Of a DNA stretch of 64,000 nt, positions 1-64,000 are shown in pieces. Position numbers and translations under genes: made by a program. The stretch lies in the NCBI RefSeq assembly GCF_024448985.1, contig NZ_JAMOII010000003.1, positions 186,001 through 250,000 of the forward strand, given 5' to 3'. Source of the DNA: Stutzerimonas stutzeri (GTDB taxonomy: Bacteria; Pseudomonadota; Gammaproteobacteria; Pseudomonadales; Pseudomonadaceae). The notes beneath the pieces were generated by a model, which searched no databases, was not told where the DNA came from, and worked only from the letters and a program-made list of their open reading frames with translations. Positions within the stretch are counted from its first letter, which is position 1, and the number at the start of each line of letters is the position of its first letter.

Positions 1-141
1 TGGCTCGGACAGGCGCGCCAGGTCCAGACCGTAAGCGTCCAGCAGCGGCTGCGGATCGATTTGTTTTTCCTGTAGGGCACTGCTCAGGCTGTGCACGAAG
101 CCAACCGAGAGGTCACCGAGGCGCACCCGTTGGCGATTCAC
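1..141 (-). CDS. AraC-family transcriptional regulator, N-terminal fragment
   Basis: This is a partial gene read from a GTG at 141-139 to the window edge, giving 47 codons without a stop. The peptide begins VNRQRVRLGDLSVGFVHSLS and resembles the start of the AraC-type 'arabinose-binding domain' regulators of pseudomonads; the DNA-binding half lies outside the window. The GTG overlaps the stop of the upstream hydrolase gene by four bases (GTGA), so the two are probably co-transcribed and translationally coupled. The target is unknown. Family assignment rests on a short stretch and is moderately sure. Confidence 0.6.
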   Translation of the reverse strand, partial: MNRQRVRLGDLSVGFVHSLSSALQEKQIDPQPLLDAYGLDLARLSEP

Positions 142-1145
142 GAGCGCTCCGGCAGCCACAGATTGTTCAGTTGCACTGGCGTGTTGTAATGCTGCGGTGC
201 GGGTCGACGGGGCGAGCCGACCAGATTCCAGGGCAGCCCGAACGTGCGTACTTCCATGCGGGGCAGCGACGTGTGCGGCATGGGTGCGGTTGCGCAACTG
301 GCGTGCGGGTCATGGCGCGCACCGGGGAGGGCGAGCAGCTCCGCGTCGGCAGGTGGCTGGCGGATATAGCCGTCGCAGCCGATCAGCACAGCCAGGCGCC
401 CGGCCGGCGTGAACAGCGTAGACGATGGTACGTCAGGTGCCTGGCTGTAGCGACGCTCATAGCGGCTTAAGGCAATCTTGTATTGCAACGGACCAATGGG
501 CTGGCCGTCTGCGGAGAAACTGAGACTGACCTGCCGCAACGGACCATCGCCAATCCGTAGACGGCCATCCTCGAGGCGCGGCTCGGGCAGCACGATAGAG
601 CCGGCGACCAGCGTGACGCCGTAGTCGCGCGCGAGATTGCCGAAGATAAGTTGATAGTCGGCGGCCATTTGCCGCCCCTTGATTTTCAGCACGGCCTCGG
701 TGCGGTGGTCGCCGCCCTCGTTGGCAAACAGTGCGCGCAGATAGTCCCAGGGGTTGCTCAATGCCATCCACTGCATGGCATCGCGCAGCGTACGTGCCTG
801 CTGTACTTCGGGCTTTTCACCCAAGGCAAACAGACCGGTACCGACATGCTCCGGTAGCACGACGACCGTTCGCGGGTTCAACAGACCGGCATCGCGCGCC
901 TGATCGAGGTAGGTGGTGAACTTCAGCTGCAGCCGCTCCCTGCTCTGATAATCGGCCGGCAACAGCCGCGTTTCTATCCCCAGCAGATTACCTGCAGTCC
1001 CCGGCTGGCCCTGGCTATTAATCGGCAGCGTGCGCAGATCGGACAGCAATGGGCCGCTGCGTCGGTCACCCGTCCAGTCTAGATAGATGACGAGCGCGGC
1101 AAGGGCGAGGGCGGTCAAACCGAGCAGTTTGCTGTAGGTACGCAT
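138..1145 (-). CDS. Membrane-anchored carbon-nitrogen hydrolase (nitrilase superfamily)
   Basis: This 335-residue protein has an N-terminal hydrophobic segment (about residues 7-22) that should anchor it in the inner membrane or act as an uncleaved signal, so the body is probably periplasmic. The nitrilase-superfamily triad is visible in the right order: Glu99 in VLPEH, Lys223 in QYKIALSRYE and Cys257 in LIGCDGY. The family cleaves or forms amide C-N bonds; the substrate here cannot be read from sequence. It overlaps the AraC-type regulator gene downstream by four bases, which suggests a regulator-enzyme pair. The ATG at 1145 follows directly from the membrane segment and no better start is seen. 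Confidence 0.7.
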   Translation of the reverse strand: MRTYSKLLGLTALALAALVIYLDWTGDRRSGPLLSDLRTLPINSQGQPGTAGNLLGIETRLLPADYQSRERLQLKFTTYLDQARDAGLLNPRTVVVLPEHVGTGLFALGEKPEVQQARTLRDAMQWMALSNPWDYLRALFANEGGDHRTEAVLKIKGRQMAADYQLIFGNLARDYGVTLVAGSIVLPEPRLEDGRLRIGDGPLRQVSLSFSADGQPIGPLQYKIALSRYERRYSQAPDVPSSTLFTPAGRLAVLIGCDGYIRQPPADAELLALPGARHDPHASCATAPMPHTSLPRMEVRTFGLPWNLVGSPRRPAPQHYNTPVQLNNLWLPERS

Positions 1146-1323
1146 GGAAAAACGCTACTGAGGGCATGTGCGGAAGACTAGGTATATCGTTCACGATTGC
1201 CAAGTGTTTTGCACGCTAGGGTCAGGCAGTTGTGAGTTTCGATCATTGAGCGCATCGCGGCGCCTGTTTATCTTCGCCGCATAGCGACCACGATCCCATG
1301 AGACGTGGCGACTTTACCGATGA

Positions 1324-3396
<2,073 letters not shown>

Positions 3397-3406
3397 GTTA
3401 CCCGAC

Positions 3407-3431
3407 CCCCGCTTCGAGCGGGGCCGCTTTT
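3407..3431 (+). terminator. Possible terminator after fadH
   Basis: A six-base-pair GC stem (CCCCGC/GCGGGG, five-base loop) lies 11 bases after the fadH stop and is followed within a few bases by TTTT. The stem is short and the T-run is poor, and the next gene starts only 15 bases further on, so termination may be partial. Confidence 0.4.
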
Positions 3432-3445
3432 CACAGGAGCCTCGT

Positions 3446-3877
3446 ATGCACATCGCACTTTCGTTGCAACCGCCCGCTGCATCTACGCTCCAGCGCTGGC
3501 ATCAGATGATCGAAGCCGCCGATCTCAGCCGTCTGCCAGAGTTGCTACATCCGCACGCCGTGTTTCGCTCGCCGATGGCCTTCAATCCCTATGAGAGCGC
3601 GGCCACGGTCAGTCTGATTCTCAATACGGTGGTGAAGGTCTTCGAGGATTTTGCTTATCACCGCGAGCTGGCCAGTGCGGACGGCTTGAGCGTCGTGCTG
3701 GAATTCAGCGCGCGTGTCGGCGACCGAGAGCTCAAGGGCATCGACATGATTCGCTTCGACGAGTCCGGCCTGATCACCGATTTCGAAGTTATGGTGCGCC
3801 CAATGAGCGGGTTACAGGCGCTCGGCGAAGAAATGGGCAGGCGTTTGGCGCCTCAGCTTGCGGCGATGAAAACCTGA
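3446..3877 (+). CDS. NTF2-like / SnoaL-fold small protein
   Basis: This 143-residue protein has the layout of the nuclear-transport-factor-2-like fold: an N-terminal helix (LQRWHQMIEAADLSRLPELL), the typical HPHAVFRSP strand region, and a C-terminal half with FDESGLITDFEVMVRP. Members range from isomerases to binding proteins with a polar pocket, so no reaction can be named. The start is set by AGGAG at 3435-3439, six bases before the ATG. It sits close behind fadH in the same direction and may share its transcript, which hints at a role with acyl-type small molecules, but that is inference. Confidence 0.65.
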   Translation: MHIALSLQPPAASTLQRWHQMIEAADLSRLPELLHPHAVFRSPMAFNPYESAATVSLILNTVVKVFEDFAYHRELASADGLSVVLEFSARVGDRELKGIDMIRFDESGLITDFEVMVRPMSGLQALGEEMGRRLAPQLAAMKT

Positions 3878-4069
3878 CGGGCTTCCAACTCAGTCACAGT
3901 TTTCCTCCTGCGCAACTCAGGGGTTGCGGGCACCGGACTCGCTGCCAACCCAATCACATCGTCCGTTTCGATTTTTCTCCTACACTTGCGCCCGACAATA
4001 GAGAAGCGGCGTGATGCGACCGCCTCATGGAAACATTCGCTAGCTGATCAGGCCTTTGAGGGTGCGAGC

Positions 4070-5431
4070 ATGCAGATCAAACCGCAGACGGTCGAAGCCG
4101 TACTGTTCTTCAATGATGGCGGCGTCTGTAAGGAAATGCTCTATCCGGAATTCGAGGCCATGCTCGATGGCGTGGTGAGCATGTCGGAGTTCGCCGATCA
4201 GCAGATGCGTGTCGCCTACGTCTTGATCAATACCCGGTTGCAGATTCGTGCGGCGGTGTTCTTTTATCTGGATTTCAACGAAGACGGCTCGGCTGACAGC
4301 GGCTGGAACATTCCGCTGCGCAATCTGGCCGAACGCACCGGACGTGGGCCTGACCTGGGCGCCGGCCCCATTCGCCTGGCATGCCGCAGTCAGTGTCCGG
4401 TGTCCTGGTATCAGATGCATCTCTGGGACCCGGAGCTGACCCAGGGCCGGAATCACCTCGTCATGTTGCGTGACCGAATCAGGCGCAACCAGCTCGGCCT
4501 GCTGGTCGAGGAGGAAGTGCCTCAGATAGTACCGGCCGAGCGCTTGCAGATGGTCGCCGAGGACGCCTGGTATGCGGCCGATTCGGCCAAACAAGGGACC
4601 ACCGAACGAGCCGAAAAGCGCGAGCAGGAGCAGCGCCTCAAGGCCGCACAGCTGATCAAGCAGCAGCGCCTGCGCATCGCCAATCTCGAGCAGCAGCGCG
4701 AGGCCGATATCACCCGACTACGGGATTTGGCTGCACAGCAGCAGGCCAGGCTGTTGGAAGAGGTTGCCCAGTTACGCCAGGAGCTCCTGCACAAGGAGCA
4801 GCTCGCCGAACAACTTCGCTCGCAGCTCGCCGAGCAGGCGGAGGGGTTCCAAAAAAACCGTGAAGAAATGAGCCGGCAGCTGCGGGCGCTGGAGCACAAC
4901 AGCCGCGCCGAAGCGCAAGCCACGCAGGCGCAGTTCGATGAAGAGCTGAAGCGGCAGATCGCAGCAGCGGTCGCCGAATACAAAGAGCAAGTGTCCATCC
5001 GTGATGTGGAACTGGCCTACCGCAACGAACTGGACTCCCAACTCCAGGAAGAGATCGAGCAACTCCAAAAGCAGCGTGATGCACTCGTCGAGCAAAGCGG
5101 TGAGCAAGTACTCAAGCGTCTATCAGGACTTGGCGTGACGTTCATGGCTTATCACCCCGGTGCGGGCCACCTGACCATTCCGCTGCATGACATGGCGCGC
5201 TATCAGCAAAACCCTCTCGCCTATGCCGCAGCCAAATGTGCTGTTTCCGAAGAGCAGTACGGCCAGTGGGTGCAGCATTATCAGCAGCCGACCTGCGTCG
5301 CTACCTTGTCCAGTGGAGAGCGCTGCAATATGCCGCTGGACAAAGTGGAAGCCCCCAGCCGTTTTTTCATTGGTGAGTCCAACTGCTGTGCCAGACATAG
5401 AGCGCAGGACCGGCTGCGCACGGGTAGCTGA
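4070..5431 (+). CDS. Conserved coiled-coil protein with Cys-rich C-terminus
   Basis: I do not recognise a function. The 453-residue protein has three visible parts. Residues 1 to about 160 form a globular domain rich in aromatic and hydrophobic residues (for example FFYLDFNEDGSADSGWNIPL). Residues of about 190-365 are a long Gln/Glu/Arg-rich coiled coil. The C-terminal 80 residues include CVATLSSGERC and NCCARH, a Cys/His set that could bind a metal. There is no signal peptide or membrane segment, so it should be cytoplasmic. The ATG at 4070 has GAGGG upstream; an earlier in-frame start at 3986 would add residues with no ribosome-binding site. Similar proteins have been labelled as chromosome-partitioning, which I cannot support from motifs. 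Confidence 0.6.
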   Translation: MQIKPQTVEAVLFFNDGGVCKEMLYPEFEAMLDGVVSMSEFADQQMRVAYVLINTRLQIRAAVFFYLDFNEDGSADSGWNIPLRNLAERTGRGPDLGAGPIRLACRSQCPVSWYQMHLWDPELTQGRNHLVMLRDRIRRNQLGLLVEEEVPQIVPAERLQMVAEDAWYAADSAKQGTTERAEKREQEQRLKAAQLIKQQRLRIANLEQQREADITRLRDLAAQQQARLLEEVAQLRQELLHKEQLAEQLRSQLAEQAEGFQKNREEMSRQLRALEHNSRAEAQATQAQFDEELKRQIAAAVAEYKEQVSIRDVELAYRNELDSQLQEEIEQLQKQRDALVEQSGEQVLKRLSGLGVTFMAYHPGAGHLTIPLHDMARYQQNPLAYAAAKCAVSEEQYGQWVQHYQQPTCVATLSSGERCNMPLDKVEAPSRFFIGESNCCARHRAQDRLRTGS

Positions 5432-6389
5432 CGATTTGCCGGCATTGTCATCATCATTTCCAGAGTTACGGCCCGCACCATTGCAGCTCATCGACTTGTC
5501 TTGGCTGCGACAAGCCCAGGTGCAGGTCGCTGTATTGCGCCTGGATCTAGTCGATCCCGAGCTGTCCGGAAACAAATGGTTCAAGCTCACCCACCATCTG
5601 CAGGCCGCACGGGCGGCCGATGCACCTGGGCTTATCAGCCTTGGTGGCCCCCATTCGAATCATCTACACGCGCTGGCGGCGGCTGCCAAACGCAGCGGGT
5701 TGGCCAGTGTCGGTCTGCTGCGCGGGCAACCACAGCGCACGGCGACCGTCGATGATTTACAGGGCTTCGGAATGCAGCTCCATTGGCTGGGCTACGGTGG
5801 TTATCGTGAGCGGCACCAACCGGGGTTCTTCGATTCCTGGTGCGAGCGCTATCCCGGTTATTACTGCGTACCGGAAGGCGGTGGCGGCCTTGCTGGCGCT
5901 CTGGGTTGCGCGCCGCTGGTGACACGCGTGCGGGAGCAACTGGCCGCGATTGGCTGGGACGATCACGACGGCTGGTGGCTGGCCGCTGGAACCGGTACGA
6001 CCCTCGCAGGACTGGTGATCGGCGAGGCCGAGCAGGGCGAGCGCCGCGTCTACGGCGCGCTGGCAGGGCCGCCGTCTCATGGTGTTGCGCAGGAAGTCGC
6101 CAGGCTGCTCGGCGAGGCTGAAGTCTCCAGCACAAACTATCAGCTGATCGATGCGAGTCGCGGCGGTTTCGGTCGGTTCGACGAGGCGCTTGCGCGCTTC
6201 ATGGTGGAAACCGAGCGTGCCACCGGGTTGCCGTTGGAGCCGGTGTATACGACTAAGGCGATGATGGCATTGCGCCTTTATATCGAGCGCGGCTATTTTA
6301 CGCCCGGCACGCGGCTCATCTTCGTGCATACCGGTGGCTTGCAGGGCCGGCGAGCTGCGCAGGCGCAGCTGGACGAGCTGCTGCGCTGA
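5388..6389 (+). CDS. PLP-dependent D-cysteine desulfhydrase / ACC deaminase family protein
   Basis: The protein belongs to the fold-type II PLP enzymes grouped with 1-aminocyclopropane-1-carboxylate deaminase and D-cysteine desulfhydrase. The PLP-lysine region SGNKWFKL, the LGGPHSNHLHALAAAA motif, and the glycine-rich phosphate loop AAGTGTTLAG are intact, and the C-terminal FVHTGG is typical. Substrate preference cannot be decided; D-cysteine or another small D-amino acid is as likely as ACC. The start is uncertain. GTG at 5388 (GGTGAG ten bases upstream) overlaps the preceding gene by 44 bases and gives 333 residues. TTG at 5436, just past the upstream stop, fits the usual family N-terminus but lacks a clear ribosome-binding site. 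Confidence 0.75.
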   Translation: MPDIERRTGCARVADDLPALSSSFPELRPAPLQLIDLSWLRQAQVQVAVLRLDLVDPELSGNKWFKLTHHLQAARAADAPGLISLGGPHSNHLHALAAAAKRSGLASVGLLRGQPQRTATVDDLQGFGMQLHWLGYGGYRERHQPGFFDSWCERYPGYYCVPEGGGGLAGALGCAPLVTRVREQLAAIGWDDHDGWWLAAGTGTTLAGLVIGEAEQGERRVYGALAGPPSHGVAQEVARLLGEAEVSSTNYQLIDASRGGFGRFDEALARFMVETERATGLPLEPVYTTKAMMALRLYIERGYFTPGTRLIFVHTGGLQGRRAAQAQLDELLR

Positions 6390-6413
6390 CTTTCCCGTCT
6401 TCTGGAACTATGG

Positions 6414-7520
6414 ATGAACAAGCCGCTGCGTCCCGATCAGTTAGGTAGTCTGATTCCGCTCAACGCGCTCTCGCCTCGTCGACTGCAGACGCTTCGCGCG
6501 CAATTGATTCCGCGACTGCTGCTCGCCGATGAGCTGTTGTTCGATGACGAGACAGACACTGGATCCTGCTACTTCCTACTCACCGGCGCCTTGTCTATGT
6601 ATGGGCAAGACGGCAAGCAATGGCGGATGGCCGCTGGCGCGGCGGAAAGCTGCCATGCATTCGGCCCCGGTCCCCGCCTGAGCCAGGTGCGGGCGCTGGA
6701 AGTCTGCAGTGTATTGATGGTCGATAGCGCCCAGCTGGATCGTTTACTGTCCTGGCATCAGACCCATGCCGATCTACTGCTGGAGCTGTCCACGGCTGGC
6801 GAACTGACTGACTGGCTCGAAGCGCTGCTGGACAATCCGCTGTTCGCCAAGGTGCCGCCGGAAAACGTGCGAAAGATGCTTGACCGGCTCGAGTCGATCG
6901 AGCTACCTGCCGGTTACGTACTGCTGCATGAAGGTGATGCCGGCGACTGCTGTTACTTCCTCAAGAGCGGTCGAGCCGAGGTCATGTCTGGCCTTGGCGG
7001 TGTAGAGCAGGTCGTGGCGGAACTGGACGTCGGCGCCTGCTTCGGCGAAGAAGCTTTGCTCACCGAATGCCCTCGCAACGCCACCGTGACGCTGCTCGAG
7101 GATGCTCAGGTGCTGCGCCTGGCGCGGCGGGATTTCATCGCCCTGCTGAAGGCGCCGGTAGTGGCCGAGCTTGACCTTGCCGAGGCGAACGAACTGATCG
7201 CGAAGGGCGCCCAATGGCTGGATGTTCGGCTGCTGGAGGAATACCAGCGCGGCCATGCGCTGCAGGCACTGCATATGCCGCTGCATCTGTTGCGTCTTAA
7301 GACACGCCTGTTGGCTCAGGATCGGATCTATCTCTGCTACTGCGACAGCGGCAAGCGCAGCGCCAGCGCGGTCTTTATGCTGACCCAACTGGGTTTCACC
7401 GCGTATCCGCTGCGTGACGGTCTCGATGGGCTGTCTGCTGAGCAATACACGACCTTGATCTGTGAGCAGGGCAGCGGCTATTTGGCGCGTTCCGGCGGTC
7501 GCACTGAACGCAGCGGCTGA
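6414..7520 (+). CDS. Tandem cyclic-nucleotide-binding domains fused to rhodanese
   Basis: This 368-residue cytoplasmic protein has two cNMP-binding-like units (about residues 10-125 and 140-250) and a C-terminal rhodanese domain (about 255-350). The second unit keeps a recognisable phosphate-binding cassette, FGEEALLTECPRNATV (about 210-225); the first lacks one and is probably structural. The rhodanese loop CDSGKRS carries Cys310 where the sulfur-accepting cysteine sits, so sulfurtransferase or sulfur-sensing activity is plausible. The ligand (cAMP, c-di-GMP or none) is not decided by sequence. The gene is 24 bases downstream of the PLP enzyme gene in the same direction; a desulfhydrase next to a rhodanese suggests a link to sulfur handling, which is inference. 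Confidence 0.8.
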   Translation: MNKPLRPDQLGSLIPLNALSPRRLQTLRAQLIPRLLLADELLFDDETDTGSCYFLLTGALSMYGQDGKQWRMAAGAAESCHAFGPGPRLSQVRALEVCSVLMVDSAQLDRLLSWHQTHADLLLELSTAGELTDWLEALLDNPLFAKVPPENVRKMLDRLESIELPAGYVLLHEGDAGDCCYFLKSGRAEVMSGLGGVEQVVAELDVGACFGEEALLTECPRNATVTLLEDAQVLRLARRDFIALLKAPVVAELDLAEANELIAKGAQWLDVRLLEEYQRGHALQALHMPLHLLRLKTRLLAQDRIYLCYCDSGKRSASAVFMLTQLGFTAYPLRDGLDGLSAEQYTTLICEQGSGYLARSGGRTERSG

Positions 7521-7541
7521 GCCGAAACCTCTGGCGAACGA

Positions 7542-8762
7542 TCAAGACACCGCGGCGATAGCCCAGCCTGCAAGACCGCCCACCAGCACGACCAGCCAGG
7601 GCGGTAGCTTCCCGGCCATCAAGGCGACCAGCGCGACCAGCGCCAGAGCGAAGTCGCTGGGGCTAAATATGGCGCTGGTCCAGACTGGATCATAAAGCGC
7701 CGCCAGTAGCAGGCCGACCACCGCGGCGTTCACTCCACCCAGCGCTGCCTGGACACGGCGGTTGGCGCGTAGTCGATCCCAGAACGGTATGACGCCGAAC
7801 ACCAGAAGAAACGAAGGGATGAATATCGCCACGAGGCATACGGCTGCGTTTATCAGACCGGCGCTGCCAGTACCGATGGACCCGCCGAGAAATGCCGAAA
7901 AAGTGAACAGAGGCCCCGGCACCGCCTGTGCGGCGCCATAGCCGGCGAGGAATATGTCGTTGCTGACCCAGCCATTAGGTACGACTTCGGCCTGCAGCAG
8001 CGGAAGCACCACGTGCCCCCCACCGAAGACCAGCGCGCCGGCGCGGTAGAAGGTGTCGAGCAATTCCAACAACTGATTGCTGGAAGCGGCGGCCAGCGCG
8101 GGTAACGTCATCAGCAGCGCGAAGAACAAGAACAAAAAGACGCCGGCAACCGAGCGATCCCGACGGCCCTGATGAGGCGCGGGAGACCCCTTCGATGTAG
8201 GGCGAAACAACATCACCCCGATCAGGCCTGCCAGCGCGATAACGCCGAGTTGTGCCCAGGCGTTGTGCAGAATCAATACCGCGCATGCGGCGAACAGCGC
8301 GATGGTGATGCGCGCACGGTCGGTGCACAGGTTTCGAGCCATGCCCCATACCGCCTGGACCACCACCGCAACCGCAACGATCTTCAGGCCATGCAGAAGC
8401 CCTTCCGGAACGGCTTCGGCCCAACTGCTGATGCCGAACGCGAAGAGCATCAGAGCTATCGCCGACGGCAAGGTGAACCCGGCCCAAGCGGCTAGCGAGC
8501 CGCGATAACCACCGCGTAGCAAACCGATGGCAATGCCGACCTGGCTGCTCGCCGGCCCCGGCAGGAACTGGCAGAGCGCGACCAGATCGGCATACCCCGC
8601 TTCATCCAGCCAGCGGCGGCGGTTGACGAACTCTTCGCGGAAATAGCCGAGATGAGCCACCGGACCACCAAAGGAGGTCAACCCCAGACGCAGAAACACT
8701 AGAAAGATGGTCCAGGCGCTTGAGTGCTGGAGCAGGGCAGAGTTGGCTTGTGCTGACGACAT
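7542..8762 (-). CDS. chrA: Chromate transporter, CHR family
   Basis: This is a full-length two-domain CHR transporter of 406 residues that exports chromate across the inner membrane. The first half holds the motif FLRLGLTSFGGPVAHLGYF and the second half the related FYRAGALVFGGGHVVLPLL and AVPGPLFTFSAFLGG, the expected internal duplication. About 10-12 membrane segments are visible. The ATG at 8762 starts just before the first domain; upstream in-frame GTG codons would add about 19 residues. It converges with the rhodanese-fusion gene with only 21 bases between stops and no clear terminator. It is likely involved in chromate resistance, though some CHR proteins act on sulfate. Confidence 0.85.
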   Translation of the reverse strand: MSSAQANSALLQHSSAWTIFLVFLRLGLTSFGGPVAHLGYFREEFVNRRRWLDEAGYADLVALCQFLPGPASSQVGIAIGLLRGGYRGSLAAWAGFTLPSAIALMLFAFGISSWAEAVPEGLLHGLKIVAVAVVVQAVWGMARNLCTDRARITIALFAACAVLILHNAWAQLGVIALAGLIGVMLFRPTSKGSPAPHQGRRDRSVAGVFLFLFFALLMTLPALAAASSNQLLELLDTFYRAGALVFGGGHVVLPLLQAEVVPNGWVSNDIFLAGYGAAQAVPGPLFTFSAFLGGSIGTGSAGLINAAVCLVAIFIPSFLLVFGVIPFWDRLRANRRVQAALGGVNAAVVGLLLAALYDPVWTSAIFSPSDFALALVALVALMAGKLPPWLVVLVGGLAGWAIAAVS

Positions 8763-8852
8763 TGATGGACCGCTTCTGTTGCAGGAGATCAGTCTGGTGG
8801 GCGCAGCAGTGTGCACCACACAAATGACAATTTGATGAGAAGGATGTGTCGA

Positions 8853-9782
8853 TCACCCGGGCCAGTTATCGGGCACCACGAACAGTCGTTCGCGCTCGAC
8901 CCAGCGCCCATCCGCATCGGGTTCCATGCGGGCAAGCAGCCGTGCCTGGGTGCGATCGGCATTGGCAATCCACTGCTGGACGCCCTCGGGTTGCCAGAGC
9001 TGGCTGTCGTCCAGTTGTGCCGGTGCCAGCCAGGCCTGACGGGGCAGCGGCTGCCAACGGGCGTCGCCCTCGGTGACAGCCGAATGCAGCCAATCGCACA
9101 GCCGCAGCCAATGCCCGCCGAGATGCGTTGGATTGGCGCCAGCGGGGAGTTCACATCCGTCCTGCCAGGGTTGGAACAGGTAGCCGCCGAGCCACAACGC
9201 GCTTTTGATCTGGCGGCAGGTTAGCTCGGTCAGCAGTGCCTGTGCCTGGTGGCTGGACGAGAGTCGTAGCTGGTGCTCGCAAAGGCGTTGCAACTTGATA
9301 TCCAGCCGATCATGACTGCCGGGGCCCAGCCAGTGGTCGTGTTGGCGGCGATCGCCGGTCTGCAGGCCCAGGTAGAATTTCACCGCGAGTTCAAGGTGAT
9401 GCACGCCTTCGGCATCGCGCAGGATCAGATCCAGTTCGCCCAGCGTCTGGCCACCTTGTCGGATCGGCAGATTGGCCACCACCAGCTCAACGTCCGGCGC
9501 CTGGGCCAAGGCGAACTGCCAGAGACGTTCGTAATACAGGCCCAGCCGGCGAATGCTGTGTTGTGCCAGCCACGCCTGGAGTATCGCCGGCTGTCTGTCA
9601 TGCAGCAGCAACCAGTTGCTCAGCGCTGCGGAATCATCGGCCCAGCGACTGGCCGCAAGTGGATGGCGCTGGGGTGACGGGGCATCGATTAAGAGCGGCG
9701 GCGAAAGGATCGCCCAGGCGAGATCTCGCACCTGTGGGTGCCGTAAGCTGGGCAACAAATCGGCAAGATGGGGAAGACTCAT
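8853..9782 (-). CDS. DUF1853 family protein
   Basis: This 309-residue protein matches the DUF1853 family by length and by blocks such as LGLYYERLWQFAL, GELDLILRD and HHLELAVKFYLG. The E...D-x-D/E-x-K arrangement in LGELDLILRD...HLELAVKF resembles a PD-(D/E)XK nuclease core, which is inference. There is no signal peptide. The ATG at 9782 is chosen because the next in-frame start upstream (9866) would begin inside the divergent promoter region of nadK. It lies 90 bases upstream of chrA on the same strand and is divergent from nadK; neighbouring DUF1853 and nadK genes are a common pseudomonad arrangement. The function is unknown. Confidence 0.75.
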   Translation of the reverse strand: MSLPHLADLLPSLRHPQVRDLAWAILSPPLLIDAPSPQRHPLAASRWADDSAALSNWLLLHDRQPAILQAWLAQHSIRRLGLYYERLWQFALAQAPDVELVVANLPIRQGGQTLGELDLILRDAEGVHHLELAVKFYLGLQTGDRRQHDHWLGPGSHDRLDIKLQRLCEHQLRLSSSHQAQALLTELTCRQIKSALWLGGYLFQPWQDGCELPAGANPTHLGGHWLRLCDWLHSAVTEGDARWQPLPRQAWLAPAQLDDSQLWQPEGVQQWIANADRTQARLLARMEPDADGRWVERERLFVVPDNWPG

Positions 9783-9906
9783 GCAGCAAGCATAGCCGGG
9801 ATGGTTTGCTGCGCCTCTGACCTTTCGCCCATAATCCTCGCGCCGCACCGCAACGGGGTCGGCCAACGCGGTGTTGAACTCAAACGCGCCCGCGCGACAC
9901 CAATCT

Positions 9907-9923
9907 AGAGCCTGTTAGGCTCT
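9907..9923 (+). other. Short stem-loop in the nadK upstream region
   Basis: A perfect six-base-pair inverted repeat (AGAGCC/GGCTCT, loop TGTTA) lies 64 bases before the nadK start. A CATAAT hexamer at 9830-9835 could be its -10 box, but no good -35 box stands at the right distance. The role of the hairpin is unknown. Confidence 0.3.
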
Positions 9924-9986
9924 GCCCGGCCCGCTGCCGCTCGACGCGTGCCGGCCTGTCACCCGCCACGCTATCAGGGAGCTTCA

Positions 9987-10874
9987 ATGGACCAGTTCCG
10001 CAACATCGGCATCATCGGCCGCCTGGGCAGTTCCCAGGTGCTGGACACCATTCGCCGACTGAAGAAATTCCTCGTGGAGCGCCACCTGCACGTCATCCTC
10101 GAAGAAAACATCGCCGAGGTGCTGCCGGGGCATGGCATGCAGACCTCGTCGCGGCAACGGCTGGGCGACTCCTGTGATCTGGTGATTGTCGTCGGCGGTG
10201 ACGGCAGTTTGCTTGGCGCGGCGCGAGCGCTGGCTAAGCATCGCGTTCCGGTGCTTGGAATCAACCGGGGCAGCCTGGGCTTTCTCACCGATATTCGCCC
10301 CGACGAATTGGAAGAGAAGGTCGCTGAAGTGCTGAGTGGGCAATACACCCTGGAAAATCGCTTCCTGCTCGAAGCTCAGGTCAGGCGCTTCGAGGAGTCC
10401 ATCGGAGAAGGCGACGCGCTCAACGATGTGGTGCTGCATCCCGGCAAATCGACTCGGATGATCGAGTTCGAGCTGTACATCGACGGCCAGTTCGTCTGCA
10501 GCCAGAAGGCCGATGGCCTGATCATCGCCACGCCCACCGGCTCGACGGCCTATTCGCTGTCCGCTGGCGGGCCGATCATGCACCCACGGCTGGATGCAAT
10601 TGTCGTCGTGCCGATGTATCCACATACCCTGTCCAGCCGGCCGATCGTGGTGGATGGCAACAGCGAGCTGAAGATCGTGGTCTCGCCGAACATGCAGATC
10701 TATCCGCAGGTCTCCTGTGACGGCCAGAATCATTTCACCTGTGCGCCGGGCGATACCGTCACGGTGCGCAAGAAGCCGCAGAAGCTGCACCTGATCCATC
10801 CGCTGGATCACAATTATTACGAGGTCTGCCGCACCAAGCTTGGCTGGGGCAGTCGCCTCGGTGGAGGGGAATAG
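9987..10874 (+). CDS. nadK: NAD kinase
   Basis: The enzyme phosphorylates NAD to NADP and so sets the NADPH pool; it is cytoplasmic. The 295-residue product has the usual length and both signature motifs: VVVGGDGSLLGAAR (GGDG at 70-73) and DGLIIATPTGSTAYSLSAGGP in the second domain. The ATG at 9987 is preceded by AGGGAG. Its stop TAG overlaps by one base the GTG of the phosphoesterase gene, so nadK leads an operon with the phosphoesterase and the rhomboid protease. Confidence 0.95.
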   Translation: MDQFRNIGIIGRLGSSQVLDTIRRLKKFLVERHLHVILEENIAEVLPGHGMQTSSRQRLGDSCDLVIVVGGDGSLLGAARALAKHRVPVLGINRGSLGFLTDIRPDELEEKVAEVLSGQYTLENRFLLEAQVRRFEESIGEGDALNDVVLHPGKSTRMIEFELYIDGQFVCSQKADGLIIATPTGSTAYSLSAGGPIMHPRLDAIVVVPMYPHTLSSRPIVVDGNSELKIVVSPNMQIYPQVSCDGQNHFTCAPGDTVTVRKKPQKLHLIHPLDHNYYEVCRTKLGWGSRLGGGE

Positions 10875-11833
10875 TGATCGTCGATCCGGAGCGCAGCTAC
10901 GACCTCATCGGGGACGTGCACGGTTGCGCTCGTACCCTGGAGCGGCTGCTCGATCAGCTCGGCTATCGCCGGCATGGCGATGTATGGCGGCATCCGCGCC
11001 GGCAGGTGATATTCCTCGGCGACATTATTGACCGCGGCCCACGCATTCGTGAGGCGTTGCATCTGGTGCATGCGATGGTCGAGGCGGAGCAGGCCTACTG
11101 CATCATGGGAAACCATGAGTTCAACGCACTGGGCTGGTACACCCCGGCACCACCGGGAAGCGGCAAGACCTTCGTCCGCGAGCATACCCCGCGCTACGAG
11201 ACGCTGCTGCAGGAAACCTTCCAACAGTTCGAGCACTATCCGGATGAATGGCGAGCGTTCCGCGAGTGGTTCATGGAGCTGCCGCTGTTTCTTCAAAGCG
11301 AGCGTTTCCGGGTGGTTCACGCCTGCTGGGATAACACCGTCATCGATCAGCTTCGCCAGCGTTTGAGCCACGGCTGTGTCGATCCAGAATTCTTGCGCGA
11401 TGCCGCGTTCAGCGACGGATTCGCGGCCAAGGCACTCGACCGTCTACTGCGTGGCACCGACATGCCGCTGCCCCAGGGCCTGACGTTGACCAGTGCCGAG
11501 GGATTCACTCGCAGCTTCTTCCGCACCAAGTTCTGGGAAGAGAACCCCAGAACTTATGGCGACATCGTGTTCCAGCCCGACGGCCTGCCGGAAAAGGCGG
11601 CGCGCCTGCCGCTCAGCGAAAGCCAGAAGAGCCGCTTGTTCCTGTACGGGCCCGACGATCCGCTGCTGTTCGTCGGCCATTACTGGCGTAGCGGCGAGCC
11701 CGCGCCCATACGCCATAACCTGGCTTGCCTGGATTACAGCGCGGTGAAATACGGCAAGCTGGTCGCCTACCGGCTCGACCAGGAAACCCGACTCGACCCG
11801 GCGAAATTCGTCTGGGTGAATGTGGAGCGCTAG
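10874..11833 (+). CDS. Metallophosphoesterase of the PPP-like family
   Basis: The 319-residue protein has the calcineurin-like metal-binding blocks in order: GDVHG (13-17), GDIIDRG (49-55) and GNHE (79-82), with further His residues downstream (VVHACWD, FVGHYW). These bind two metal ions and hydrolyse phosphoesters. The substrate may be a phosphoprotein, a diadenosine polyphosphate or another nucleotide; sequence alone does not tell. The GTG start overlaps the nadK stop by one base and the rhomboid ATG follows at once, so translational coupling with both neighbours is likely. Confidence 0.82.
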   Translation: MIVDPERSYDLIGDVHGCARTLERLLDQLGYRRHGDVWRHPRRQVIFLGDIIDRGPRIREALHLVHAMVEAEQAYCIMGNHEFNALGWYTPAPPGSGKTFVREHTPRYETLLQETFQQFEHYPDEWRAFREWFMELPLFLQSERFRVVHACWDNTVIDQLRQRLSHGCVDPEFLRDAAFSDGFAAKALDRLLRGTDMPLPQGLTLTSAEGFTRSFFRTKFWEENPRTYGDIVFQPDGLPEKAARLPLSESQKSRLFLYGPDDPLLFVGHYWRSGEPAPIRHNLACLDYSAVKYGKLVAYRLDQETRLDPAKFVWVNVER

Positions 11834-12709
11834 ATGGTGGTTGTCGAGGCGTTGCGCCTGCCGTTATCCGAAGACCTGAGTGGTTTCGTCGCGCTGCTGC
11901 GGCGCCTGCAGGTGCCTTGCCGCGTTTCCGAAGAGTCGGGCGAGCAGGTACTGCGCGTGCCGGCTGAAACCGCCGAACAGGTCCGTGAACTCTATCAGCG
12001 TTACCCGCAAGGTGATGGCGCGGTCGTCGCCGAGCAACCGCCACGCCGCGGTGGGGGATTCGTCGCCAGTATGCGCCGCAGCCCGTTGACCGCCGCGGTG
12101 TTGCTGCTGACGCTGATCGCGGCGGCGATTACCATGCTCGGCGAAAATTTCGAGACCATTCGCTGGTTCAGTTTCAGCGATTTTCGCATCGACGGCGAAT
12201 ACGCCTATTTCGCGACGCTCGAACAGACTCTCGCAGAAGGGCAGTGGTGGCGGCTGGTGACGCCGATCTTCGTGCATTTCGGCTTCCTGCACTTGGCGAT
12301 GAATTCCATGTGGTACTGGGAACTGGGGCGGCGCATCGAATATCGCCAGGGCGCGCTGATGCTGCTCGGGTTCACGCTGCTGTTCGGCATCGTGTCCAAC
12401 CTGGCGCAGTACCTGTTCGGCGGGCCGAGCATCTTTGGCGGGTTGTCCGGCGTCTTGTACGGGCTGCTCGGCCACTGTTGGCTGTTCCAGAAGCTGTCGC
12501 CGGACGAAGCCTACCGACTGCCGCCCGGTGTGGTGGTGCTGATGCTGATCTGGCTGGTGGTATGCCTGACCGGTGTGATCGAAGTGGTGAGCTTCGGTGC
12601 ATTGGCGATCGCCAATGCGGCCCACGTCGGCGGGCTGGTCGCTGGCTGCCTGACCGGTATCCTAGGTGGGCTGCTGGCGCGCCGCAGGGCCGCGGGCCAA
12701 GGCAACTGA
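11834..12709 (+). CDS. Rhomboid family intramembrane serine protease
   Basis: This 291-residue protein has a soluble N-terminal region (about residues 1-75, similar to the GlpG cytoplasmic domain) followed by six or seven membrane segments. The catalytic dyad is visible as Ser205 in FGGLSGVLYG and His264 in NAAHVGG, and the upstream HFGFLHLAMNSMW block matches the family's oxyanion-side histidine and asparagine. It should cut membrane protein substrates within the inner membrane; the substrate is unknown. It begins directly after the phosphoesterase stop codon. Confidence 0.88.
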   Translation: MVVVEALRLPLSEDLSGFVALLRRLQVPCRVSEESGEQVLRVPAETAEQVRELYQRYPQGDGAVVAEQPPRRGGGFVASMRRSPLTAAVLLLTLIAAAITMLGENFETIRWFSFSDFRIDGEYAYFATLEQTLAEGQWWRLVTPIFVHFGFLHLAMNSMWYWELGRRIEYRQGALMLLGFTLLFGIVSNLAQYLFGGPSIFGGLSGVLYGLLGHCWLFQKLSPDEAYRLPPGVVVLMLIWLVVCLTGVIEVVSFGALAIANAAHVGGLVAGCLTGILGGLLARRRAAGQGN

Positions 12710-12778
12710 AAGGCTGATCGTTTTCCCTAAAGCAGCGCCGCTCGGTAGAATGCGCGCTTGTTTCCCCGGGAGCCGGCC

Positions 12779-13054
12779 ATGTCGTCCTTTATCGAAGCCA
12801 TCGAAAACATCACCCCCGAAATCTACGAAAATCTGAAAACCGCCGTCGAGCTGGGCAAGTGGAGCGACGGTCGCAAGCTGACGCCCGAGCAGAAGGAAAC
12901 CTGCCTCGGCGCGATGATTGCCTGGGAAATCCAGAACCTGCCTGAAGAAGAACGCACCGGCTACATGGGTGGCCAGGAGTGCGCGTCCAAGAGCAAGAAC
13001 AAGGCGCCGATTGACACCAGTCTATTCGCACCTGCTTCCGGAACCCGTCACTGA
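12779..13054 (+). CDS. yeaC: YeaC-like DUF1315 family protein
   Basis: This is a small acidic cytoplasmic protein of 91 residues. The block FIEAIENITPEIYENLKTAVELGKWSDG and the later CLGAMIAWE, EERTGYMGG are characteristic of DUF1315 (YeaC). No function is known to me. The ATG at 12779 starts the conserved region, with GGGAGCC upstream. Its stop overlaps the ATG of the DUF2797 gene (TGATG), so the two are translationally coupled. A TAGAAT hexamer at 12746-12751 may be the -10 box. Confidence 0.85.
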   Translation: MSSFIEAIENITPEIYENLKTAVELGKWSDGRKLTPEQKETCLGAMIAWEIQNLPEEERTGYMGGQECASKSKNKAPIDTSLFAPASGTRH

Positions 13055-13887
13055 TGCTGGAATTGGGACGCGGCGCGCTGAGCAAGATGTCGATTCAGCT
13101 GGGTGCCCAGGCGCAATACTCCTTCCGCCTGAACGACGAACTGGTGCCGGTCAATCCACTGATCGGCAAGACCCTGCGGCTGGAATACCTCGGCGCCATC
13201 AATTGCACGCATTGCGGACGCAAGACCAACAAGAGTTTTAGCCAGGGCTATTGCTATCCCTGCTTCAAGAAACTGCCGCAGTGCGACATCTGCATCATGA
13301 GCCCGGAAAAATGCCACCACGATTTCGGCACTTGCCGCGATCCGCAGTGGGGCATGGATTTCTGCATGACCGATCACGTGGTCTACCTGGCTAACTCGTC
13401 AGGCATCAAGGTGGGCATCACCCGCGCCACGCAATTGCCGACCCGTTGGCTCGACCAGGGCGCGAGCCAGGCGCTGCCGATCATGCGTGTCGCTACCCGC
13501 CAGCAGTCGGGCATGGTCGAGGATCTGTTGCGTAGCCAGGTCGCTGACCGCACGAACTGGCGCGCGCTGCTCAAGGGCGATGCCGAGCCTATCGACCTGA
13601 TCAAGATTCGCGAGCAGATATTCGATGCCTGTGCCGAAGGCCTGCGGGGCCTGCAGCAGCGCTACGGGCTACAGGCGATTCAACCGGTTGCAGATGCCGA
13701 GGTGCTTGAAATTCGCTACCCGGTCGATGCCTACCCGACCAAGATCGTCAGTCTAGACTTGGAAAAGACGCCCGTAGTGGAAGGCACCCTGCGCGGTATC
13801 AAGGGTCAATACCTGATCCTGGACACCGGCGTGATCAACATCCGCAAGTTCACCGCTTATCAAATAGCCGCAAGCTGCACGCCGTAA
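13054..13887 (+). CDS. DUF2797 family protein with zinc-binding cysteines
   Basis: The 277-residue protein has a Cys/His-rich N-terminal half: CTHCGRK, GYCYPCFKKLPQCDICIMSPEKCHH and GTCRDPQWG, which should bind zinc. It is followed by HVVYLANSSGIKVGITR...PTRWLDQGA, a segment reminiscent of a GIY-YIG nuclease-like fold. These features fit DUF2797. Nucleic-acid binding is a reasonable guess but is not shown. Its ATG overlaps the yeaC stop, and it precedes pepN; the order yeaC-DUF2797-pepN recurs in pseudomonads. Confidence 0.8.
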   Translation: MLELGRGALSKMSIQLGAQAQYSFRLNDELVPVNPLIGKTLRLEYLGAINCTHCGRKTNKSFSQGYCYPCFKKLPQCDICIMSPEKCHHDFGTCRDPQWGMDFCMTDHVVYLANSSGIKVGITRATQLPTRWLDQGASQALPIMRVATRQQSGMVEDLLRSQVADRTNWRALLKGDAEPIDLIKIREQIFDACAEGLRGLQQRYGLQAIQPVADAEVLEIRYPVDAYPTKIVSLDLEKTPVVEGTLRGIKGQYLILDTGVINIRKFTAYQIAASCTP

Positions 13888-13951
13888 ATTTCAGGCTTGA
13901 CCCGCGAAGGCTTGATTCCGGGTGTCGGCGGCAGCCACGGCACATTTACTT

Positions 13952-13980
13952 GCAGCTTCAAGCTTGCGGCTTGTAGCTGC
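13952..13980 (+). repeat. AGCTT-type palindromic repeat before pepN
   Basis: A 29-base nested inverted repeat reads GCAGCT-T-CAAGC, loop TTGCG, then GCTTG-T-AGCTGC: eleven pairs with one T-T mismatch. It lies between the DUF2797 stop and the pepN ribosome-binding site. Its AGCTT/CAAGC composition resembles the repeat at 43156-43216, suggesting a dispersed element of this genome. It could also work as a weak terminator or mRNA stabiliser. Confidence 0.5.
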
Positions 13981-13999
13981 CTCGAAGAGGCTTTTACCG

Positions 14000-16657
14000 A
14001 TGCGCACCGAACAACCGAAAGTCATTCATCTCAAGGATTATCAGGCCCCCGAGTACCTGATCGATGAAACACACCTGACCTTCGAACTGTACGAAGACCG
14101 CACCCTGGTGCATGCGCAACTGGTGATGCGCCGCAACCCCGAAGCGGGCACTGACCTGCCGCCGCTGCAGTTGCATGGCCAGGATCTCGAGTTAATGTCC
14201 CTGTCGCTGAACGATCGTCAGCTGGGCCTGGGCGATTACGAGGTCGCCGGGGAAAGTCTGACCCTGCAGCCCGATAGCGCCGCGTTCACGCTCGACAGCA
14301 CTGTGGTAATCCATCCGGAAAGCAACACGGCGCTGGAAGGCCTCTACAAGTCCGGCAGCATGTTCTGCACCCAATGTGAGGCTGAGGGCTTTCGCAAGAT
14401 CACCTACTACCTCGACCGCCCGGATGTGATGAGCAAATTCACCACCACGGTCAGCGCCGAAAAGCATGCTTATCCGATCCTCCTGTCCAACGGCAACCCG
14501 ATCGCCAGCGGCGAAGAGGACGACGGCCGCCACTGGGCGACGTGGGAAGATCCGTTCAAGAAGCCGGCTTATTTGTTCGCACTGGTGGCCGGTGATCTGT
14601 GGTGTGTCGAGGACAGCTTCACCACCATGAGCGGCCGCGATGTAGCGCTGCGTATCTACGTCGAGCCCGAGAACATCGACAAATGCCAGCACGCTATGGA
14701 CAGCTTGAAGAAGTCCATGAAGTGGGACGAGGAGGCCTATGGTCGCGAGTACGACCTGGACATCTTCATGATCGTCGCAGTCAACGACTTCAATATGGGC
14801 GCGATGGAGAACAAAGGCCTCAACATCTTCAATTCGAGCGCCGTGCTGGCGCGCGCCGAGACCGCTACCGACGCTGCTCACCAGCGTGTCGAGGCCATCG
14901 TTGCCCACGAATATTTTCATAACTGGACCGGCAACCGCGTGACGTGCCGCGACTGGTTCCAGCTGTCGCTCAAGGAAGGTTTCACTGTCTTTCGCGATGC
15001 GCAGTTCTCCTCCGACATGAATTCGGAGACGGTCAAGCGCGTCGAGGATGTGTCCTACCTGCGTACCCATCAGTTCGCTGAAGATGCCGGGCCGATGGCC
15101 CACTCGGTTCGCCCCGAGTCATTCATCGAGATCTCCAACTTCTACACCCTGACCGTTTACGAGAAGGGTGCCGAAGTGGTGCGCATGATCCAGACGTTGC
15201 TGGGCGAAGAGGGCTTCCGCAAGGGCAGCGATCTGTACTTCGAGCGGCATGACGGCCAGGCGGTAACCGTCGATGATTTCGTCAAAGCCATGGAAGACGC
15301 CAACGGCGCCGACCTGACTCAGTTCAAGCGCTGGTACAGCCAGGCCGGCACGCCGCGCCTCGCCGTTAGTGAGCAATACGATGCAGCGACCAAGACCTAC
15401 AGCCTGACGTTCCGCCAGAGTTGCCCGCCGACGCCGGGTCAGAGTGAAAAATTGCCGTTCGTGATCCCGGTTTCGCTGGGTCTGCTGGATGGCCAGGGCA
15501 ATGAGATTGCACTACGCCTGCAAGGCGAGGATGCCGCCGTCGGCACCACTCGCGTGCTAGCGGTCGATCAGGCCGAACAGACGTTCACCTTTATCGACGT
15601 TCCCGAGCAGCCGTTGCCCTCGTTGCTGCGCGGTTTCTCCGCGCCGGTGAAGCTTGAATTTCCGTATAGCCGTGATCAGCTGATGTTCCTGATGCAGCAT
15701 GATTCCGACGGTTTCAACCGCTGGGAAGCCGGGCAGCAGTTGTCGGTGCAGGTGCTGCAGGAAATGATCGGGCAGCATCAGCGCGGCGAAGCGCTGCAAC
15801 TGGACCAGCGTCTGGTCGCAGCGCTGCGCAGCTTGCTGGAGGACGAACGCCTCGACCCGGCGATGGTCGCCGAAATGCTGTCGCTGCCGAGCGAGGCCTA
15901 CCTCACCGAGATCAGCGAAGTGGCGGATGTCGATGCCATTCATGCGGCGCGCGATTTCGCCCGCCAGGGCATCGCCACGGCGCTGTTCGATTTGCTCTGG
16001 AAGCGCTACCAGGCCAACCGCGAACTGTCTCGGCAGACGCCTTACGTTGCCGAAGCCACTCACTTCGCCCGTCGTGCGCTGCAAAACATCGCCCTGTCGT
16101 ACCTGATGCTGAGCGGACAATCGGAAGTGGTTGCCGCCTGCGTCGAGCAATACGAGCAGGCCGACAACATGACCGAGCGCCTGACGGCACTGGCCGTGCT
16201 GGTCAATTCGAACTTCGAGGCCGAGCGCGACAAAGCACTCGAAGCTTTTGCCGAGCACTTCAAGGACAACCCGCTGGTGATGGATCAGTGGTTCAGCGTG
16301 CAGGCCGGCAACACTCAACCGGGCGGGTTGGAGCGTGTCCAGCAGCTGATGCAGCATCCGGCGTTCACGCTGAAGAACCCGAACAAGGTCCGCGCCTTGA
16401 TCGGCGCCTTCGCCAATCAGAACCTGGTCAACTTCCATCGCGCCGATGGTGCCGGTTATCGGTTCCTGGCCGATCAGATCATCGTATTGAACGGGCTCAA
16501 TCCGCAGATCGCCTCGCGCCTTCTGGCGCCGCTGACCCGCTGGCGCAAATACGACGCCGGTCGGCAGGGCCTGATGAAGGGCGAGCTGGAACGGATTCTG
16601 GCCTCGGGCGAGCTATCCAGCGATGTCTACGAGGTGGTCAGCAAGAGTCTCGCCTGA
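14000..16657 (+). CDS. pepN: Aminopeptidase N
   Basis: This is a cytoplasmic M1-family zinc metallopeptidase that removes N-terminal residues from peptides. The 885-residue product shows the exopeptidase motif GAMEN (267-271), the zinc-binding HEYFHNW (His303, Glu304, His307) and the third zinc ligand Glu326 in LKEGF. The rest matches the long C-terminal helical domain of the bacterial PepN type. The ATG at 14000 is fixed by GAAGAGG at 13984-13990; the longer reading frame upstream runs through the palindromic repeat and is not coding. A terminator follows. Confidence 0.96.
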   Translation: MRTEQPKVIHLKDYQAPEYLIDETHLTFELYEDRTLVHAQLVMRRNPEAGTDLPPLQLHGQDLELMSLSLNDRQLGLGDYEVAGESLTLQPDSAAFTLDSTVVIHPESNTALEGLYKSGSMFCTQCEAEGFRKITYYLDRPDVMSKFTTTVSAEKHAYPILLSNGNPIASGEEDDGRHWATWEDPFKKPAYLFALVAGDLWCVEDSFTTMSGRDVALRIYVEPENIDKCQHAMDSLKKSMKWDEEAYGREYDLDIFMIVAVNDFNMGAMENKGLNIFNSSAVLARAETATDAAHQRVEAIVAHEYFHNWTGNRVTCRDWFQLSLKEGFTVFRDAQFSSDMNSETVKRVEDVSYLRTHQFAEDAGPMAHSVRPESFIEISNFYTLTVYEKGAEVVRMIQTLLGEEGFRKGSDLYFERHDGQAVTVDDFVKAMEDANGADLTQFKRWYSQAGTPRLAVSEQYDAATKTYSLTFRQSCPPTPGQSEKLPFVIPVSLGLLDGQGNEIALRLQGEDAAVGTTRVLAVDQAEQTFTFIDVPEQPLPSLLRGFSAPVKLEFPYSRDQLMFLMQHDSDGFNRWEAGQQLSVQVLQEMIGQHQRGEALQLDQRLVAALRSLLEDERLDPAMVAEMLSLPSEAYLTEISEVADVDAIHAARDFARQGIATALFDLLWKRYQANRELSRQTPYVAEATHFARRALQNIALSYLMLSGQSEVVAACVEQYEQADNMTERLTALAVLVNSNFEAERDKALEAFAEHFKDNPLVMDQWFSVQAGNTQPGGLERVQQLMQHPAFTLKNPNKVRALIGAFANQNLVNFHRADGAGYRFLADQIIVLNGLNPQIASRLLAPLTRWRKYDAGRQGLMKGELERILASGELSSDVYEVVSKSLA

Positions 16658-16695
16658 CTCGGTGTAGCCGTCTGCAAGGCGATATGAACCACCCC

Positions 16696-16728
16696 GAATC
16701 CCGTGCAATGTCACGGGATTCGTTCTTT
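16696..16728 (+). terminator. pepN terminator
   Basis: A perfect ten-base-pair stem (GAATCCCGTG/CACGGGATTC, six-base loop) is followed by GTTCTTT. It lies 39 bases after the pepN stop. Confidence 0.75.
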
Positions 16729-16862
16729 CCGGGGGTTCTCATCGAAGATCGGATCGTTTCCGTGAAACGGAATGCGAGGCGGCAGCGAGATGCTTTGCCA
16801 TAAAGCCTACTAATCAAGCAACATCAATCAGCCTGGCTTAACAAAACATAACGTCCAGACAA

Positions 16863-16890
16863 TTGCCGCCGCTTTCGAAAGCCCTATAGC
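16863..16890 (+). promoter_or_regulatory. Candidate sigma-70 promoter for the YCF48/MMPL pair
   Basis: TTGCCG at 16863-16868 and TATAGC at 16885-16890 are separated by 16 bases. Transcription would start near 16897, about 50 bases before the YCF48-like gene. The hexamers match the consensus only in part, so this is a tentative call. Confidence 0.35.
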
Positions 16891-16948
16891 ATGGCTCCGC
16901 CTGGTACTTAACGCAGGTCTTACCTTAATAAGAATAAAGGGGGTATGT

Positions 16949-18037
16949 ATGAGTGAGCCCGTCATGTGGCGCACCCGGTTCGGCCGTGCGGAAAAAACAC
17001 CCCGCAAGTCGAATTTCAATTATTCGCCGCTTGCAAGAACGCTCTCGCTCTGCAGTGTTCTATCCATCCTGTTTCTCGCCACTGCTACCGCTCATGCGCA
17101 AAGCGCTGAGCCAGCGACCCGCTATGCGATCGAATCGGAGAAGGCCGCATCGGCTCTTCTGCTCGATATCACTTATGCGGGTAAGCGCTTGGTCGCAGCT
17201 GGTGATCGCGGGCATATCCTCTTTTCCGATGACGCCGGCGCTACGTGGTCCCAGGCCAAGGTTCCGACCCGTCAGATGCTCACGGCTGTTTATTTCGTCG
17301 ATGACAAACATGGCTGGGCGGTCGGCCACGACGCGCTGATCCTGGCGACCAGCGATGGCGGTGAAACCTGGACACAGCAATACGAAAATCGCGAAGGCGA
17401 AGTGCCTTTACTTGACGTCTGGTTCGAGAATTCGGAGCACGGCTTCGCCACGGGTGCTTATGGCGTGCTGCTGGAAACCGCTGACGGCGGCCAGAATTGG
17501 GAAGATATCGCTGATCGCCTCGACAACGAGGACGGCGCTCACCTGAACGCCATCACCCATATTCAGGGCTCGGGTCTGTTCGTCGTTGGCGAAATGGGCG
17601 GAATGTTCCGTTCCAGCGACATGGGTGAGACCTGGGAGCGCGTCGAGTCGCCCTATCAGGGATCCTTGTTCGGCGTCGTGAGTGGCGGCGAACCCGGAGT
17701 GGTTGTGGCGTTCGGCCTGCGTGGTCATCTGTTCCGTTCCGCCGACTTCGGCGATAGCTGGCAAGCAATCGATCTGCTCGACGGAAGCGATGCCCTCGAG
17801 TCGGGGCTGGCGGACGGCAATCTGCTGCCGGATGGTCGTATCGTCGTGGTCGGCCACGGCGGCACCGTGCTTAGTAGCGAGGACCAAGGACAGAGCTTCA
17901 AGCTGTTCAGTCGCCCGGATCGACGCTCGCTGTCAGGCGTCGTCTCCAACCCGGACGGCAATCTGGTCCTCGTCGGGCAGAGCGGCGTCAGGGTCGTTTC
18001 CCCGACCGGCGCCAACTTGCCCGCACAACAACAATAA
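16949..18037 (+). CDS. YCF48/BNR-type beta-propeller protein, exported
   Basis: The 362-residue protein has a positively charged N-terminus followed by a hydrophobic stretch (about residues 30-48) ending AHAQS, a likely signal peptidase site, so the mature protein is probably periplasmic. It then has at least six repeats of the YCF48/BNR type, seen as G-x-x-G-x-hydrophobic-x-S-x-D-x-G-x-x-W (for example RGHILFSDDAGATW, DALILATSDGGETW, GGMFRSSDMGETW). The family includes photosystem II assembly factor YCF48, where the propeller acts as a binding platform. The gene ends 12 bases before an MMPL exporter gene, so the propeller probably partners that transporter. GGGGG at 16939-16943 sets the start. 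Confidence 0.8.
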   Translation: MSEPVMWRTRFGRAEKTPRKSNFNYSPLARTLSLCSVLSILFLATATAHAQSAEPATRYAIESEKAASALLLDITYAGKRLVAAGDRGHILFSDDAGATWSQAKVPTRQMLTAVYFVDDKHGWAVGHDALILATSDGGETWTQQYENREGEVPLLDVWFENSEHGFATGAYGVLLETADGGQNWEDIADRLDNEDGAHLNAITHIQGSGLFVVGEMGGMFRSSDMGETWERVESPYQGSLFGVVSGGEPGVVVAFGLRGHLFRSADFGDSWQAIDLLDGSDALESGLADGNLLPDGRIVVVGHGGTVLSSEDQGQSFKLFSRPDRRSLSGVVSNPDGNLVLVGQSGVRVVSPTGANLPAQQQ

Positions 18038-18049
18038 GCCGGAGCCAAC

Positions 18050-20404
18050 ATGACCAAGCATCAGCAGAAGCCGGCGTCCTTTCTAGAACGCCTGATTTTC
18101 AACAATCGACCGGCAGTGATCCTTGTCTGCCTGTTGATCAGCGTATTCCTGTTCTACCAGGCTGCTCAGGTCCGTCCTTCGACCAGCTTCGAAAAGATGA
18201 TCCCGCTGGGGCACCCTTACATTCAGAACATGCTCCAGCATCGTGATGATCTGGCCAACCTGGGCAACACGGTGCGGATATCCGTCGCGGCCAAGGATGG
18301 TGACATCTTCTCCAAGGAGTACATGGAAACGCTGCGTCAGATCCATGACGAAGTGTTCTACATCCAGGGTGTCGACCGCTCGAACATGAAGTCGCTGTGG
18401 AGCCCCAGTGTTCGCTGGACCGAGGTGACAGAGCAGGGCTTCGCCGGTGGCGAGGTCATCCCGCAGACCTATGACGGCTCGCCTGAAAGCCTCGACGATT
18501 TGCGTAACAACATTCTCAAGTCCGGTCAGATCGGCCGTCTGGTGGCCAACGACTTCAAGTCCAGCATCATCGACGTGCCGCTGATGGAGTCCTATTCGGA
18601 CCCGGACGACCGTAGCAAGCAGATCACTCTCGACTACCAGACGTTTTCCCACGAGCTCGAAGAGAAGATTCGTGACAAGTACGAGGCGCAGAATCCGAAC
18701 GTGGAGATCCACATCATCGGTTTCGCCAAGAAGGTAGGCGATCTGATCGATGGGCTGGTCGGTGTCGCGTTGTTCTTCTTCGTTGCTATCGGCATCACCC
18801 TAGCGCTGCTGCTGTGGTTCACCCGCTGCTTCAAGAGCACCATCGCGGTGGTGGTGACTACGCTGATCGCCGTGGCCTGGCAGCTCGGCTTGCTGCACAC
18901 GCTGGGCTTCGGGCTCGATCCCTATTCGATGCTGGTGCCGTTCCTGGTGTTCGCCATCGGTATTTCCCACGGCGTTCAGAAGATCAACGGCATCGCCATG
19001 GCGTCGGGCGAAACCGATGATCCGCTGGCGGCTGCACGCATGGCGTTCCGTCAGTTGTTCATCCCCGGCATGGTGGCGCTGGCGTCTGATGCCGTTGGTT
19101 TCGTGACGCTGCTGCTGATCGATATTGGTGTGATTCGCGAGTTGGCGATTGGCGCTTCGCTGGGCGTGGCGGTGATCATCCTGACCAACCTGATTCTGCT
19201 GCCGGTGGCGATTTCCTACATGGGTATCAGCCAGCGCGCGGTCAAACAGGCTCGCGAGGAAGCGGCGCGCAACCACCCGTTCTGGCGGTTGCTGTCGAAT
19301 TTCGCCAACCCGGTGGTCGCGCCGATCTCCATCGTCATTGCCTTGCTCGCCGTGGGCGGCGGGCTTTGGTACGGGCAGAACCTGAAGATTGGCGATCTCG
19401 ACCAGGGCGCACCGGAACTGCACCCGGATTCGCGCTACAACCTGGACAATGATTTCGTCATCCGCAACTACTCGACCAGCTCCGACGTGCTGGTGGTAAT
19501 GGTCAAGACGGCGCCTGAAGGCTGCGCCCATTACGACACGCTCGCCGCCATGGACGAGTTGATGTGGAAGATGGAGAACACAGAGGGCGTGCAGTCGGCG
19601 GTGTCGATGGTCACCGTCGCGCGGCAGAGCATCAAGGGTATGAACGAGGGCAGCCTGAAATGGGAAACCCTGTCGCGTAACCAGTTCGTCCTGAACAGCT
19701 CCATCGCTCGTGCTGAGGGCATGTACAACGGCGATTGCTCGTTGGCGCCGGTGCTGGTGTTCCTCAACGATCACAAGGCTGAAACGCTGGAGCACGTCGT
19801 AGCCGCGGCGCGTGAGTTCGCCGAGGAGAACAACCGTGAAGGGTTGGAGTTTGTCCTTGCTGCCGGTAACGCCGGTATCGAAGCGGCTACTAACGAAGTC
19901 ATCGCAGCCTCCGAAACCACGATGCTGATTGCGGTTTATGCGGCGGTGAGCTTCATGTGCCTGCTGACTTTCCGCTCCGTTGCCGCGACGCTCTGCGTGA
20001 TTCTGCCGCTGGTGCTGACCTCGATCCTCGGCAATGCGCTGATGGCTTTCATGGGCATTGGTGTAAAGGTGGCGACATTGCCAGTAATCGCCTTGGGCGT
20101 GGGTATCGGTGTGGATTACGGCATCTACATCTATAGCCGGCTGGAGACGTATCTGCGCCAAGGCATGACGTTGCAGGAAGCCTACTATCAGACCTTGAAA
20201 TCCACTGGCAAGGCGGTGATCTTCACCGGCGTCTGCCTGGCGATCGGCGTATTCACCTGGGTGTTCTCAGCGATCAAGTTCCAGGCGGACATGGGCCTGA
20301 TGCTCACCTTCATGTTCCTCTGGAACATGGTCGGCGCGATCTGGCTGCTGCCAGCCCTGGCGCGCTTCCTTATCAAGCCGGAGAAGCTGCAGCAGAAGGC
20401 GTGA
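18050..20404 (+). CDS. MMPL/RND-superfamily exporter
   Basis: The 784-residue inner-membrane protein has the two-times-six layout of RND/MMPL (HAE3-like) transporters: a first membrane segment at about 25-42, a large periplasmic loop (to about 225), five segments, then a second periplasmic loop (about 440-620) and a last set of segments. The GVGIGVDYGIYIYSRL block in the second half is the sterol-sensing-like proton-relay helix with its acidic residue. Family members export lipids, hopanoids or hydrophobic compounds; the cargo here is unknown. It follows the YCF48-like gene in the same operon and ends at a strong terminator. Confidence 0.85.
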   Translation: MTKHQQKPASFLERLIFNNRPAVILVCLLISVFLFYQAAQVRPSTSFEKMIPLGHPYIQNMLQHRDDLANLGNTVRISVAAKDGDIFSKEYMETLRQIHDEVFYIQGVDRSNMKSLWSPSVRWTEVTEQGFAGGEVIPQTYDGSPESLDDLRNNILKSGQIGRLVANDFKSSIIDVPLMESYSDPDDRSKQITLDYQTFSHELEEKIRDKYEAQNPNVEIHIIGFAKKVGDLIDGLVGVALFFFVAIGITLALLLWFTRCFKSTIAVVVTTLIAVAWQLGLLHTLGFGLDPYSMLVPFLVFAIGISHGVQKINGIAMASGETDDPLAAARMAFRQLFIPGMVALASDAVGFVTLLLIDIGVIRELAIGASLGVAVIILTNLILLPVAISYMGISQRAVKQAREEAARNHPFWRLLSNFANPVVAPISIVIALLAVGGGLWYGQNLKIGDLDQGAPELHPDSRYNLDNDFVIRNYSTSSDVLVVMVKTAPEGCAHYDTLAAMDELMWKMENTEGVQSAVSMVTVARQSIKGMNEGSLKWETLSRNQFVLNSSIARAEGMYNGDCSLAPVLVFLNDHKAETLEHVVAAAREFAEENNREGLEFVLAAGNAGIEAATNEVIAASETTMLIAVYAAVSFMCLLTFRSVAATLCVILPLVLTSILGNALMAFMGIGVKVATLPVIALGVGIGVDYGIYIYSRLETYLRQGMTLQEAYYQTLKSTGKAVIFTGVCLAIGVFTWVFSAIKFQADMGLMLTFMFLWNMVGAIWLLPALARFLIKPEKLQQKA

Positions 20405-20420
20405 TGCTTCGGCAATAAGC

Positions 20421-20452
20421 AAAACCGCGGCCCATGGGTCGCGGTTTTTTTT
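20421..20452 (+). terminator. Rho-independent terminator after the MMPL gene
   Basis: AAAACCGCG pairs with CGCGGTTTT around an inner GCCC-AT-GGGT stem, followed by a run of eight T residues. It starts 17 bases after the stop codon. Confidence 0.9.
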
Positions 20453-20611
20453 GGGGCGGAAGTGTTCGGTTCCGTGATGCGAAGCGTCTGGGTGCGCCCA
20501 CTAGAAGCGTAGAAACGGTCACGAAAAACCAGCGCTGTACGCAACGCGAGCGTCTGTCGGACTGATCGACATCGCAAAGGAATTGAAAGAGATAGCTTAC
20601 GGATTGGCAGA

Positions 20612-20644
20612 AAGCAGAACGCCCCGAGCCGGGGCGTTCTGCTT
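20612..20644 (-). terminator. Terminator of the nuo operon
   Basis: A perfect 14-base-pair stem (AAGCAGAACGCCCC/GGGGCGTTCTGCTT, loop GAGCC on the + strand) lies 15 bases past the nuoN stop. On the minus strand it ends in CTTTCTG. The stretch 20453-20611 between this and the MMPL terminator shows no gene. Confidence 0.85.
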
Positions 20645-20658
20645 CTAGATCGAGCGTG

Positions 20659-22128
20659 TCAGAGCGCGGCAAACCCCGCCTGCTGTACCAGCTCCAGCAA
20701 CGGCTGCGGATAAACCCCGAGGAAGAACGCAAGCAGGGCAATCGCCAGCAACATGATGCCGCCCGCACGCTGTCCCCAATTGATCGGGGCGTCGTGGCGG
20801 CGAATGCCCGGCTCGACCAGGTACAGCGTCACCATCACCCGCAGGTAATAGAACAGGCCCACGGCGCTGCCGATGATCAGCGCGCCCAGCAACCACCACA
20901 GCTGGGATTCGACACCGGAGGCGATCACGTAGAACTTGCCGATGAAGCCTGCCGTCAGAGGAATGCCGGCCAGCGACAGCATCATCACAGTGAGCACTGC
21001 GGTGAGGTAGGGACGGCGCCAGAACAGACCACGGTATTCGTAGAGCGCATCGGCATCGCGGCCCTGGAACGGGCTCGACATCAGGGTGATCACACCGAAG
21101 GCGCCGAGGGTGGTCAGCACGTAGGTCACCAGGTAGACGCCGATGGCTTCTACCGCCAGGCCCTTGCTGGCGATCAGCGCCACCAGCAGGTAGCCGAAGT
21201 GGGCGATGGAGGAGTAACCCAGCAGGCGCTTGAGATTGCTCTGGTTCAGCGCCAGCAGGTTGCCGATCAGGATCGAAGCAATGGCGATCAGGCTCAGCGC
21301 ATCGTTCAGCCAGCCACCGCTGGTGGCCGGCGACAGCTGATACAGGCGCAGCAAAACCGCGAACACCGCCACCTTGCTGACGGTAGCCAGGAAGGTCGCC
21401 ACCGGAGCCGGAGCGCCTTCGTAGACATCCGGCGTCCACAAGTGGAAGGGAGCCAACGAGAGTTTGAAGCCGAGGCCGATCAGCATCATGCCGATGCCCG
21501 CTTGCACCAGTGCTGACGAGCCCTGCGCGGCCAGGCTGGCGCCAATACCGGCGAAGCTGAGGCTGCCCGATTCGGCGTAAAGCAGCGCCATGCCGAACAG
21601 CAGGAACGCGCTAGCGGCGGCGGAAAGCACCATGTACTTGATACCGGCTTCCAGCGAGCGTTTGTTGAAGAAGGCGTAGGCGACCAGCCCGTAAACCGGC
21701 ACCGAGAGCAACTCCAGGCCGATGAAGAACCCGGCCAGGTGTTGCGCGCTGACCAGCACCAGCCCGCCTGCTGCCGACAGTGCCATCAGCAGGTAAAGCT
21801 CCTCGCGATTACCGGGAAAGCCTTCGGAGCCGGCTTTCTCGCCCAGGTAGGCATGGGCCAGGGTCACGCAGGCCAGGGTCGCGACCAGCACCACGGAGCT
21901 ATAGAAATAGGCGAAGGAGTCCAACCGCAGCAGCGGCGTCACATCCAGTGCGCCGACCCGCAGCGCCGGTACTATGGACAACAAGGCTAGCGTGAGGCCC
22001 ACCGAAGTGACGATGAAACTGAGCCCGTGATTGCGCCGCCAGGCAATGGCCAGCATCACCGCGATGGCGGTGGCGCCGGTGATCAGCAAAGGCAGCAGGG
22101 CGATGAAGTGTTGCTGTGAGAATTCCAT
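20659..22128 (-). CDS. nuoN: NADH-quinone oxidoreductase subunit N
   Basis: NuoN is one of three antiporter-like proton-pumping subunits in the membrane arm of complex I. The 489-residue product has about 14 membrane segments, and the conserved functional Lys/Glu helices include LLSVPVYGLVAYAFF and the proton-channel block SLAPFHLWTPDVYEGAPAP. The ATG at 22128 (MEFSQQHFIALL) lies seven bases after the nuoM stop; the longer frame upstream overlaps nuoM and is rejected. It is the last gene of the nuo operon, followed by a strong hairpin. Confidence 0.96.
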   Translation of the reverse strand: MEFSQQHFIALLPLLITGATAIAVMLAIAWRRNHGLSFIVTSVGLTLALLSIVPALRVGALDVTPLLRLDSFAYFYSSVVLVATLACVTLAHAYLGEKAGSEGFPGNREELYLLMALSAAGGLVLVSAQHLAGFFIGLELLSVPVYGLVAYAFFNKRSLEAGIKYMVLSAAASAFLLFGMALLYAESGSLSFAGIGASLAAQGSSALVQAGIGMMLIGLGFKLSLAPFHLWTPDVYEGAPAPVATFLATVSKVAVFAVLLRLYQLSPATSGGWLNDALSLIAIASILIGNLLALNQSNLKRLLGYSSIAHFGYLLVALIASKGLAVEAIGVYLVTYVLTTLGAFGVITLMSSPFQGRDADALYEYRGLFWRRPYLTAVLTVMMLSLAGIPLTAGFIGKFYVIASGVESQLWWLLGALIIGSAVGLFYYLRVMVTLYLVEPGIRRHDAPINWGQRAGGIMLLAIALLAFFLGVYPQPLLELVQQAGFAAL

Positions 22129-22135
22129 AGCGAGA

Positions 22136-23665
22136 CTACCGGGCCAAAACTGTTGGGGAGAAAGCGGTATCGATCCATTGCTGCACACCATTCATGGTGG
22201 CGAGCGAGGTGTCGAATACCGGCTGCGGATAAACGCCGAGCAGCACCAGCAGTACGGCCAGCAACAGCACCATGCCGATCTCGCGTGCGTCCAGACCCTG
22301 CAACAGCCCTTCGGCCTTGGTTGGGCCGAAGTAGGCGCGATGAATCATTGCCAGCGAATAGATGGACGACAGCACCAGGCCGAAGGTGGCGATCACCACC
22401 ACCCATGGCGAATTGGCGAAGGCGCCGAACAGCACCACGAATTCACCGATGAAGTTGCCTGTGCCGGGCAGACCCAGCGAGGCGGCGGCGAAGAACAGGC
22501 TCAACGGCGGCAGCCAGGGCAGACGTGACCACAGGCCGCCCATCTCACGCATGTCCCGCGTGTGCAGGCGCTCGTAGAGCTGGCCGCTGAGGATGAACAG
22601 CGCCGCGGCCGAGAGGCCGTGAGCGATCATCAGTACCACCGCGCCCTGCAGGGCAAGCTCACTGCCCGAGTAGATGCCGATCAGCACGAAGCCCATGTGC
22701 GAGACGCTGGAATAGGCGATCAGGCGCTTGATATCGGTCTGCGCGAACGAAAGCACCGCACCGTAGAAGATGCCGAGCAGGCCGAGGCCCATGGCGATGG
22801 GCGCGAAGTCCATCGAGGCGTCGGGGAACAGCGGCAGAGCGAAGCGGATCATGCCGTAGGCAGCGGTCTTCAGCAGGATACCGGCCAGGTCGACGGAGCC
22901 GGCGGTAGGCGCCTGAGCGTGGGCGTCGGGCAGCCAGGAGTGCAGCGGCACGATGGGAAACTTCACCGCGAAGGCGATGAAGAAGCCCAGCATCAGCAGG
23001 TACTCGACGCCCGGTGCGAGGTCGGCCTGGAGCAGCAGCTCGTAGTCGAAAGTCAGCACCCCGGTGTTGTGGAAGTTGGCCAGTACCAGGCCGAGAATGG
23101 CCACCAGCATGATCAGGCCGCTGGCTTGGGTGTAGATGAAGAACTTGGTCGCCGCGTTGATCCGCGAGCGCTTGCCTTCCGAGCTGTGCCCCCAGAGCGC
23201 GATGAGGAAGTACATCGGCACCAGCATCATTTCCCAGAAGAAGAAGAACAGGAACAGGTCCAGGGCGAGGAACACCCCGACCACGCCGCCGAGAATCCAC
23301 ATCAGGTTGAGGTGGAAGAAGCCGACGTGGCGCTGGATTTCCTTCCAGGAGCAGAGTACCGAGAGCACGCCGAGCAGGCCGGTGAGCATGATCATCAGCA
23401 GCGACAGGCCATCGAGCGCCAGGTGCAGGTTGATGCCGAAGCGCTCGATCCAGACGTGCTTGAATTCCACAGCCCAGTTGGCCTCGGCGCCGGGCGCGGG
23501 GGCGAGCTGGTAATTGCCGCCCGCCCACAGCCAGAGGCCGAGCACCAGCAGCAGCGACATGGTGAGCAGGGCGATCCAGCGCGGCATGCTTTTGTCGAAA
23601 CGTTCGACGAACCAGCAGAGCAGGCCGCCGATGAAGGGAATCAGGATTAGCCAGGGCAGAATCAC
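22136..23665 (-). CDS. nuoM: NADH-quinone oxidoreductase subunit M
   Basis: NuoM is an antiporter-like proton-pumping subunit of the complex I membrane arm. The 509-residue product has 14 membrane segments with the channel motif FPIVPLHSWLPDAHAQAPTA and the lysine helix SVSHMGFVLIG. I chose the GTG at 23665 (VILPWLILIPFIGG), which matches the usual N-terminus; there is no in-frame ATG at that point. It starts 22 bases after the nuoL stop. Confidence 0.96.
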   Translation of the reverse strand: MILPWLILIPFIGGLLCWFVERFDKSMPRWIALLTMSLLLVLGLWLWAGGNYQLAPAPGAEANWAVEFKHVWIERFGINLHLALDGLSLLMIMLTGLLGVLSVLCSWKEIQRHVGFFHLNLMWILGGVVGVFLALDLFLFFFFWEMMLVPMYFLIALWGHSSEGKRSRINAATKFFIYTQASGLIMLVAILGLVLANFHNTGVLTFDYELLLQADLAPGVEYLLMLGFFIAFAVKFPIVPLHSWLPDAHAQAPTAGSVDLAGILLKTAAYGMIRFALPLFPDASMDFAPIAMGLGLLGIFYGAVLSFAQTDIKRLIAYSSVSHMGFVLIGIYSGSELALQGAVVLMIAHGLSAAALFILSGQLYERLHTRDMREMGGLWSRLPWLPPLSLFFAAASLGLPGTGNFIGEFVVLFGAFANSPWVVVIATFGLVLSSIYSLAMIHRAYFGPTKAEGLLQGLDAREIGMVLLLAVLLVLLGVYPQPVFDTSLATMNGVQQWIDTAFSPTVLAR

Positions 23666-23687
23666 GATTTCGAGTCCTTGCGCAAAT

Positions 23688-25532
23688 TCAGAGCAGAACG
23701 ATGCCGAGCAACAGCACGGCTCCGCCAACGATGGACAGGGCGTACCAGCGCAACTGGCCGGTTTCGCTGCGGCTTAGCAGCACATGGCTACCCCGTGCCG
23801 TACGCGGTACCAATCCGATGGTGGCGTCGATGGGGTCGCGTCCCAGCAGGCGGGTAAGCCACAGGTAGGGCCGCACGAAAAGCTTGTCGTAAAGCCAGTC
23901 GAAGCCCCAGGCGGCGTACCACCAGGCCGAGAGGAAACGCCCCGGCGCGCTTTGTGCGATGGCGCTGACCAGGCCGCGCTTGCCGAGGAACAGCAGCGCC
24001 GCGAGTAGAATGCCGGCCAGGGCGATGGCGCCGGAGGCGATCTCCAGGCTGTGTTTGGCTTCGCCACCGGCATGGCCGACGCTCTGCGGCAGCACGCCGG
24101 CCAGCGGCGGCACGATCAGCGCGCCGACGAAGGTCGAGAGCACGATCAGCACCACCAGCGGCAGGTTGTGAGCCAGGCCGCGCCCGGCATGCGCCTCGGT
24201 CTTCGCCTCGCCGTGGAAGGCGATGAATATCAGGCGGAAGGTGTACAGCGAGGTCAGGAAGGCACCGGCCAACCCCGCGTAAAGCAGGCCGCTGTGACCG
24301 CTGGCGAAGGCTTCCCAGAGAATTTCGTCCTTGGAATAGAAGCCTGCGGTAATTAGCGGCAGTGCCGCCAGCGCCGCGCCTCCGACGATGAAGCTGGCGT
24401 AGGCCAGCGGCAGCTTCTTCCACAGCCCGCCCATCCTGAAGATGTTCTGCTCGTGGTGGCAGGAGCTGATCACCGAACCGGAGGCGAGGAACAGCAGCGC
24501 CTTGAAGAAGGCATGGGTCATCAAGTGGAAGATCGCCGCGTCCCAGGCGCCTACGCCCAGCGCCAGGAACATGTAGCCGATCTGGCTCATGGTCGAGTAG
24601 GCGAGGATGCGCTTGATGTCGGTCTGCACCAGCGCGGCGAAGCCGGCCAGTACCAGGGTCACGCCACCGACGATGCCCACCAGTTCCAGCACGTCCGGCG
24701 CCAGCAGGAACAAGCCGTGGGTGCGGGCGATCAGGTAGACGCCGGCAGTAACCATGGTCGCCGCATGGATCAGTGCGGAAACCGGCGTCGGGCCAGCCAT
24801 GGCGTCGGCCAGCCAGGTCTGCAACGGCAGTTGAGCGGACTTGCCCACGGCGCCGCCCAGCAGCGCCAGGGTCGCAAGGGTGATCCACAGATCGCCTTCG
24901 GCGAACTTCTGGGGTGCCAGCGCTAGCAATTCCGGGATATTCAGCGTGCCGAGCTGGACGAACAGGATGAACAAACCGAAGGCCATCAGCACATCGCCGA
25001 CACGGGTAACGATGAAGGCCTTGAGCGCGGCGTTGCCGTTCTTGCGTTCCTTGAAGTAGAAGCCGATCAGCAGGTAGGAGCACAGCCCCACACCTTCCCA
25101 GCCGAAGTACAGCAGCAGCAGGTTGTCGCCCAGCACCAGCAACAACATGCTGAAGATGAACAGGTTGGTGTAGGCGAAGAAGCGCGAGTAACCCTCTTCA
25201 CCGCGCATGTACCAGCTGGCGAACAGGTGGATCAGGAAACCCACGCCGGTGACCACGCCGAGCATAGTCAGCGACAGGCCGTCCAGGTGCAGGCCGAAGG
25301 CGACGCTGAAGCCGGCCACATCCAGCCATTGCCATAAATGCTGGTTGAACACGCCGCCCGCGGGGGGCGAGCTGTTGAACTGCCAGATGCACAGCGCGCT
25401 GATCACCGCCGACAGGCCGACCGAGCCGACGCCGATCACAGCTGCCAGGTTTTCGGAGATACGCCCGCGCGAGAACGCCAGCAGGAAGTAGCCGAGCAGC
25501 GGGAAAACGAAGGTCAGGAATAGTAGGTTCAT
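23688..25532 (-). CDS. nuoL: NADH-quinone oxidoreductase subunit L
   Basis: NuoL is the distal proton-pumping subunit of complex I, with the long lateral helix at its C-terminus. The 614-residue product has the Mrp-antiporter core ([30 protein letters not shown], channel lysine and histidines) and the C-terminal helix region. The ATG overlaps the nuoK stop by four bases (ATGA), indicating translational coupling. Confidence 0.97.
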
Positions 25533-25837
25533 CCGCGCATCTCGCTTGCAGCATCGACATCGAGGGTGTTGAAGCGGCGATACAGCTGCAGCAGGATCGC
25601 CAAGCCGATAGCGGCCTCGGCGGCGGCCAGGGTGATCACCAGGATGAACATGATTTGCCCATCCGGCTGCGCCCAGCGGCTACCGGCCACGACGAAGGCC
25701 AGGCCCGCGGCGTTCATCATCACTTCCAGGCTCATCAGCATGAACAGGATGTTGCGCCGCACCATCAGTCCGACCAGGCCCAGACAGAACAGCACGGCGG
25801 CGATGGCCAGGCCGTGCTCCATTGGAATCGAATGCAT
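25529..25837 (-). CDS. nuoK: NADH-quinone oxidoreductase subunit K
   Basis: NuoK is a small three-helix membrane subunit of complex I. The 102-residue product has the conserved membrane Glu residues in [14 protein letters not shown] and [16 protein letters not shown], which are part of the central proton path. It begins three bases after the nuoJ stop and its own stop overlaps the nuoL start. Confidence 0.96.
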
Positions 25838-25840
25838 GGC

Positions 25841-26341
25841 TTACTCCTTCGCCTCGTGGCGGCCCAGATGGAAGGCGGCGACCAGTGCTGCCAGCAGCAG
25901 CATTGAAGCCAACTCGACAGCCAGCAGGTAAGGCCCGAACAGGGCGATGCCGACTTCCTTGGGGCCGACGGTGGTCAGGCCTGCCGGTGCGTATTCCGGC
26001 GCCGAGAACAAGGCCCAGAGCAACTGCGCCAGTAGGATCGCCGCCAGCAGCGACGGGCCTATCCAGACGCGCGGCGCCATCCAGGCGCGCTCCTGGCCGG
26101 CGGTGTTGCGCCCCAGGTTGAGCATCATCACCACGAACACGAAGAGCACCATGATGGCGCCGGCATAGACGATGATTTCCAGCGCACCGGCAAAAGGCGC
26201 GCCGAGGGCGAAGAAGCACATCGACACGGCCAGCAGCGAGGTGATCAGGTAGAGCAGGGCGTGCACCGGATTGCTGCCGGTGATCACCCGTAGCGTGGCG
26301 ACCACTGCCACGCCGGCAGAAAAGTAGAAAGCGAATTCCAT
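25841..26341 (-). CDS. nuoJ: NADH-quinone oxidoreductase subunit J
   Basis: NuoJ is a five-helix membrane subunit that lines the central proton path of complex I. The 166-residue product contains the conserved helix IIVYAGAIMVLFVFVVMML. The ATG at 26341 (MEFAFYFSAG) is chosen because the longer frame runs through the structured nuoI/nuoJ gap. Confidence 0.95.
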   Translation of the reverse strand: MEFAFYFSAGVAVVATLRVITGSNPVHALLYLITSLLAVSMCFFALGAPFAGALEIIVYAGAIMVLFVFVVMMLNLGRNTAGQERAWMAPRVWIGPSLLAAILLAQLLWALFSAPEYAPAGLTTVGPKEVGIALFGPYLLAVELASMLLLAALVAAFHLGRHEAKE

Positions 26342-26366
26342 CAACGCATCCTCGACCGATGAGCGT

Positions 26367-26381
26367 CCGGCGCGAAGCCGG
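26367..26381. repeat. REP-like small palindrome between nuoI and nuoJ
   Basis: A GC-rich stem (CCGGC, loop GCGAA, GCCGG) stands in the 70-base nuoI/nuoJ gap, within the sequence GTCCGGCGCGAAGCCGGC. It has the look of a pseudomonad repetitive extragenic palindrome and may tune mRNA stability between the two cistrons. Confidence 0.45.
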
Positions 26382-26411
26382 CATGCGGGAAACCTGCGAA
26401 TCGACACGGCG

Positions 26412-26960
26412 TCATGGCAACAACCCCTTGACGTTGATTGGCTCCGCCTCGTTCTGCGCGGCGCCCTTCGGTTTGCCGGCAATGGCCAGGCCCGAGACGC
26501 GGTAGAAGTTGTAGTCGTGATACTTGCCCGTGCCGGAAATCAGCAGGTCTTCCTTCTCGTACACCAGATCCTGGCGCTTGTATTCGCCCATCTCGAAATC
26601 CGGGGTGAGCTGGATCGCGTTGGTCGGGCAGGCTTCCTCGCAGAGGCCGCAGAAGATGCAGCGCGAGAAGTTGATGCGAAAGAACTCGGGATACCAACGA
26701 CCTTCGTCGGTTTCGGCCTTCTGCAACGAGATGCAGCCCACCGGGCAAGCTACTGCGCAGAGGTTGCAGGCCACGCAGCGTTCTTCGCCGTCGGGATCAC
26801 GGGTCAGGACGATGCGACCGCGATAGCGCGGCGGCAGATAAACCTGCTCTTCCGGGTATTGCAGGGTGTCGCGCTTGCGAAAGCCGTGGCTGAAGACCAT
26901 CACCAGGCTGCGCAGTTGGGTGTAGGTGCCGTGGAGCACCGCGCCAATGTACTTGAACAT
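26412..26960 (-). CDS. nuoI: NADH-quinone oxidoreductase subunit I
   Basis: NuoI carries iron-sulfur clusters N6a and N6b that pass electrons toward NuoB. The 182-residue product has both ferredoxin motifs, [15 protein letters not shown] and [12 protein letters not shown]. Its N-terminus has the amphipathic membrane-associated segment of the family. It starts 12 bases after nuoH and is followed by a 70-base gap before nuoJ. Confidence 0.97.
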
Positions 26961-26972
26961 CGAATTTTCTCC

Positions 26973-27968
26973 TTACTGGGCCGCGGCCAGCACGAGCGCG
27001 CCGGTTACCAGCAGGTTGATCAGGGTCAGCGGCAGGCAGAACTTCCAGCCGAAGGCCATCACCTGGTCGTAGCGTGGGCGCGGCAGCGAGGCGCGCAACA
27101 GCACGAACAGCATGATGAAGAAGCCGGTCTTGATCGCGAAATAGAAGAACGACAGCCAGGGCAGGCTATCCAGGAAGGGGCCGTGCCAGCCGCCGAAGAA
27201 CAGCGTAGTCAGCAGCGCCGAGATGGTCACGATGCCGATGTATTCGCCGACGAAGAACATGCCCCATTTCATCCCGGCGTACTCGACGTGGTAGCCGTCG
27301 GCCAGTTCCTGTTCGGCTTCCGGCTGGTCGAACGGGTGACGGTGGGTGACCGCGACGCCAGCAATGAAGAAGGTACAGAAGCCGAGGAACTGCGGAATGA
27401 TGAACCACAGGTTCTGCTGCTGGTACTCGACGATGTCGCGCATGTTGAACGAGCCGACCTGGGCGACGATGCCCATCAGCGAAAGCCCGAGGAACACCTC
27501 GTAGGACACCGTCTGCGCCGAGGCGCGCAGGGCGCCGAGCAGGGCGAACTTGTTGTTGCTCGCCCAGCCGGCGAACAGCACCGCGTACACCGTGAGGCCG
27601 GCCATGGCGAAGAAGAACAGCAGGCCGATGTTCAGGTCCGCCACGCCCCAGGTCGGGGTGATCGGTACGATGACGAAGGCCAGCAACAGCGAACTCATCG
27701 CCACAACTGGCGCCAGCGTGAAGATCAGGCGGTCCGAGAACGGCGGGTTCCAGTCCTCCTTGAAGAACATCTTCAGCATGTCGGCAGCGATCTGGAACAT
27801 GCCGAACGGCCCGACCCGGTTGGGGCCGTAGCGGTCTTGCCACCAGCCCAGCAGGCGACGTTCGACGAAGCTCAGCAAGGCGCCGCACACCACCACCGCC
27901 AGCATGATCACCAGCGCTTTGACGACGGCGATGATCACGTCGATCACTTCGGGAGTCAGCCAGTTCAT
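26973..27968 (-). CDS. nuoH: NADH-quinone oxidoreductase subunit H
   Basis: NuoH is the eight-helix membrane subunit that, with NuoB and NuoD, forms the quinone chamber of complex I. The 331-residue product has the conserved blocks [21 protein letters not shown] and [27 protein letters not shown]; the latter is the acidic loop lining the quinone site. Its ATG overlaps the nuoG stop by four bases. Confidence 0.97.
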
Positions 27969-30670
27969 CGCGACGCCTCCAGTTCAGTGGCCAGGCAGGC
28001 GCTGTTCAGTACCGGAATGCCTTCGAGGCCGACCGGCAGCCCGACCAGGCCGAGGCCGAGCGATTCATCGATACGCACCGGCAGCTGCAGGTGCCGATCA
28101 GCGATCCGCAGGCTGATCGGCTCGCCTTCAACCACGCCAAGGCGCTGGGCTTCGGCTTCGGCCAGGGCGACATAGGGCTGCGGGATGCGGCTCTGGATAG
28201 GTGCGGCGAGCGCCGTGGTCTCTTCGCTGCCGAACAGATGATGCAGCGGCACCACCTGCCAGCTGCCGAGTGCGGGGGCGAAGGCGGCGGGCGCGGTTTT
28301 CCAGGCCAGGTCCTGACGAACGTCGTCGAGCAGGCGTACACCCGGGTCACCGGCACGCAGGTGGCCGCCGACTTCGTCCTGGAACTTGTTCCAGGCCTGC
28401 GGCGAGTTCCAGCCCGGCGACCAGGCGAAGGGGATCTGCTGACGATCCTCGGCGCTGCCGGAATAGCCTTCCATGGAATAGGCGAACGGCGAGTCCTGGT
28501 CCTGCGGCTGACGCGGTTCGTGCACGCTGATGTTGGCGCGCATGGCGGTACGGCCGCTGTAGCGCAGCGGCTCGCGGGCCATTTTCAGGCCCTTGATGCG
28601 GAACGAGGAAAGCGGCGCAGCGGCCAGAATACCCTGCAGTTGCGGGTTGGCCGCGGCGCAATCGGCGGTGGCCTGATCCAGGTTGGTCCAGTCCACGGCC
28701 TTGCCCTGCAGCGTGCATTGCAGCGCGTGCATCCAGCGCCAGCCTTCGCGTACCAGTATCTTGCCGTCGTAATAGCTGGGCTCGAAGACCTGGAAGAAAC
28801 GCTGCGCGCGCCCTTCCTGGCTGACCAGGGTGCCGTCGGCTTCGGCGAAGCTGGCGGCCGAGAGCACCAGATGGGCCTTGGCGGTGGTGGCGGTCTGCTG
28901 GTGATCGGCGACGATTACGGCCTGGGCGGCGGCCAGGGCCTTGTCCACCTTGGCCTGATCGGCGCGGCGGTAGAGGTCGTTTTCCAGCACGATCACGGCC
29001 TCAGCCTCTCCGGTGATCAGCGCATCCAGCGCGGCATCCACGGATTCGCCACCGAGCAGCGCCACGCCGAGGCTGTTGGCTTCCGGCACGACGAGGCTGA
29101 GGGAGGCGCTCTTCTCGCGGTTCTTCAGCGCCTGGGCAATGTTGCCGGCGGCTTCGATCAGGCTTTTCTCGCCCAGCGAAGCGCCGCTGATCAGCAAAGG
29201 ACGCTTGGCGGCGAGCAGGGCGTCGGCGACCTGCTGCACCAGCTCGCGGGCTTCGGCTTCCAGGCCATCCACCGCCGGCGCGCTGGGGTCGATGGCGTGG
29301 GCCACGGCGAAACCAAGACGGGCCAGATCGACCGGTGCGGCATGTACGCTCTGCTCGGCGATGTCGTCGAGACGGGTTTCGCTGACGCTGGCGATGAATA
29401 CTGGATGAAGGGCGCCTTGTGCGACGTTCTGCACCGCGGCGATGTGCCAGTCCTGAATCTTCATCGAGGCGGCGATCTCGGTGGCCTTGCCCTTGGCGGC
29501 CTGGCGCACAGACAGCGCCATGCGCGCGGCCGTCTGGGTCAGGTCCTCGCCGAGGATGAACACCGCATCGTGGTTTTCGATATCGCGCATCGTCGGCACC
29601 GGCAGCGGCCCGTTCTGCAGCAGTTGGCGGATCAGCCGGATAATCTCCAGCTCGGCGGCAGCGATGCCGCTGAAAGAATTGTCCGCGCCGACCAGCGCAC
29701 GCAGGGCATGGTTGCTTTCCAGACTGGCGCGTGGCGAGCCGATGCCGATCACACGCTTGCCGCGAAGCAGTTCGGCGGCGTTATCCAGGGCAGCGTCGAT
29801 GCCTAGCTTATCCGCACCCAGTGACGGCTGGCGTGGGCGATCGCTGCGGTTGACGTAGCCATAGCCGAAGCGCCCGCGGTCGCAGAGGAAGTAGTGGTTC
29901 ACGTCGCCGTTGAAACGGTTCTCGATGCGGCGGATTTCGCCGTAGCGCTCGCCGGGGCTGATGTTGCAGCCGGACGCGCAGCCATGACAGATGCTCGGCG
30001 CGAACTGCATGTCCCACTTGCGGTTGTAGCGCTCCGAATGAGTCTTGTCGGTGAACACGCCGGTGGGGCAGACCTCGGTGAGGTTGCCGGAGAATTCGCT
30101 TTCCAGCACGCCGTCTTCGACACGGCCGAAATAGACGTTGTCATGGGCGCCGAATACGCCGAGGTCGGTGCCGCCAGCGTAATCCTTGTAGTAGCGCGTG
30201 CAGCGGTAGCAGGCGATGCAGCGGTTCATCTCGTGGGCGATGAAAGGGCCGAGTTCCTGGTTCTGGTGGGTGCGCTTGGAGAAACGGTAACGGCGCTGGT
30301 TGTGGCCGGTCATCACCGTCATGTCCTGCAGGTGGCAGTGACCGCCTTCCTCGCACACCGGGCAGTCGTGCGGGTGGTTGATCATCAGCCATTCCACCAC
30401 GCTGGCGCGGAAGGCCTTGGCTTCCTCGTCTTCGATGGAGATCCAGCTGTTGTCGGTGGTGGGTGTCATGCACGACATGACCAGGCGACCGCGGGTGTCG
30501 TTCTCGTCGCTGTACTGCTTGACCGCGCACTGGCGGCAGGCACCGACGCTGCCCAGCGCCGGGTGCCAGCAGAAATAGGGGACATCGAGGCCGAGGGACA
30601 GACAGGCCTGCAGCAGGTTGTCCGCCCCATCGACTTCGTAGTCTTTGCCGTCTACGTGGATAGTGGCCAT
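27965..30670 (-). CDS. nuoG: NADH-quinone oxidoreductase subunit G
   Basis: NuoG is the large iron-sulfur subunit of the peripheral arm. The 901-residue product has an N-terminal 2Fe-2S domain ([15 protein letters not shown]), the His/Cys cluster N5 region ([14 protein letters not shown]), the 4Fe-4S motif CIACYRC, and CHGCASGC, which matches the ligand set for the extra cluster N7 found in E. coli-type enzymes. The rest is the molybdopterin-oxidoreductase-like domain without cofactor function. It follows nuoF after a 133-base gap containing inverted repeats. Confidence 0.97.
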
Positions 30671-30686
30671 TTCTAGGTCTTCTCAT

Positions 30687-30791
30687 CCCGCTTGCGCGGG
30701 TCTGGCTAATAGGAAACTTTTTCCGCTGAAGGTCGAGATCAGGGCTGGACGAGGCCGTACGGCTCGTTCGTCCAGCGTTCAGCCTTCAGCG
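30687..30791 (-). other. Nested inverted repeats in the nuoF/nuoG gap
   Basis: The 133-base gap between the nuoF stop and nuoG start holds two structures. The larger, at 30724-30791, nests CGCTGAAGG/CCTTCAGCG around GCTGGACGA/TCGTCCAGC around the perfect palindrome GCCGTACGGC, so it could fold as one long hairpin. The smaller, at 30687-30700, is CCCGC-TTGC-GCGGG just before the nuoG ribosome-binding region. On the transcribed strand the large hairpin is followed by GGAAAAAG, not a U-run, so it is probably not a terminator. mRNA processing or stabilisation is more likely. Confidence 0.55.
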
Positions 30792-30803
30792 TCTTTCAAT
30801 TCT

Positions 30804-32150
30804 TCATGCCGGCTGCGGAGGCGCGGTTGCCGCCTGGGCGACACCCGCCTCGAATTCGTCCCGGAAGTACTTGATCGCGGCGCCCAGCGGCTCTACCGCG
30901 CCGGGTGCGTGGGCGCAGAAGGTCTTGCCCGGGCCGAGGAAGTCCACCAGCCGCAGCAGGATGTCCAGGTCCTGGCGCGTGCCCTGGCCGCGCTCCAGTG
31001 CGCGCAGGGTCTTCACGCTCCAGGGCAGGCCGTCACGGCACGGCGTGCACCAGCCGCAGGATTCGCGGGCGAAGAACTCTTCCATGTTGCGCAGCAGCGA
31101 GACCATGCTGACGGTGTGGTCGACGGCCAGCGCCAGGCCGGTGCCCATGCGCGTGCCGACCTTGGCGATGCCGCCGGCGTACATCTGCGCCTCGAGGTGC
31201 TCGGGCAACAGGAAACCGGTGCCAGCGCCGCCGGGCTGCCAGCATTTGAGGGTGTAGCCATCCTTCATGCCGCCGGCGTAGTCCTCGAAGAGCTCGCGCG
31301 CGGTGATGCCGAAGGGCAGTTCCCAGATGCCGGGGTTCTTCACCTTGCCGGAGAAGCCCATCAGCTTGCTGCCGTGGTCTTCGCTGCCGGGGCGCGCCAG
31401 CGACTTGTACCACTCCACGCCGTTGCCGATGATTGCCGGCACGTTGCACAGGGTCTCGACGTTGTTGACGCAGGTTGGCTTGCCCCAGACGCCGACGGCG
31501 GCGGGGAAGGGCGGCTTGGCGCGGGGGTTGGCTCGACGGCCTTCCAGCGAGTTGATCAGCGCGGTTTCTTCGCCGCAGATGTAGCGGCCGGCGCCGGTAT
31601 GCACGAACAGCTCGAAATCGAAGCCCGAGCCCAGAATGTTCTTGCCCAGCAGGCCGGCGGCCTTGGCCTCAAGGATGGCGCGGTTGAGGTTGCGCGCCGC
31701 GTCGACGTATTCGCCGCGCAGGAAAATGTAGCCTCGGTAGGCCTTGAGCGCGCGGGCGCTGATGATCATGCCTTCCACCAGCAGGTGCGGCAGTTGCTCC
31801 ATCAGCAGCCGATCCTTCCAGGTGTTGGGCTCCATCTCGTCCGCGTTGCACAGCAGGTAGCGGATATTTAGCGATTCGTCGGTGGGCATCAGGCCCCACT
31901 TCACGCCCGTGGGAAAGCCGGCGCCGCCACGGCCCTTGAGGCCGGATTCCTTCACCGTTTGCACGATATCGGCCTGGGCCATGTCGGCCAACGCCTTGCG
32001 CAGCGCGTTGTAGCCGTTCTTCTGGCGATACTCGTCGAGCCATACCGGCTGGCCGTCGTCACGCAGGCGCCAGGTCAGCGGATGGGTTTCTTCGCTACGG
32101 GCAATGCGGTTGGCCGGGCCGAAAGATGCCAATTGCTTCATGACGCTCAT
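30804..32150 (-). CDS. nuoF: NADH-quinone oxidoreductase subunit F
   Basis: NuoF binds NADH and FMN and cluster N3 and is the entry point for electrons in complex I. The 448-residue product has the glycine-rich FMN/NADH loop [13 protein letters not shown], the [19 protein letters not shown] segment and the 4Fe-4S ligands in [12 protein letters not shown] plus the later Cys in KTFCAHA. Its ATG overlaps the nuoE stop by four bases. Confidence 0.97.
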
Positions 32151-32641
32151 TGATAGGCCTCCAGCAACTGGGCGACGCCGCCGGGCTGAACGTCACCGAA
32201 GGTGTCGTCGTCGACCATCAGCGCGGGGGCCTTGTCGCAGTTGCCCAGGCAGCACACCGGAATCAGGGTGAAGCGGCCATCGGCGGAAGTCTGGCCGGGC
32301 TCGATGCCGATTTCATTCCTGATGCTGTCGAGCACGTTTTCATGGCCGCCGATGTAGCAGGTCATGCTGTCGCAGACGCGGATGATGTGGCGGCCCACCG
32401 GCACGCGGAAGATCTGACTATAGAAGGTGGCCACGCCTTCGACGTCGCTGGCCGGGATGCCGAGCACCTCGCCGATGGCATCGCAGGCGCCGTCCGGTAC
32501 CCAGCCGCGCTGCTGCTGGACGATCTTCAGCGCTTCGATGCTGGCCGCGCGCGAATCTTCGTAATGGTGCATCTCGTGCTCGATGGCCGAGCGTTCGGTT
32601 TCGCTGAGGACGAAACGGTCAGTCTTGATAACAGTGCTCAT
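32147..32641 (-). CDS. nuoE: NADH-quinone oxidoreductase subunit E
   Basis: NuoE is the 24-kDa type thioredoxin-like subunit carrying the off-path 2Fe-2S cluster N1a. The 164-residue product has the ligand pairs in CDSMTC and CCLGNC. It starts directly after the nuoCD stop and overlaps the nuoF start by four bases. Confidence 0.96.
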
Positions 32642-32642
32642 A

Positions 32643-34424
32643 TCAGCGGTCCACGTCGGCCATAACGAAATCGATGCTGCCCAGATAGGCGATCAGGTCC
32701 GGGATCATGCTGCCGCGGATCACCGAGGGGATCTGCTGCAGATGCGGGAAGCTGGGCGTCCGAATGCGCGTGCGGTAGCTCATGGTGCTGCCGTCGCTGG
32801 TCAGGTAGTAGCTGTTGATGCCCTTGGTCGCTTCGATCATCTGGAAGCTCTCGTTGGCCGGCATCACCGGACCCCAGGAGACCTGCAGGAAGTGCGTGAT
32901 CAGGGTCTCGATGTGCTCCAGCGTGCGCTCTTTCGGCGGCGGCGTGGTCAGCGGGTGGTCGGCCTTGTAGGGGCCTTCGGGCATGTGCTTGAGGCACTGC
33001 TCGATGATCTTCAGGCTCTCGCGCATCTCGCCCATCTTCACCATGCAACGGTCGTAGGCGTCGCCGTTGACCGCCAGCGGCACTTCAAAGTCGAAATGCT
33101 GGTAGCCGGAGTAGGGGCGTGCCTTGCGAATGTCGAAGTCGCAGCCGGTGGCGCGCAGGCCGGCACCGGTGGTGCCCCATTCGAGGGCTTCCTTGGTGTT
33201 GTAGGCGGCTACGCCCTTGGTACGACCGATGAGGATGCTGTTCTTCAGCGCGGCCTTTTCGTACTCGGCGAGGCGCTTGGGCATCCAGTCGAGGAATTCG
33301 CGCACCAGCTTGTCCCAGCCGCGCGGCAGGTCGTGGGCGACGCCGCCGATGCGGTACCAGGCCGGGTGCATGCGGAAACCGGTGATGGCCTCGATCACCT
33401 GGTAGGCGCGCTGGCGGTCGGTGAAGGTGAAGAACACCGGTGTCATGGCGCCGACGTCCTGGATGTAGGTGCCGAGGTAGAGCAGGTGGTTCTGGATGCG
33501 GAAGAACTCGGCCATCATCACGCGGATGAAGTCGACGCGGTCCGGCACCTTGATGCCGGCGAGTTTCTCCACCGCCAGCACGTAGGGCAGGTTGTTCATC
33601 ACCCCGCCGAGGTAGTCGATGCGGTCGGTGTAGGGGATGAAGCTGTGCCAGCTCTGGCGCTCGGCCATCTTTTCGGCGCCGCGATGGTGGTAGCCGATCT
33701 CCGGTACGCAATCGAGGATTTCCTCGCCATCGAGCTGCAGGATGATGCGGAAAGCGCCATGGGCCGAAGGGTGGTTCGGGCCGAGGTTGAGGAACATGTA
33801 GTCCTCGTGCTCGCTGTGGCGCTGCATGCCCCAGTCCTCGGGTTTGAAGCGCAGGGCTTCCTGCTCCAGGTCCTGCTTGGCGGCATTCAGGCTGTAGGGA
33901 TCGAACTCGGTGGCGCGCGCCGGGTAGTCCTTGCGCAGCGGATGGCCTTCCCAGGTCGGCGGCATCAGCATGCGAGTGAGGAACGGGTGGCCATCGAAGG
34001 TGATGCCGAACATGTCCCAGATTTCGCGCTCGTACCAGTTGGCGTTGGGCCAGACGGAGACGGCGGTGGGCAGGTTCATGTCGCCTTCGCGGAGCGCGAC
34101 CTTGATCATCACATCGCTGTTTCGCTCCAGCGACATCAGGTGATAGAAGACGCTGAAGTCGGCGGCAGGCAGGCCGCGGCGCTGAGTGCGCAGGCGCTCG
34201 TCGGTGGCGCTCAGGTCGTAGAGCATCACGTAGGGCTTGCTCACCTGGCGCAGGAAGCTCAGCACCTCGATGAGCTTTTCGCGGGGTACCCAGAGCACCG
34301 GCATGCCGGTCAGGCTGGGTTGCAGCGTGAAGGTCTCGGCGCCGAAGCGCGCGTTCAGTTCGACGACGATATCCTGGTCGTCAGCCTTGTAGGGCGGGAT
34401 GTACAGAGCATTGCCTGCAGTCAT
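32643..34424 (-). CDS. nuoCD: NADH-quinone oxidoreductase fused subunit C/D
   Basis: This is the fused NuoC-NuoD polypeptide, as in E. coli and pseudomonads. Residues of about 1-190 correspond to NuoC, with the signature [18 protein letters not shown]. Residues of about 205-593 correspond to NuoD, with [23 protein letters not shown] containing the quinone-site histidine, and the C-terminal ending [11 protein letters not shown]. No frameshift interrupts the fusion. It is preceded by nuoB after 62 bases. Confidence 0.97.
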
Positions 34425-34486
34425 GATCTCGGTCGCTTTCGGTCAACGTTTGGGTGTGCGGGTGCCTTCCGTGGGGAAGGCCGGAA

Positions 34487-35161
34487 TCACACGTCGTCGG
34501 GGCTGCGCAGGTTGGTGACCTGGATACGCTGTTCGCGTCGCTGTTCCTTCTGCGACGGCATCTCGGCGCGATAAACGCCTTGATCACCGACGACCCAGGA
34601 AAGCGGGCGGCGCTCCTTGCCGATGGACTCCTGCAGCAGTTGTAAGCCTTGCAGGAACGCCTCGGGGCGGGGCGGGCAGCCGGGTATGTACACGTCCACG
34701 GGGAGGAACTTGTCGACCCCCTGAACGACCGAGTAGATGTCGTACATACCACCGGAATTGGCGCACGAACCCATGGAGATGACCCACTTGGGTTCGAGCA
34801 TCTGTTCGTAGAGGCGCTGGATGATGGGCGCCATTTTGATGAAGCAGGTGCCGGCAATGACCATAAAGTCGGCCTGGCGCGGCGAAGCGCGGATCACCTC
34901 GGCACCGAAGCGGGCGATGTCATGAGGCGCGGTGAAGGCCGTGGTCATCTCCACATAGCAGCACGACAGGCCGAAGTTGTACGGCCAGAGGGAATTCTTG
35001 CGCCCCCAGTTGACCGCGCCACTCAGCACGTCTTCCAGCTTGCCCATGTAGATGTTGCGATGAACCTGGTCTTCTAGTGGATCGGCAACAGTCTCCTGCT
35101 GGCCGATCGGATAACGGTCATTGACCGCATCCGGATCGATCCGGGTAAGTTTGTATTGCAT
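34487..35161 (-). CDS. nuoB: NADH-quinone oxidoreductase subunit B
   Basis: NuoB carries the terminal cluster N2 that reduces quinone. The 224-residue product shows the N2 ligands: tandem cysteines in GLSCCYVEM, then GTCFIK... [11 protein letters not shown] and PGCPPRPE. It starts ten bases after the nuoA stop. Confidence 0.97.
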
Positions 35162-35171
35162 GTGAAGAGCC

Positions 35172-35579
35172 TCATTGTTTTAGCTTCGCCTGTCGCTCGC
35201 GACGGCTGGATGGCGCCCAATCGAGCGCACCCACCCGCCAAAGGTAGACAAGACCCGCCAACAGAATTGCTATGAATACGGTAGCTTCAATGAGGCCCGC
35301 CCAGCCGCTTTCGCGCACCGAGACAGCCCAGGCAAAGAGATATAGGGCTTCAACGTCGAAGATCACGAAGAGCATCGCGACCAGATAGAATTTTGCGGAG
35401 AAACGCAGCCGGGCGTTGCCCGTGGGGAGAATGCCTGACTCGAAGGGCTCGTTCTTGGCGCGGCCCCAGGCTTTGCTGCCGAGCAGGCTGGATACGCCAA
35501 GCATGAATGCGCATAGCGCGATAACGCCGAGAACAAATACAGCGAAGCCCCAATTATGGGACAGGGATACATCAGGCAT
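35172..35579 (-). CDS. nuoA: NADH-quinone oxidoreductase subunit A
   Basis: NuoA is a three-helix membrane subunit and the first gene of the operon. The 135-residue product has the conserved loop [21 protein letters not shown] followed by [12 protein letters not shown] with its membrane acidic residues. AAGGGG lies about eight bases before the ATG. The upstream region carries a candidate oxygen-responsive promoter. Confidence 0.95.
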
Positions 35580-35686
35580 GCCGGGCCCCTTAGCGGAACG
35601 GCTTTATTATGTCCAGCTTGCGACAGCGACCAAGCGTCGCAACCCCTAATGGCCGGGCATTCTATGCCTACCTAAAGTTAAAGTAC

Positions 35687-35742
35687 ATGTTTCTACATGA
35701 AACATATTGAAGTATTTCTGACGTTTATTTGATGTCACTCAA
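35687..35742 (-). promoter_or_regulatory. Candidate Anr/FNR-type promoter of the nuo operon
   Basis: On the minus strand TTGAGTGACATCAA (35742-35729) differs from the FNR/Anr consensus TTGATnnnnATCAA at one base. A -10-like TATGTT (35706-35701) lies downstream so that, with a start near 35694, the box is centred at -41.5, the class II activator position. A perfect 7-5-7 inverted repeat (ATGTTTC/GAAACAT, 35687-35705) overlaps the -10 and start region and could be a second operator or a 5' hairpin. The nuoA ATG is about 115 bases downstream. Confidence 0.55.
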
Positions 35743-35839
35743 TAGTTGCAGGCCGCGAAACGGCGCCGGGCCGGCCTTCTGCAGAGGCAGTGACCGGCTG
35801 TCGCAATCTTCGCGTGGTTGGGCCTGTGCATCTGTTTAC

Positions 35840-36577
35840 TTATGCTACGCAGTCATCGAGCATGGCCTTCGTGTACGCAGCAACCTCACCGATTACGAGA
35901 ATTGCCGGACTTTTTAGCTGAAAGGCCAGGGCATCGCGGCACATGTCCGCCAGGCTGGAGCGGCATTCGCGTTGCTGCGTAAGGGAGGCGTTTTCGATCA
36001 TCGCGACGGCGGTCCACGCCGGCAGACCGCCTTCGATCAGGCCAGCCTGTACCTGATGCAGGCTGCTGACGCCCATGTAGACGACCAGTGTCGTGCCGGT
36101 TTTCGCCAGCGCGTGCCACTCGGGACTGCTGTTATCCAGCGTATGTGCTGTAACCAAGGTAACGCCACGGGCGACGCCGCGATGGGTCAGCGAAATACCG
36201 CATTGAGTCGCGCCGGCAAGGCCTGCGGTTATGCCATTGACGATCTCCACTTCGACGCCACGCTCCGCCAGCCATTCCGCTTCTTCACCGCCGCGTCCGA
36301 AAATGCACGGATCGCCGCCTTTCAGGCGCACCACACACTTGCCCTGGCGTGCGTAGCGCAACATCAATCTATGGATGAAGGCCTGCGGCGTCGAGCGGCA
36401 GCCACCGCGCTTGCCCACCGGGATCACCCGCGCGTTCGGGCAGTGTTGGAGTACGGCGGGATTGACCAGATCGTCGATCAGCACCACCTGCGCCTCGCCC
36501 AAGGCCCGCACGGCCTTTAGTGTCAGTAGTTCCGGGTCACCGGGACCTGCGCCCACCAGCCATACTTTTGCGCTCAT
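35840..36577 (-). CDS. cobA: Uroporphyrinogen-III C-methyltransferase
   Basis: The enzyme methylates uroporphyrinogen III twice with S-adenosylmethionine to give precorrin-2, the precursor of sirohaem and cobalamin. The 245-residue product has the SUMT motifs VWLVGAGPGDPELLTLKA at the start and VVRLKGGDPCIFGRGGEEAEWL in the middle, and is the single-domain form without CysG dehydrogenase/chelatase. The ATG at 36577 has AGAGGTAG before it. It is the last gene of the nitrate operon; sirohaem supply for nitrite reductase explains the placement. Confidence 0.93.
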   Translation of the reverse strand: MSAKVWLVGAGPGDPELLTLKAVRALGEAQVVLIDDLVNPAVLQHCPNARVIPVGKRGGCRSTPQAFIHRLMLRYARQGKCVVRLKGGDPCIFGRGGEEAEWLAERGVEVEIVNGITAGLAGATQCGISLTHRGVARGVTLVTAHTLDNSSPEWHALAKTGTTLVVYMGVSSLHQVQAGLIEGGLPAWTAVAMIENASLTQQRECRSSLADMCRDALAFQLKSPAILVIGEVAAYTKAMLDDCVA

Positions 36578-36650
36578 GTATCTACCTCTCATGCTGCTGC
36601 GATCATGTTGGCCATGCGCTATGCATCGCCTGTTCCGCCATGGATTTTGT

Positions 36651-39347
36651 TCAGGCCATCGTTGGCTGTTTCATCAGCAGTCGCCTGATTTCCGGTACGC
36701 AGGAACCACAGCTGGTTCCACAGCCCAGTTCACGCTTCAAACCATCCAAATCGAGGCCCCGCTCCATTCCCGCACAGACCGCGTCCTGGCTGACGTTCAT
36801 GCAGTTGCATAGAATCTTGCTGGCGCGAATATCACCGCCAGGCGGCTTGCTTAGCGGGGCGAGTAACCAGCGGCGCAGCGCCGGATCGGCCTTTCCGTCG
36901 AGCCAGAGCTGCTTCAGCCAGTGGCGTGCGGCGGTTTCGCCGGAAAGGCTGATGGCGACGATGCGGTCCTCTTCGATGCGCACCCGCTTGCCAACGCTGC
37001 GTCGCGGGTCGTCGTAGATCAGCACCGGACCTTCATCCAGTCGCAGCAATTGATTGAGCTGCGCCAGTAACGCTGTGCTCGGCGCCTCGCTACCAGCGGC
37101 GCGGATCACCAACGCTGCCCGGTCGCGCCCGGCAAGGCTGAAACTGGCGTAGGCGAACCCCTCGAACAATGGGCGCAGCGCCTCGAAACGTTGCTGCACC
37201 GAGCCTTCGACGAGGGCGAAGAACTGCCAGGGCAGCTCGATCTTTTCCACCTCGACACCGGCGTGCTTGAGTTCGGGTTGCTTCGAAATCGGGTCGAATG
37301 CCGGCAACGTGAGCCGGTTGACGCCCAGCCCCTTGAGGAAGCGATCACCCCAATGCATCGGCAGGAAGACCTGGCCAGTACGCAGGCCGTCATCCTCGCG
37401 TACCGGCAACAGCAATTCGCCACGGCGGCTGCGAACCTTGACCAGTTGGCCATCGAGCAGCCGACGGCTACGCATGTCCTCGACGCTCATGCTCAGCAGC
37501 GCTTCTTCGACATGGCCGAACAGGCGCGCTGCGGTGCCGGTGCGGCTCATGCCATGCCAGTGATCGCGCAGGCGACCCGTGTTCAGCGTAAGCGGGAACT
37601 GGGTTTCGCGTTTCTCCTTCGGCGCCTGATAGTGCTCGGCGATAAAGCGTGCGCGGCCGTCATCGGTCGGGAACACGCCGTCGCCGTAGAGCCGCGGCGT
37701 GCCTCGCTGGCTGCCGGCAGGGAAGGGCCATTGTTGCGGGCCGAGCTGATCAATCACCGCATGACTGAGACCGGACAGGTCCAGGTCACGGCCCTGGGTG
37801 AGCAGTTTGTATTCCTCGAACAGCGCGGCGGCGGTGTCGAACGCGAACAGGCTCGCCTGATCGGGGCGCATCAGGCTTTCCAGACGGCGAGCAAAATCAC
37901 AGGTGATCGACCAATCGGCGCGCGCCTCGCCCGGTGCGGGAATGGCGCGTCGCACATGGCTGACACGGCGCTCGGAGTTGGTCACGGTGCCGTCCTTCTC
38001 GCCCCAACTGGCCGCGGGCAGCAGCAAATCAGCGTAGCGGCAGGTCTCGGTGGTAAAGAAAGCTTCCTGGACGACCACGAAAGGGCACGCCGCCAGCGCT
38101 TGATGAATGCTCTGCTGGTCCGGCATCGACTGCGCGGGATTGGTGCAGGCGATCCACAGCGCCTTGACCTTGCCGCTGCGTACGGCATCGAACAGCTCTA
38201 TCGCGGACAGGCCCGACGTATCAGGCAGCGCCGGGACGTTCCAATAATTAGCGACTTCGGCACGATGCCCCGCGTTGCCAGATTCGCGATGGCCTGGCAA
38301 CAGGTTGGACAGGCTGCCGGTTTCGCGTCCGCCCATGGCGTTGGGCTGGCCCGTCAGCGAGAAGGGGCCGGCGCCGGGTTTGCCGATCTGGCCCATGGCG
38401 AGGTGCAGATTGATCAGCGCGCTGTTCTTGGCGCTGCCGGAGGTCGACTGGTTTACGCCCATGCACCACAGCGAAAGAAAGCTAGGCGCGCTACCAATCA
38501 GGCGAGCACAGGTCTGCAACTCTTCGACGCTGATGCCGCACAGGTCCGCTACCTTGGCCGAACTGTACTCATCCACCATATGCCTGAGTTCTTCGAAGCC
38601 GTCGGTGTGGGTCTCGATGAAGTCCCGATCGATCCGGCCTTCGTCCAAGAGTATGTGCAGAATGCCGTGGAACAGCGCGACATCGCTGCCCGGCAGGATC
38701 GCCAGGTGCAGGTCGGCCAGGCCACAGGTGTCGGTGCGTCGCGGGTCGACCACGATGACTTTCATTTGCGGCCTCTTCGCCTTGGCTTCCTCCAGGCGAC
38801 GAAACAGCACCGGGTGGGCATAGGCCATGTTGCTGCCGACGATCAGCAGGCAGTCGCTCTGTTCGATGTCTTCGTAGCTGCACGGCGGCGCGTCAGCGCC
38901 GAGGCTGCGCTTGTAACCGGCCACGGCGGACGACATGCACAGGCGCGAGTTGGAGTCGATGTTGTTGGTGCCAACCAGCGCGCGGGCGAGCTTGTTGAAC
39001 GCGTAGTAATCCTCGGTCAGCAACTGGCCGGAGATGTAGAAGGCGACGCTGTCCGGGCCGTGTTTGGTGATCGTCTCGGCGAATACATGGGCGGCATGGT
39101 CGAGCGCGCTATCCCAGTCGGTGCGGGTACGGGCCAGGTCTTTGCCCAGGCGCAACTCGGGGTAGAGCGCGCGAGCGTCCAAATCACCGGTCAGGTGCAA
39201 GGTCGACCCCTTGCTGCACAGCTTGCCGAAGTTGGCTGGATGATTCGGGTCGCCGGCGACATTAAGGATGCGCTCGCCGTCGTGCTCGATCAGCACGCCG
39301 CAGCCGACGCCGCAGTAGCAGCAGGTGGAGGCAGTGGTCTGGCGCAT
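36651..39347 (-). CDS. nasA: Assimilatory nitrate reductase, catalytic subunit
   Basis: This is a cytoplasmic molybdenum enzyme that reduces nitrate to nitrite for nitrogen assimilation. The 898-residue product binds a 4Fe-4S cluster through Cys9, Cys12, Cys16 and Cys44, and the molybdenum-ligand region is SNSRLCMSSAV. The body is the bis-MGD oxidoreductase fold. The C-terminus adds a BFD-like 2Fe-2S domain (ILCNCMNV...CGTSCGSC), the docking point for an electron donor in the Klebsiella NasA type. There is no Tat signal. It starts 38 bases after the flavoprotein gene, so the two probably form the complex. The name nasA is also used for the transporter in some pseudomonads. Confidence 0.92.
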   Translation of the reverse strand: MRQTTASTCCYCGVGCGVLIEHDGERILNVAGDPNHPANFGKLCSKGSTLHLTGDLDARALYPELRLGKDLARTRTDWDSALDHAAHVFAETITKHGPDSVAFYISGQLLTEDYYAFNKLARALVGTNNIDSNSRLCMSSAVAGYKRSLGADAPPCSYEDIEQSDCLLIVGSNMAYAHPVLFRRLEEAKAKRPQMKVIVVDPRRTDTCGLADLHLAILPGSDVALFHGILHILLDEGRIDRDFIETHTDGFEELRHMVDEYSSAKVADLCGISVEELQTCARLIGSAPSFLSLWCMGVNQSTSGSAKNSALINLHLAMGQIGKPGAGPFSLTGQPNAMGGRETGSLSNLLPGHRESGNAGHRAEVANYWNVPALPDTSGLSAIELFDAVRSGKVKALWIACTNPAQSMPDQQSIHQALAACPFVVVQEAFFTTETCRYADLLLPAASWGEKDGTVTNSERRVSHVRRAIPAPGEARADWSITCDFARRLESLMRPDQASLFAFDTAAALFEEYKLLTQGRDLDLSGLSHAVIDQLGPQQWPFPAGSQRGTPRLYGDGVFPTDDGRARFIAEHYQAPKEKRETQFPLTLNTGRLRDHWHGMSRTGTAARLFGHVEEALLSMSVEDMRSRRLLDGQLVKVRSRRGELLLPVREDDGLRTGQVFLPMHWGDRFLKGLGVNRLTLPAFDPISKQPELKHAGVEVEKIELPWQFFALVEGSVQQRFEALRPLFEGFAYASFSLAGRDRAALVIRAAGSEAPSTALLAQLNQLLRLDEGPVLIYDDPRRSVGKRVRIEEDRIVAISLSGETAARHWLKQLWLDGKADPALRRWLLAPLSKPPGGDIRASKILCNCMNVSQDAVCAGMERGLDLDGLKRELGCGTSCGSCVPEIRRLLMKQPTMA

Positions 39348-39385
39348 AGCGTTTTCTCTCCTGACCTGGTGGGCTTGGTGCGCTG

Positions 39386-40687
39386 TCACGCACATTCGGT
39401 TGTGCTATCGGGTGACAACCGAACGGATTCACTATTGCTGCGTAGCGCCTCGCTCTCCACGCCCGAAGCGGGCTGGCCTAAGCCGGTCGCACCAAACATC
39501 AGGCAATCGCGAATATCACTGACGTTCTGACCTTCGCGCACCTGGCGAAAATACCAGCCGGCATCGGAGGTATCGCCGTACAGGCAGGCGCCGACGAGGA
39601 CGTCGTCCTTGATCACCAGTTTTTTGTACACGCCGCCGATGGGGTCGGAGAGGGTGATGGTTTCGGTGCCTTCACCGCCGATGAAATCACCGGCGGAGAA
39701 CAGGTCGATTCCGGTGACCTTCAGCTTGGTCGACGTCACCGAACCCGGGTAACGGGAGAATCCCAGCATCGCCAGGTGATTGGCGCAGACCCTTGCCTGT
39801 TCGAACAAGGGCGCGACCAGCCCGTAGGCGGTGCCCCGATGGCTGGCGCATTCACCAACGGCATAGATGCGGGGGTCAAAGGTTTGCAGGGTGTCGTTGA
39901 CCAGAATGCCGCGGTCGCAGGGGATTCCGGCTTGCTCCGCCAGCGCACTATTGGGACGAATACCAGCAGCCATGACCACCAGATCGGCGTCGATCACCTC
40001 ACCATCGGCGAAGCGTACGGCCTGGACCCGCCCCTGATCGTTACCGATCAGTTCGGCGGTCTGCTTGTTCATCTTGAAGGTCAGCCCGCGGCTTTCCAAT
40101 GCCTTCTGCAGCAGGGTGCCGGCGCTTTGGTCGAGCTGGCGCTCCATCGGCCATTCGCCGAGGTGCACTACGGTCACCTGCATACCGCGCGCCGTCAGGC
40201 CGTTGGCCGCTTCCAGCCCGAGTAATCCGCCGCCGATTACCACAGCGTGCCTGTGGTTCCTGGCGGCGCCCAGCATCGCCTGGGTGTCGGCGATATCGCG
40301 ATAGCCGATCACCCCGTCGAGCTGATTGCCGGGTATCGGCAGGATGAAGGGTGTCGAACCGGTGGCGATGAGCAGGCGGTCATACTCGGCTTCGCTGCCG
40401 TCTTCGGCGATCACCCGACGCCTGATCCGGTCGATCTGAATCACCTTGCGGTTGAGTAGCAGGCGGATGCCGTTCTTCGCATACCAGTCGAGGTCGTTGA
40501 GCACGATCTCCTCGAAGGTTTGCTCGCCGGCCAATACCGGCGAAAGCAGGATACGGTTGTAGTTGGGATGGGGCTCGGCGCCGAATACCGTGATGTCGTA
40601 GAGATCAGGGGCGAGCTTGAGCAGTTCCTCCAGGGTACGAACCCCGGCCATGCCATTGCCGATCATCACGAGTCTGAGTTTTTTCAT
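39386..40687 (-). CDS. NirB-like NAD(P)H/FAD oxidoreductase lacking the nitrite reductase domain
   Basis: The 433-residue protein corresponds to only the N-terminal flavoprotein part of NADH nitrite reductase NirB. It has the FAD motif VMIGNGMAGVRTLEELL at the start, the NAD(P) motif AVVIGGGLLGLEAANGL at about 148-164, and the FAD-binding RIYAVGECASH. It ends soon after RDCLMFG. There is no BFD cysteine cluster and no sirohaem domain, and no nirD follows. Its size and position before the nitrate reductase gene match the NADH-oxidising NasC subunit of Klebsiella, so it probably feeds electrons to the nitrate reductase. The alternative is a reduced NirB relic, but the frame is clean and the folds are intact. 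Confidence 0.8.
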   Translation of the reverse strand: MKKLRLVMIGNGMAGVRTLEELLKLAPDLYDITVFGAEPHPNYNRILLSPVLAGEQTFEEIVLNDLDWYAKNGIRLLLNRKVIQIDRIRRRVIAEDGSEAEYDRLLIATGSTPFILPIPGNQLDGVIGYRDIADTQAMLGAARNHRHAVVIGGGLLGLEAANGLTARGMQVTVVHLGEWPMERQLDQSAGTLLQKALESRGLTFKMNKQTAELIGNDQGRVQAVRFADGEVIDADLVVMAAGIRPNSALAEQAGIPCDRGILVNDTLQTFDPRIYAVGECASHRGTAYGLVAPLFEQARVCANHLAMLGFSRYPGSVTSTKLKVTGIDLFSAGDFIGGEGTETITLSDPIGGVYKKLVIKDDVLVGACLYGDTSDAGWYFRQVREGQNVSDIRDCLMFGATGLGQPASGVESEALRSNSESVRLSPDSTTECA

Positions 40688-40717
40688 ACCGTTCTCCGCG
40701 CGAGCTGGGCGTCAACG

Positions 40718-40757
40718 AAAAAGGCGCCCCCACCAGTTAACCGGTGAGGACGCCTTT
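40718..40757 (-). terminator. Leader terminator of the nitrate reductase operon
   Basis: On the minus strand AAAGGCG (40757-40751) pairs with CGCCTTT (40726-40720), enclosing CACCGGTTAACTGGTG, and is followed by more T residues. It lies 30 bases before the flavoprotein start, inside the 5' leader, so it should abort transcription unless antiterminated. NasT is the expected antiterminator. Confidence 0.75.
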
Positions 40758-40781
40758 GTCCTTGTTCCGTATTCGGAGCCC

Positions 40782-40801
40782 GGCCCTCCACATTGAAGGC
40801 C
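40782..40801 (-). promoter_or_regulatory. ANTAR-type hexaloop hairpin in the nitrate reductase leader
   Basis: The RNA would form a seven-pair stem (GGCCUUC/GAGGGCC, one G-U pair) closed by the six-base loop AAUGUG. A at loop position 1 and G at position 4 are the identities that ANTAR proteins recognise. It is 24 bases upstream of the leader terminator. A small second stem (UCCG-AAUA-CGGA, 40777-40766) lies between them. Confidence 0.65.
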
Positions 40802-40824
40802 CGGCTTGATGTTGCTCTTGACAA

Positions 40825-40841
40825 TGCAGGGGCTGTGCCAA
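40825..40841 (-). promoter_or_regulatory. Sigma-54 (-24/-12) promoter of the nitrate reductase operon
   Basis: The minus strand reads TTGGCACAGCCCCTGCA, with GG at 40839-40838 and GC at 40827-40826, exactly ten bases apart. Transcription should start near 40814, giving a leader of about 125 bases before the flavoprotein gene. Confidence 0.75.
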
Positions 40842-40904
40842 CCCTGTGTAGGCTTGCTTTCCGCCGCTTAGCGCCAGCGACGGGGCGTGGTGAGACTGTG
40901 TTTT

Positions 40905-40941
40905 TGCACCGCTATGATGCGCGCCGTGCAGCACTGGTGCA
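40905..40941 (-). promoter_or_regulatory. Possible NtrC enhancer half-sites
   Basis: Relative to the NtrC consensus TGCACC-N5-GGTGCA, 40905-40921 has a perfect left half and a four-of-six right half. The adjacent 40925-40941 has a perfect right half and a poor left half. They lie about 65-115 bases upstream of the sigma-54 element, a normal enhancer distance. Confidence 0.45.
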
Positions 40942-40973
40942 GCCAAACTATCTAGCACGCGGAAAATTCGCCG

Positions 40974-41002
40974 TTGACAGCACCCGTGTCGCTTTTTATT
41001 GT
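40974..41002 (+). promoter_or_regulatory. Sigma-70 promoter for the small + strand gene
   Basis: TTGACA at 40974-40979 is a perfect -35 hexamer, and TATTGT at 40997-41002 stands exactly 17 bases downstream. Transcription would begin near 41009, about 128 bases before the ATG of the 103-residue protein. It points away from the nitrate reductase leader. Confidence 0.6.
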
Positions 41003-41136
41003 TTCGCCTCATGCGCCGATTTAGTCAGCTACTTGCGGGGCGCCTGGAGCCGAAGGCTTCGAAATACCGCTAAAGCGCTGGTTCGGTGTCGCCTCCCACC
41101 GCTGCCCAGCGGAATCCTCGAGGCGGGATATCTTTC

Positions 41137-41448
41137 ATGAATGCATCGCAACGCACCTCTCTACGTTTGGCCCCCATCACCAGCGGGCTGGTCCGCAGCA
41201 ATCCGAAAATTCTCCTTGGTGGCAATCATCAGCCGTCGCTGTTGCGCTATTTGGACGGTTGGCCGAAGCGCTGGGGAAAGCCGCGCGCTTTTCTCGTTCA
41301 ATTCACCGGTGCCGATGAATCGCTGGCGCATTTCGCCACGAATAATTTCGATCTGGCAGTCATCCAGGCGCCGAGCGGCGAACGGCTTGAGGAGTGCGTG
41401 CGCGAGCTGACCCGTGTTGCGCGCCAGGGGCTGATCGTTCGGCGTTGA
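41137..41448 (+). CDS. Small conserved-looking protein of unknown function
   Basis: I do not recognise this 103-residue protein. It begins MNASQRTSLRLAPITSGLVR and contains NPKILLGGNHQPSLLRYLDGW and a C-terminal NFDLAVIQAPSGERLEECVRELTRVARQGLIV. That last stretch recalls the late strands of a class I methyltransferase fold, but no SAM-binding motif is present. There is no signal peptide or membrane segment. It is the only + strand gene in the nitrate cluster. It is transcribed divergently from the nitrate reductase operon and converges on the kinase gene with only three bases between the stops. GGCGGG upstream could serve as the ribosome-binding site. Confidence 0.6.
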   Translation: MNASQRTSLRLAPITSGLVRSNPKILLGGNHQPSLLRYLDGWPKRWGKPRAFLVQFTGADESLAHFATNNFDLAVIQAPSGERLEECVRELTRVARQGLIVRR

Positions 41449-41451
41449 TCG

Positions 41452-43125
41452 CTAGCCGTTTTTACCTAGCCACGCCAGCAGAGCCAGATTCAACAACAGC
41501 GAGAGCAGGGCGATGCCGCGCCAGACCTTCAACGGTTCGCGTTCGAGCAATGGCCGCGACGGCGTGCTGTTTGCCAGGCGCTCACCCTGTTCCAGTACCA
41601 ATAGCCATTCTTCGGCTGTTTCGAAGCGCTGTGCGGGCTCTGCCGCGACGGCGCGCTTGAGCATGTCATCCAGCCATTGGGGCAGATCGGGTCGATAGCG
41701 ACTGGCCGGCACAGCGTTGCCGAAACGGGGCCGTTGGAAGGCTTCCACCTCGCCGTAGGGGTAGTGACCGGTGAGCAGGTAGTAGAGCGTGACGCCAGCT
41801 GCGTAGATGTCCTGTTCCCGGCTTGGCGCCGCGCCGGCAAAGGCTTCAGGGGCGATATAGCTCGGCGTGCCCGGCAAGTTGTGCGGCTGGTCCTCGGACA
41901 GCCCCGGGCAATAGGCCAGGCCGAAATCCAGCAGGCGCAGCTCGCCGGCGTCATCCAGGTGCAGGTTTTCCGGTTTGATGTCGCGGTGCAGGATGTTGCG
42001 TCGGTGCAGCATACCCAGCGCGCGGATCAGGCGTGGCGCCATCTGCAACCAGTCGGGCAGCGACATCGGGCCTTGTTGAGTGAAGCGCTGTACGAGGGTC
42101 TGCCCACTGTATTCGCGCTGCACGTAATACAGGTGCTGGCGCCGGGGCAGGTCATGGAGCTCGGGGTAATGGCGGCCTGCGACCCGGCGCAGAAACCATT
42201 CCTCCTGCAGCAACGCTGGTCCGGCTTCGAGTTCGTCCGCCCGGCTCGGTGGCAAAGTCTTGAGCAGCCAGGGCTGACCCTGTTGATCGCGCACACGGTA
42301 GACCAGCGACTGGCGCGATTCGCCCAGCAACGCCTCGATGTACCAGCCTTCGAATGTCTGGCCGAGCCGCAATCGGGGTGGCAACGGCCAATCGGCCAGC
42401 TGAGCGAGCGAATCGGCAAGTACCGCTTCTGACAGTTCGTCGACCCGCAGCAGCAGGGCGCTGGCGTTGTCTTGGCTGCCGTTCTGGTGCGCGAGATCGA
42501 CCAACGTTCTGGCTGCGCTGGTTAGATCAGTTTCGGAACCGAGAATGTTCCGGATATCGCGCTCGGCGATGCTGGCCCAGACGCCGTCGCTCAGCAGCAC
42601 GAAGGTTTCGCCGAGGCGCAGCTCGCCGTCGAGGTAATCCATCACCAGGTGCTGATCCAGGCCCATGGCACGCTTGAGCACGTGCTGCATGTTCGGCTGG
42701 TCCCACACATGGTCTTCGCTCAACCGCTGTAGCTGGCCGTCATACCAGCGATAAGCCCGGCAGTCACCGACGTGGGCAAGGGTAAAGCGCCGCCCACGCA
42801 GCACCAGCGCGGTCAATGTGGTCAGCAGCGGCTGCCCGCCACCGTTGGCTTGCAGCCAGCGATTGTGGGCAACCAGTACTCGGTCGAGCGACTGCGCGAC
42901 GGTCCAGGTTTCCGGTGTGGCGTAGTAATCAGTGGCCAGTGCCTGCAGCGTCGCCCGCGCCGCCAGGCCGCCGTCCGCGCACTGGCTGACACCGTCGGCG
43001 ATAGCGAACAGCGCACCCTTGCTAGCCGCGAGGCCTAGCGTTGGCGTGACGATACGCAGCGCGTCCTGATTTTCTGCACGCGGACCGGTTGCGGTGGCTT
43101 CGCCGAAGGAAAGTTGAAGGGGCAT
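41452..43125 (-). CDS. Bifunctional PP2C phosphatase / serine-threonine kinase
   Basis: The 557-residue protein joins a PP2C phosphatase (about residues 1-235) to a Hanks-type kinase (about 260-525) and ends in a single membrane helix (ALLSLLLNLALLAWLG), so it is tail-anchored in the inner membrane facing the cytoplasm. PP2C motifs RAENQDAL, FAIADGVS, AHVGDCRAYRW, LLSDGVW and SQDNASALL are intact. The kinase keeps the catalytic loop HRDIKPENLHL, the DFG in LLDFGLAYC, and YIAPEAF. The lysine of the ATP site is probably that of WLLKTLPP. It sits between the nitrate transporter and the nitrate reductase operon, as in P. aeruginosa, so a role in controlling nitrate assimilation is likely but unproven here. 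Confidence 0.88.
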   Translation of the reverse strand: MPLQLSFGEATATGPRAENQDALRIVTPTLGLAASKGALFAIADGVSQCADGGLAARATLQALATDYYATPETWTVAQSLDRVLVAHNRWLQANGGGQPLLTTLTALVLRGRRFTLAHVGDCRAYRWYDGQLQRLSEDHVWDQPNMQHVLKRAMGLDQHLVMDYLDGELRLGETFVLLSDGVWASIAERDIRNILGSETDLTSAARTLVDLAHQNGSQDNASALLLRVDELSEAVLADSLAQLADWPLPPRLRLGQTFEGWYIEALLGESRQSLVYRVRDQQGQPWLLKTLPPSRADELEAGPALLQEEWFLRRVAGRHYPELHDLPRRQHLYYVQREYSGQTLVQRFTQQGPMSLPDWLQMAPRLIRALGMLHRRNILHRDIKPENLHLDDAGELRLLDFGLAYCPGLSEDQPHNLPGTPSYIAPEAFAGAAPSREQDIYAAGVTLYYLLTGHYPYGEVEAFQRPRFGNAVPASRYRPDLPQWLDDMLKRAVAAEPAQRFETAEEWLLVLEQGERLANSTPSRPLLEREPLKVWRGIALLSLLLNLALLAWLGKNG

Positions 43126-43155
43126 AAGTCGATCCGATGCGATCAGGTTTAGCCT

Positions 43156-43216
43156 GAAGCTAGAAGCTAGAAGCTAGAAGCTAAATGCACCTCTTCCAGC
43201 TTCCAGCTTTTAGCTG
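43156..43216. repeat. GAAGCTA tandem repeat and complementary AGCTT arm
   Basis: Four perfect copies of GAAGCTA (43156-43183) are followed by CTTCCAGCTTCCAGCTTTTAGCTG. On the minus strand transcript the two arms can pair with several G-U pairs around a loop of about ten bases. It lies in the 97-base gap between the transporter and kinase genes and resembles the palindrome at 13952-13980. Confidence 0.6.
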
Positions 43217-43222
43217 CTCCCT

Positions 43223-44434
43223 CTATACCCTTGCCACTGTCATTGCCGCCGAACCCCAGGTGGTTCTCCAGCGACGCTTCACGCCATAGAGGCCGAACCA
43301 GGCCAACGCACCCAGGCTGGCGAACAGCCAGAGACCCAGCTGGTAGTCGCCGGTGGCCTGCTTGACGGCGCCCAAACCTGCGGTGAGCAAGAAGCCACCG
43401 ATGCCGCCGGCCATGCCGACTAGCCCGGTCATCACGCCGATTTCCTTGTTGAAGCGCTGCGGCACCAACTGGAACACCGCGCCGTTGCCGGCCCCAAGGC
43501 TGAGCATGGCAACGACGAACAACGCCAGCGCAGCCGTCGAGCTTGGCAGATTGAACCCGACGATAAACAAGCAGATAGCCGTCACGGTATACATCACCAG
43601 CAGCGAGCGGATGCCGCCGATACGGTCGGCCAGCGCGCCGCCCAGCGGCCGCAACAAGCTGCCGGCGAATACGCAGGCGGCGGTGTAGTAGCCGGCCTTG
43701 ACCGGGTCGAACGCGTACTGGTCGTGAAAATAGCCGGGCAGGGTGCTGGCCAGTCCGAGGAAGCCGCCGAACGTCACGCTGTAGAAGAACATGAACCACC
43801 AGCTGTCGCGGTCACCCAGTGCCTTCATGTAGTCGGCGAAGGACTTCGGCGCGGGACGGTTCGGCGCATTCTTGGCCACACTGGCGAAGATAAACAGCGT
43901 CAGCACCAGCGGGATCAGTGCCAGGCCGAATACGTTGCTCCAGCCGAACATCGTAGCCAGCACTGGCGCGAACAGCGCCGCGAGCACGGTCCCGGAGTTG
44001 CCGGCACCGGCAATGCCCATCGCCTTGCCCTGATGCTGCGGCGGATACCACTGTGACGCCAACGGCAGCGCCACGGCGAAGGAGGCACCGGCCATGCCGA
44101 GGAACAGGCCGAGCAGCAGCGCCTGCTCATAGTTGTGGATGCCGTGGAGCCAGGCTACGAACAGCGCGGCGATCACCACGATCTGGCCGAACAGCCCGGC
44201 TGCCTTCGGTGAGGTGCGGTCGGCCAGCATACCCAGCACCAGGCGCAGAACGGCGCCGGAGAGGATCGGCGTAGCCACCATAAAGGCGCGCTGCTGCGTG
44301 GTCAGCCCGAGATCGGCAGCGATCTGCACGCCCATCGGGCCGAGTACGTACCAGACCATGAAACTCAAATCGAAGTAGAGAAAGGCAGAGAACAGCGTCG
44401 GCGTATGGCCGGCTTTCCAGAAACTCGTATTCAT
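43223..44434 (-). CDS. Nitrate/nitrite transporter, NarK/NasA type (MFS)
   Basis: The 403-residue protein is a 12-helix major-facilitator transporter of the nitrate/nitrite porter family, which brings nitrate into the cell. Signature stretches include GMAGASFAVALPLASQWYPPQHQGKAMGIAGAGNSG and GMAGGIGGFLL, the two glycine-rich nitrate signature helices. The ATG at 44434 has GAGGTG upstream. The gene has its own sigma-54 promoter and an attenuated leader, and is followed after 97 bases by the kinase gene. In P. aeruginosa its counterpart is called nasA; I leave the symbol blank to avoid confusion with the reductase. Confidence 0.92.
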   Translation of the reverse strand: MNTSFWKAGHTPTLFSAFLYFDLSFMVWYVLGPMGVQIAADLGLTTQQRAFMVATPILSGAVLRLVLGMLADRTSPKAAGLFGQIVVIAALFVAWLHGIHNYEQALLLGLFLGMAGASFAVALPLASQWYPPQHQGKAMGIAGAGNSGTVLAALFAPVLATMFGWSNVFGLALIPLVLTLFIFASVAKNAPNRPAPKSFADYMKALGDRDSWWFMFFYSVTFGGFLGLASTLPGYFHDQYAFDPVKAGYYTAACVFAGSLLRPLGGALADRIGGIRSLLVMYTVTAICLFIVGFNLPSSTAALALFVVAMLSLGAGNGAVFQLVPQRFNKEIGVMTGLVGMAGGIGGFLLTAGLGAVKQATGDYQLGLWLFASLGALAWFGLYGVKRRWRTTWGSAAMTVARV

Positions 44435-44590
44435 CGAACACCTCACTAGACGCTAGACAAGTGCAGCCGACGCGCCGAAATGGGCGGCGGATATGCGATG
44501 ACCGCCCAGCCGATCCGGCTGCGGCAGTGCTCGAAGCAGTTGCGAGTGGCGGGGTCGTTGCCATTCGCGCCCCGATCCCTGGGGCAAACG

Positions 44591-44642
44591 AAAAAGCGCC
44601 GCGAAACCGCCGTCAGTCTCAACGGGGCAACGCGACGCCTTT
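44591..44642 (-). terminator. Leader terminator of the nitrate transporter gene
   Basis: On the minus strand AAAGGCGTCGCG (44642-44631) pairs, with one bulge and one G-U pair, with CGCGGCGCTTT (44603-44593), followed by further T residues. It lies about 155 bases before the transporter ATG and should be bypassed when NasT acts. Confidence 0.7.
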
Positions 44643-44655
44643 GTCATGTCTGTGA

Positions 44656-44673
44656 GTAACCGCCTTTGGCTAC
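44656..44673 (-). promoter_or_regulatory. ANTAR-type hexaloop hairpin in the transporter leader
   Basis: GUAGCC pairs with GGUUAC (one G-U pair) around the loop AAAGGC, which again has A at position 1 and G at position 4. It sits 13 bases before the leader terminator, mirroring the arrangement ahead of the nitrate reductase operon. Confidence 0.65.
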
Positions 44674-44687
44674 CTGATGTGTACTAA

Positions 44688-44704
44688 GCATTAGCTGTGC
44701 CAAA
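44688..44704 (-). promoter_or_regulatory. Sigma-54 (-24/-12) promoter of the nitrate transporter gene
   Basis: The minus strand reads TTTGGCACAGCTAATGC, with GG at 44701-44700 and GC at 44689-44688, ten bases apart. The predicted start near 44677 is just before the hexaloop hairpin. The leader to the ATG is about 240 bases. Confidence 0.8.
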
Positions 44705-44708
44705 GAGC

Positions 44709-44733
44709 CGAAGCCTGACATTTCAAGGCTTCG
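44709..44733. terminator. Hairpin after the thioesterase gene
   Basis: CGAAGCCT and AGGCTTCG form a perfect eight-base-pair stem with a nine-base loop, 75 bases past the thioesterase stop on the minus strand and directly before the sigma-54 element. On the minus strand it is followed by GCTCTTTGG, a weak U-tract, so it may insulate the transporter promoter. Confidence 0.5.
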
Positions 44734-44807
44734 CGCGCAGCCAGGGCTTCGCTGCCGAGCGAAATGGGCGCACCTCAGGTGCGTCGTGCTTCGAAGTGGA
44801 GCGTTTT

Positions 44808-45251
44808 TCAGCTGATGCGGTTGACCTTGGGGAACTTGGCGTCGAACTCGCTGGGCATCGGTACGACGCGCTTGTTCAGATAGTCGTAGAAAACGAAACC
44901 GGACTTGGCCATGGCGATCAAGGTGCCATCGGCGGGGCGGGTGATGCGGAAGGTGATGTCGCCACCATAGCGGTTGAAGTCCATCACGCCGACTTCGAAC
45001 AGCAGCACATCGCGCGCATGGGCTTCGGCTTTGTAGGTAGTGGCGAGGTCGGTGACGATGATGCCGTTTCCGTCCTTTCTGGTCTCGGCGATGCCGTAGG
45101 CGAACAGAAAGCGCGCGCGGGCCTCGGAGATCATCGAGATCATCGAATCGTTGGCCAGATGATTACCGGCGTTGATGTCGGTGATGCGTACGGTCAGTTG
45201 CGTGGTGAAGCAGAATTGGTCTTCGGGAAACTGCAAAGTGAGGCGGGCCAT
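44808..45251 (-). CDS. Hotdog-fold acyl-CoA thioesterase-like protein
   Basis: This 147-residue protein has the 4-hydroxybenzoyl-CoA thioesterase type hotdog fold, seen in TDINAGNHLANDSMISMISEARARFLF (strand, then the long central helix) and the later strands with ARDVLLFEVGVMDFNRYGGDITFRI. The catalytic Asp would be that of ITDINAG. The substrate is unknown. It lies between nasT and the transporter gene on the same strand, but nothing links it to nitrate use and it may be a passenger. Confidence 0.75.
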   Translation of the reverse strand: MARLTLQFPEDQFCFTTQLTVRITDINAGNHLANDSMISMISEARARFLFAYGIAETRKDGNGIIVTDLATTYKAEAHARDVLLFEVGVMDFNRYGGDITFRITRPADGTLIAMAKSGFVFYDYLNKRVVPMPSEFDAKFPKVNRIS

Positions 45252-45408
45252 GAAATGCTCGGCTGGTGATCGAAGGCGCGCATTCTAGCGTAGCCACTAT
45301 GTCCGCCACAGCTAACGCCGGAGCACAGCGCGAGCGCCATCGGCTCGCCACAGCAGCGCTGCAAGTAACGTGCGAGAGCTCATGGTCTATTGTGCGGAGC
45401 GCCGAATC

Positions 45409-45552
45409 TCATACAGATGCTTTCCAGTCGCGCTTTGTTTTAGTGCGTAGCGCTTCGACTCGCTGATGATGCTGTGCGCTTGCAATCCGGTTCAGGTAAT
45501 GGCCGAGCAATGCCAGCAGGCAGGCAATTACCAAGGTCGCGATCATGGCCAT
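45409..45552 (-). CDS. 47-residue single-helix membrane protein
   Basis: A short gene starts at the ATG at 45552 behind a strong ribosome-binding site (AAGAAGGA at 45567-45560, seven bases away) and ends with TGA at 45409. The peptide begins MAMIATLVIACLLALLGHYL, one membrane helix, and continues with a short charged tail (RVEALRTKTKRDWKASV), so the tail should stay in the cytoplasm. It lies 278 bases after nasT on the same strand. No family is recognised. Codon use is normal for the region. Homologs would confirm it. Confidence 0.55.
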   Translation of the reverse strand: MAMIATLVIACLLALLGHYLNRIASAQHHQRVEALRTKTKRDWKASV

Positions 45553-45830
45553 TCAGATATCCTTCTTTTTTGTTCGATCAGCGTTTGGAGCGAATCTCAT
45601 TGAGGCTTGTGCTGTTCAGCACCCCTCTGTCAGCCGGCGTTGTGCGTGGTTAATGCTACGTGAAGGCAGGCAAGACTCTTGCCAATGAGCAGCATCAATG
45701 CCGCTTGACTCTGCGGCCAAGATAATGGGGTGCCTTTCAGCGAAGCATGGCCGCTCAGCTCGTCTTGCTGAGGCGAAACGCCCAGCGGTGGTGCAACGTT
45801 GAAGCTGCGCGCACCTTTGCCGGACAGTCG

Positions 45831-46409
45831 TTACCGATCGAGCAGTTCGTTCATGGCGATGATCTGCTCGGCTACCTGTATCAGCTTCTGCTGGCGGCTC
45901 ATGGCCTGGCGGCGCATCAATGTATAGGCGTCTTCCTCGTTGCAGCTTTTCATTTTCATCAGCATGCCCTTGGCCAGCTCGATGCGCTTGCGCTCGACCA
46001 ACTGTTGATCGCGCGCCTGCAGTTGCGCACGAATGGCCTGATCGCTTTCGAAGCGGGCCATCGCCACATCCAGGATCGGTTTGAGGCGTTGAGCCTGGAT
46101 GCCTTCGACGATATAGGCGCTGACGCCGGCGCGAATCGCCTGGCGCATGGCGTCGGGGTTGTCGTCGTCGGTGAACATGACGATGGGCCGCGGCTGATCG
46201 CGGCTGACCATCACCACCTGCTCCATCACGTCTCGGCCAGGTGAGTCGGTGTCGATCAGCACTACGTCGGGGCGAATCGCTTCGACTCGTTCGGGCAGGT
46301 CGATGGTCAGGCCGGATTCCTCAATCACCTCGAAGCCGGCTTCCATCAGCGCGGCGCGCAGGCGACCAACCTTGCGAGGCGTATCGTCGATCAGCAGGAC
46401 GCGAAGCAT
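45831..46409 (-). CDS. nasT: NasT, nitrate-responsive ANTAR antiterminator
   Basis: The 192-residue protein has an N-terminal receiver-like domain (RVLLIDDTPRKVGRLRAAL, with VVLIDTDSPGRD holding the aspartate region) and a C-terminal ANTAR RNA-binding domain (ERKRIELAKGMLMKMKSCNEEDAYTLMRRQAM). NasT binds hexaloop hairpins in nas leader RNAs and prevents termination, and is held inactive by NasS when nitrate is absent. Two such leaders occur in this window. It begins 11 bases after nasS. Confidence 0.93.
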   Translation of the reverse strand: MLRVLLIDDTPRKVGRLRAALMEAGFEVIEESGLTIDLPERVEAIRPDVVLIDTDSPGRDVMEQVVMVSRDQPRPIVMFTDDDNPDAMRQAIRAGVSAYIVEGIQAQRLKPILDVAMARFESDQAIRAQLQARDQQLVERKRIELAKGMLMKMKSCNEEDAYTLMRRQAMSRQQKLIQVAEQIIAMNELLDR

Positions 46410-46420
46410 GGCTTTCTCCC

Positions 46421-47644
46421 TTAGCTCGGCTCGAGCAGCGCGGCGGTTTCGGTTAGGCCATCCAAGGCGAAACTGCGTGCATAGACGGCCGGATCGCTGC
46501 CGTCCCAGCGACTGCCATCCATCAGCACGGCGCTGCGCATGACCGAGTCCGGCACTGAAATGTTCAATGTCGTCGCCGCATCGCGGTAGAGGCTGGTTTG
46601 CTGCACCTTCTGCGCAATGGCGAGGTAGTCCGGATCTTCGCGCAACAGGCCCCAGCGGCGCAGTTGGGTCATGAACCAGAGGCCGTCGGAATGGTAGGGC
46701 ATGTTCACCTCGCCATTGCCGAAGAAGCGTAGCGGGTGCTCGTCCTGCCAGGCGCGCCCCAGGCCGTCTTCATACTGGCCGAGAAAACGCGGCTCGATGG
46801 CGGCCACCGGTGCATCGACGTAGCCGCTGCCGGCGATCAACTGCGCGGTGCTGCGCCGATTCTCCTGGCTCTCGTCGATAAAGCGACTGGCTTCGAGGAT
46901 CGCCATGACCAGTGCACGGGCAGTGTTGGGATATTGCTCGACGAAGGCGCGTGTGCAGCCCAGCACCTTTTCCGGATGGGCGGGCCAGATCGATTGGCTG
47001 GTGGCCAGAGTGAAGCCGATGTCTTCCCGTATCGCCTGTGCGCCCCAGGGCTCGCCGGCGCAGAAGCCATCGATGCGACCTGCCCGCAGGTGCGCCACCA
47101 TTTGTGAAGGCGGCACCACCAGCGTACGTACGTCTTTCAGTGGATGGATGCCGTGGGCGGCCAGCCAGTAGTACAGCCAGAGGGCATGCGTGCCGGTGGG
47201 GAAGGTCTGCGCCAGGACGAGTTTTGCACCGCTCTGGCGCACGCTGCGGCTGAGCGCTTCGGGATCGGTCACGCCAGACGACTTGAGTGTGCTTGACAAG
47301 TTGATGCTCTGGCCGTTCTGAGCCAGACCCATGAGCACCGCCATGTCGACCGGCGCGCTGCCGCCGATACCCAGATGCACGGCATAGATCAGGCCGTACA
47401 AGCCATGCGCGGCGTCCAGTTCACCTTCGATCAACTTGTCGCGAATATTCGACCAGGACGTCTGCCGCTGCAGGTTGAGAGTCAAGCCGTAGGGTTGAGC
47501 AAAGCCTTGCGTGGCGGCAACGATCAGCGATGCGGCATCGGTCAGGGCCATGAAGCCGAGATTGACGACGTGCTTTTCCGGCGCATCGCTGCCTGCGACC
47601 CAGGCCAATGGGTTGGGCCGTGGCGGCGTGTTGGGATGAGTCAT
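46421..47644 (-). CDS. nasS: NasS, cytoplasmic nitrate sensor
   Basis: The 407-residue protein resembles the NrtA/CmpA-type nitrate-binding periplasmic proteins but has no signal peptide, as expected for NasS. Motifs include VNLGFMALTDAASLIVAATQGFAQPYGL near the start and RAGRIDGFCAGEPWGAQAI in the second lobe. In known systems NasS sequesters NasT without nitrate and releases it when nitrate or nitrite binds. The nasS-nasT order and tight spacing fit. Confidence 0.93.
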   Translation of the reverse strand: MTHPNTPPRPNPLAWVAGSDAPEKHVVNLGFMALTDAASLIVAATQGFAQPYGLTLNLQRQTSWSNIRDKLIEGELDAAHGLYGLIYAVHLGIGGSAPVDMAVLMGLAQNGQSINLSSTLKSSGVTDPEALSRSVRQSGAKLVLAQTFPTGTHALWLYYWLAAHGIHPLKDVRTLVVPPSQMVAHLRAGRIDGFCAGEPWGAQAIREDIGFTLATSQSIWPAHPEKVLGCTRAFVEQYPNTARALVMAILEASRFIDESQENRRSTAQLIAGSGYVDAPVAAIEPRFLGQYEDGLGRAWQDEHPLRFFGNGEVNMPYHSDGLWFMTQLRRWGLLREDPDYLAIAQKVQQTSLYRDAATTLNISVPDSVMRSAVLMDGSRWDGSDPAVYARSFALDGLTETAALLEPS

Positions 47645-47767
47645 GCGAACGGGACCTTTGACATGCTAGACGAGCGGATCGTCGTCGGGAGGCGGCTGAT
47701 GCGCTGAGAGATCATGTCCCTGACGAAGCAAGCCACATGCCAAAGGGAAGAGAAGAGCTGCCCGCTC

Positions 47768-47799
47768 GCGGTTGAGGCGGCGGGCCATACATCAACCGC
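47768..47799. other. Inverted repeat between batD and nasS
   Basis: GCGGTTGA and TCAACCGC form an eight-base-pair perfect inverted repeat separated by 16 bases, shortly past the batD stop on the minus strand. A pyrimidine-rich stretch (GCTCTTCTCTTCCC) follows on that strand, so a weak terminator separating the bat operon from nasS is possible. Confidence 0.4.
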
Positions 47800-47814
47800 T
47801 GCGCTTTTGAGCTT

Positions 47815-49434
47815 TTAGCGCGGATACAAGGGCGGCAAGGCGCCGGCTTCCGCCTCGGTGACGGCTGGTTGAGCAGTCGGCAGGTTCTGGATGGCCTGCC
47901 ATAGCGCCTCGCCCTGCCAGCGCTGACCGGTCTCGCTGTAGAGCGCGCCGTTCAAGCCATCCAGAGCATCGGACAGCGGGACGAAGCGTGCGGCCATGTC
48001 CGCCAGCGTTTCGGGTTGCTGGCGTGCCCAGGCGTCGAGCGCGTGGCGGGTCGCTTGGGTGTCGTTGGCCAGACAGGCGCGCTTGAGGTCGTCGAGCAGG
48101 CTGCGCGGTGTCGGACCACTCTGCACCGTGCGGATGACCGCCGGCTGGCTGCGTGCCCGCAGCCACAGGCCGAAGCCGAGCAGGGTGGTCAGTGCAAGTA
48201 CCGCGCTGCTCAGCTGCCACGGCCATAGCCGTGTTTCGGTCTGCGCCTGCGGCGTGTCTGGATGCGTAATCGGTGCTTGTTGAAACTCGGAATTTTCCGC
48301 CACCTGAAGCATTCGCTCGGGCAAGGTGCTGCGCTCCAGGCGATCTTCGACGGTGTTCCACCAGACCAGCTCCACGCTGGGCAGTACATACTCTCCGGCG
48401 CCTGTCGCAACGAGCGCCTCACGCTGCTCACGGCTGCCACTGACGCCTTTGTCGGTGACCTCGTCGTTCAGGCTTGGCTGGTCGGGATAACGCCGCAATC
48501 CAGCCACCGGCGGCGATTCGAGCGGTGGCAGCTGAGTGCTGGACAGACCTTCGGCTTTCAGCATCAGGCTGCGCGTCAGGGCCTCGCCCAGCTGGGCGTC
48601 CTGCGGTTGCGGGCTCCAGGCTTCGACCAGGGTCAGATCGGTCGCCGGAAGCCAGGGCGCATCGGCGGGATATTCGACCGGCTTGGCTTTGACCTCCAGC
48701 GGAATCTCGGGGGATTTGACCTGGGTGGATTTCCCGAAGCGAGAACCGTAAAAGGCACCGTTAGACGCCACGGTGGTCGCACTGAACAGCTGCGCGGGAA
48801 TGCTCAACGTGCCGCTTTTCTGCGGGAACAGCGCATAGCGGATCTCGATGACGCCGTGACGTATTCCATTGATGTCCTTTTCGTAAGTGCGCGGTTCGCC
48901 GAGTCGCTCGACCAGCGCATCGCTCATCTGCAAGGGTGAGAGCGTGCTGTCATCGTAGAGCGACACGGAATGGTAGATGCGCAGGGTCAGCACCACCTGC
49001 GCCTGAACGTAAACGCTGTCCTGATCGAGGCTGGAGTCGATGAATATCGGCGCCAGCGTGTCGCTGCCTTCGTTCCCAGGCTCGCTGACATGCAGCGTGA
49101 TGGGTTCGCTGCGCCAGTCGCCCAGCTGCAATGGCGGAATCACCACGTAGCCGGTCTGTAGCGGCTGAAGCGTGATCAACCATCGTGTGGTGGTACGCGC
49201 CTCGCCGTTCGCACCGGACAGCTGGTTGACCTGGCGGCTGTCGAACACCTTGAACAGGCCATCGAGCGGCTGCAGGTTCGGTCTGCCGAACGCCGTGATA
49301 TCCCCGGTTTCGAGCGTCAACTCGACGGTTTCATCCAGGCTCAGCTGGGTGCGATCGACCCGCGCGACCAGCGCAGAGGCGCTCGCCTGGCAGCCGAGCA
49401 TGAGCAGAAACACCAGTGTCATCAGCCGCGTCAT
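47815..49434 (-). CDS. batD: BatD-family protein
   Basis: The 539-residue protein has a signal peptide (MTRLMTLVFLLMLGCQASA), a long periplasmic region of beta-rich oxygen-tolerance/BatD type (from RVDRTQLSLDETVELTLET), a membrane helix near residue 410 (AVLALTTLLGFGLWL), and a helical cytoplasmic tail. The function is not settled in the family; Bacteroides Bat proteins are linked to aerotolerance and Leptospira ones to oxidative stress. Its ATG overlaps the stop of the VWA-TPR gene, and it is the last gene of the moxR-bat operon. Confidence 0.82.
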   Translation of the reverse strand: MTRLMTLVFLLMLGCQASASALVARVDRTQLSLDETVELTLETGDITAFGRPNLQPLDGLFKVFDSRQVNQLSGANGEARTTTRWLITLQPLQTGYVVIPPLQLGDWRSEPITLHVSEPGNEGSDTLAPIFIDSSLDQDSVYVQAQVVLTLRIYHSVSLYDDSTLSPLQMSDALVERLGEPRTYEKDINGIRHGVIEIRYALFPQKSGTLSIPAQLFSATTVASNGAFYGSRFGKSTQVKSPEIPLEVKAKPVEYPADAPWLPATDLTLVEAWSPQPQDAQLGEALTRSLMLKAEGLSSTQLPPLESPPVAGLRRYPDQPSLNDEVTDKGVSGSREQREALVATGAGEYVLPSVELVWWNTVEDRLERSTLPERMLQVAENSEFQQAPITHPDTPQAQTETRLWPWQLSSAVLALTTLLGFGLWLRARSQPAVIRTVQSGPTPRSLLDDLKRACLANDTQATRHALDAWARQQPETLADMAARFVPLSDALDGLNGALYSETGQRWQGEALWQAIQNLPTAQPAVTEAEAGALPPLYPR

Positions 49435-51149
49435 CTAATCGTTTCCTGGCGCTTGCGTTGTTCGTAAAGGAATTTGCGGCGTAGCAACTCGCCGGGGTTG
49501 TCGGGAATCTTGCGCAGCCATTGATCCATCGCCTGATCCTGCTCGGGATCGAGTGAGCCCAGCTGGGAGTGGGCAAGTGATTCCTCCGTTTCGCCCTGTT
49601 CGATCGGATCTGGCGCCGCGGCGGGTGTGGCGTTTTCGCCGTTATCGCTGGCTTCATCCGCGTCGACCGGCTCGGTGGCTTCGGGTCGACTGGCCGCCGA
49701 ACCGCTGGTCGAAGGCTTTTGCTCGGCATCGGGCGACGCATCCTGGGCAGTCTGGTCGTCGGGGGCTTGCTCCTGCTGTGTCTGTTGCTGGCGCTGGCGC
49801 AGGATTTCTTCGACGGTGGCCTTGTTACGTTGGGCGTGTTCCAGCGCCGGGTCGAGCGCCAATGCCTGATCGTAGGCTTCGATCGCCGCTTCCAGCTCGT
49901 CGTTGCGCGCCAGTGCGTTACCCCGGTTGTAATGGTCCGCGGCGGTATCACCCTTACCGAATTGCTCGGCGGCACCGGCAAAATCGCCGGCCTGGTAAAG
50001 AGCGTAGCCTCGCCATTGCGGGTTTTCGAAGCGCTCTGCGGCTTCGGCGGGACGTTCGGATTCGAGCAGGCGTATGCCTTGCTGATCCGGGCGCGACCAC
50101 AGATCTTGCATGCCCGATGCGCTGGACGGTTGCGGCATGAAGACGATCAGCGGCAAACAGAACAACCAGCCGCGACGGCCGGCACAGGCGGCCAGCAACA
50201 GCAACGGCAGCAGCAGCCAATGCCCTTGATCCAGCCAGGCGCTGAGGCGAGTGGTGTCGTCTCGGGTCACGATCTCGCCGGTGCGTGCCAGTAATCCCAG
50301 CGCATGCAAGTCGCTTTCATCGAGCCGCGCCTGCTGATAGCGCCCGCCGATTTCGCTGGCGAAGCGGCGCAAACCACTGTCGTCGAGCCTTGGAATCAGA
50401 ATGGCGCCGTTGTCATCCTTCAAAAAGCTGCCGTCTTCGCGGGCGATCGGCGCGCCTTGCTCGGTGCCGATGCCCAGTGTCAGCAGCTGCACGGAACTGT
50501 CCTCCAGCAGCGTGGCGATCGCGGAGCGCTCCCGTTCGTCCAGCTGGCTACCGATCAGCAACAACCGGCCACGTTCATGGCCACCCTGAGCGAGCAAGCC
50601 GATGCCATGGGCAACGGCCAGATCCGCCCGGTGACCCGACTCCGGCATCAGCTCGGGCTGGAGGGCGTCCAGCAGGTTCTGGGTCGTGGCGATATCGTTG
50701 GTCAGCGGCACCAGCGTGTGAGCACTGCCGGCGAACGCCACCACTGCGGTCTGTGCATCCGGGCGGGCCTGCAACAGATCGAGGATCTCGTGTTTGGCCT
50801 GTCCCAGGCGGGTGGGCCGGACGTCGGCGGCGAGCATGGCGGGCGTGGTGTCGAGCAGTACCACCAGCGGATCGGCGCGTGACAGGCTCGGCTGCTCGGC
50901 TTGTTGCCAACTCGGTCCGAGCAGCGCCAGACAGGCAAGCAGCCAGGCCGCGCCGAGCACCAGCCAGGGGCGTCGGCTGTTGCGCAACCTGCCGCGTGTC
51001 AGCAAGGCGGCGTGAAATGCTTCGGGCAACAGGCGCTGCCAGCGGCCGATCTGCCGCTGGCGATGCCAGAGCCGCCACAGCAGCCAGATTGGCAACGGCA
51101 GAATCAGTAACCAGAAGGGTCGAAGCAGCTGCGGCAAAAACTCTATCAT
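49431..51149 (-). CDS. BatB/BatC-type fusion: VWA domain with TPR repeats
   Basis: The 572-residue protein has two N-terminal membrane helices (about 10-27 and 60-78), a von Willebrand A domain (about 93-290), a third helix pair near 310-345, and TPR repeats (about 375-440: YALYQAGDFAGAAEQF, DHYNRGNALARNDELEAAIEAYDQAL). A low-complexity Gln/Glu/Asp-rich tail follows. The VWA metal site is degenerate: the DxSxS motif is D100-T-T-P-A104. In other genomes BatB (VWA) and BatC (TPR) are separate, so this is a natural fusion. It overlaps both neighbours by four bases. Confidence 0.82.
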   Translation of the reverse strand: MIEFLPQLLRPFWLLILPLPIWLLWRLWHRQRQIGRWQRLLPEAFHAALLTRGRLRNSRRPWLVLGAAWLLACLALLGPSWQQAEQPSLSRADPLVVLLDTTPAMLAADVRPTRLGQAKHEILDLLQARPDAQTAVVAFAGSAHTLVPLTNDIATTQNLLDALQPELMPESGHRADLAVAHGIGLLAQGGHERGRLLLIGSQLDERERSAIATLLEDSSVQLLTLGIGTEQGAPIAREDGSFLKDDNGAILIPRLDDSGLRRFASEIGGRYQQARLDESDLHALGLLARTGEIVTRDDTTRLSAWLDQGHWLLLPLLLLAACAGRRGWLFCLPLIVFMPQPSSASGMQDLWSRPDQQGIRLLESERPAEAAERFENPQWRGYALYQAGDFAGAAEQFGKGDTAADHYNRGNALARNDELEAAIEAYDQALALDPALEHAQRNKATVEEILRQRQQQTQQEQAPDDQTAQDASPDAEQKPSTSGSAASRPEATEPVDADEASDNGENATPAAAPDPIEQGETEESLAHSQLGSLDPEQDQAMDQWLRKIPDNPGELLRRKFLYEQRKRQETIR

Positions 51150-52162
51150 GGCCGCTCTCCACGCCAGAACAGGCGTTGCAGCGATGAGTGCCAGAGGCTG
51201 TTTGCAACCAGCAGCAGGCTGATCAGCAAGGCGGCGGACAATGGCCAGACATAGAGCGCATCGGCGACTCGCGCCTGGGTCGGTTGTTGCGCGGCGGGTT
51301 CGAGCTGATCGAGTGCCGCGCCGACGGCGACCAATTCGCTGCTCGAACGCGCCCGGAAGTATTCGCCACCGGTTTGTTCAGCGATTGCCCGTAGCGTCGG
51401 CTCGTCCAGTTCGGCGCCGACATTGAAGCCGAAACGCTGGAGCACGCCGCCGCTTTCCGCGTCGGCGCCGATGCCGATGGTATGCACCTTGATGCCTTGC
51501 GTCGCAGCCAGGCGAGCGGCCAGTAGCGGCTCGATCTCGCCACCGTTGTTGGCGCCGTCGGTGACCAGTACCAGCACGCGGCTGTCTGCTGGGCGCTCAC
51601 GCAGCCGTTTGACCGCCAGACCTATGGCATCGCCGATGGCGGTGTTACCGCCAGCGATGCCGATGGCGGCCTCGTCGAGCCAGGCGCGCACGGTTTGCCG
51701 ATCGAAGGTCAGCGGAGCCTGCAAATAGGCCTGGCTACCGAACAGGATCAGGCCGACGCGGTCTCCGCGCCGCTCGATGATGAAGTCACCGAGCAAGTGC
51801 TTGACCAGTTCAAGCCGGCTGATTTCCTCGCCCTGCCATTGCATGTCGGGGTAGTCCATCGATCCGGAAACATCCACCGCTAGTAGCAGGTCGCGGCCAC
51901 TGGTGGGCAGTGGTAGCGGCTCGCCGAGCCATTGCGGCCTGGCAGCGGCGAACAGCAGCAGCAACCAGACCAGCAGATACGGAAGTTGCTGGCGCCACGC
52001 CGGCAGCGTGACCATGGCGCGGCGACCGGCCAGTGTTTCCAGGTCGTCGAGAAAGCTGACCTTCAAGGCCGCATCGCCACTGTCGGCGGCCGGCAACAGC
52101 CAGCGCAGCATCCAGGGCAGCGGCAGCAGCAGAAAGACCCACGGCCATGCCAGATCAAACAT
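51146..52162 (-). CDS. batA: BatA-type VWA domain membrane protein
   Basis: The 338-residue protein has N-terminal membrane helices (about 5-22 and 60-75), a VWA domain with an intact MIDAS motif DVSGS (Asp97, Ser99, Ser101) and TDG at about residue 201, and a C-terminal helix (SAALLISLLLVANSLW). The VWA domain should bind a metal ion and a protein partner. Its neighbours are a MoxR AAA+ ATPase and a second VWA protein, and such pairs are thought to mature or assemble other proteins. It overlaps the DUF4381 gene by eight bases. Confidence 0.85.
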   Translation of the reverse strand: MFDLAWPWVFLLLPLPWMLRWLLPAADSGDAALKVSFLDDLETLAGRRAMVTLPAWRQQLPYLLVWLLLLFAAARPQWLGEPLPLPTSGRDLLLAVDVSGSMDYPDMQWQGEEISRLELVKHLLGDFIIERRGDRVGLILFGSQAYLQAPLTFDRQTVRAWLDEAAIGIAGGNTAIGDAIGLAVKRLRERPADSRVLVLVTDGANNGGEIEPLLAARLAATQGIKVHTIGIGADAESGGVLQRFGFNVGAELDEPTLRAIAEQTGGEYFRARSSSELVAVGAALDQLEPAAQQPTQARVADALYVWPLSAALLISLLLVANSLWHSSLQRLFWRGERP

Positions 52163-52649
52163 GTTTGCGAATCCAGATCTGCACGGCCTGCTCCAACCCT
52201 TGGATGGCTTTGTCGTCCAGCCGGCATTCGGCGCGATAGACGCCTTCGACCAGCACCATCCAGCGCGTCAGTCCAGCCGCCGGGCAGCGATTGTCGAGAA
52301 ACGCCAGCCAGGCACGCCCGCTGAGCGTATGCGGATGGGCGTCCGGATAACGGGTTCGACAGAGGCGCTTGAGCAGTGCATTAAGCTGCTGCAGCCACAG
52401 GTTGGCCGGCTGGCCGCCGTAGGGTTTGTTCAGCTGTGCGAGTTCGTCGAGGGCGATCTGTCGTTGAGGTTCGAGCGGCGACTCGGCTTCGGTCGTGTCC
52501 TCTCGCTTCCAACGCTGCCAGGGACGTAAACGTACGAGCAGAACGAGGCTGAGCAGCAACGCAGCGAGAAACCACCAGCCGGGCGCGGGTGGCCAGGCGC
52601 TTATCGGAGCAGGAGCCATAAGGGGTTCGAGTTGATCGAGCGAGCTCAT
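52155..52649 (-). CDS. DUF4381 family membrane protein
   Basis: The 164-residue protein has one membrane helix near residue 26-42 (GWWFLAALLLSLVLLVRL) and a helical cytoplasmic part typical of DUF4381, with ALDELAQLN and WLQQLNALLKRLCRTRYP. It is always found with moxR-DUF58-VWA genes and its function is unknown. It overlaps the DUF58 gene by four bases. Confidence 0.82.
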   Translation of the reverse strand: MSSLDQLEPLMAPAPISAWPPAPGWWFLAALLLSLVLLVRLRPWQRWKREDTTEAESPLEPQRQIALDELAQLNKPYGGQPANLWLQQLNALLKRLCRTRYPDAHPHTLSGRAWLAFLDNRCPAAGLTRWMVLVEGVYRAECRLDDKAIQGLEQAVQIWIRKHV

Positions 52650-53614
52650 CGGGGCGCCCCGGGATGCTGCACGCTGAGGTGTTCACGCAGCTGCTCGATT
52701 AGCTCGCGCTGGGTGTCGAGCGGCATCAACGGCAGTCGCAGGCGATCTGCCAGACGGCGCCACCTAGCGGTGCGGGCCTCGCCCTGGCTGCGGTAGGCCT
52801 GACGTATGGCGGCATCGTGGCTGTCCAGCTCCAGCCGTGCGCCGGACTGGGCGAAGCGCAGCAGGCCGGCAGCGGGCAGGGCGTGGTCGAGCGGATCGAA
52901 CACCGGAATCAGCAACAGGTCGACGTGGCGGGCGAGTAGGGTCAGCTGCTGTTCGGCGGCATCGCTCAGGGTGCGCTCGTCGCAGACGATCACCGCCAGA
53001 CTGCCGGGGCGCAGCACCTCGCGGGCGCGCCTCAATGCCATGCCGAAGGCATCGGCATCGCAGCGTTGATCTGCATGCAACTCGGCATTGGCGCGGGATA
53101 GACGATCGAGCAGCTGCAACAGGCTCTGCTTGCTGCGCCGGGGTTTGATCTCGTGTTGCTCTCCGCAGCCAAAGACCAGGCCGCCGACGCGATCGTTGTG
53201 ACTCAGCGCGGCCCAGCCGACCAGGCTGGCAGCCCGAGCGGCCAGCACCGATTTGAAGGCCAGACCGCTGCCGAAGAACAAGCGGGGGCTCTGTTCCACA
53301 AGGATGTAAATGGGCCGTTCGCGCTCCTCGTGGAACAGTTTGGTATGGGGCTCCTGAGTGCGCGCTGTTACCCGCCAGTCGATGGTGCGCACGTCGTCGC
53401 CCGCCTGATAGATGCGCACCTGGTCGAAATCCACGCCGCGCCCGCGGAGCTTGGAGTGATGCAGACCGACCAGCGGACTGCGACGGTGCGGGCTGGAGAA
53501 CAGCGGGACTTCCCTGACGCGGTGACGCATGTCGATCAGCTCGGCCAGGCTCAGGCGAATGCCCGCTTCAGGCGAGGGCGTCGCGTCGCTGCCAGGCGAT
53601 GGCGAGGGTTGCAT
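52646..53614 (-). CDS. DUF58 domain protein
   Basis: The 322-residue protein has the DUF58 signature RGVDFDQVRIYQAGDDVRTIDWRVTART followed by a VWA-like region. Members partner MoxR ATPases. No membrane helix is visible, so it should be cytoplasmic or peripheral. The ATG at 53614 overlaps the moxR stop by one base (TGATG); the longer frame upstream lies inside moxR and is rejected. Confidence 0.85.
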   Translation of the reverse strand: MQPSPSPGSDATPSPEAGIRLSLAELIDMRHRVREVPLFSSPHRRSPLVGLHHSKLRGRGVDFDQVRIYQAGDDVRTIDWRVTARTQEPHTKLFHEERERPIYILVEQSPRLFFGSGLAFKSVLAARAASLVGWAALSHNDRVGGLVFGCGEQHEIKPRRSKQSLLQLLDRLSRANAELHADQRCDADAFGMALRRAREVLRPGSLAVIVCDERTLSDAAEQQLTLLARHVDLLLIPVFDPLDHALPAAGLLRFAQSGARLELDSHDAAIRQAYRSQGEARTARWRRLADRLRLPLMPLDTQRELIEQLREHLSVQHPGAPR

Positions 53615-54573
53615 CAGGCCACCGCGACCACGTCGAGGATGCGTTGCAGCACTCGATCCTGATCGATGCCGGCGGCTTCCGCTTCGAACGAGAGAATCAG
53701 ACGATGGCGCAGCACATCGAACAGCATGGCCTGGATGTCTTCCGGGCTGACGAAATCGCGGCCCGCCAGCCAAGCGTGGGCGCGGGCGCAGCGGTCCAGC
53801 GAGATCGAACCGCGCGGGCTGGCGCCATAAGCGATCCAGCCGGCCAGCTCGGCATCGAACTTGGCCGGCGTGCGGGTCGCCATCACCAATTGCACCAGGT
53901 ATTCCTCCACCGCATCGGCCATGTACAGGCCGAGTATTTCCTTGCGCGCAGCGAAGATGGCTTGCTGCGAGACGCGGTGTTCCGGAGGAGTTTCGCCATT
54001 GATGGCCTCGCCACGGGCCTGCTGAAGGATGCGCCGCTCCACCGAGGCATCGGGAAAGCCCAACTTAACGTGCATCAGAAAGCGGTCGAGCTGCGCTTCC
54101 GGCAGTGGGTAGGTGCCCTCCTGCTCGATGGGGTTCTGCGTGGCCATTACCAGAAACAGCGGCGATAGATCGTAGGTGCTGCGACCGACGCTGACCTGTC
54201 GCTCGGCCATGGCTTCGAGCAGCGCCGACTGGACCTTTGCCGGGGCGCGATTGATTTCGTCGGCCAGTACCAGGTTGTGAAAGATCGGGCCCTGTTGGAA
54301 CACGAAGCTACCGGTTTCCGGGCGGTAGATTTCCGTGCCGGTGATGTCGGCCGGAAGCAGGTCCGGGGTGAACTGAATACGATGGAATTCGGCCTCCAGG
54401 CCACCGGCCAGCTCCTTGATAGCGCGGGTCTTGGCCAAGCCCGGAGCGCCTTCGACGAGCAAATGCCCGTCGGCCAGCAAAGCGATCAGCAGCCGCTCGA
54501 TCAGCCGTTCCTGGCCGAGGATCTGGGTTGAAAGGAACTGTCGCAAGGCGACTATTGCTTCACGGTGGACCAT
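53614..54573 (-). CDS. MoxR-family AAA+ ATPase
   Basis: The 319-residue protein is a MoxR-type AAA+ ATPase, a chaperone-like partner of VWA proteins. Walker A is EGAPGLAKT (41-49), Walker B is in LVLADEINRAPAKVQSALLEAM, and the sensor-like MATQNPIEQEGTYPLPEAQLDRF is typical. It heads the operon moxR-DUF58-DUF4381-batA-batB/C-batD and is divergent from gdhB across 280 bases. Confidence 0.92.
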   Translation of the reverse strand: MVHREAIVALRQFLSTQILGQERLIERLLIALLADGHLLVEGAPGLAKTRAIKELAGGLEAEFHRIQFTPDLLPADITGTEIYRPETGSFVFQQGPIFHNLVLADEINRAPAKVQSALLEAMAERQVSVGRSTYDLSPLFLVMATQNPIEQEGTYPLPEAQLDRFLMHVKLGFPDASVERRILQQARGEAINGETPPEHRVSQQAIFAARKEILGLYMADAVEEYLVQLVMATRTPAKFDAELAGWIAYGASPRGSISLDRCARAHAWLAGRDFVSPEDIQAMLFDVLRHRLILSFEAEAAGIDQDRVLQRILDVVAVA

Positions 54574-54853
54574 CGCTGAGCTCTTCTGCTGGGAATGTCG
54601 GGGCGGGGCGCTCGACGTCGCGACTTTAATTCATTTGCCGGGGAGCGAGCTATGCGCGGCTCGGCAACTTCGTCGCCTCAGGAGGTACCAACGCATTGGA
54701 AACAGCTTGGCAGCGCCTATGGCTCGCCGGGCCGGGCAGGCTCATATTGATGCAATCCTTGTCTGCTGAACTACCGTTGAACTTGAACGTTGCGCTGCCA
54801 GTCTGGTGCCGCGACTGCCCTAACAGAATCTCAAGCCAGAATGGAGCAAACCA

Positions 54854-57800
54854 ATGGCGTTCTTTACCGCTGCCAGCAAAGCCGACTTTCAGCAACAACT
54901 GCAAGTGGCCCTGGCGCAGCATGTCGACGAGAGACTCCTGCCACAAGTGGGACTTTTCGCCGAGCAGTTCTTCGGAATTGTCGCCCTGCCCGAACTCACC
55001 CAGCGACGCATGACCGATCTCGTCGGTTCGACACTTGCCAGTTGGCGTCTGTTGGAGCGTTTTGATCCGGCCAGTCCGGAGGTGCATGTCTTCAATCCTG
55101 ACTACGAGAAGCACGGTTGGCAGTCGACCCATAGTGTGGTCGAGGTGCTGCATCCGGATATGCCGTTCCTGGTGGACTCGGTACGGATGGAGCTGACCCG
55201 CCGCGGTTATGCGATTCATACACTACAGAACAGCGTGCTACAGGTTCGCCGGAACGCCGATGGCAGCCTGATCGAGCTGCTGCCTAAAGGGCGCTCCGCC
55301 GAGGACAGCAAGGCCGAGTCGTTGATTTTCGTCGAGATAGACCGCTGCGCCAGTGCCGCTGCCTTGCGCGAACTGGAGCAGTCGCTGCATGCCGTGCTCG
55401 CCGACGTGCGTATTGCCGTGAACGACTTCCCGCCCATGAAGGCCAAGGCCGAGGAGCATTGCGCCCGGCTGAGCGCATTGCCGCAGCAGGCCGGCGACGG
55501 GCAGCTGACGGAGATCATGGATTTCATGCGCTGGCTCGCCGATGACCACTTCACCTTCCTCGGTTATGAAGAATTCACCGTGGTGGATCAGGGTGACGGC
55601 GGGCGCATCGTGTATGACGAGTCGTCACTGCTGGGCTTGTCACGCACGCTGCGCACCGGGTTGGAGGAAAGCGATCAGCTGATCATGTCGCCGGCCCTGG
55701 CCTATCTACGCGAGCCGCTGCTGCTGTCGTTCGCCAAGGCAGCGACGCCGAGCCGGGTGCATCGCCCGGCCTATCCCGATTTCGTTTCCATCCGCGAGCT
55801 CGACGAACAGGGGCGGGTGGTCAAGGAATGTCGTTTCCTCGGGCTCTTCACCTCGTCGGTCTACACCCAGAGCGTGCGGCGGATTCCCTATATCCGCAGC
55901 AAGGTCGCGCAGGTGGTCGAGCGCTCTCACTTCGACGACTCGGCGCATCTGGCCAAGGAGCTGATCCAGGTACTCGAAGTGCTGCCGCGCGATGAGCTGT
56001 TCCAGATGACCCTGGATCAGTTGTTCGACACCGCGATCGCCATCGTGCAGATCCAGGAGCGGAACAAACTGCGGTTGTTCCTGCGCACCGACCCTTACCG
56101 CCGCTTCTTCTACTGCCTGGTCTATGTTCCGCGTGACAGTTATTCGACCGAAACGCGATTGCGCATTCAACAGGTGCTGATGGATCGGCTGGAAGCTAGC
56201 GGCTGCGAATTCTCCACTTACTTCTCCGAATCCGTGCTGATTCGCGTGCAATTCCTGCTGCGTGTGGATCCGGGCAAGCAAGTGCAGTTCGACGCGGCGC
56301 AACTGGAACGGGAAATCGTGCAGGCCTGCCGCACCTGGCAGGACGATTATTCCAGCGTAGTGATCGAGCGCTTCGGCGAGGGGCAGGGCACCGGCATCCT
56401 TGCCGATTTTGCCAAGGGTTTTCCGGCTGGCTACCGCGAACGCTTTGCGCCGCATTCGGCTGCGGTGGACATGCAGCATGTGCTGAGCCTGAGCGAAGAA
56501 CGGCCGCTGGTAATGAGCTTCTACCAGCCGATCACCGCCGCCGAGAATCGCCTGCACTGCAAGCTGTACCACCTCGACACGCCTCTGCCTTTGTCGGACA
56601 TGCTGCCCATCCTGGAAAATCTCGGCCTGCGGGTGCTCGGCGAGTTTCCCTTCCATCTGCGGCACAAAAATGGGCGCGAATACTGGATTCACGATTTCGC
56701 CTTTACCTACGCCGAAGGTCTGGAAATCGACCTGATGGAGATCAACGAGCCGCTACAGGATGCCTTCATTGCCATACACAACGGCCAAGCGGAAAACGAT
56801 GCCTTCAACCGACTGGTGCTGACCGCCGGCCTGACCTGGCGTGAAGTGGCGCTGCTGCGCGCCTATGGACGCTATCTCAAGCAGATCCGCATGGGCTTCG
56901 ATCTGGGATACATCGCCAGCGCACTGCTCAACCACACCGACATCGCCCGCGAACTGGTACGCCTATTCAAGATGCGTTTCTACCTGGCGCGCAAGCTCGG
57001 CGAAGAAGATCTGGCCGACAAGCAGGCACGCTTGGAGCAGGCCATCGTCACTGCTCTGGATGATGTCGCGGTACTGAACGAAGACCGCATCCTGCGGCGC
57101 TACCTGGCGCTGATCAAGGCGACGCTGCGGACCAACTTCTACCAGACCGATGCCAGCGGGAAATTGAAAAGCTATTTCAGCTTCAAGCTCGATCCCCGCT
57201 CGATTCCGGAGATGCCGCGACCGGCACCGAAATTCGAGATATTCGTCTATTCGCCCCGGGTCGAAGGCGTTCATCTGCGAGGTGGCAAGGTGGCGCGTGG
57301 TGGGCTGCGCTGGTCGGATCGTGAAGAGGATTACCGCACCGAGGTGTTGGGGCTGGTGAAGGCGCAGCAGGTAAAGAACGCGATCATCGTGCCGGGCGGT
57401 GCCAAGGGCGGCTTCGTTCCGCGCCGGCTGCCGACAAGCGGCTCGCGCGACGAGGTGTTGGCCGAAGGGATCGCCTGCTATCGGATTTTCATCAGTGGCT
57501 TGCTGGACATAACCGACAACCTCAAGGACGGCAACGTCGTCCCGCCGGCCAACGTGTTGCGTTATGACGAAGACGATCCCTATCTGGTAGTGGCGGCCGA
57601 CAAGGGCACCGCGACCTTTTCCGATATCGCCAATGGAATTGCCGCCGAGTACGACTTCTGGCTCGGCGATGCCTTCGCCTCCGGTGGCTCGGCGGGTTAC
57701 GACCACAAGAAGATGGGTATCACTGCCAGAGGGGCCTGGGTCTCGGTGCAGCGGCATTTCCGCGAACGTGGCATCGACGTTCAGCGCGATCCGGTCAGCG

Positions 57801-59704
57801 TGATCGGCATCGGCGATATGGCCGGTGATGTTTTCGGCAACGGCTTGCTGATGTCCGAAACCCTGCAGATGGTCGCGGCGTTCAACCACCTGCACATCTT
57901 CATCGACCCCGATCCGGATGCCGCGCGCAGCTTCATCGAGCGCAAGCGTCTGTTCGATCTGCCGCGTTCGTCCTGGGCCGATTACGATGTCTCGCTGATT
58001 TCGGCGGGCGGCGGCGTTTTTTCGCGGTCAGCCAAGCGCATCGCGATCACCCCGCAGATGAAAGCGCGTTTCGACATCGCCGCGGATCAGCTCACACCTG
58101 CCGAACTGATTCATGCATTGCTCAAGGCGCCGGTCGATCTGCTCTGGAACGGCGGTATCGGTACCTACATCAAGAGCAGCATGGAGAGCCACGCCGATGT
58201 AGGCGACAAGGCCAACGACGTGCTGCGCGTCAACGGTAACGAAGTGCGGGCCAAAGTGATCGGAGAGGGCGGCAACCTGGGCGTCACGCAACTGGGGCGG
58301 GTCGAATACGGCCTGCACGGTGGTGCCTCGAACACCGACTTCATCGATAACGCCGGTGGGGTCAACTGCTCCGACCATGAGGTCAACATCAAGATCCTGC
58401 TCAACGAGATCGTCAGCGCCGGCGACATGACTGGCAAGCAGCGTGATCAGTTGCTGTTCGAGATGACCGATGCGGTGGCCGAACTGGTGTTGCATGACAA
58501 CTACAAGCAGACCCAGGCGCTGTCGCAAGCGCAGCACCGTGCCCGTGAAGGCGGCGGTGAGTACAAGCGGTTGATCAGCGGCCTTGAAGCCGATGGATTG
58601 CTGGATCGTGCGCTGGAATTCCTACCGAGCGACGAGGCGTTGGCTGAGCGCGCAAGCCAGGGCCAGGGGCTGACGCGCGCCGAGCTGTCGGTGCTCATTT
58701 CGTACAGCAAGATCGATCTGAAAGAGGCGCTGCTGCAGTCACGCGTGCCGGACGATGCCTATCTGGCGCGGGAGATGGAGAGCGCATTCCCGCAGCTGCT
58801 GAGCGAGCGTTATCGTCAGCCGATGCTGCAGCATCGCCTCAAGCGCGAGATCGTCAGCACGCAGATCGCCAACGACCTGATCAACAATATGGGCATCACC
58901 TTCGTGCAGCGCCTCAGAGAGGCCACCGGCCTGAGCGCCGCGAACGTCGCTGGCGCCTACGTGATCGTGCGGGACATCTTCCATCTGCCGCACTGGTTCC
59001 GCCAGATCGAAGCGCTGGATTACAAGGTGCCGGCCGAGCTGCAGCTCAATCTGATGAATGAGCTCATGCGACTGGGCCGCCGTGCGACTCGCTGGTTCCT
59101 GCGCAACCGTCGCAACGAACTGGACGCGGCACGTGACATCGCTCATTTCGGACCGCGTGTGGCGGCGCTAGGCCTTAAGCTCGACGCGCTGCTGCAAGGC
59201 GGTACGCGTGAGTTGTGGCAGGGCCGTTACGAGCGTTACACCGAGGCAGGCGTCCCCGAGTTGCTGGCGCGGATGGTGGCTGGCACCAACCACCTGTACA
59301 CCTTGTTGCCAATCCTCGAAGCCGCCGACAAGACCGGCCAACCACCGACTGACGTCGCCGCGGCCTATTTTGCCGTCGGCGGCGCGCTGGAGTTGCCCTG
59401 GTATCTGCAGCAGATCACCGCGCTTCCGGTCGAGAACAACTGGCAGGCGCTGGCGCGGGAGAGCTTCCGCGATGATCTCGATGCTCAGCAGCGTGCGATC
59501 ACGGTGTCGGTGCTGCAGATGAGTGACGCACCGGAAGATCTGGATGAGCGGGTTCAGCTCTGGCTGGCGCAGCGTGAGTATCAGGTCCAGCGCTGGCGGC
59601 GGATGCTGGTCGAGTTGCAGGGCGCCAGCAGTGTCGACTACGCAATGTACGCCGTCGCTGGTCGCGAGTTGCAGGACTTGGCGCTGAACAGCACGCAGCA
59701 GTAG
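54854..59704 (+). CDS. gdhB: NAD-specific glutamate dehydrogenase, large type
   Basis: The 1616-residue enzyme deaminates glutamate to 2-oxoglutarate with NAD and belongs to the 180-kDa class known from Streptomyces and P. aeruginosa. N-terminal ACT-like segments cover about residues 1-700; the catalytic core is at about 790-1230, with [34 protein letters not shown] (substrate-binding lysines) and [15 protein letters not shown] (nucleotide loop). The start [15 protein letters not shown] follows AATGGAGCAAACC. In P. aeruginosa its counterpart is induced by arginine through ArgR; I could not find a convincing ArgR site. A strong terminator follows. Confidence 0.95.
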   Translation: [1616 protein letters not shown]

Positions 59705-59750
59705 GTAACGGCTGGCTGCCGGACTGCTCTGCAGTTGGTTGCGCTTACTG

Positions 59751-59780
59751 AAACGCCGGTGCATTTGCACCGGCGTTTTT
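59751..59780 (+). terminator. Rho-independent terminator of gdhB
   Basis: A perfect 12-base-pair stem (AAACGCCGGTGC/GCACCGGCGTTT) with a four-base loop ATTT ends in five T residues, 47 bases after the stop codon. Confidence 0.92.
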
Positions 59781-59865
59781 GTGTGATCGAGCTGTGGTCA
59801 CGCGTTGGGTTCGTCTCGTATCGCTGCTCCCGCGACAGGAACGGCGTCCAGTTCCCTTGTGCGGG

Positions 59866-60786
59866 TTAGTTGCCCAGCCGAAAACGGGTTATCTGAGGCA
59901 GCGTGTGTAGATAACGCACCATGTCCGGCGCTCCGGCCAGTTTCAGCCCTTCGCCAAGGGCATTGGCGGCCGGCTGTCGCTTGTCCAGCAGGAGCAATTC
60001 AGTGTTGTTGGCGTTTCGCAAAAGCGTCAAGCGGGCGTACGGGATCTTCGCTTCCAGCAGCAGCCCCATGAATTCACGATCGTTCCAGGCCTGCGCTGGC
60101 ATGGTGATGGCGTGGTATTCATTATCCAGCGTATGCAGTCCGCCCGCGTCGAGCCGGTAGTCGGTCAGCTCGCAGGGCAGGCTCACCTCCAGACCACGCA
60201 GTCGCGCATAGGCGATGGCACAGGCGAAGGCTTCGGCATGGTATTCACCCGACCAGTAGATGCGCTCGCCCAGCCAACTGGCCTGACGAAGCTCAATCGG
60301 AGCCCGAGTTAGAAAATCGGGCAGGGCGGTGGTAATGGTCCGCACGAAATCCTTATAACTGATCACGCGGAGTTGACGGCAGGCTGGTGTGGTAGCCAGG
60401 GCTTCGAACGTTGGATAGGCCATTCCGTCGGCGCTTTGGCCACCGAGCCCGTCGATCTGTCGCAGGTCGATTGCCCGATGGCTGCTCTGCTCCTGACGCA
60501 CGAGCCGCATCAGTGCCGTGCGAGCTCTCGCCTTGTCTTCCTGTACCGGGCCGGATAAAGCGCTTCTAGGGAGGTCGACGAATCGCTGCAGGCACGGTCC
60601 GTCGTTCCAGAAGATGCTCGGTGCCGGTTCGCAGAGAGGGGCGAACGGCAATCGGATCTGGCTGGCGTGCTCAAGAATCTGGCGCGGCGATTTGCCGGTC
60701 AGCCCAAGGCGCTGGGCAAATCTGGCGATTCGGGAAGTCACGAGTGGCATCGGCTCGGGCAAGCTCATCATTGTGGATGAACGCAT
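59866..60786 (-). CDS. Uncharacterised protein (pseudomonad family, possibly DUF6685)
   Basis: I do not recognise a function. The 306-residue protein has no signal peptide or membrane helix. Notable stretches are QIRLPFAPLCEPAPSIFWNDGPC near the N-terminus, RVISYKDFVRTITTALPDFLTRAPIELRQASWLGERIYWSGEYHAEAFACAIAYARL in the middle (written here only as landmarks), and NNTELLLLDK near the C-terminus. The start is uncertain: ATG at 60786 is used, while ATG at 60771 or 60768 is as good; none has a clear ribosome-binding site. It is divergent from the DUF2835 gene and ends near the gdhB terminator. Confidence 0.55.
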   Translation of the reverse strand: MRSSTMMSLPEPMPLVTSRIARFAQRLGLTGKSPRQILEHASQIRLPFAPLCEPAPSIFWNDGPCLQRFVDLPRSALSGPVQEDKARARTALMRLVRQEQSSHRAIDLRQIDGLGGQSADGMAYPTFEALATTPACRQLRVISYKDFVRTITTALPDFLTRAPIELRQASWLGERIYWSGEYHAEAFACAIAYARLRGLEVSLPCELTDYRLDAGGLHTLDNEYHAITMPAQAWNDREFMGLLLEAKIPYARLTLLRNANNTELLLLDKRQPAANALGEGLKLAGAPDMVRYLHTLPQITRFRLGN

Positions 60787-60938
60787 GGGGCAACGGTCGA
60801 AGTGTGGCAGAGCGGACGAGACCGTGCACCGTGTTTGCCGAGCTTTTGCTCGAAGATGAGATATTCGGATACCGGAGATGTATCTTCCGCAGGGCGCCAG
60901 TATGGCAAAATCGCTGAGCTGATCAATGAGGAGCCTCC

Positions 60939-61160
60939 ATGCCAAGCCTCGTGCTGGATATCGCGCTGCCTGCCGAAAAACTGTTGGCTGTCTATCAGGG
61001 CCGCGCCAATCGCATCCTAATCAAGAGCCGGGAAGGAAGAAATGTCAGCTTGCCGGCCCATCATCTGCGACCTTTTCTGACAAGTGCGGGCGTGTTTGGT
61101 TCATTCGAGATGGAATTCGCTCCGGAGGGCCAGCTGATTCGCTTGCGCCGCCTCGATTAA
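60939..61160 (+). CDS. DUF2835 family protein
   Basis: The 73-residue protein fits DUF2835: [21 protein letters not shown], then [26 protein letters not shown], and the basic ending IRLRRLD. A small beta-rich, probably cytoplasmic protein of unknown role. The ribosome-binding site GAGGAG at 60928-60933 is well placed. pyrD follows after 110 bases in the same direction. Confidence 0.8.
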
Positions 61161-61270
61161 CTCTTGCTCGAATAAGGGCGAGCGGTGCGGTCGAACTGCG
61201 TTTCGCCCAGCTGAGAAGACCTCCTGCCTGCTATACTCCCGCGCCACACTTTCCAGGATCTAGGCTGCGT

Positions 61271-62311
61271 ATGTATAACCTGGCTCGCCAGCTGCTGTTC
61301 AAGTTCACTCCCGAGACGTCCCATGAGCTATCGCTCGATCTTATCGGTGCCGGCGGTCGTCTGGGGCTCAATGCGCTGCTGAACAAGACGCCGGCGGCGT
61401 TACCGGTGCGCGTGATGGGCCTGGATTTTCCCAATCCGGTGGGGCTGGCAGCCGGACTGGATAAAAATGGCGAAGCGATCTGCGGAATGTCCCAGCTGGG
61501 ATTCGGTTTCGTCGAAGTGGGTACCGTGACGCCGAGGCCGCAGCCGGGCAACCCGAAGCCGCGTATCTTCCGCCTGCCTGAGGCCGAAGCCATCATCAAT
61601 CGCATGGGGTTCAACAACCATGGGGTCGATGCGCTGCTGGACAGGGTCGATGCTGCGCGATTCAAAGGCATTTTGGGTATCAACATCGGCAAGAATTTCG
61701 ATACGCCGGTCGAGCGTGCCCAGGACGACTACCTGCTGTGCCTGGACAAGGTTTATCACCAGGCAAGCTATGTCACCGTCAACGTCAGTTCCCCCAATAC
61801 GCCGGGACTGCGCAGCCTGCAGTTCGGTGATTCGCTCAAGCAACTGCTCGACGCGCTTCGCCAGCGCCGTGAAGATCTGGAAATATTGCATGGCAAGCGC
61901 GTACCGCTGGCTATCAAAATCGCGCCGGACATGACCGACGAGGAAACCGTGCTAGTGGCCGAAGCGGTGTTTCAGGCCGGGATGGACGCAATCATCGCGA
62001 CCAACACCACGCTGAGCCGCGAAGGCGTCGCGGGGCTTGCCCATGCCGACGAAGCCGGTGGGCTTTCCGGGGCTCCGGTGCGAGAGAAAAGCACCCATAC
62101 CGTCAAGGTGTTGGCTGAAACCCTGGCTGGTCGTCTGCCAATCATTGCGGTCGGCGGGATCACGGAAGGCCGGCACGCGGCGGAAAAGATCGAAGCCGGA
62201 GCGAGCCTCGTTCAGCTGTATTCGGGCTTTATTTACAAGGGGCCGGCATTGATACGCGAGGCGGTGGATGCCATCGCTGCACTGCAATCAAGGAAGGAAG
62301 TGAATCGCTGA
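61271..62311 (+). CDS. pyrD: Dihydroorotate dehydrogenase (quinone), class 2
   Basis: This membrane-associated FMN enzyme oxidises dihydroorotate to orotate in pyrimidine synthesis and passes electrons to quinone. The 346-residue product has the class 2 N-terminal helix ([21 protein letters not shown]), the glycine-rich block [31 protein letters not shown] with the catalytic serine, and [26 protein letters not shown] near the end. The ATG at 61271 matches the usual start; the longer upstream frame is not coding. Confidence 0.95.
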
Positions 62312-62324
62312 TTGGTTGCCCGGT

Positions 62325-62345
62325 GGGGCTCCCTTAGGGAGCCCC
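62325..62345. terminator. Bidirectional hairpin between pyrD and rmf
   Basis: GGGGCTCCC and GGGAGCCCC form a perfect nine-base-pair stem with a three-base loop, 13 bases after the pyrD stop. No T-run follows, but a second GC stem (GGGCTTCAAGCCC) adjoins. Its place between convergent genes suggests a shared terminator. Confidence 0.6.
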
Positions 62346-62399
62346 GGGCTTCAAGCCCGCCGCCCGGGTGGGGCGTGCCAGTTGAGGTCGGCGATCGTG

Positions 62400-62615
62400 T
62401 CAGCCGACCGCGTGGAGTTCGTTCAGTCGATGAAGACCGGCGGCGCCGGTCAGACCATCCCAGTTGTCGCCGCGACCCTCCCGCCAGCCGTTAATCCAGG
62501 CTTGGCGTACTTCGGGATGGGAAAAAGGACAGAGGTCGCGAGATTTACCGTGTATGCCATGCTGATAACCGCGTAGAAATGCTCGTTCCATCGGATCACG
62601 CTTGAGTCTTCTCAT
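62400..62615 (-). CDS. rmf: Ribosome modulation factor
   Basis: RMF pairs 70S ribosomes into inactive 100S dimers in stationary phase. The 71-residue basic protein starts MRRLKRDPMERAFLRGYQHG and has the conserved GKSRDLCPF...RQAWINGWREGRGD. GAGGGCAAT lies ahead of the ATG. It is convergent with pyrD, the order recalled from P. aeruginosa. Confidence 0.93.
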   Translation of the reverse strand: MRRLKRDPMERAFLRGYQHGIHGKSRDLCPFSHPEVRQAWINGWREGRGDNWDGLTGAAGLHRLNELHAVG

Positions 62616-62958
62616 TGGGTATTGCCCTCAGTGGTTGACTGGTGTTCCTGTTGACCTCATGGCGAGGTCGGCAGATAGACTGCCAGCGAAGTCCGCTGCC
62701 GGCGTGGCGGACCTCTGCCGGACATCGTTGCGATACCGGGCTGAGTCGAGTTCTAACCTAATGACTCCGAGGCGGGAATGATCGTTTTGTCATAAGCAGG
62801 TAACCAAACAGTAGCGCTGCCCATAAGGCAGGCAAGACGCAGCTTTCCGGCGCCCCATTGCGTCTGATTCACAGTAAGTCATATTGACTGCGCCACCTAT
62901 CGAACGAGATCCGGAGCGGGAATCCCCAACCGGTCGCACATATTCTCTGGACCATGCC
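62616..62958. other. rmf-rlmL intergenic region
   Basis: This 343-base gap separates the divergent rmf and rlmL genes and holds no convincing reading frame. Two inverted repeats are visible: GACCTC/GAGGTC (62653-62669, five-base loop) and GTCCGC/GCGGAC (62691-62712, ten-base loop), both in what would be the rmf promoter or leader. I could not assign promoter hexamers with confidence. Confidence 0.4.
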
Positions 62959-64000
62959 ATGACCGATCGTCACGAACTCATCCTCACATGCCCGAAAGGG
63001 CTGGAAGGCCTGCTGCTTGAAGAAGCCACCGAGCTCGGACTTGAAGAGGCGCGCGAGCAGACCGCTGCGATCCGCGGGTTCGCCGGCATGGATGTGGCGT
63101 ATCGGTTGTGTCTCTGGTCGCGCCTGGCCAACCGGGTGTTGTTGGTGATCGATCGTTTCGCCACAGAAAACGCCGAAACACTGTATGACGGCGTTCATCG
63201 GATCGATTGGTCGGAGCACCTCGAAGCGAGCGGCAGCCTGGCGGTCGAGTTCAGCGGTCACGGATCGGGGATCGACAACACTCACTTCGGCGCATTGAAG
63301 GTCAAGGATGCGATTGTCGACCGCCTTCGCACGGCCACTGGCGAGCGCCCGAACGTCGATAAGCTGAATCCTGACTTGCGTATCCATTTGCGCCTGGATC
63401 GTGGTCAGGCGGTTCTTTCGCTGGATCTTTCCGGGCACAGCCTTCACCAACGTGGTTATCGCCTGCAGCAGGGCGCCGCGCCGCTAAAAGAGAACTTGGC
63501 GGCTGCGGTACTGATTCGTGCTGGCTGGCCGCGCATCGCCGCAGCCGGCGGAGCCTTGACGGACCCCATGTGCGGCGTCGGCACCTTCCTTATCGAAGGC
63601 GCCATGATGGCGGCGGACATTGCGCCGAACCTACGTCGTGAGCGCTGGGGGTTCAGCGCCTGGCTCGGCCACGTTCCGGCCATCTGGAGCCGCCTGCATG
63701 CAGAAGCGCAGGCGCGGGCAGAGGCGGGTATGGCCCGGCAGCCGTTGTGGATACGCGGCTATGAAGCGGACCCGCGGCTGATACAGCCGGCCAAGAACAA
63801 TATCGAGCGAGCGGGGCTAGCGAGCTGGATTCGTGTATATCAAGGGGATGTAGCCACATTCGAGCCTCGTCCAGACCAGAATCAGAAAGGCCTGGTGATC
63901 TCCAATCCGCCCTACGGCGAGCGTCTGGGTGATGAGGCGAGCCTTGTCTATCTCTACCAGAACCTCGGCGAGCGGCTGCGACAGGCCTGCCTCGGTTGGG
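62959..64000 (+). CDS. rlmL: 23S rRNA (guanine-N2/N7)-methyltransferase RlmL, 5' part
   Basis: The gene runs off the window; 347 codons are present without a stop, about half of the fused RlmKL enzyme. The N-terminal THUMP region starts MTDRHELILTCPKGLEGLL, and the methyltransferase fold begins with GALTDPMCGVGTFLIEGAMM (SAM-binding) and reaches the catalytic motif VISNPPYGERLG near residue 320. The enzyme methylates G2445 of 23S rRNA, and the missing C-terminal half would make m7G2069. The ATG at 62959 is used because the nearby ATG at 62954 meets a stop at once. Confidence 0.92.
   Translation, partial: MTDRHELILTCPKGLEGLLLEEATELGLEEAREQTAAIRGFAGMDVAYRLCLWSRLANRVLLVIDRFATENAETLYDGVHRIDWSEHLEASGSLAVEFSGHGSGIDNTHFGALKVKDAIVDRLRTATGERPNVDKLNPDLRIHLRLDRGQAVLSLDLSGHSLHQRGYRLQQGAAPLKENLAAAVLIRAGWPRIAAAGGALTDPMCGVGTFLIEGAMMAADIAPNLRRERWGFSAWLGHVPAIWSRLHAEAQARAEAGMARQPLWIRGYEADPRLIQPAKNNIERAGLASWIRVYQGDVATFEPRPDQNQKGLVISNPPYGERLGDEASLVYLYQNLGERLRQACLGW

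Follow-up and report, generated by a model that had tools for sequence, protein, structure and literature searches.

A P11-type leader with a candidate antiterminator hairpin precedes a nirB-nasA-cobA operon in Stutzerimonas stutzeri and very probably answers to NtrC and NasT

The primary papers for the two-key model of the Pseudomonas NalA leader are reportedly Romeo 2012 and Nie 2024. Under this model, nalA is transcribed from a sigma-54 promoter that requires NtrC, NasS lets go of NasT on nitrate or nitrite, and NasT antiterminates within NalA ahead of nirBD (PMC12830290; this and the other papers are cited for what their accessible parts state). An ntrC mutant of P. stutzeri A1501 does not use nitrate and has lower expression of nasB, nasC and nasG in nitrate medium; in the same strain nasT is NtrC-dependent, and growth on nitrate is said, on the strength of unpublished data, to be lost in a nasT mutant (PMC8443478). 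More generally, ANTAR antitermination leaders have been defined by two hairpins of at least three pairs, each closed by a hexaloop with A at position 1 and G at position 4 (A1/G4; PMC3369931).

We analyzed a leader within a 64,000-nucleotide stretch of S. stutzeri DNA (hereafter the window), to which coordinates refer unless another contig is named; the genes, promoter boxes and RNA elements that we annotate in it all lie on the minus strand. A covariance-model search matched 40852-40723 to the Rfam family P11 (RF00625) over model positions 1-139 of 139 with a score of 83.3 bits (E 2.9e-16), which exceeds the gathering score of 70 bits and so places the leader in P11. No other P11 match in the genome (4.23 Mb, 52 contigs) exceeds the cut-off, while among 148 genomes drawn from the bacterial family 104 have a P11 match at E≤0.001 and 89 have one over the cut-off. 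The element described in an earlier note, made from the sequence alone, therefore belongs to a known RNA family. Judged by its sequence, the leader is the Stutzerimonas version of the Pseudomonas NalA/P11 RNA switch, a mechanism that is already known. It also has the anatomy of an ANTAR antitermination leader, with two A1/G4 hexaloop hairpins of at least three pairs each (H1 and H3), the second of which overlaps an intrinsic terminator (40751-40747 are common to both stems), in a genome that encodes one ANTAR protein, NasT. The composite of an A1/G4 hexaloop hairpin, its 3' arm inside the 5' arm of a terminator, and TGGC-N7/8-TGC upstream occurs once in the window, at this leader (the scan did not detect the narK leader described below), and the same overlap with a sigma-54-like box was found in 0 of 60 dinucleotide shuffles. 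The combination of parts is thus beyond chance, and the whole is what the Rfam P11 model matches.

The leader sits 5' of the nirB-type gene of a nir/nas-cobA operon, and here this gene (39386-40687) encodes the N-terminal half of NirB alone. Its product, a 433-aa FAD/NAD(P)H oxidoreductase half without the sirohaem domain, aligns to the first 404-432 residues of the NirB-type proteins of the nine P11-type relatives compared, with 81-86% identity. The next gene, nasA-like, overlaps its end by 10 nt with no nirD between them, and encodes a 914-aa molybdopterin oxidoreductase (36651-39395) that is probably the assimilatory nitrate reductase, given its context and its best models, all of which score under their curated cut-offs. 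The earlier note had called this the nitrate reductase operon; NasA is indeed encoded in it, although as the second gene, the first being that of the NirB-like FAD subunit. The operon also includes cobA, for uroporphyrinogen-III C-methyltransferase (35840-36592; NF004790 and TIGR01469 above cut-off). To place these features in context we used relatives fetched with the first-gene protein, taking the best 80 of 542. Two of these 80 (L013, 424 aa, and L019, 443 aa) likewise have a short first gene, with other tails and nasA next. Contig 5 of the same genome encodes a NirB of 857 aa in which the sirohaem domains are present, a distant paralogue that is 36% identical to the 433-aa protein. With a NirB half and nasA here and a full NirB there, nitrate and nitrite reduction appear to be divided between two operons, each with a putative NasT-type leader. 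A PP2C phosphatase-protein kinase fusion gene (41452-43125) lies between the leader and narK (43223-44446), on the same strand; narK encodes a nitrate/nitrite MFS transporter (TIGR00886, 312.2 bits, cut-off 311.7). The window also contains an Rfam rmf RNA (RF01755; 62760-62634, 90.2 bits).

The promoter box at 40825-40841 reads TTGGCACAGCCCCTGCA, a -24/-12 element of the form GG-N10-GC, just as the earlier note had it, and counting from the -12 position at 40826 gives a predicted start of 40814, the same value as in that note. Nowhere else in the window is TTGGCACNNNNNYTGCW matched exactly. With one mismatch, however, the window holds 3 matches where 1.48 are expected, so that the box by itself is weak evidence, and a lone sigma-54 box was rejected as proof. 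Among the best 80 of 542 relatives, TTGGC-N9/10-GC[AT] lies 165-210 nt 5' of the nirB-type start in 78, and L014 and L016, which fall outside this strict pattern, show a CTGGCAC variant. Such constancy of placement bears on the nature of the element, which could instead be chiefly a free-standing sRNA acting in trans, with read-through into the operon as a secondary matter. The Rfam entry is of type gene and is named 'Pseudomonas sRNA P11', and P11 of P. aeruginosa has been reported to affect C. elegans behaviour; the same source, however, says that P11 also regulates a nitrogen assimilation operon (PMC12080996), and the transgenerational responses were reportedly not replicated by another group (PMC11942167). 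A box that keeps its distance to the nirB-type gene argues for a role in cis, and the conservation of A1/G4 hexaloops documented below suits ANTAR binding, so that we regard a primarily trans-acting P11 as very improbable here.

Upstream of the promoter are two NtrC-like sites, 20 bp apart. Scored as 17-mers against an NtrC consensus, the one at 40925-40941 agrees with it in 9 of 14 positions and the one at 40905-40921 in 11 of 14; measured from where the -24 box starts, they lie at about -100 and about -80, respectively. A single NtrC-like score is weak, since at least 11 of 14 also turns up in 37 of 1000 random stretches of the window. The spacing of the best two sites is 19-21 bp in 54 of 79 relatives (from the best 80 of 542, with one omitted for too little upstream DNA), compared to 80 of 3000 control stretches taken further downstream at these loci, where it should be borne in mind that the relatives share kinship and conservation counts among them are not independent. 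Overall, the tandem NtrC-like sites are weak candidates, modest in score and conserved in placement across relatives. The genome encodes NtrC (785.7 bits, cut-off 558.6).

Hairpin H1 (40778-40805) has the core GGCCUUC[AAUGUG]GAGGGCC at 40801-40782, the seven-pair hairpin with A1 and G4 that had been noticed before, and beyond a G-G mismatch 3 further pairs extend it to 40805-40778. The 64 kb hold 11 A1/G4 hexaloops with at least seven pairs on both strands, H1 counted, and therefore the hairpin by itself is also weak evidence; a lone A1/G4 hairpin was likewise rejected as proof. For a comparison across leaders we assembled 111 of them, consisting of the window's, those of the best 80 of 542 relatives and the 30 best-scoring P11 loci from 104 genomes, the last of which may duplicate named species. 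The best hexaloop near the H1 position, chosen with no requirement for A or G, has A1 and G4 in 101 of 108 leaders while its position 6 varies; 3 of the 111 have no H1-type hexaloop hairpin. We use this count in place of one at fixed positions (86 of 111), whose bounds shut out the window's own H1. In 31 aligned leaders, 84.7% of H1 cells are paired and the covariation score is 0.245 in the true register, against 0.161 for shuffled alignments (none of 500 scored as high) and 0.010-0.127 for H1 frames slid along the alignment. The same 31 rows contain 3 pairs with double changes, which is no excess (228 of 500 shuffles reach it), and the outer pairs are open in up to 10 of the rows.

The intrinsic terminator is a stem-loop at 40723-40754 with 14 bp, G-U allowed, around a UUAA loop (GGCGUCCUCACCGG-UUAA-CUGGUGGGGGCGCC), followed by a U5 tract at 40718-40722 that was read from the sequence. 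It thus lies ahead of the gene start at 40687, where the earlier note had expected it; a generic terminator scan of the window did not list it. That note had also claimed the full set of parts for two-key control, and while the elements it named are all present, it overlooked a second, mutually exclusive hexaloop hairpin. This is H3 (40747-40762), AGGAC[AAAGGC]GUCCU, a candidate antiterminator with A1 and G4 whose 3' arm is part of the terminator 5' arm, the bases 40754-40747 serving both as H3 and as the start of that arm. The leader from 40814 to 40723 folds at -51.1 kcal/mol (z -6.5), and folded alone the terminator has -30.6 kcal/mol versus -6.3 for H3. In a truncated fold (40814-40746) H3 forms, whereas in the full leader the terminator takes its place. 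H3 and the terminator are mutually exclusive, and H3 can act as a switch.

The H3 core GACAAAGG[CT]GTC is found in the window and in 80/80 relatives picked by protein alone (best 80 of 542), as well as in 30/30 loci selected with the P11 model, whose own score includes that motif, for a total of 111/111. Motif searches of the genome outside this setting were less informative. The exact string GACAAAGGCGTC occurs at four sites, two of which are leaders in the window; the others, inside a 539-aa frame (47815-49434) and a 299-residue frame on contig 14, were taken as chance. Allowing up to one mismatch gave 49 sites for the pattern and 105 for the reversed-pattern control, and so carries no statistical weight. 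A CAAHGRCG...CGYCDTTT pattern gave 6 sites versus 10 for its control. Two of the 6 correspond to the leaders of the window and of contig 5. The remaining four were discarded, as their hexaloop stems reach three pairs at most and no sigma-54-like box lies within 200 nt of them.

The genome appears to have three NasT-type leaders, namely the P11 leader, a narK RNA and a leader ahead of nirB-nirD-nirC on contig 5. The narK RNA (RF03032) at 44632-44701 precedes narK, and has P1 at 44674-44655 with loop AAAGGC and P2 at 44646-44633, UGAC[AAAGGC]GUCG. Our comparison of narK-type leaders took in that of the window and 16 others, 17 in all, of which 5 score under the family cut-off. A second A1/G4 hexaloop is present in 15 of these, and in 15/15 its 3' arm falls within a stem of at least eight pairs that ends at a T run; in L129 and L141 the loop of the second hairpin begins with G in place of A, and these two were excluded from the cross-family pair count given below. 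This second narK hexaloop looks like a NasT target. It is missing from the RF03032 structure line. In Bradyrhizobium, NasT hairpins have been predicted in the narK and nirA leaders, and narK was up, not down, in a nasT mutant (PMC6759348).

The third leader (contig 5, 103249-103440, corresponding to L097:1750-1941, with nirB at L097 1994) was unlisted by genome searches with RF00625 and RF03032 at E≤1. It has a sigma-54 box and three hexaloop hairpins, GGUC[AGCGAA]GACC, CGGGC[AACGAG]GCUCG and CCAGGC[AAAGGC]GCCUGG, the last of which lies over a 14-bp terminator. Its DNA is matched in 48 of 56 genomes of the genus, although some matches are partial. Among the best 30 loci, the last hexaloop has a stem of at least six pairs in 30/30 and both other hexaloops (at least four pairs) are found in 25/30. 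In the 23 of these 30 leaders that were aligned, loop positions 1 and 4 are invariant in all three hexaloops and 98.2% of cells pair, more than in any shuffle. Double changes in these 23 rows are confined to the middle hexaloop stem and a 5' hairpin, the last stem being invariant.

These additional leaders are what allow H3 to be assessed by covariation, because its pairs are nearly invariant within P11 and any covariation depends on comparison between families. Pairs 1-3 were built into the search patterns of that comparison. Among 32 distinct segments of the P11, narK and nir leaders, 30 have a standard pair 4, which occurs as G-C, C-G, A-U or U-G. This evidence bears directly on whether NasT works through H1 alone, with H3 a mere by-product of the terminator. 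The terminator does include the 3' arm of H3 and the latter half of its loop, and the U tract offers a pairing partner to the AAA, so that the conservation of these bases comes in part from another cause. In addition, the minimal EutV binding site has been redefined structurally as one hexaloop, yet the same work states that EutV antitermination still requires both (PMC8934654). A by-product would also not account for the H3 5' arm, which lies outside the terminator, matches the 3' arm and differs together with it among the P11, narK and nir leaders, as seen in pair 4 and in the six pairs of every one of the best 30 nir loci. We therefore consider H1-only action unlikely, and retain H1 and H3 together as the predicted NasT target.

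Between H1 and H3 lies hairpin H2 (40766-40777), which in the window has 4 bp and an AAUA tetraloop, at a place where an A1/G4 hexaloop is found in most of the P11 leaders examined. By a motif rule, this middle A1/G4 hexaloop is present in 95/111 leaders. Where the best-scoring middle hairpin has a six-base loop, 84/85 have A1 and G4, with position 2 variable; by this best-hairpin rule the loop is of another size in 25/111 leaders, and one has no middle hairpin. CCG-AAUA-CGG occurs in the window and in L006-L012, and in no other of the best 80 of 542 relatives. The window leader thus departs from the consensus P11 form with a middle hexaloop, which the Rfam cut-off does not need. Because the middle hexaloop is absent from this clade, a NasT that requires two hexaloops would have to dock on H1 and H3. 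These are separated by a 15-nt linker (40777-40763) that contains the 12-nt H2 mini-hairpin, outside the 5-12 nt spacing of the EutV type, and this counts against the reading. A more general idea, which we put forward tentatively and judge somewhat short of an even chance, is that the P11 and nirB-nirD-nirC NasT leaders of Pseudomonadaceae would have three ANTAR hexaloops, of which the last (AAAGGC) is common with narK and the middle P11 one is an optional docking site dropped by the window's Stutzerimonas clade, with NasT docking stepwise on the conserved A1/G4 loops as the RNA emerges. We found no description of three-hexaloop NasT leaders or of the nirB-nirD-nirC leader in the literature searched, which covered few subscription papers, and do not claim that they are unpublished. 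Loss of the middle hexaloop, together with the contig 5 leader, provides natural variants for studying the number and spacing of ANTAR hexaloops.

The putative trans-acting partners are encoded close by. The nasT gene, which had been placed 5 kb away and is found at 45831-46409, encodes response-regulator and ANTAR domains and gives the only Pfam ANTAR match in the genome. A nasS-like gene (46421-47644), for an NMT1 (PF13379) binding-protein-type sensor, adjoins it, so that the pair lies 5-7 kb from the P11 leader. A sigma-54-like box, TTGGCATGTGGCTTGCT, is located at 47743-47727, 83 nt 5' of nasS, and with it the NasS-NasT pair may itself answer to NtrC. The terminator is highly stable, as constitutive attenuation indifferent to nitrate and NasT would have it; against that view stand the proximity of nasT and the nasS-like gene, the fact that NasT is the single ANTAR protein of the genome, and the published NalA homologue (PMC12830290), which together make it extremely improbable.

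On balance, it is very likely that this is the NalA/P11 leader of nirB'-nasA-cobA, combining an NtrC/sigma-54 start with nitrate/NasT antitermination via H1 and H3. The promoter box, the hairpins and their mutual exclusion, the conservation and the single ANTAR protein can be read off the DNA. Dependence on NtrC and NasT, the nitrate signal, the transcript ends and the pairing of H1 with H3 are proposed from homologues or from the leader's anatomy. Under nitrogen limitation, phosphorylated NtrC on the two upstream sites would open the sigma-54 promoter, giving an RNA from about 40814. In the nascent RNA H1 and H2 would form first, then H3 with its A1/G4 loop AAAGGC. With nitrate absent, NasS would hold NasT, the terminator would displace H3, and a P11 RNA of about 97 nt would be released. 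With nitrate present, free NasT would dock on the H1 and H3 hexaloops and keep the bound H3 arm out of the terminator, allowing polymerase to read into the operon. Such a switch would limit nitrate-using enzymes to conditions of nitrogen shortage in which nitrate is available. The earlier proposal of control by NtrC/RpoN and NasS/NasT finds support in the homologous NalA model, the conservation of the sigma-54 box, the tandem NtrC-like sites, the NtrC gene and the single ANTAR protein. The two-key prediction made from sequence is in this sense confirmed, with H3 added as a candidate switch element. Counter-evidence comes from A1501, in which NtrC reportedly did not raise the nitrate reductase gene nasG under nitrogen-fixing conditions, although it did raise nasBC (PMC8443478).

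Compared to other ANTAR systems, the leader resembles that of EutV in Enterococcus faecalis in having two A1/G4 hexaloops, the second inside the terminator (PMC8934654, PMC3369931). It differs from it in protein and signal, and in spacing, since the E. faecalis eut linkers are 5-12 nt long and the window's 15 nt hold a mini-hairpin; EutV linkers of 3 or 14 nt are reported to drastically lower induction (PMC3369931), and the EutV rule of two hexaloops close together appears to be stretched here. With the Klebsiella nasF leader and NasR it has in common an A1/G4 hexaloop before a terminator, a nitrate signal (here predicted) and an assimilation operon, whereas NasR senses nitrate/nitrite through a NIT domain in one protein and NasS and NasT are separate in the window (PMC3369931). 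The narK RNA, a separate leader in the same window, shares with P11 a sigma-54 box, an A1/G4 hexaloop and, in 15/17, a GAC/GUC A1/G4 hairpin over a terminator-like stem, but has no middle hairpin, its hexaloop hairpins being 2-23 nt apart in the 14 of 17 rows that show both. The closest counterpart is the NalA/P11 leader of Pseudomonas nirBD-PA1779-cobA, which has the same place, operon type, sigma-54 box, H1, H3 and terminator, with nasT and a nasS-like gene nearby; what sets the window leader apart from this known kind is the AAUA tetraloop of its middle hairpin and a first gene for a 433-aa NirB half, with no nirD before nasA.
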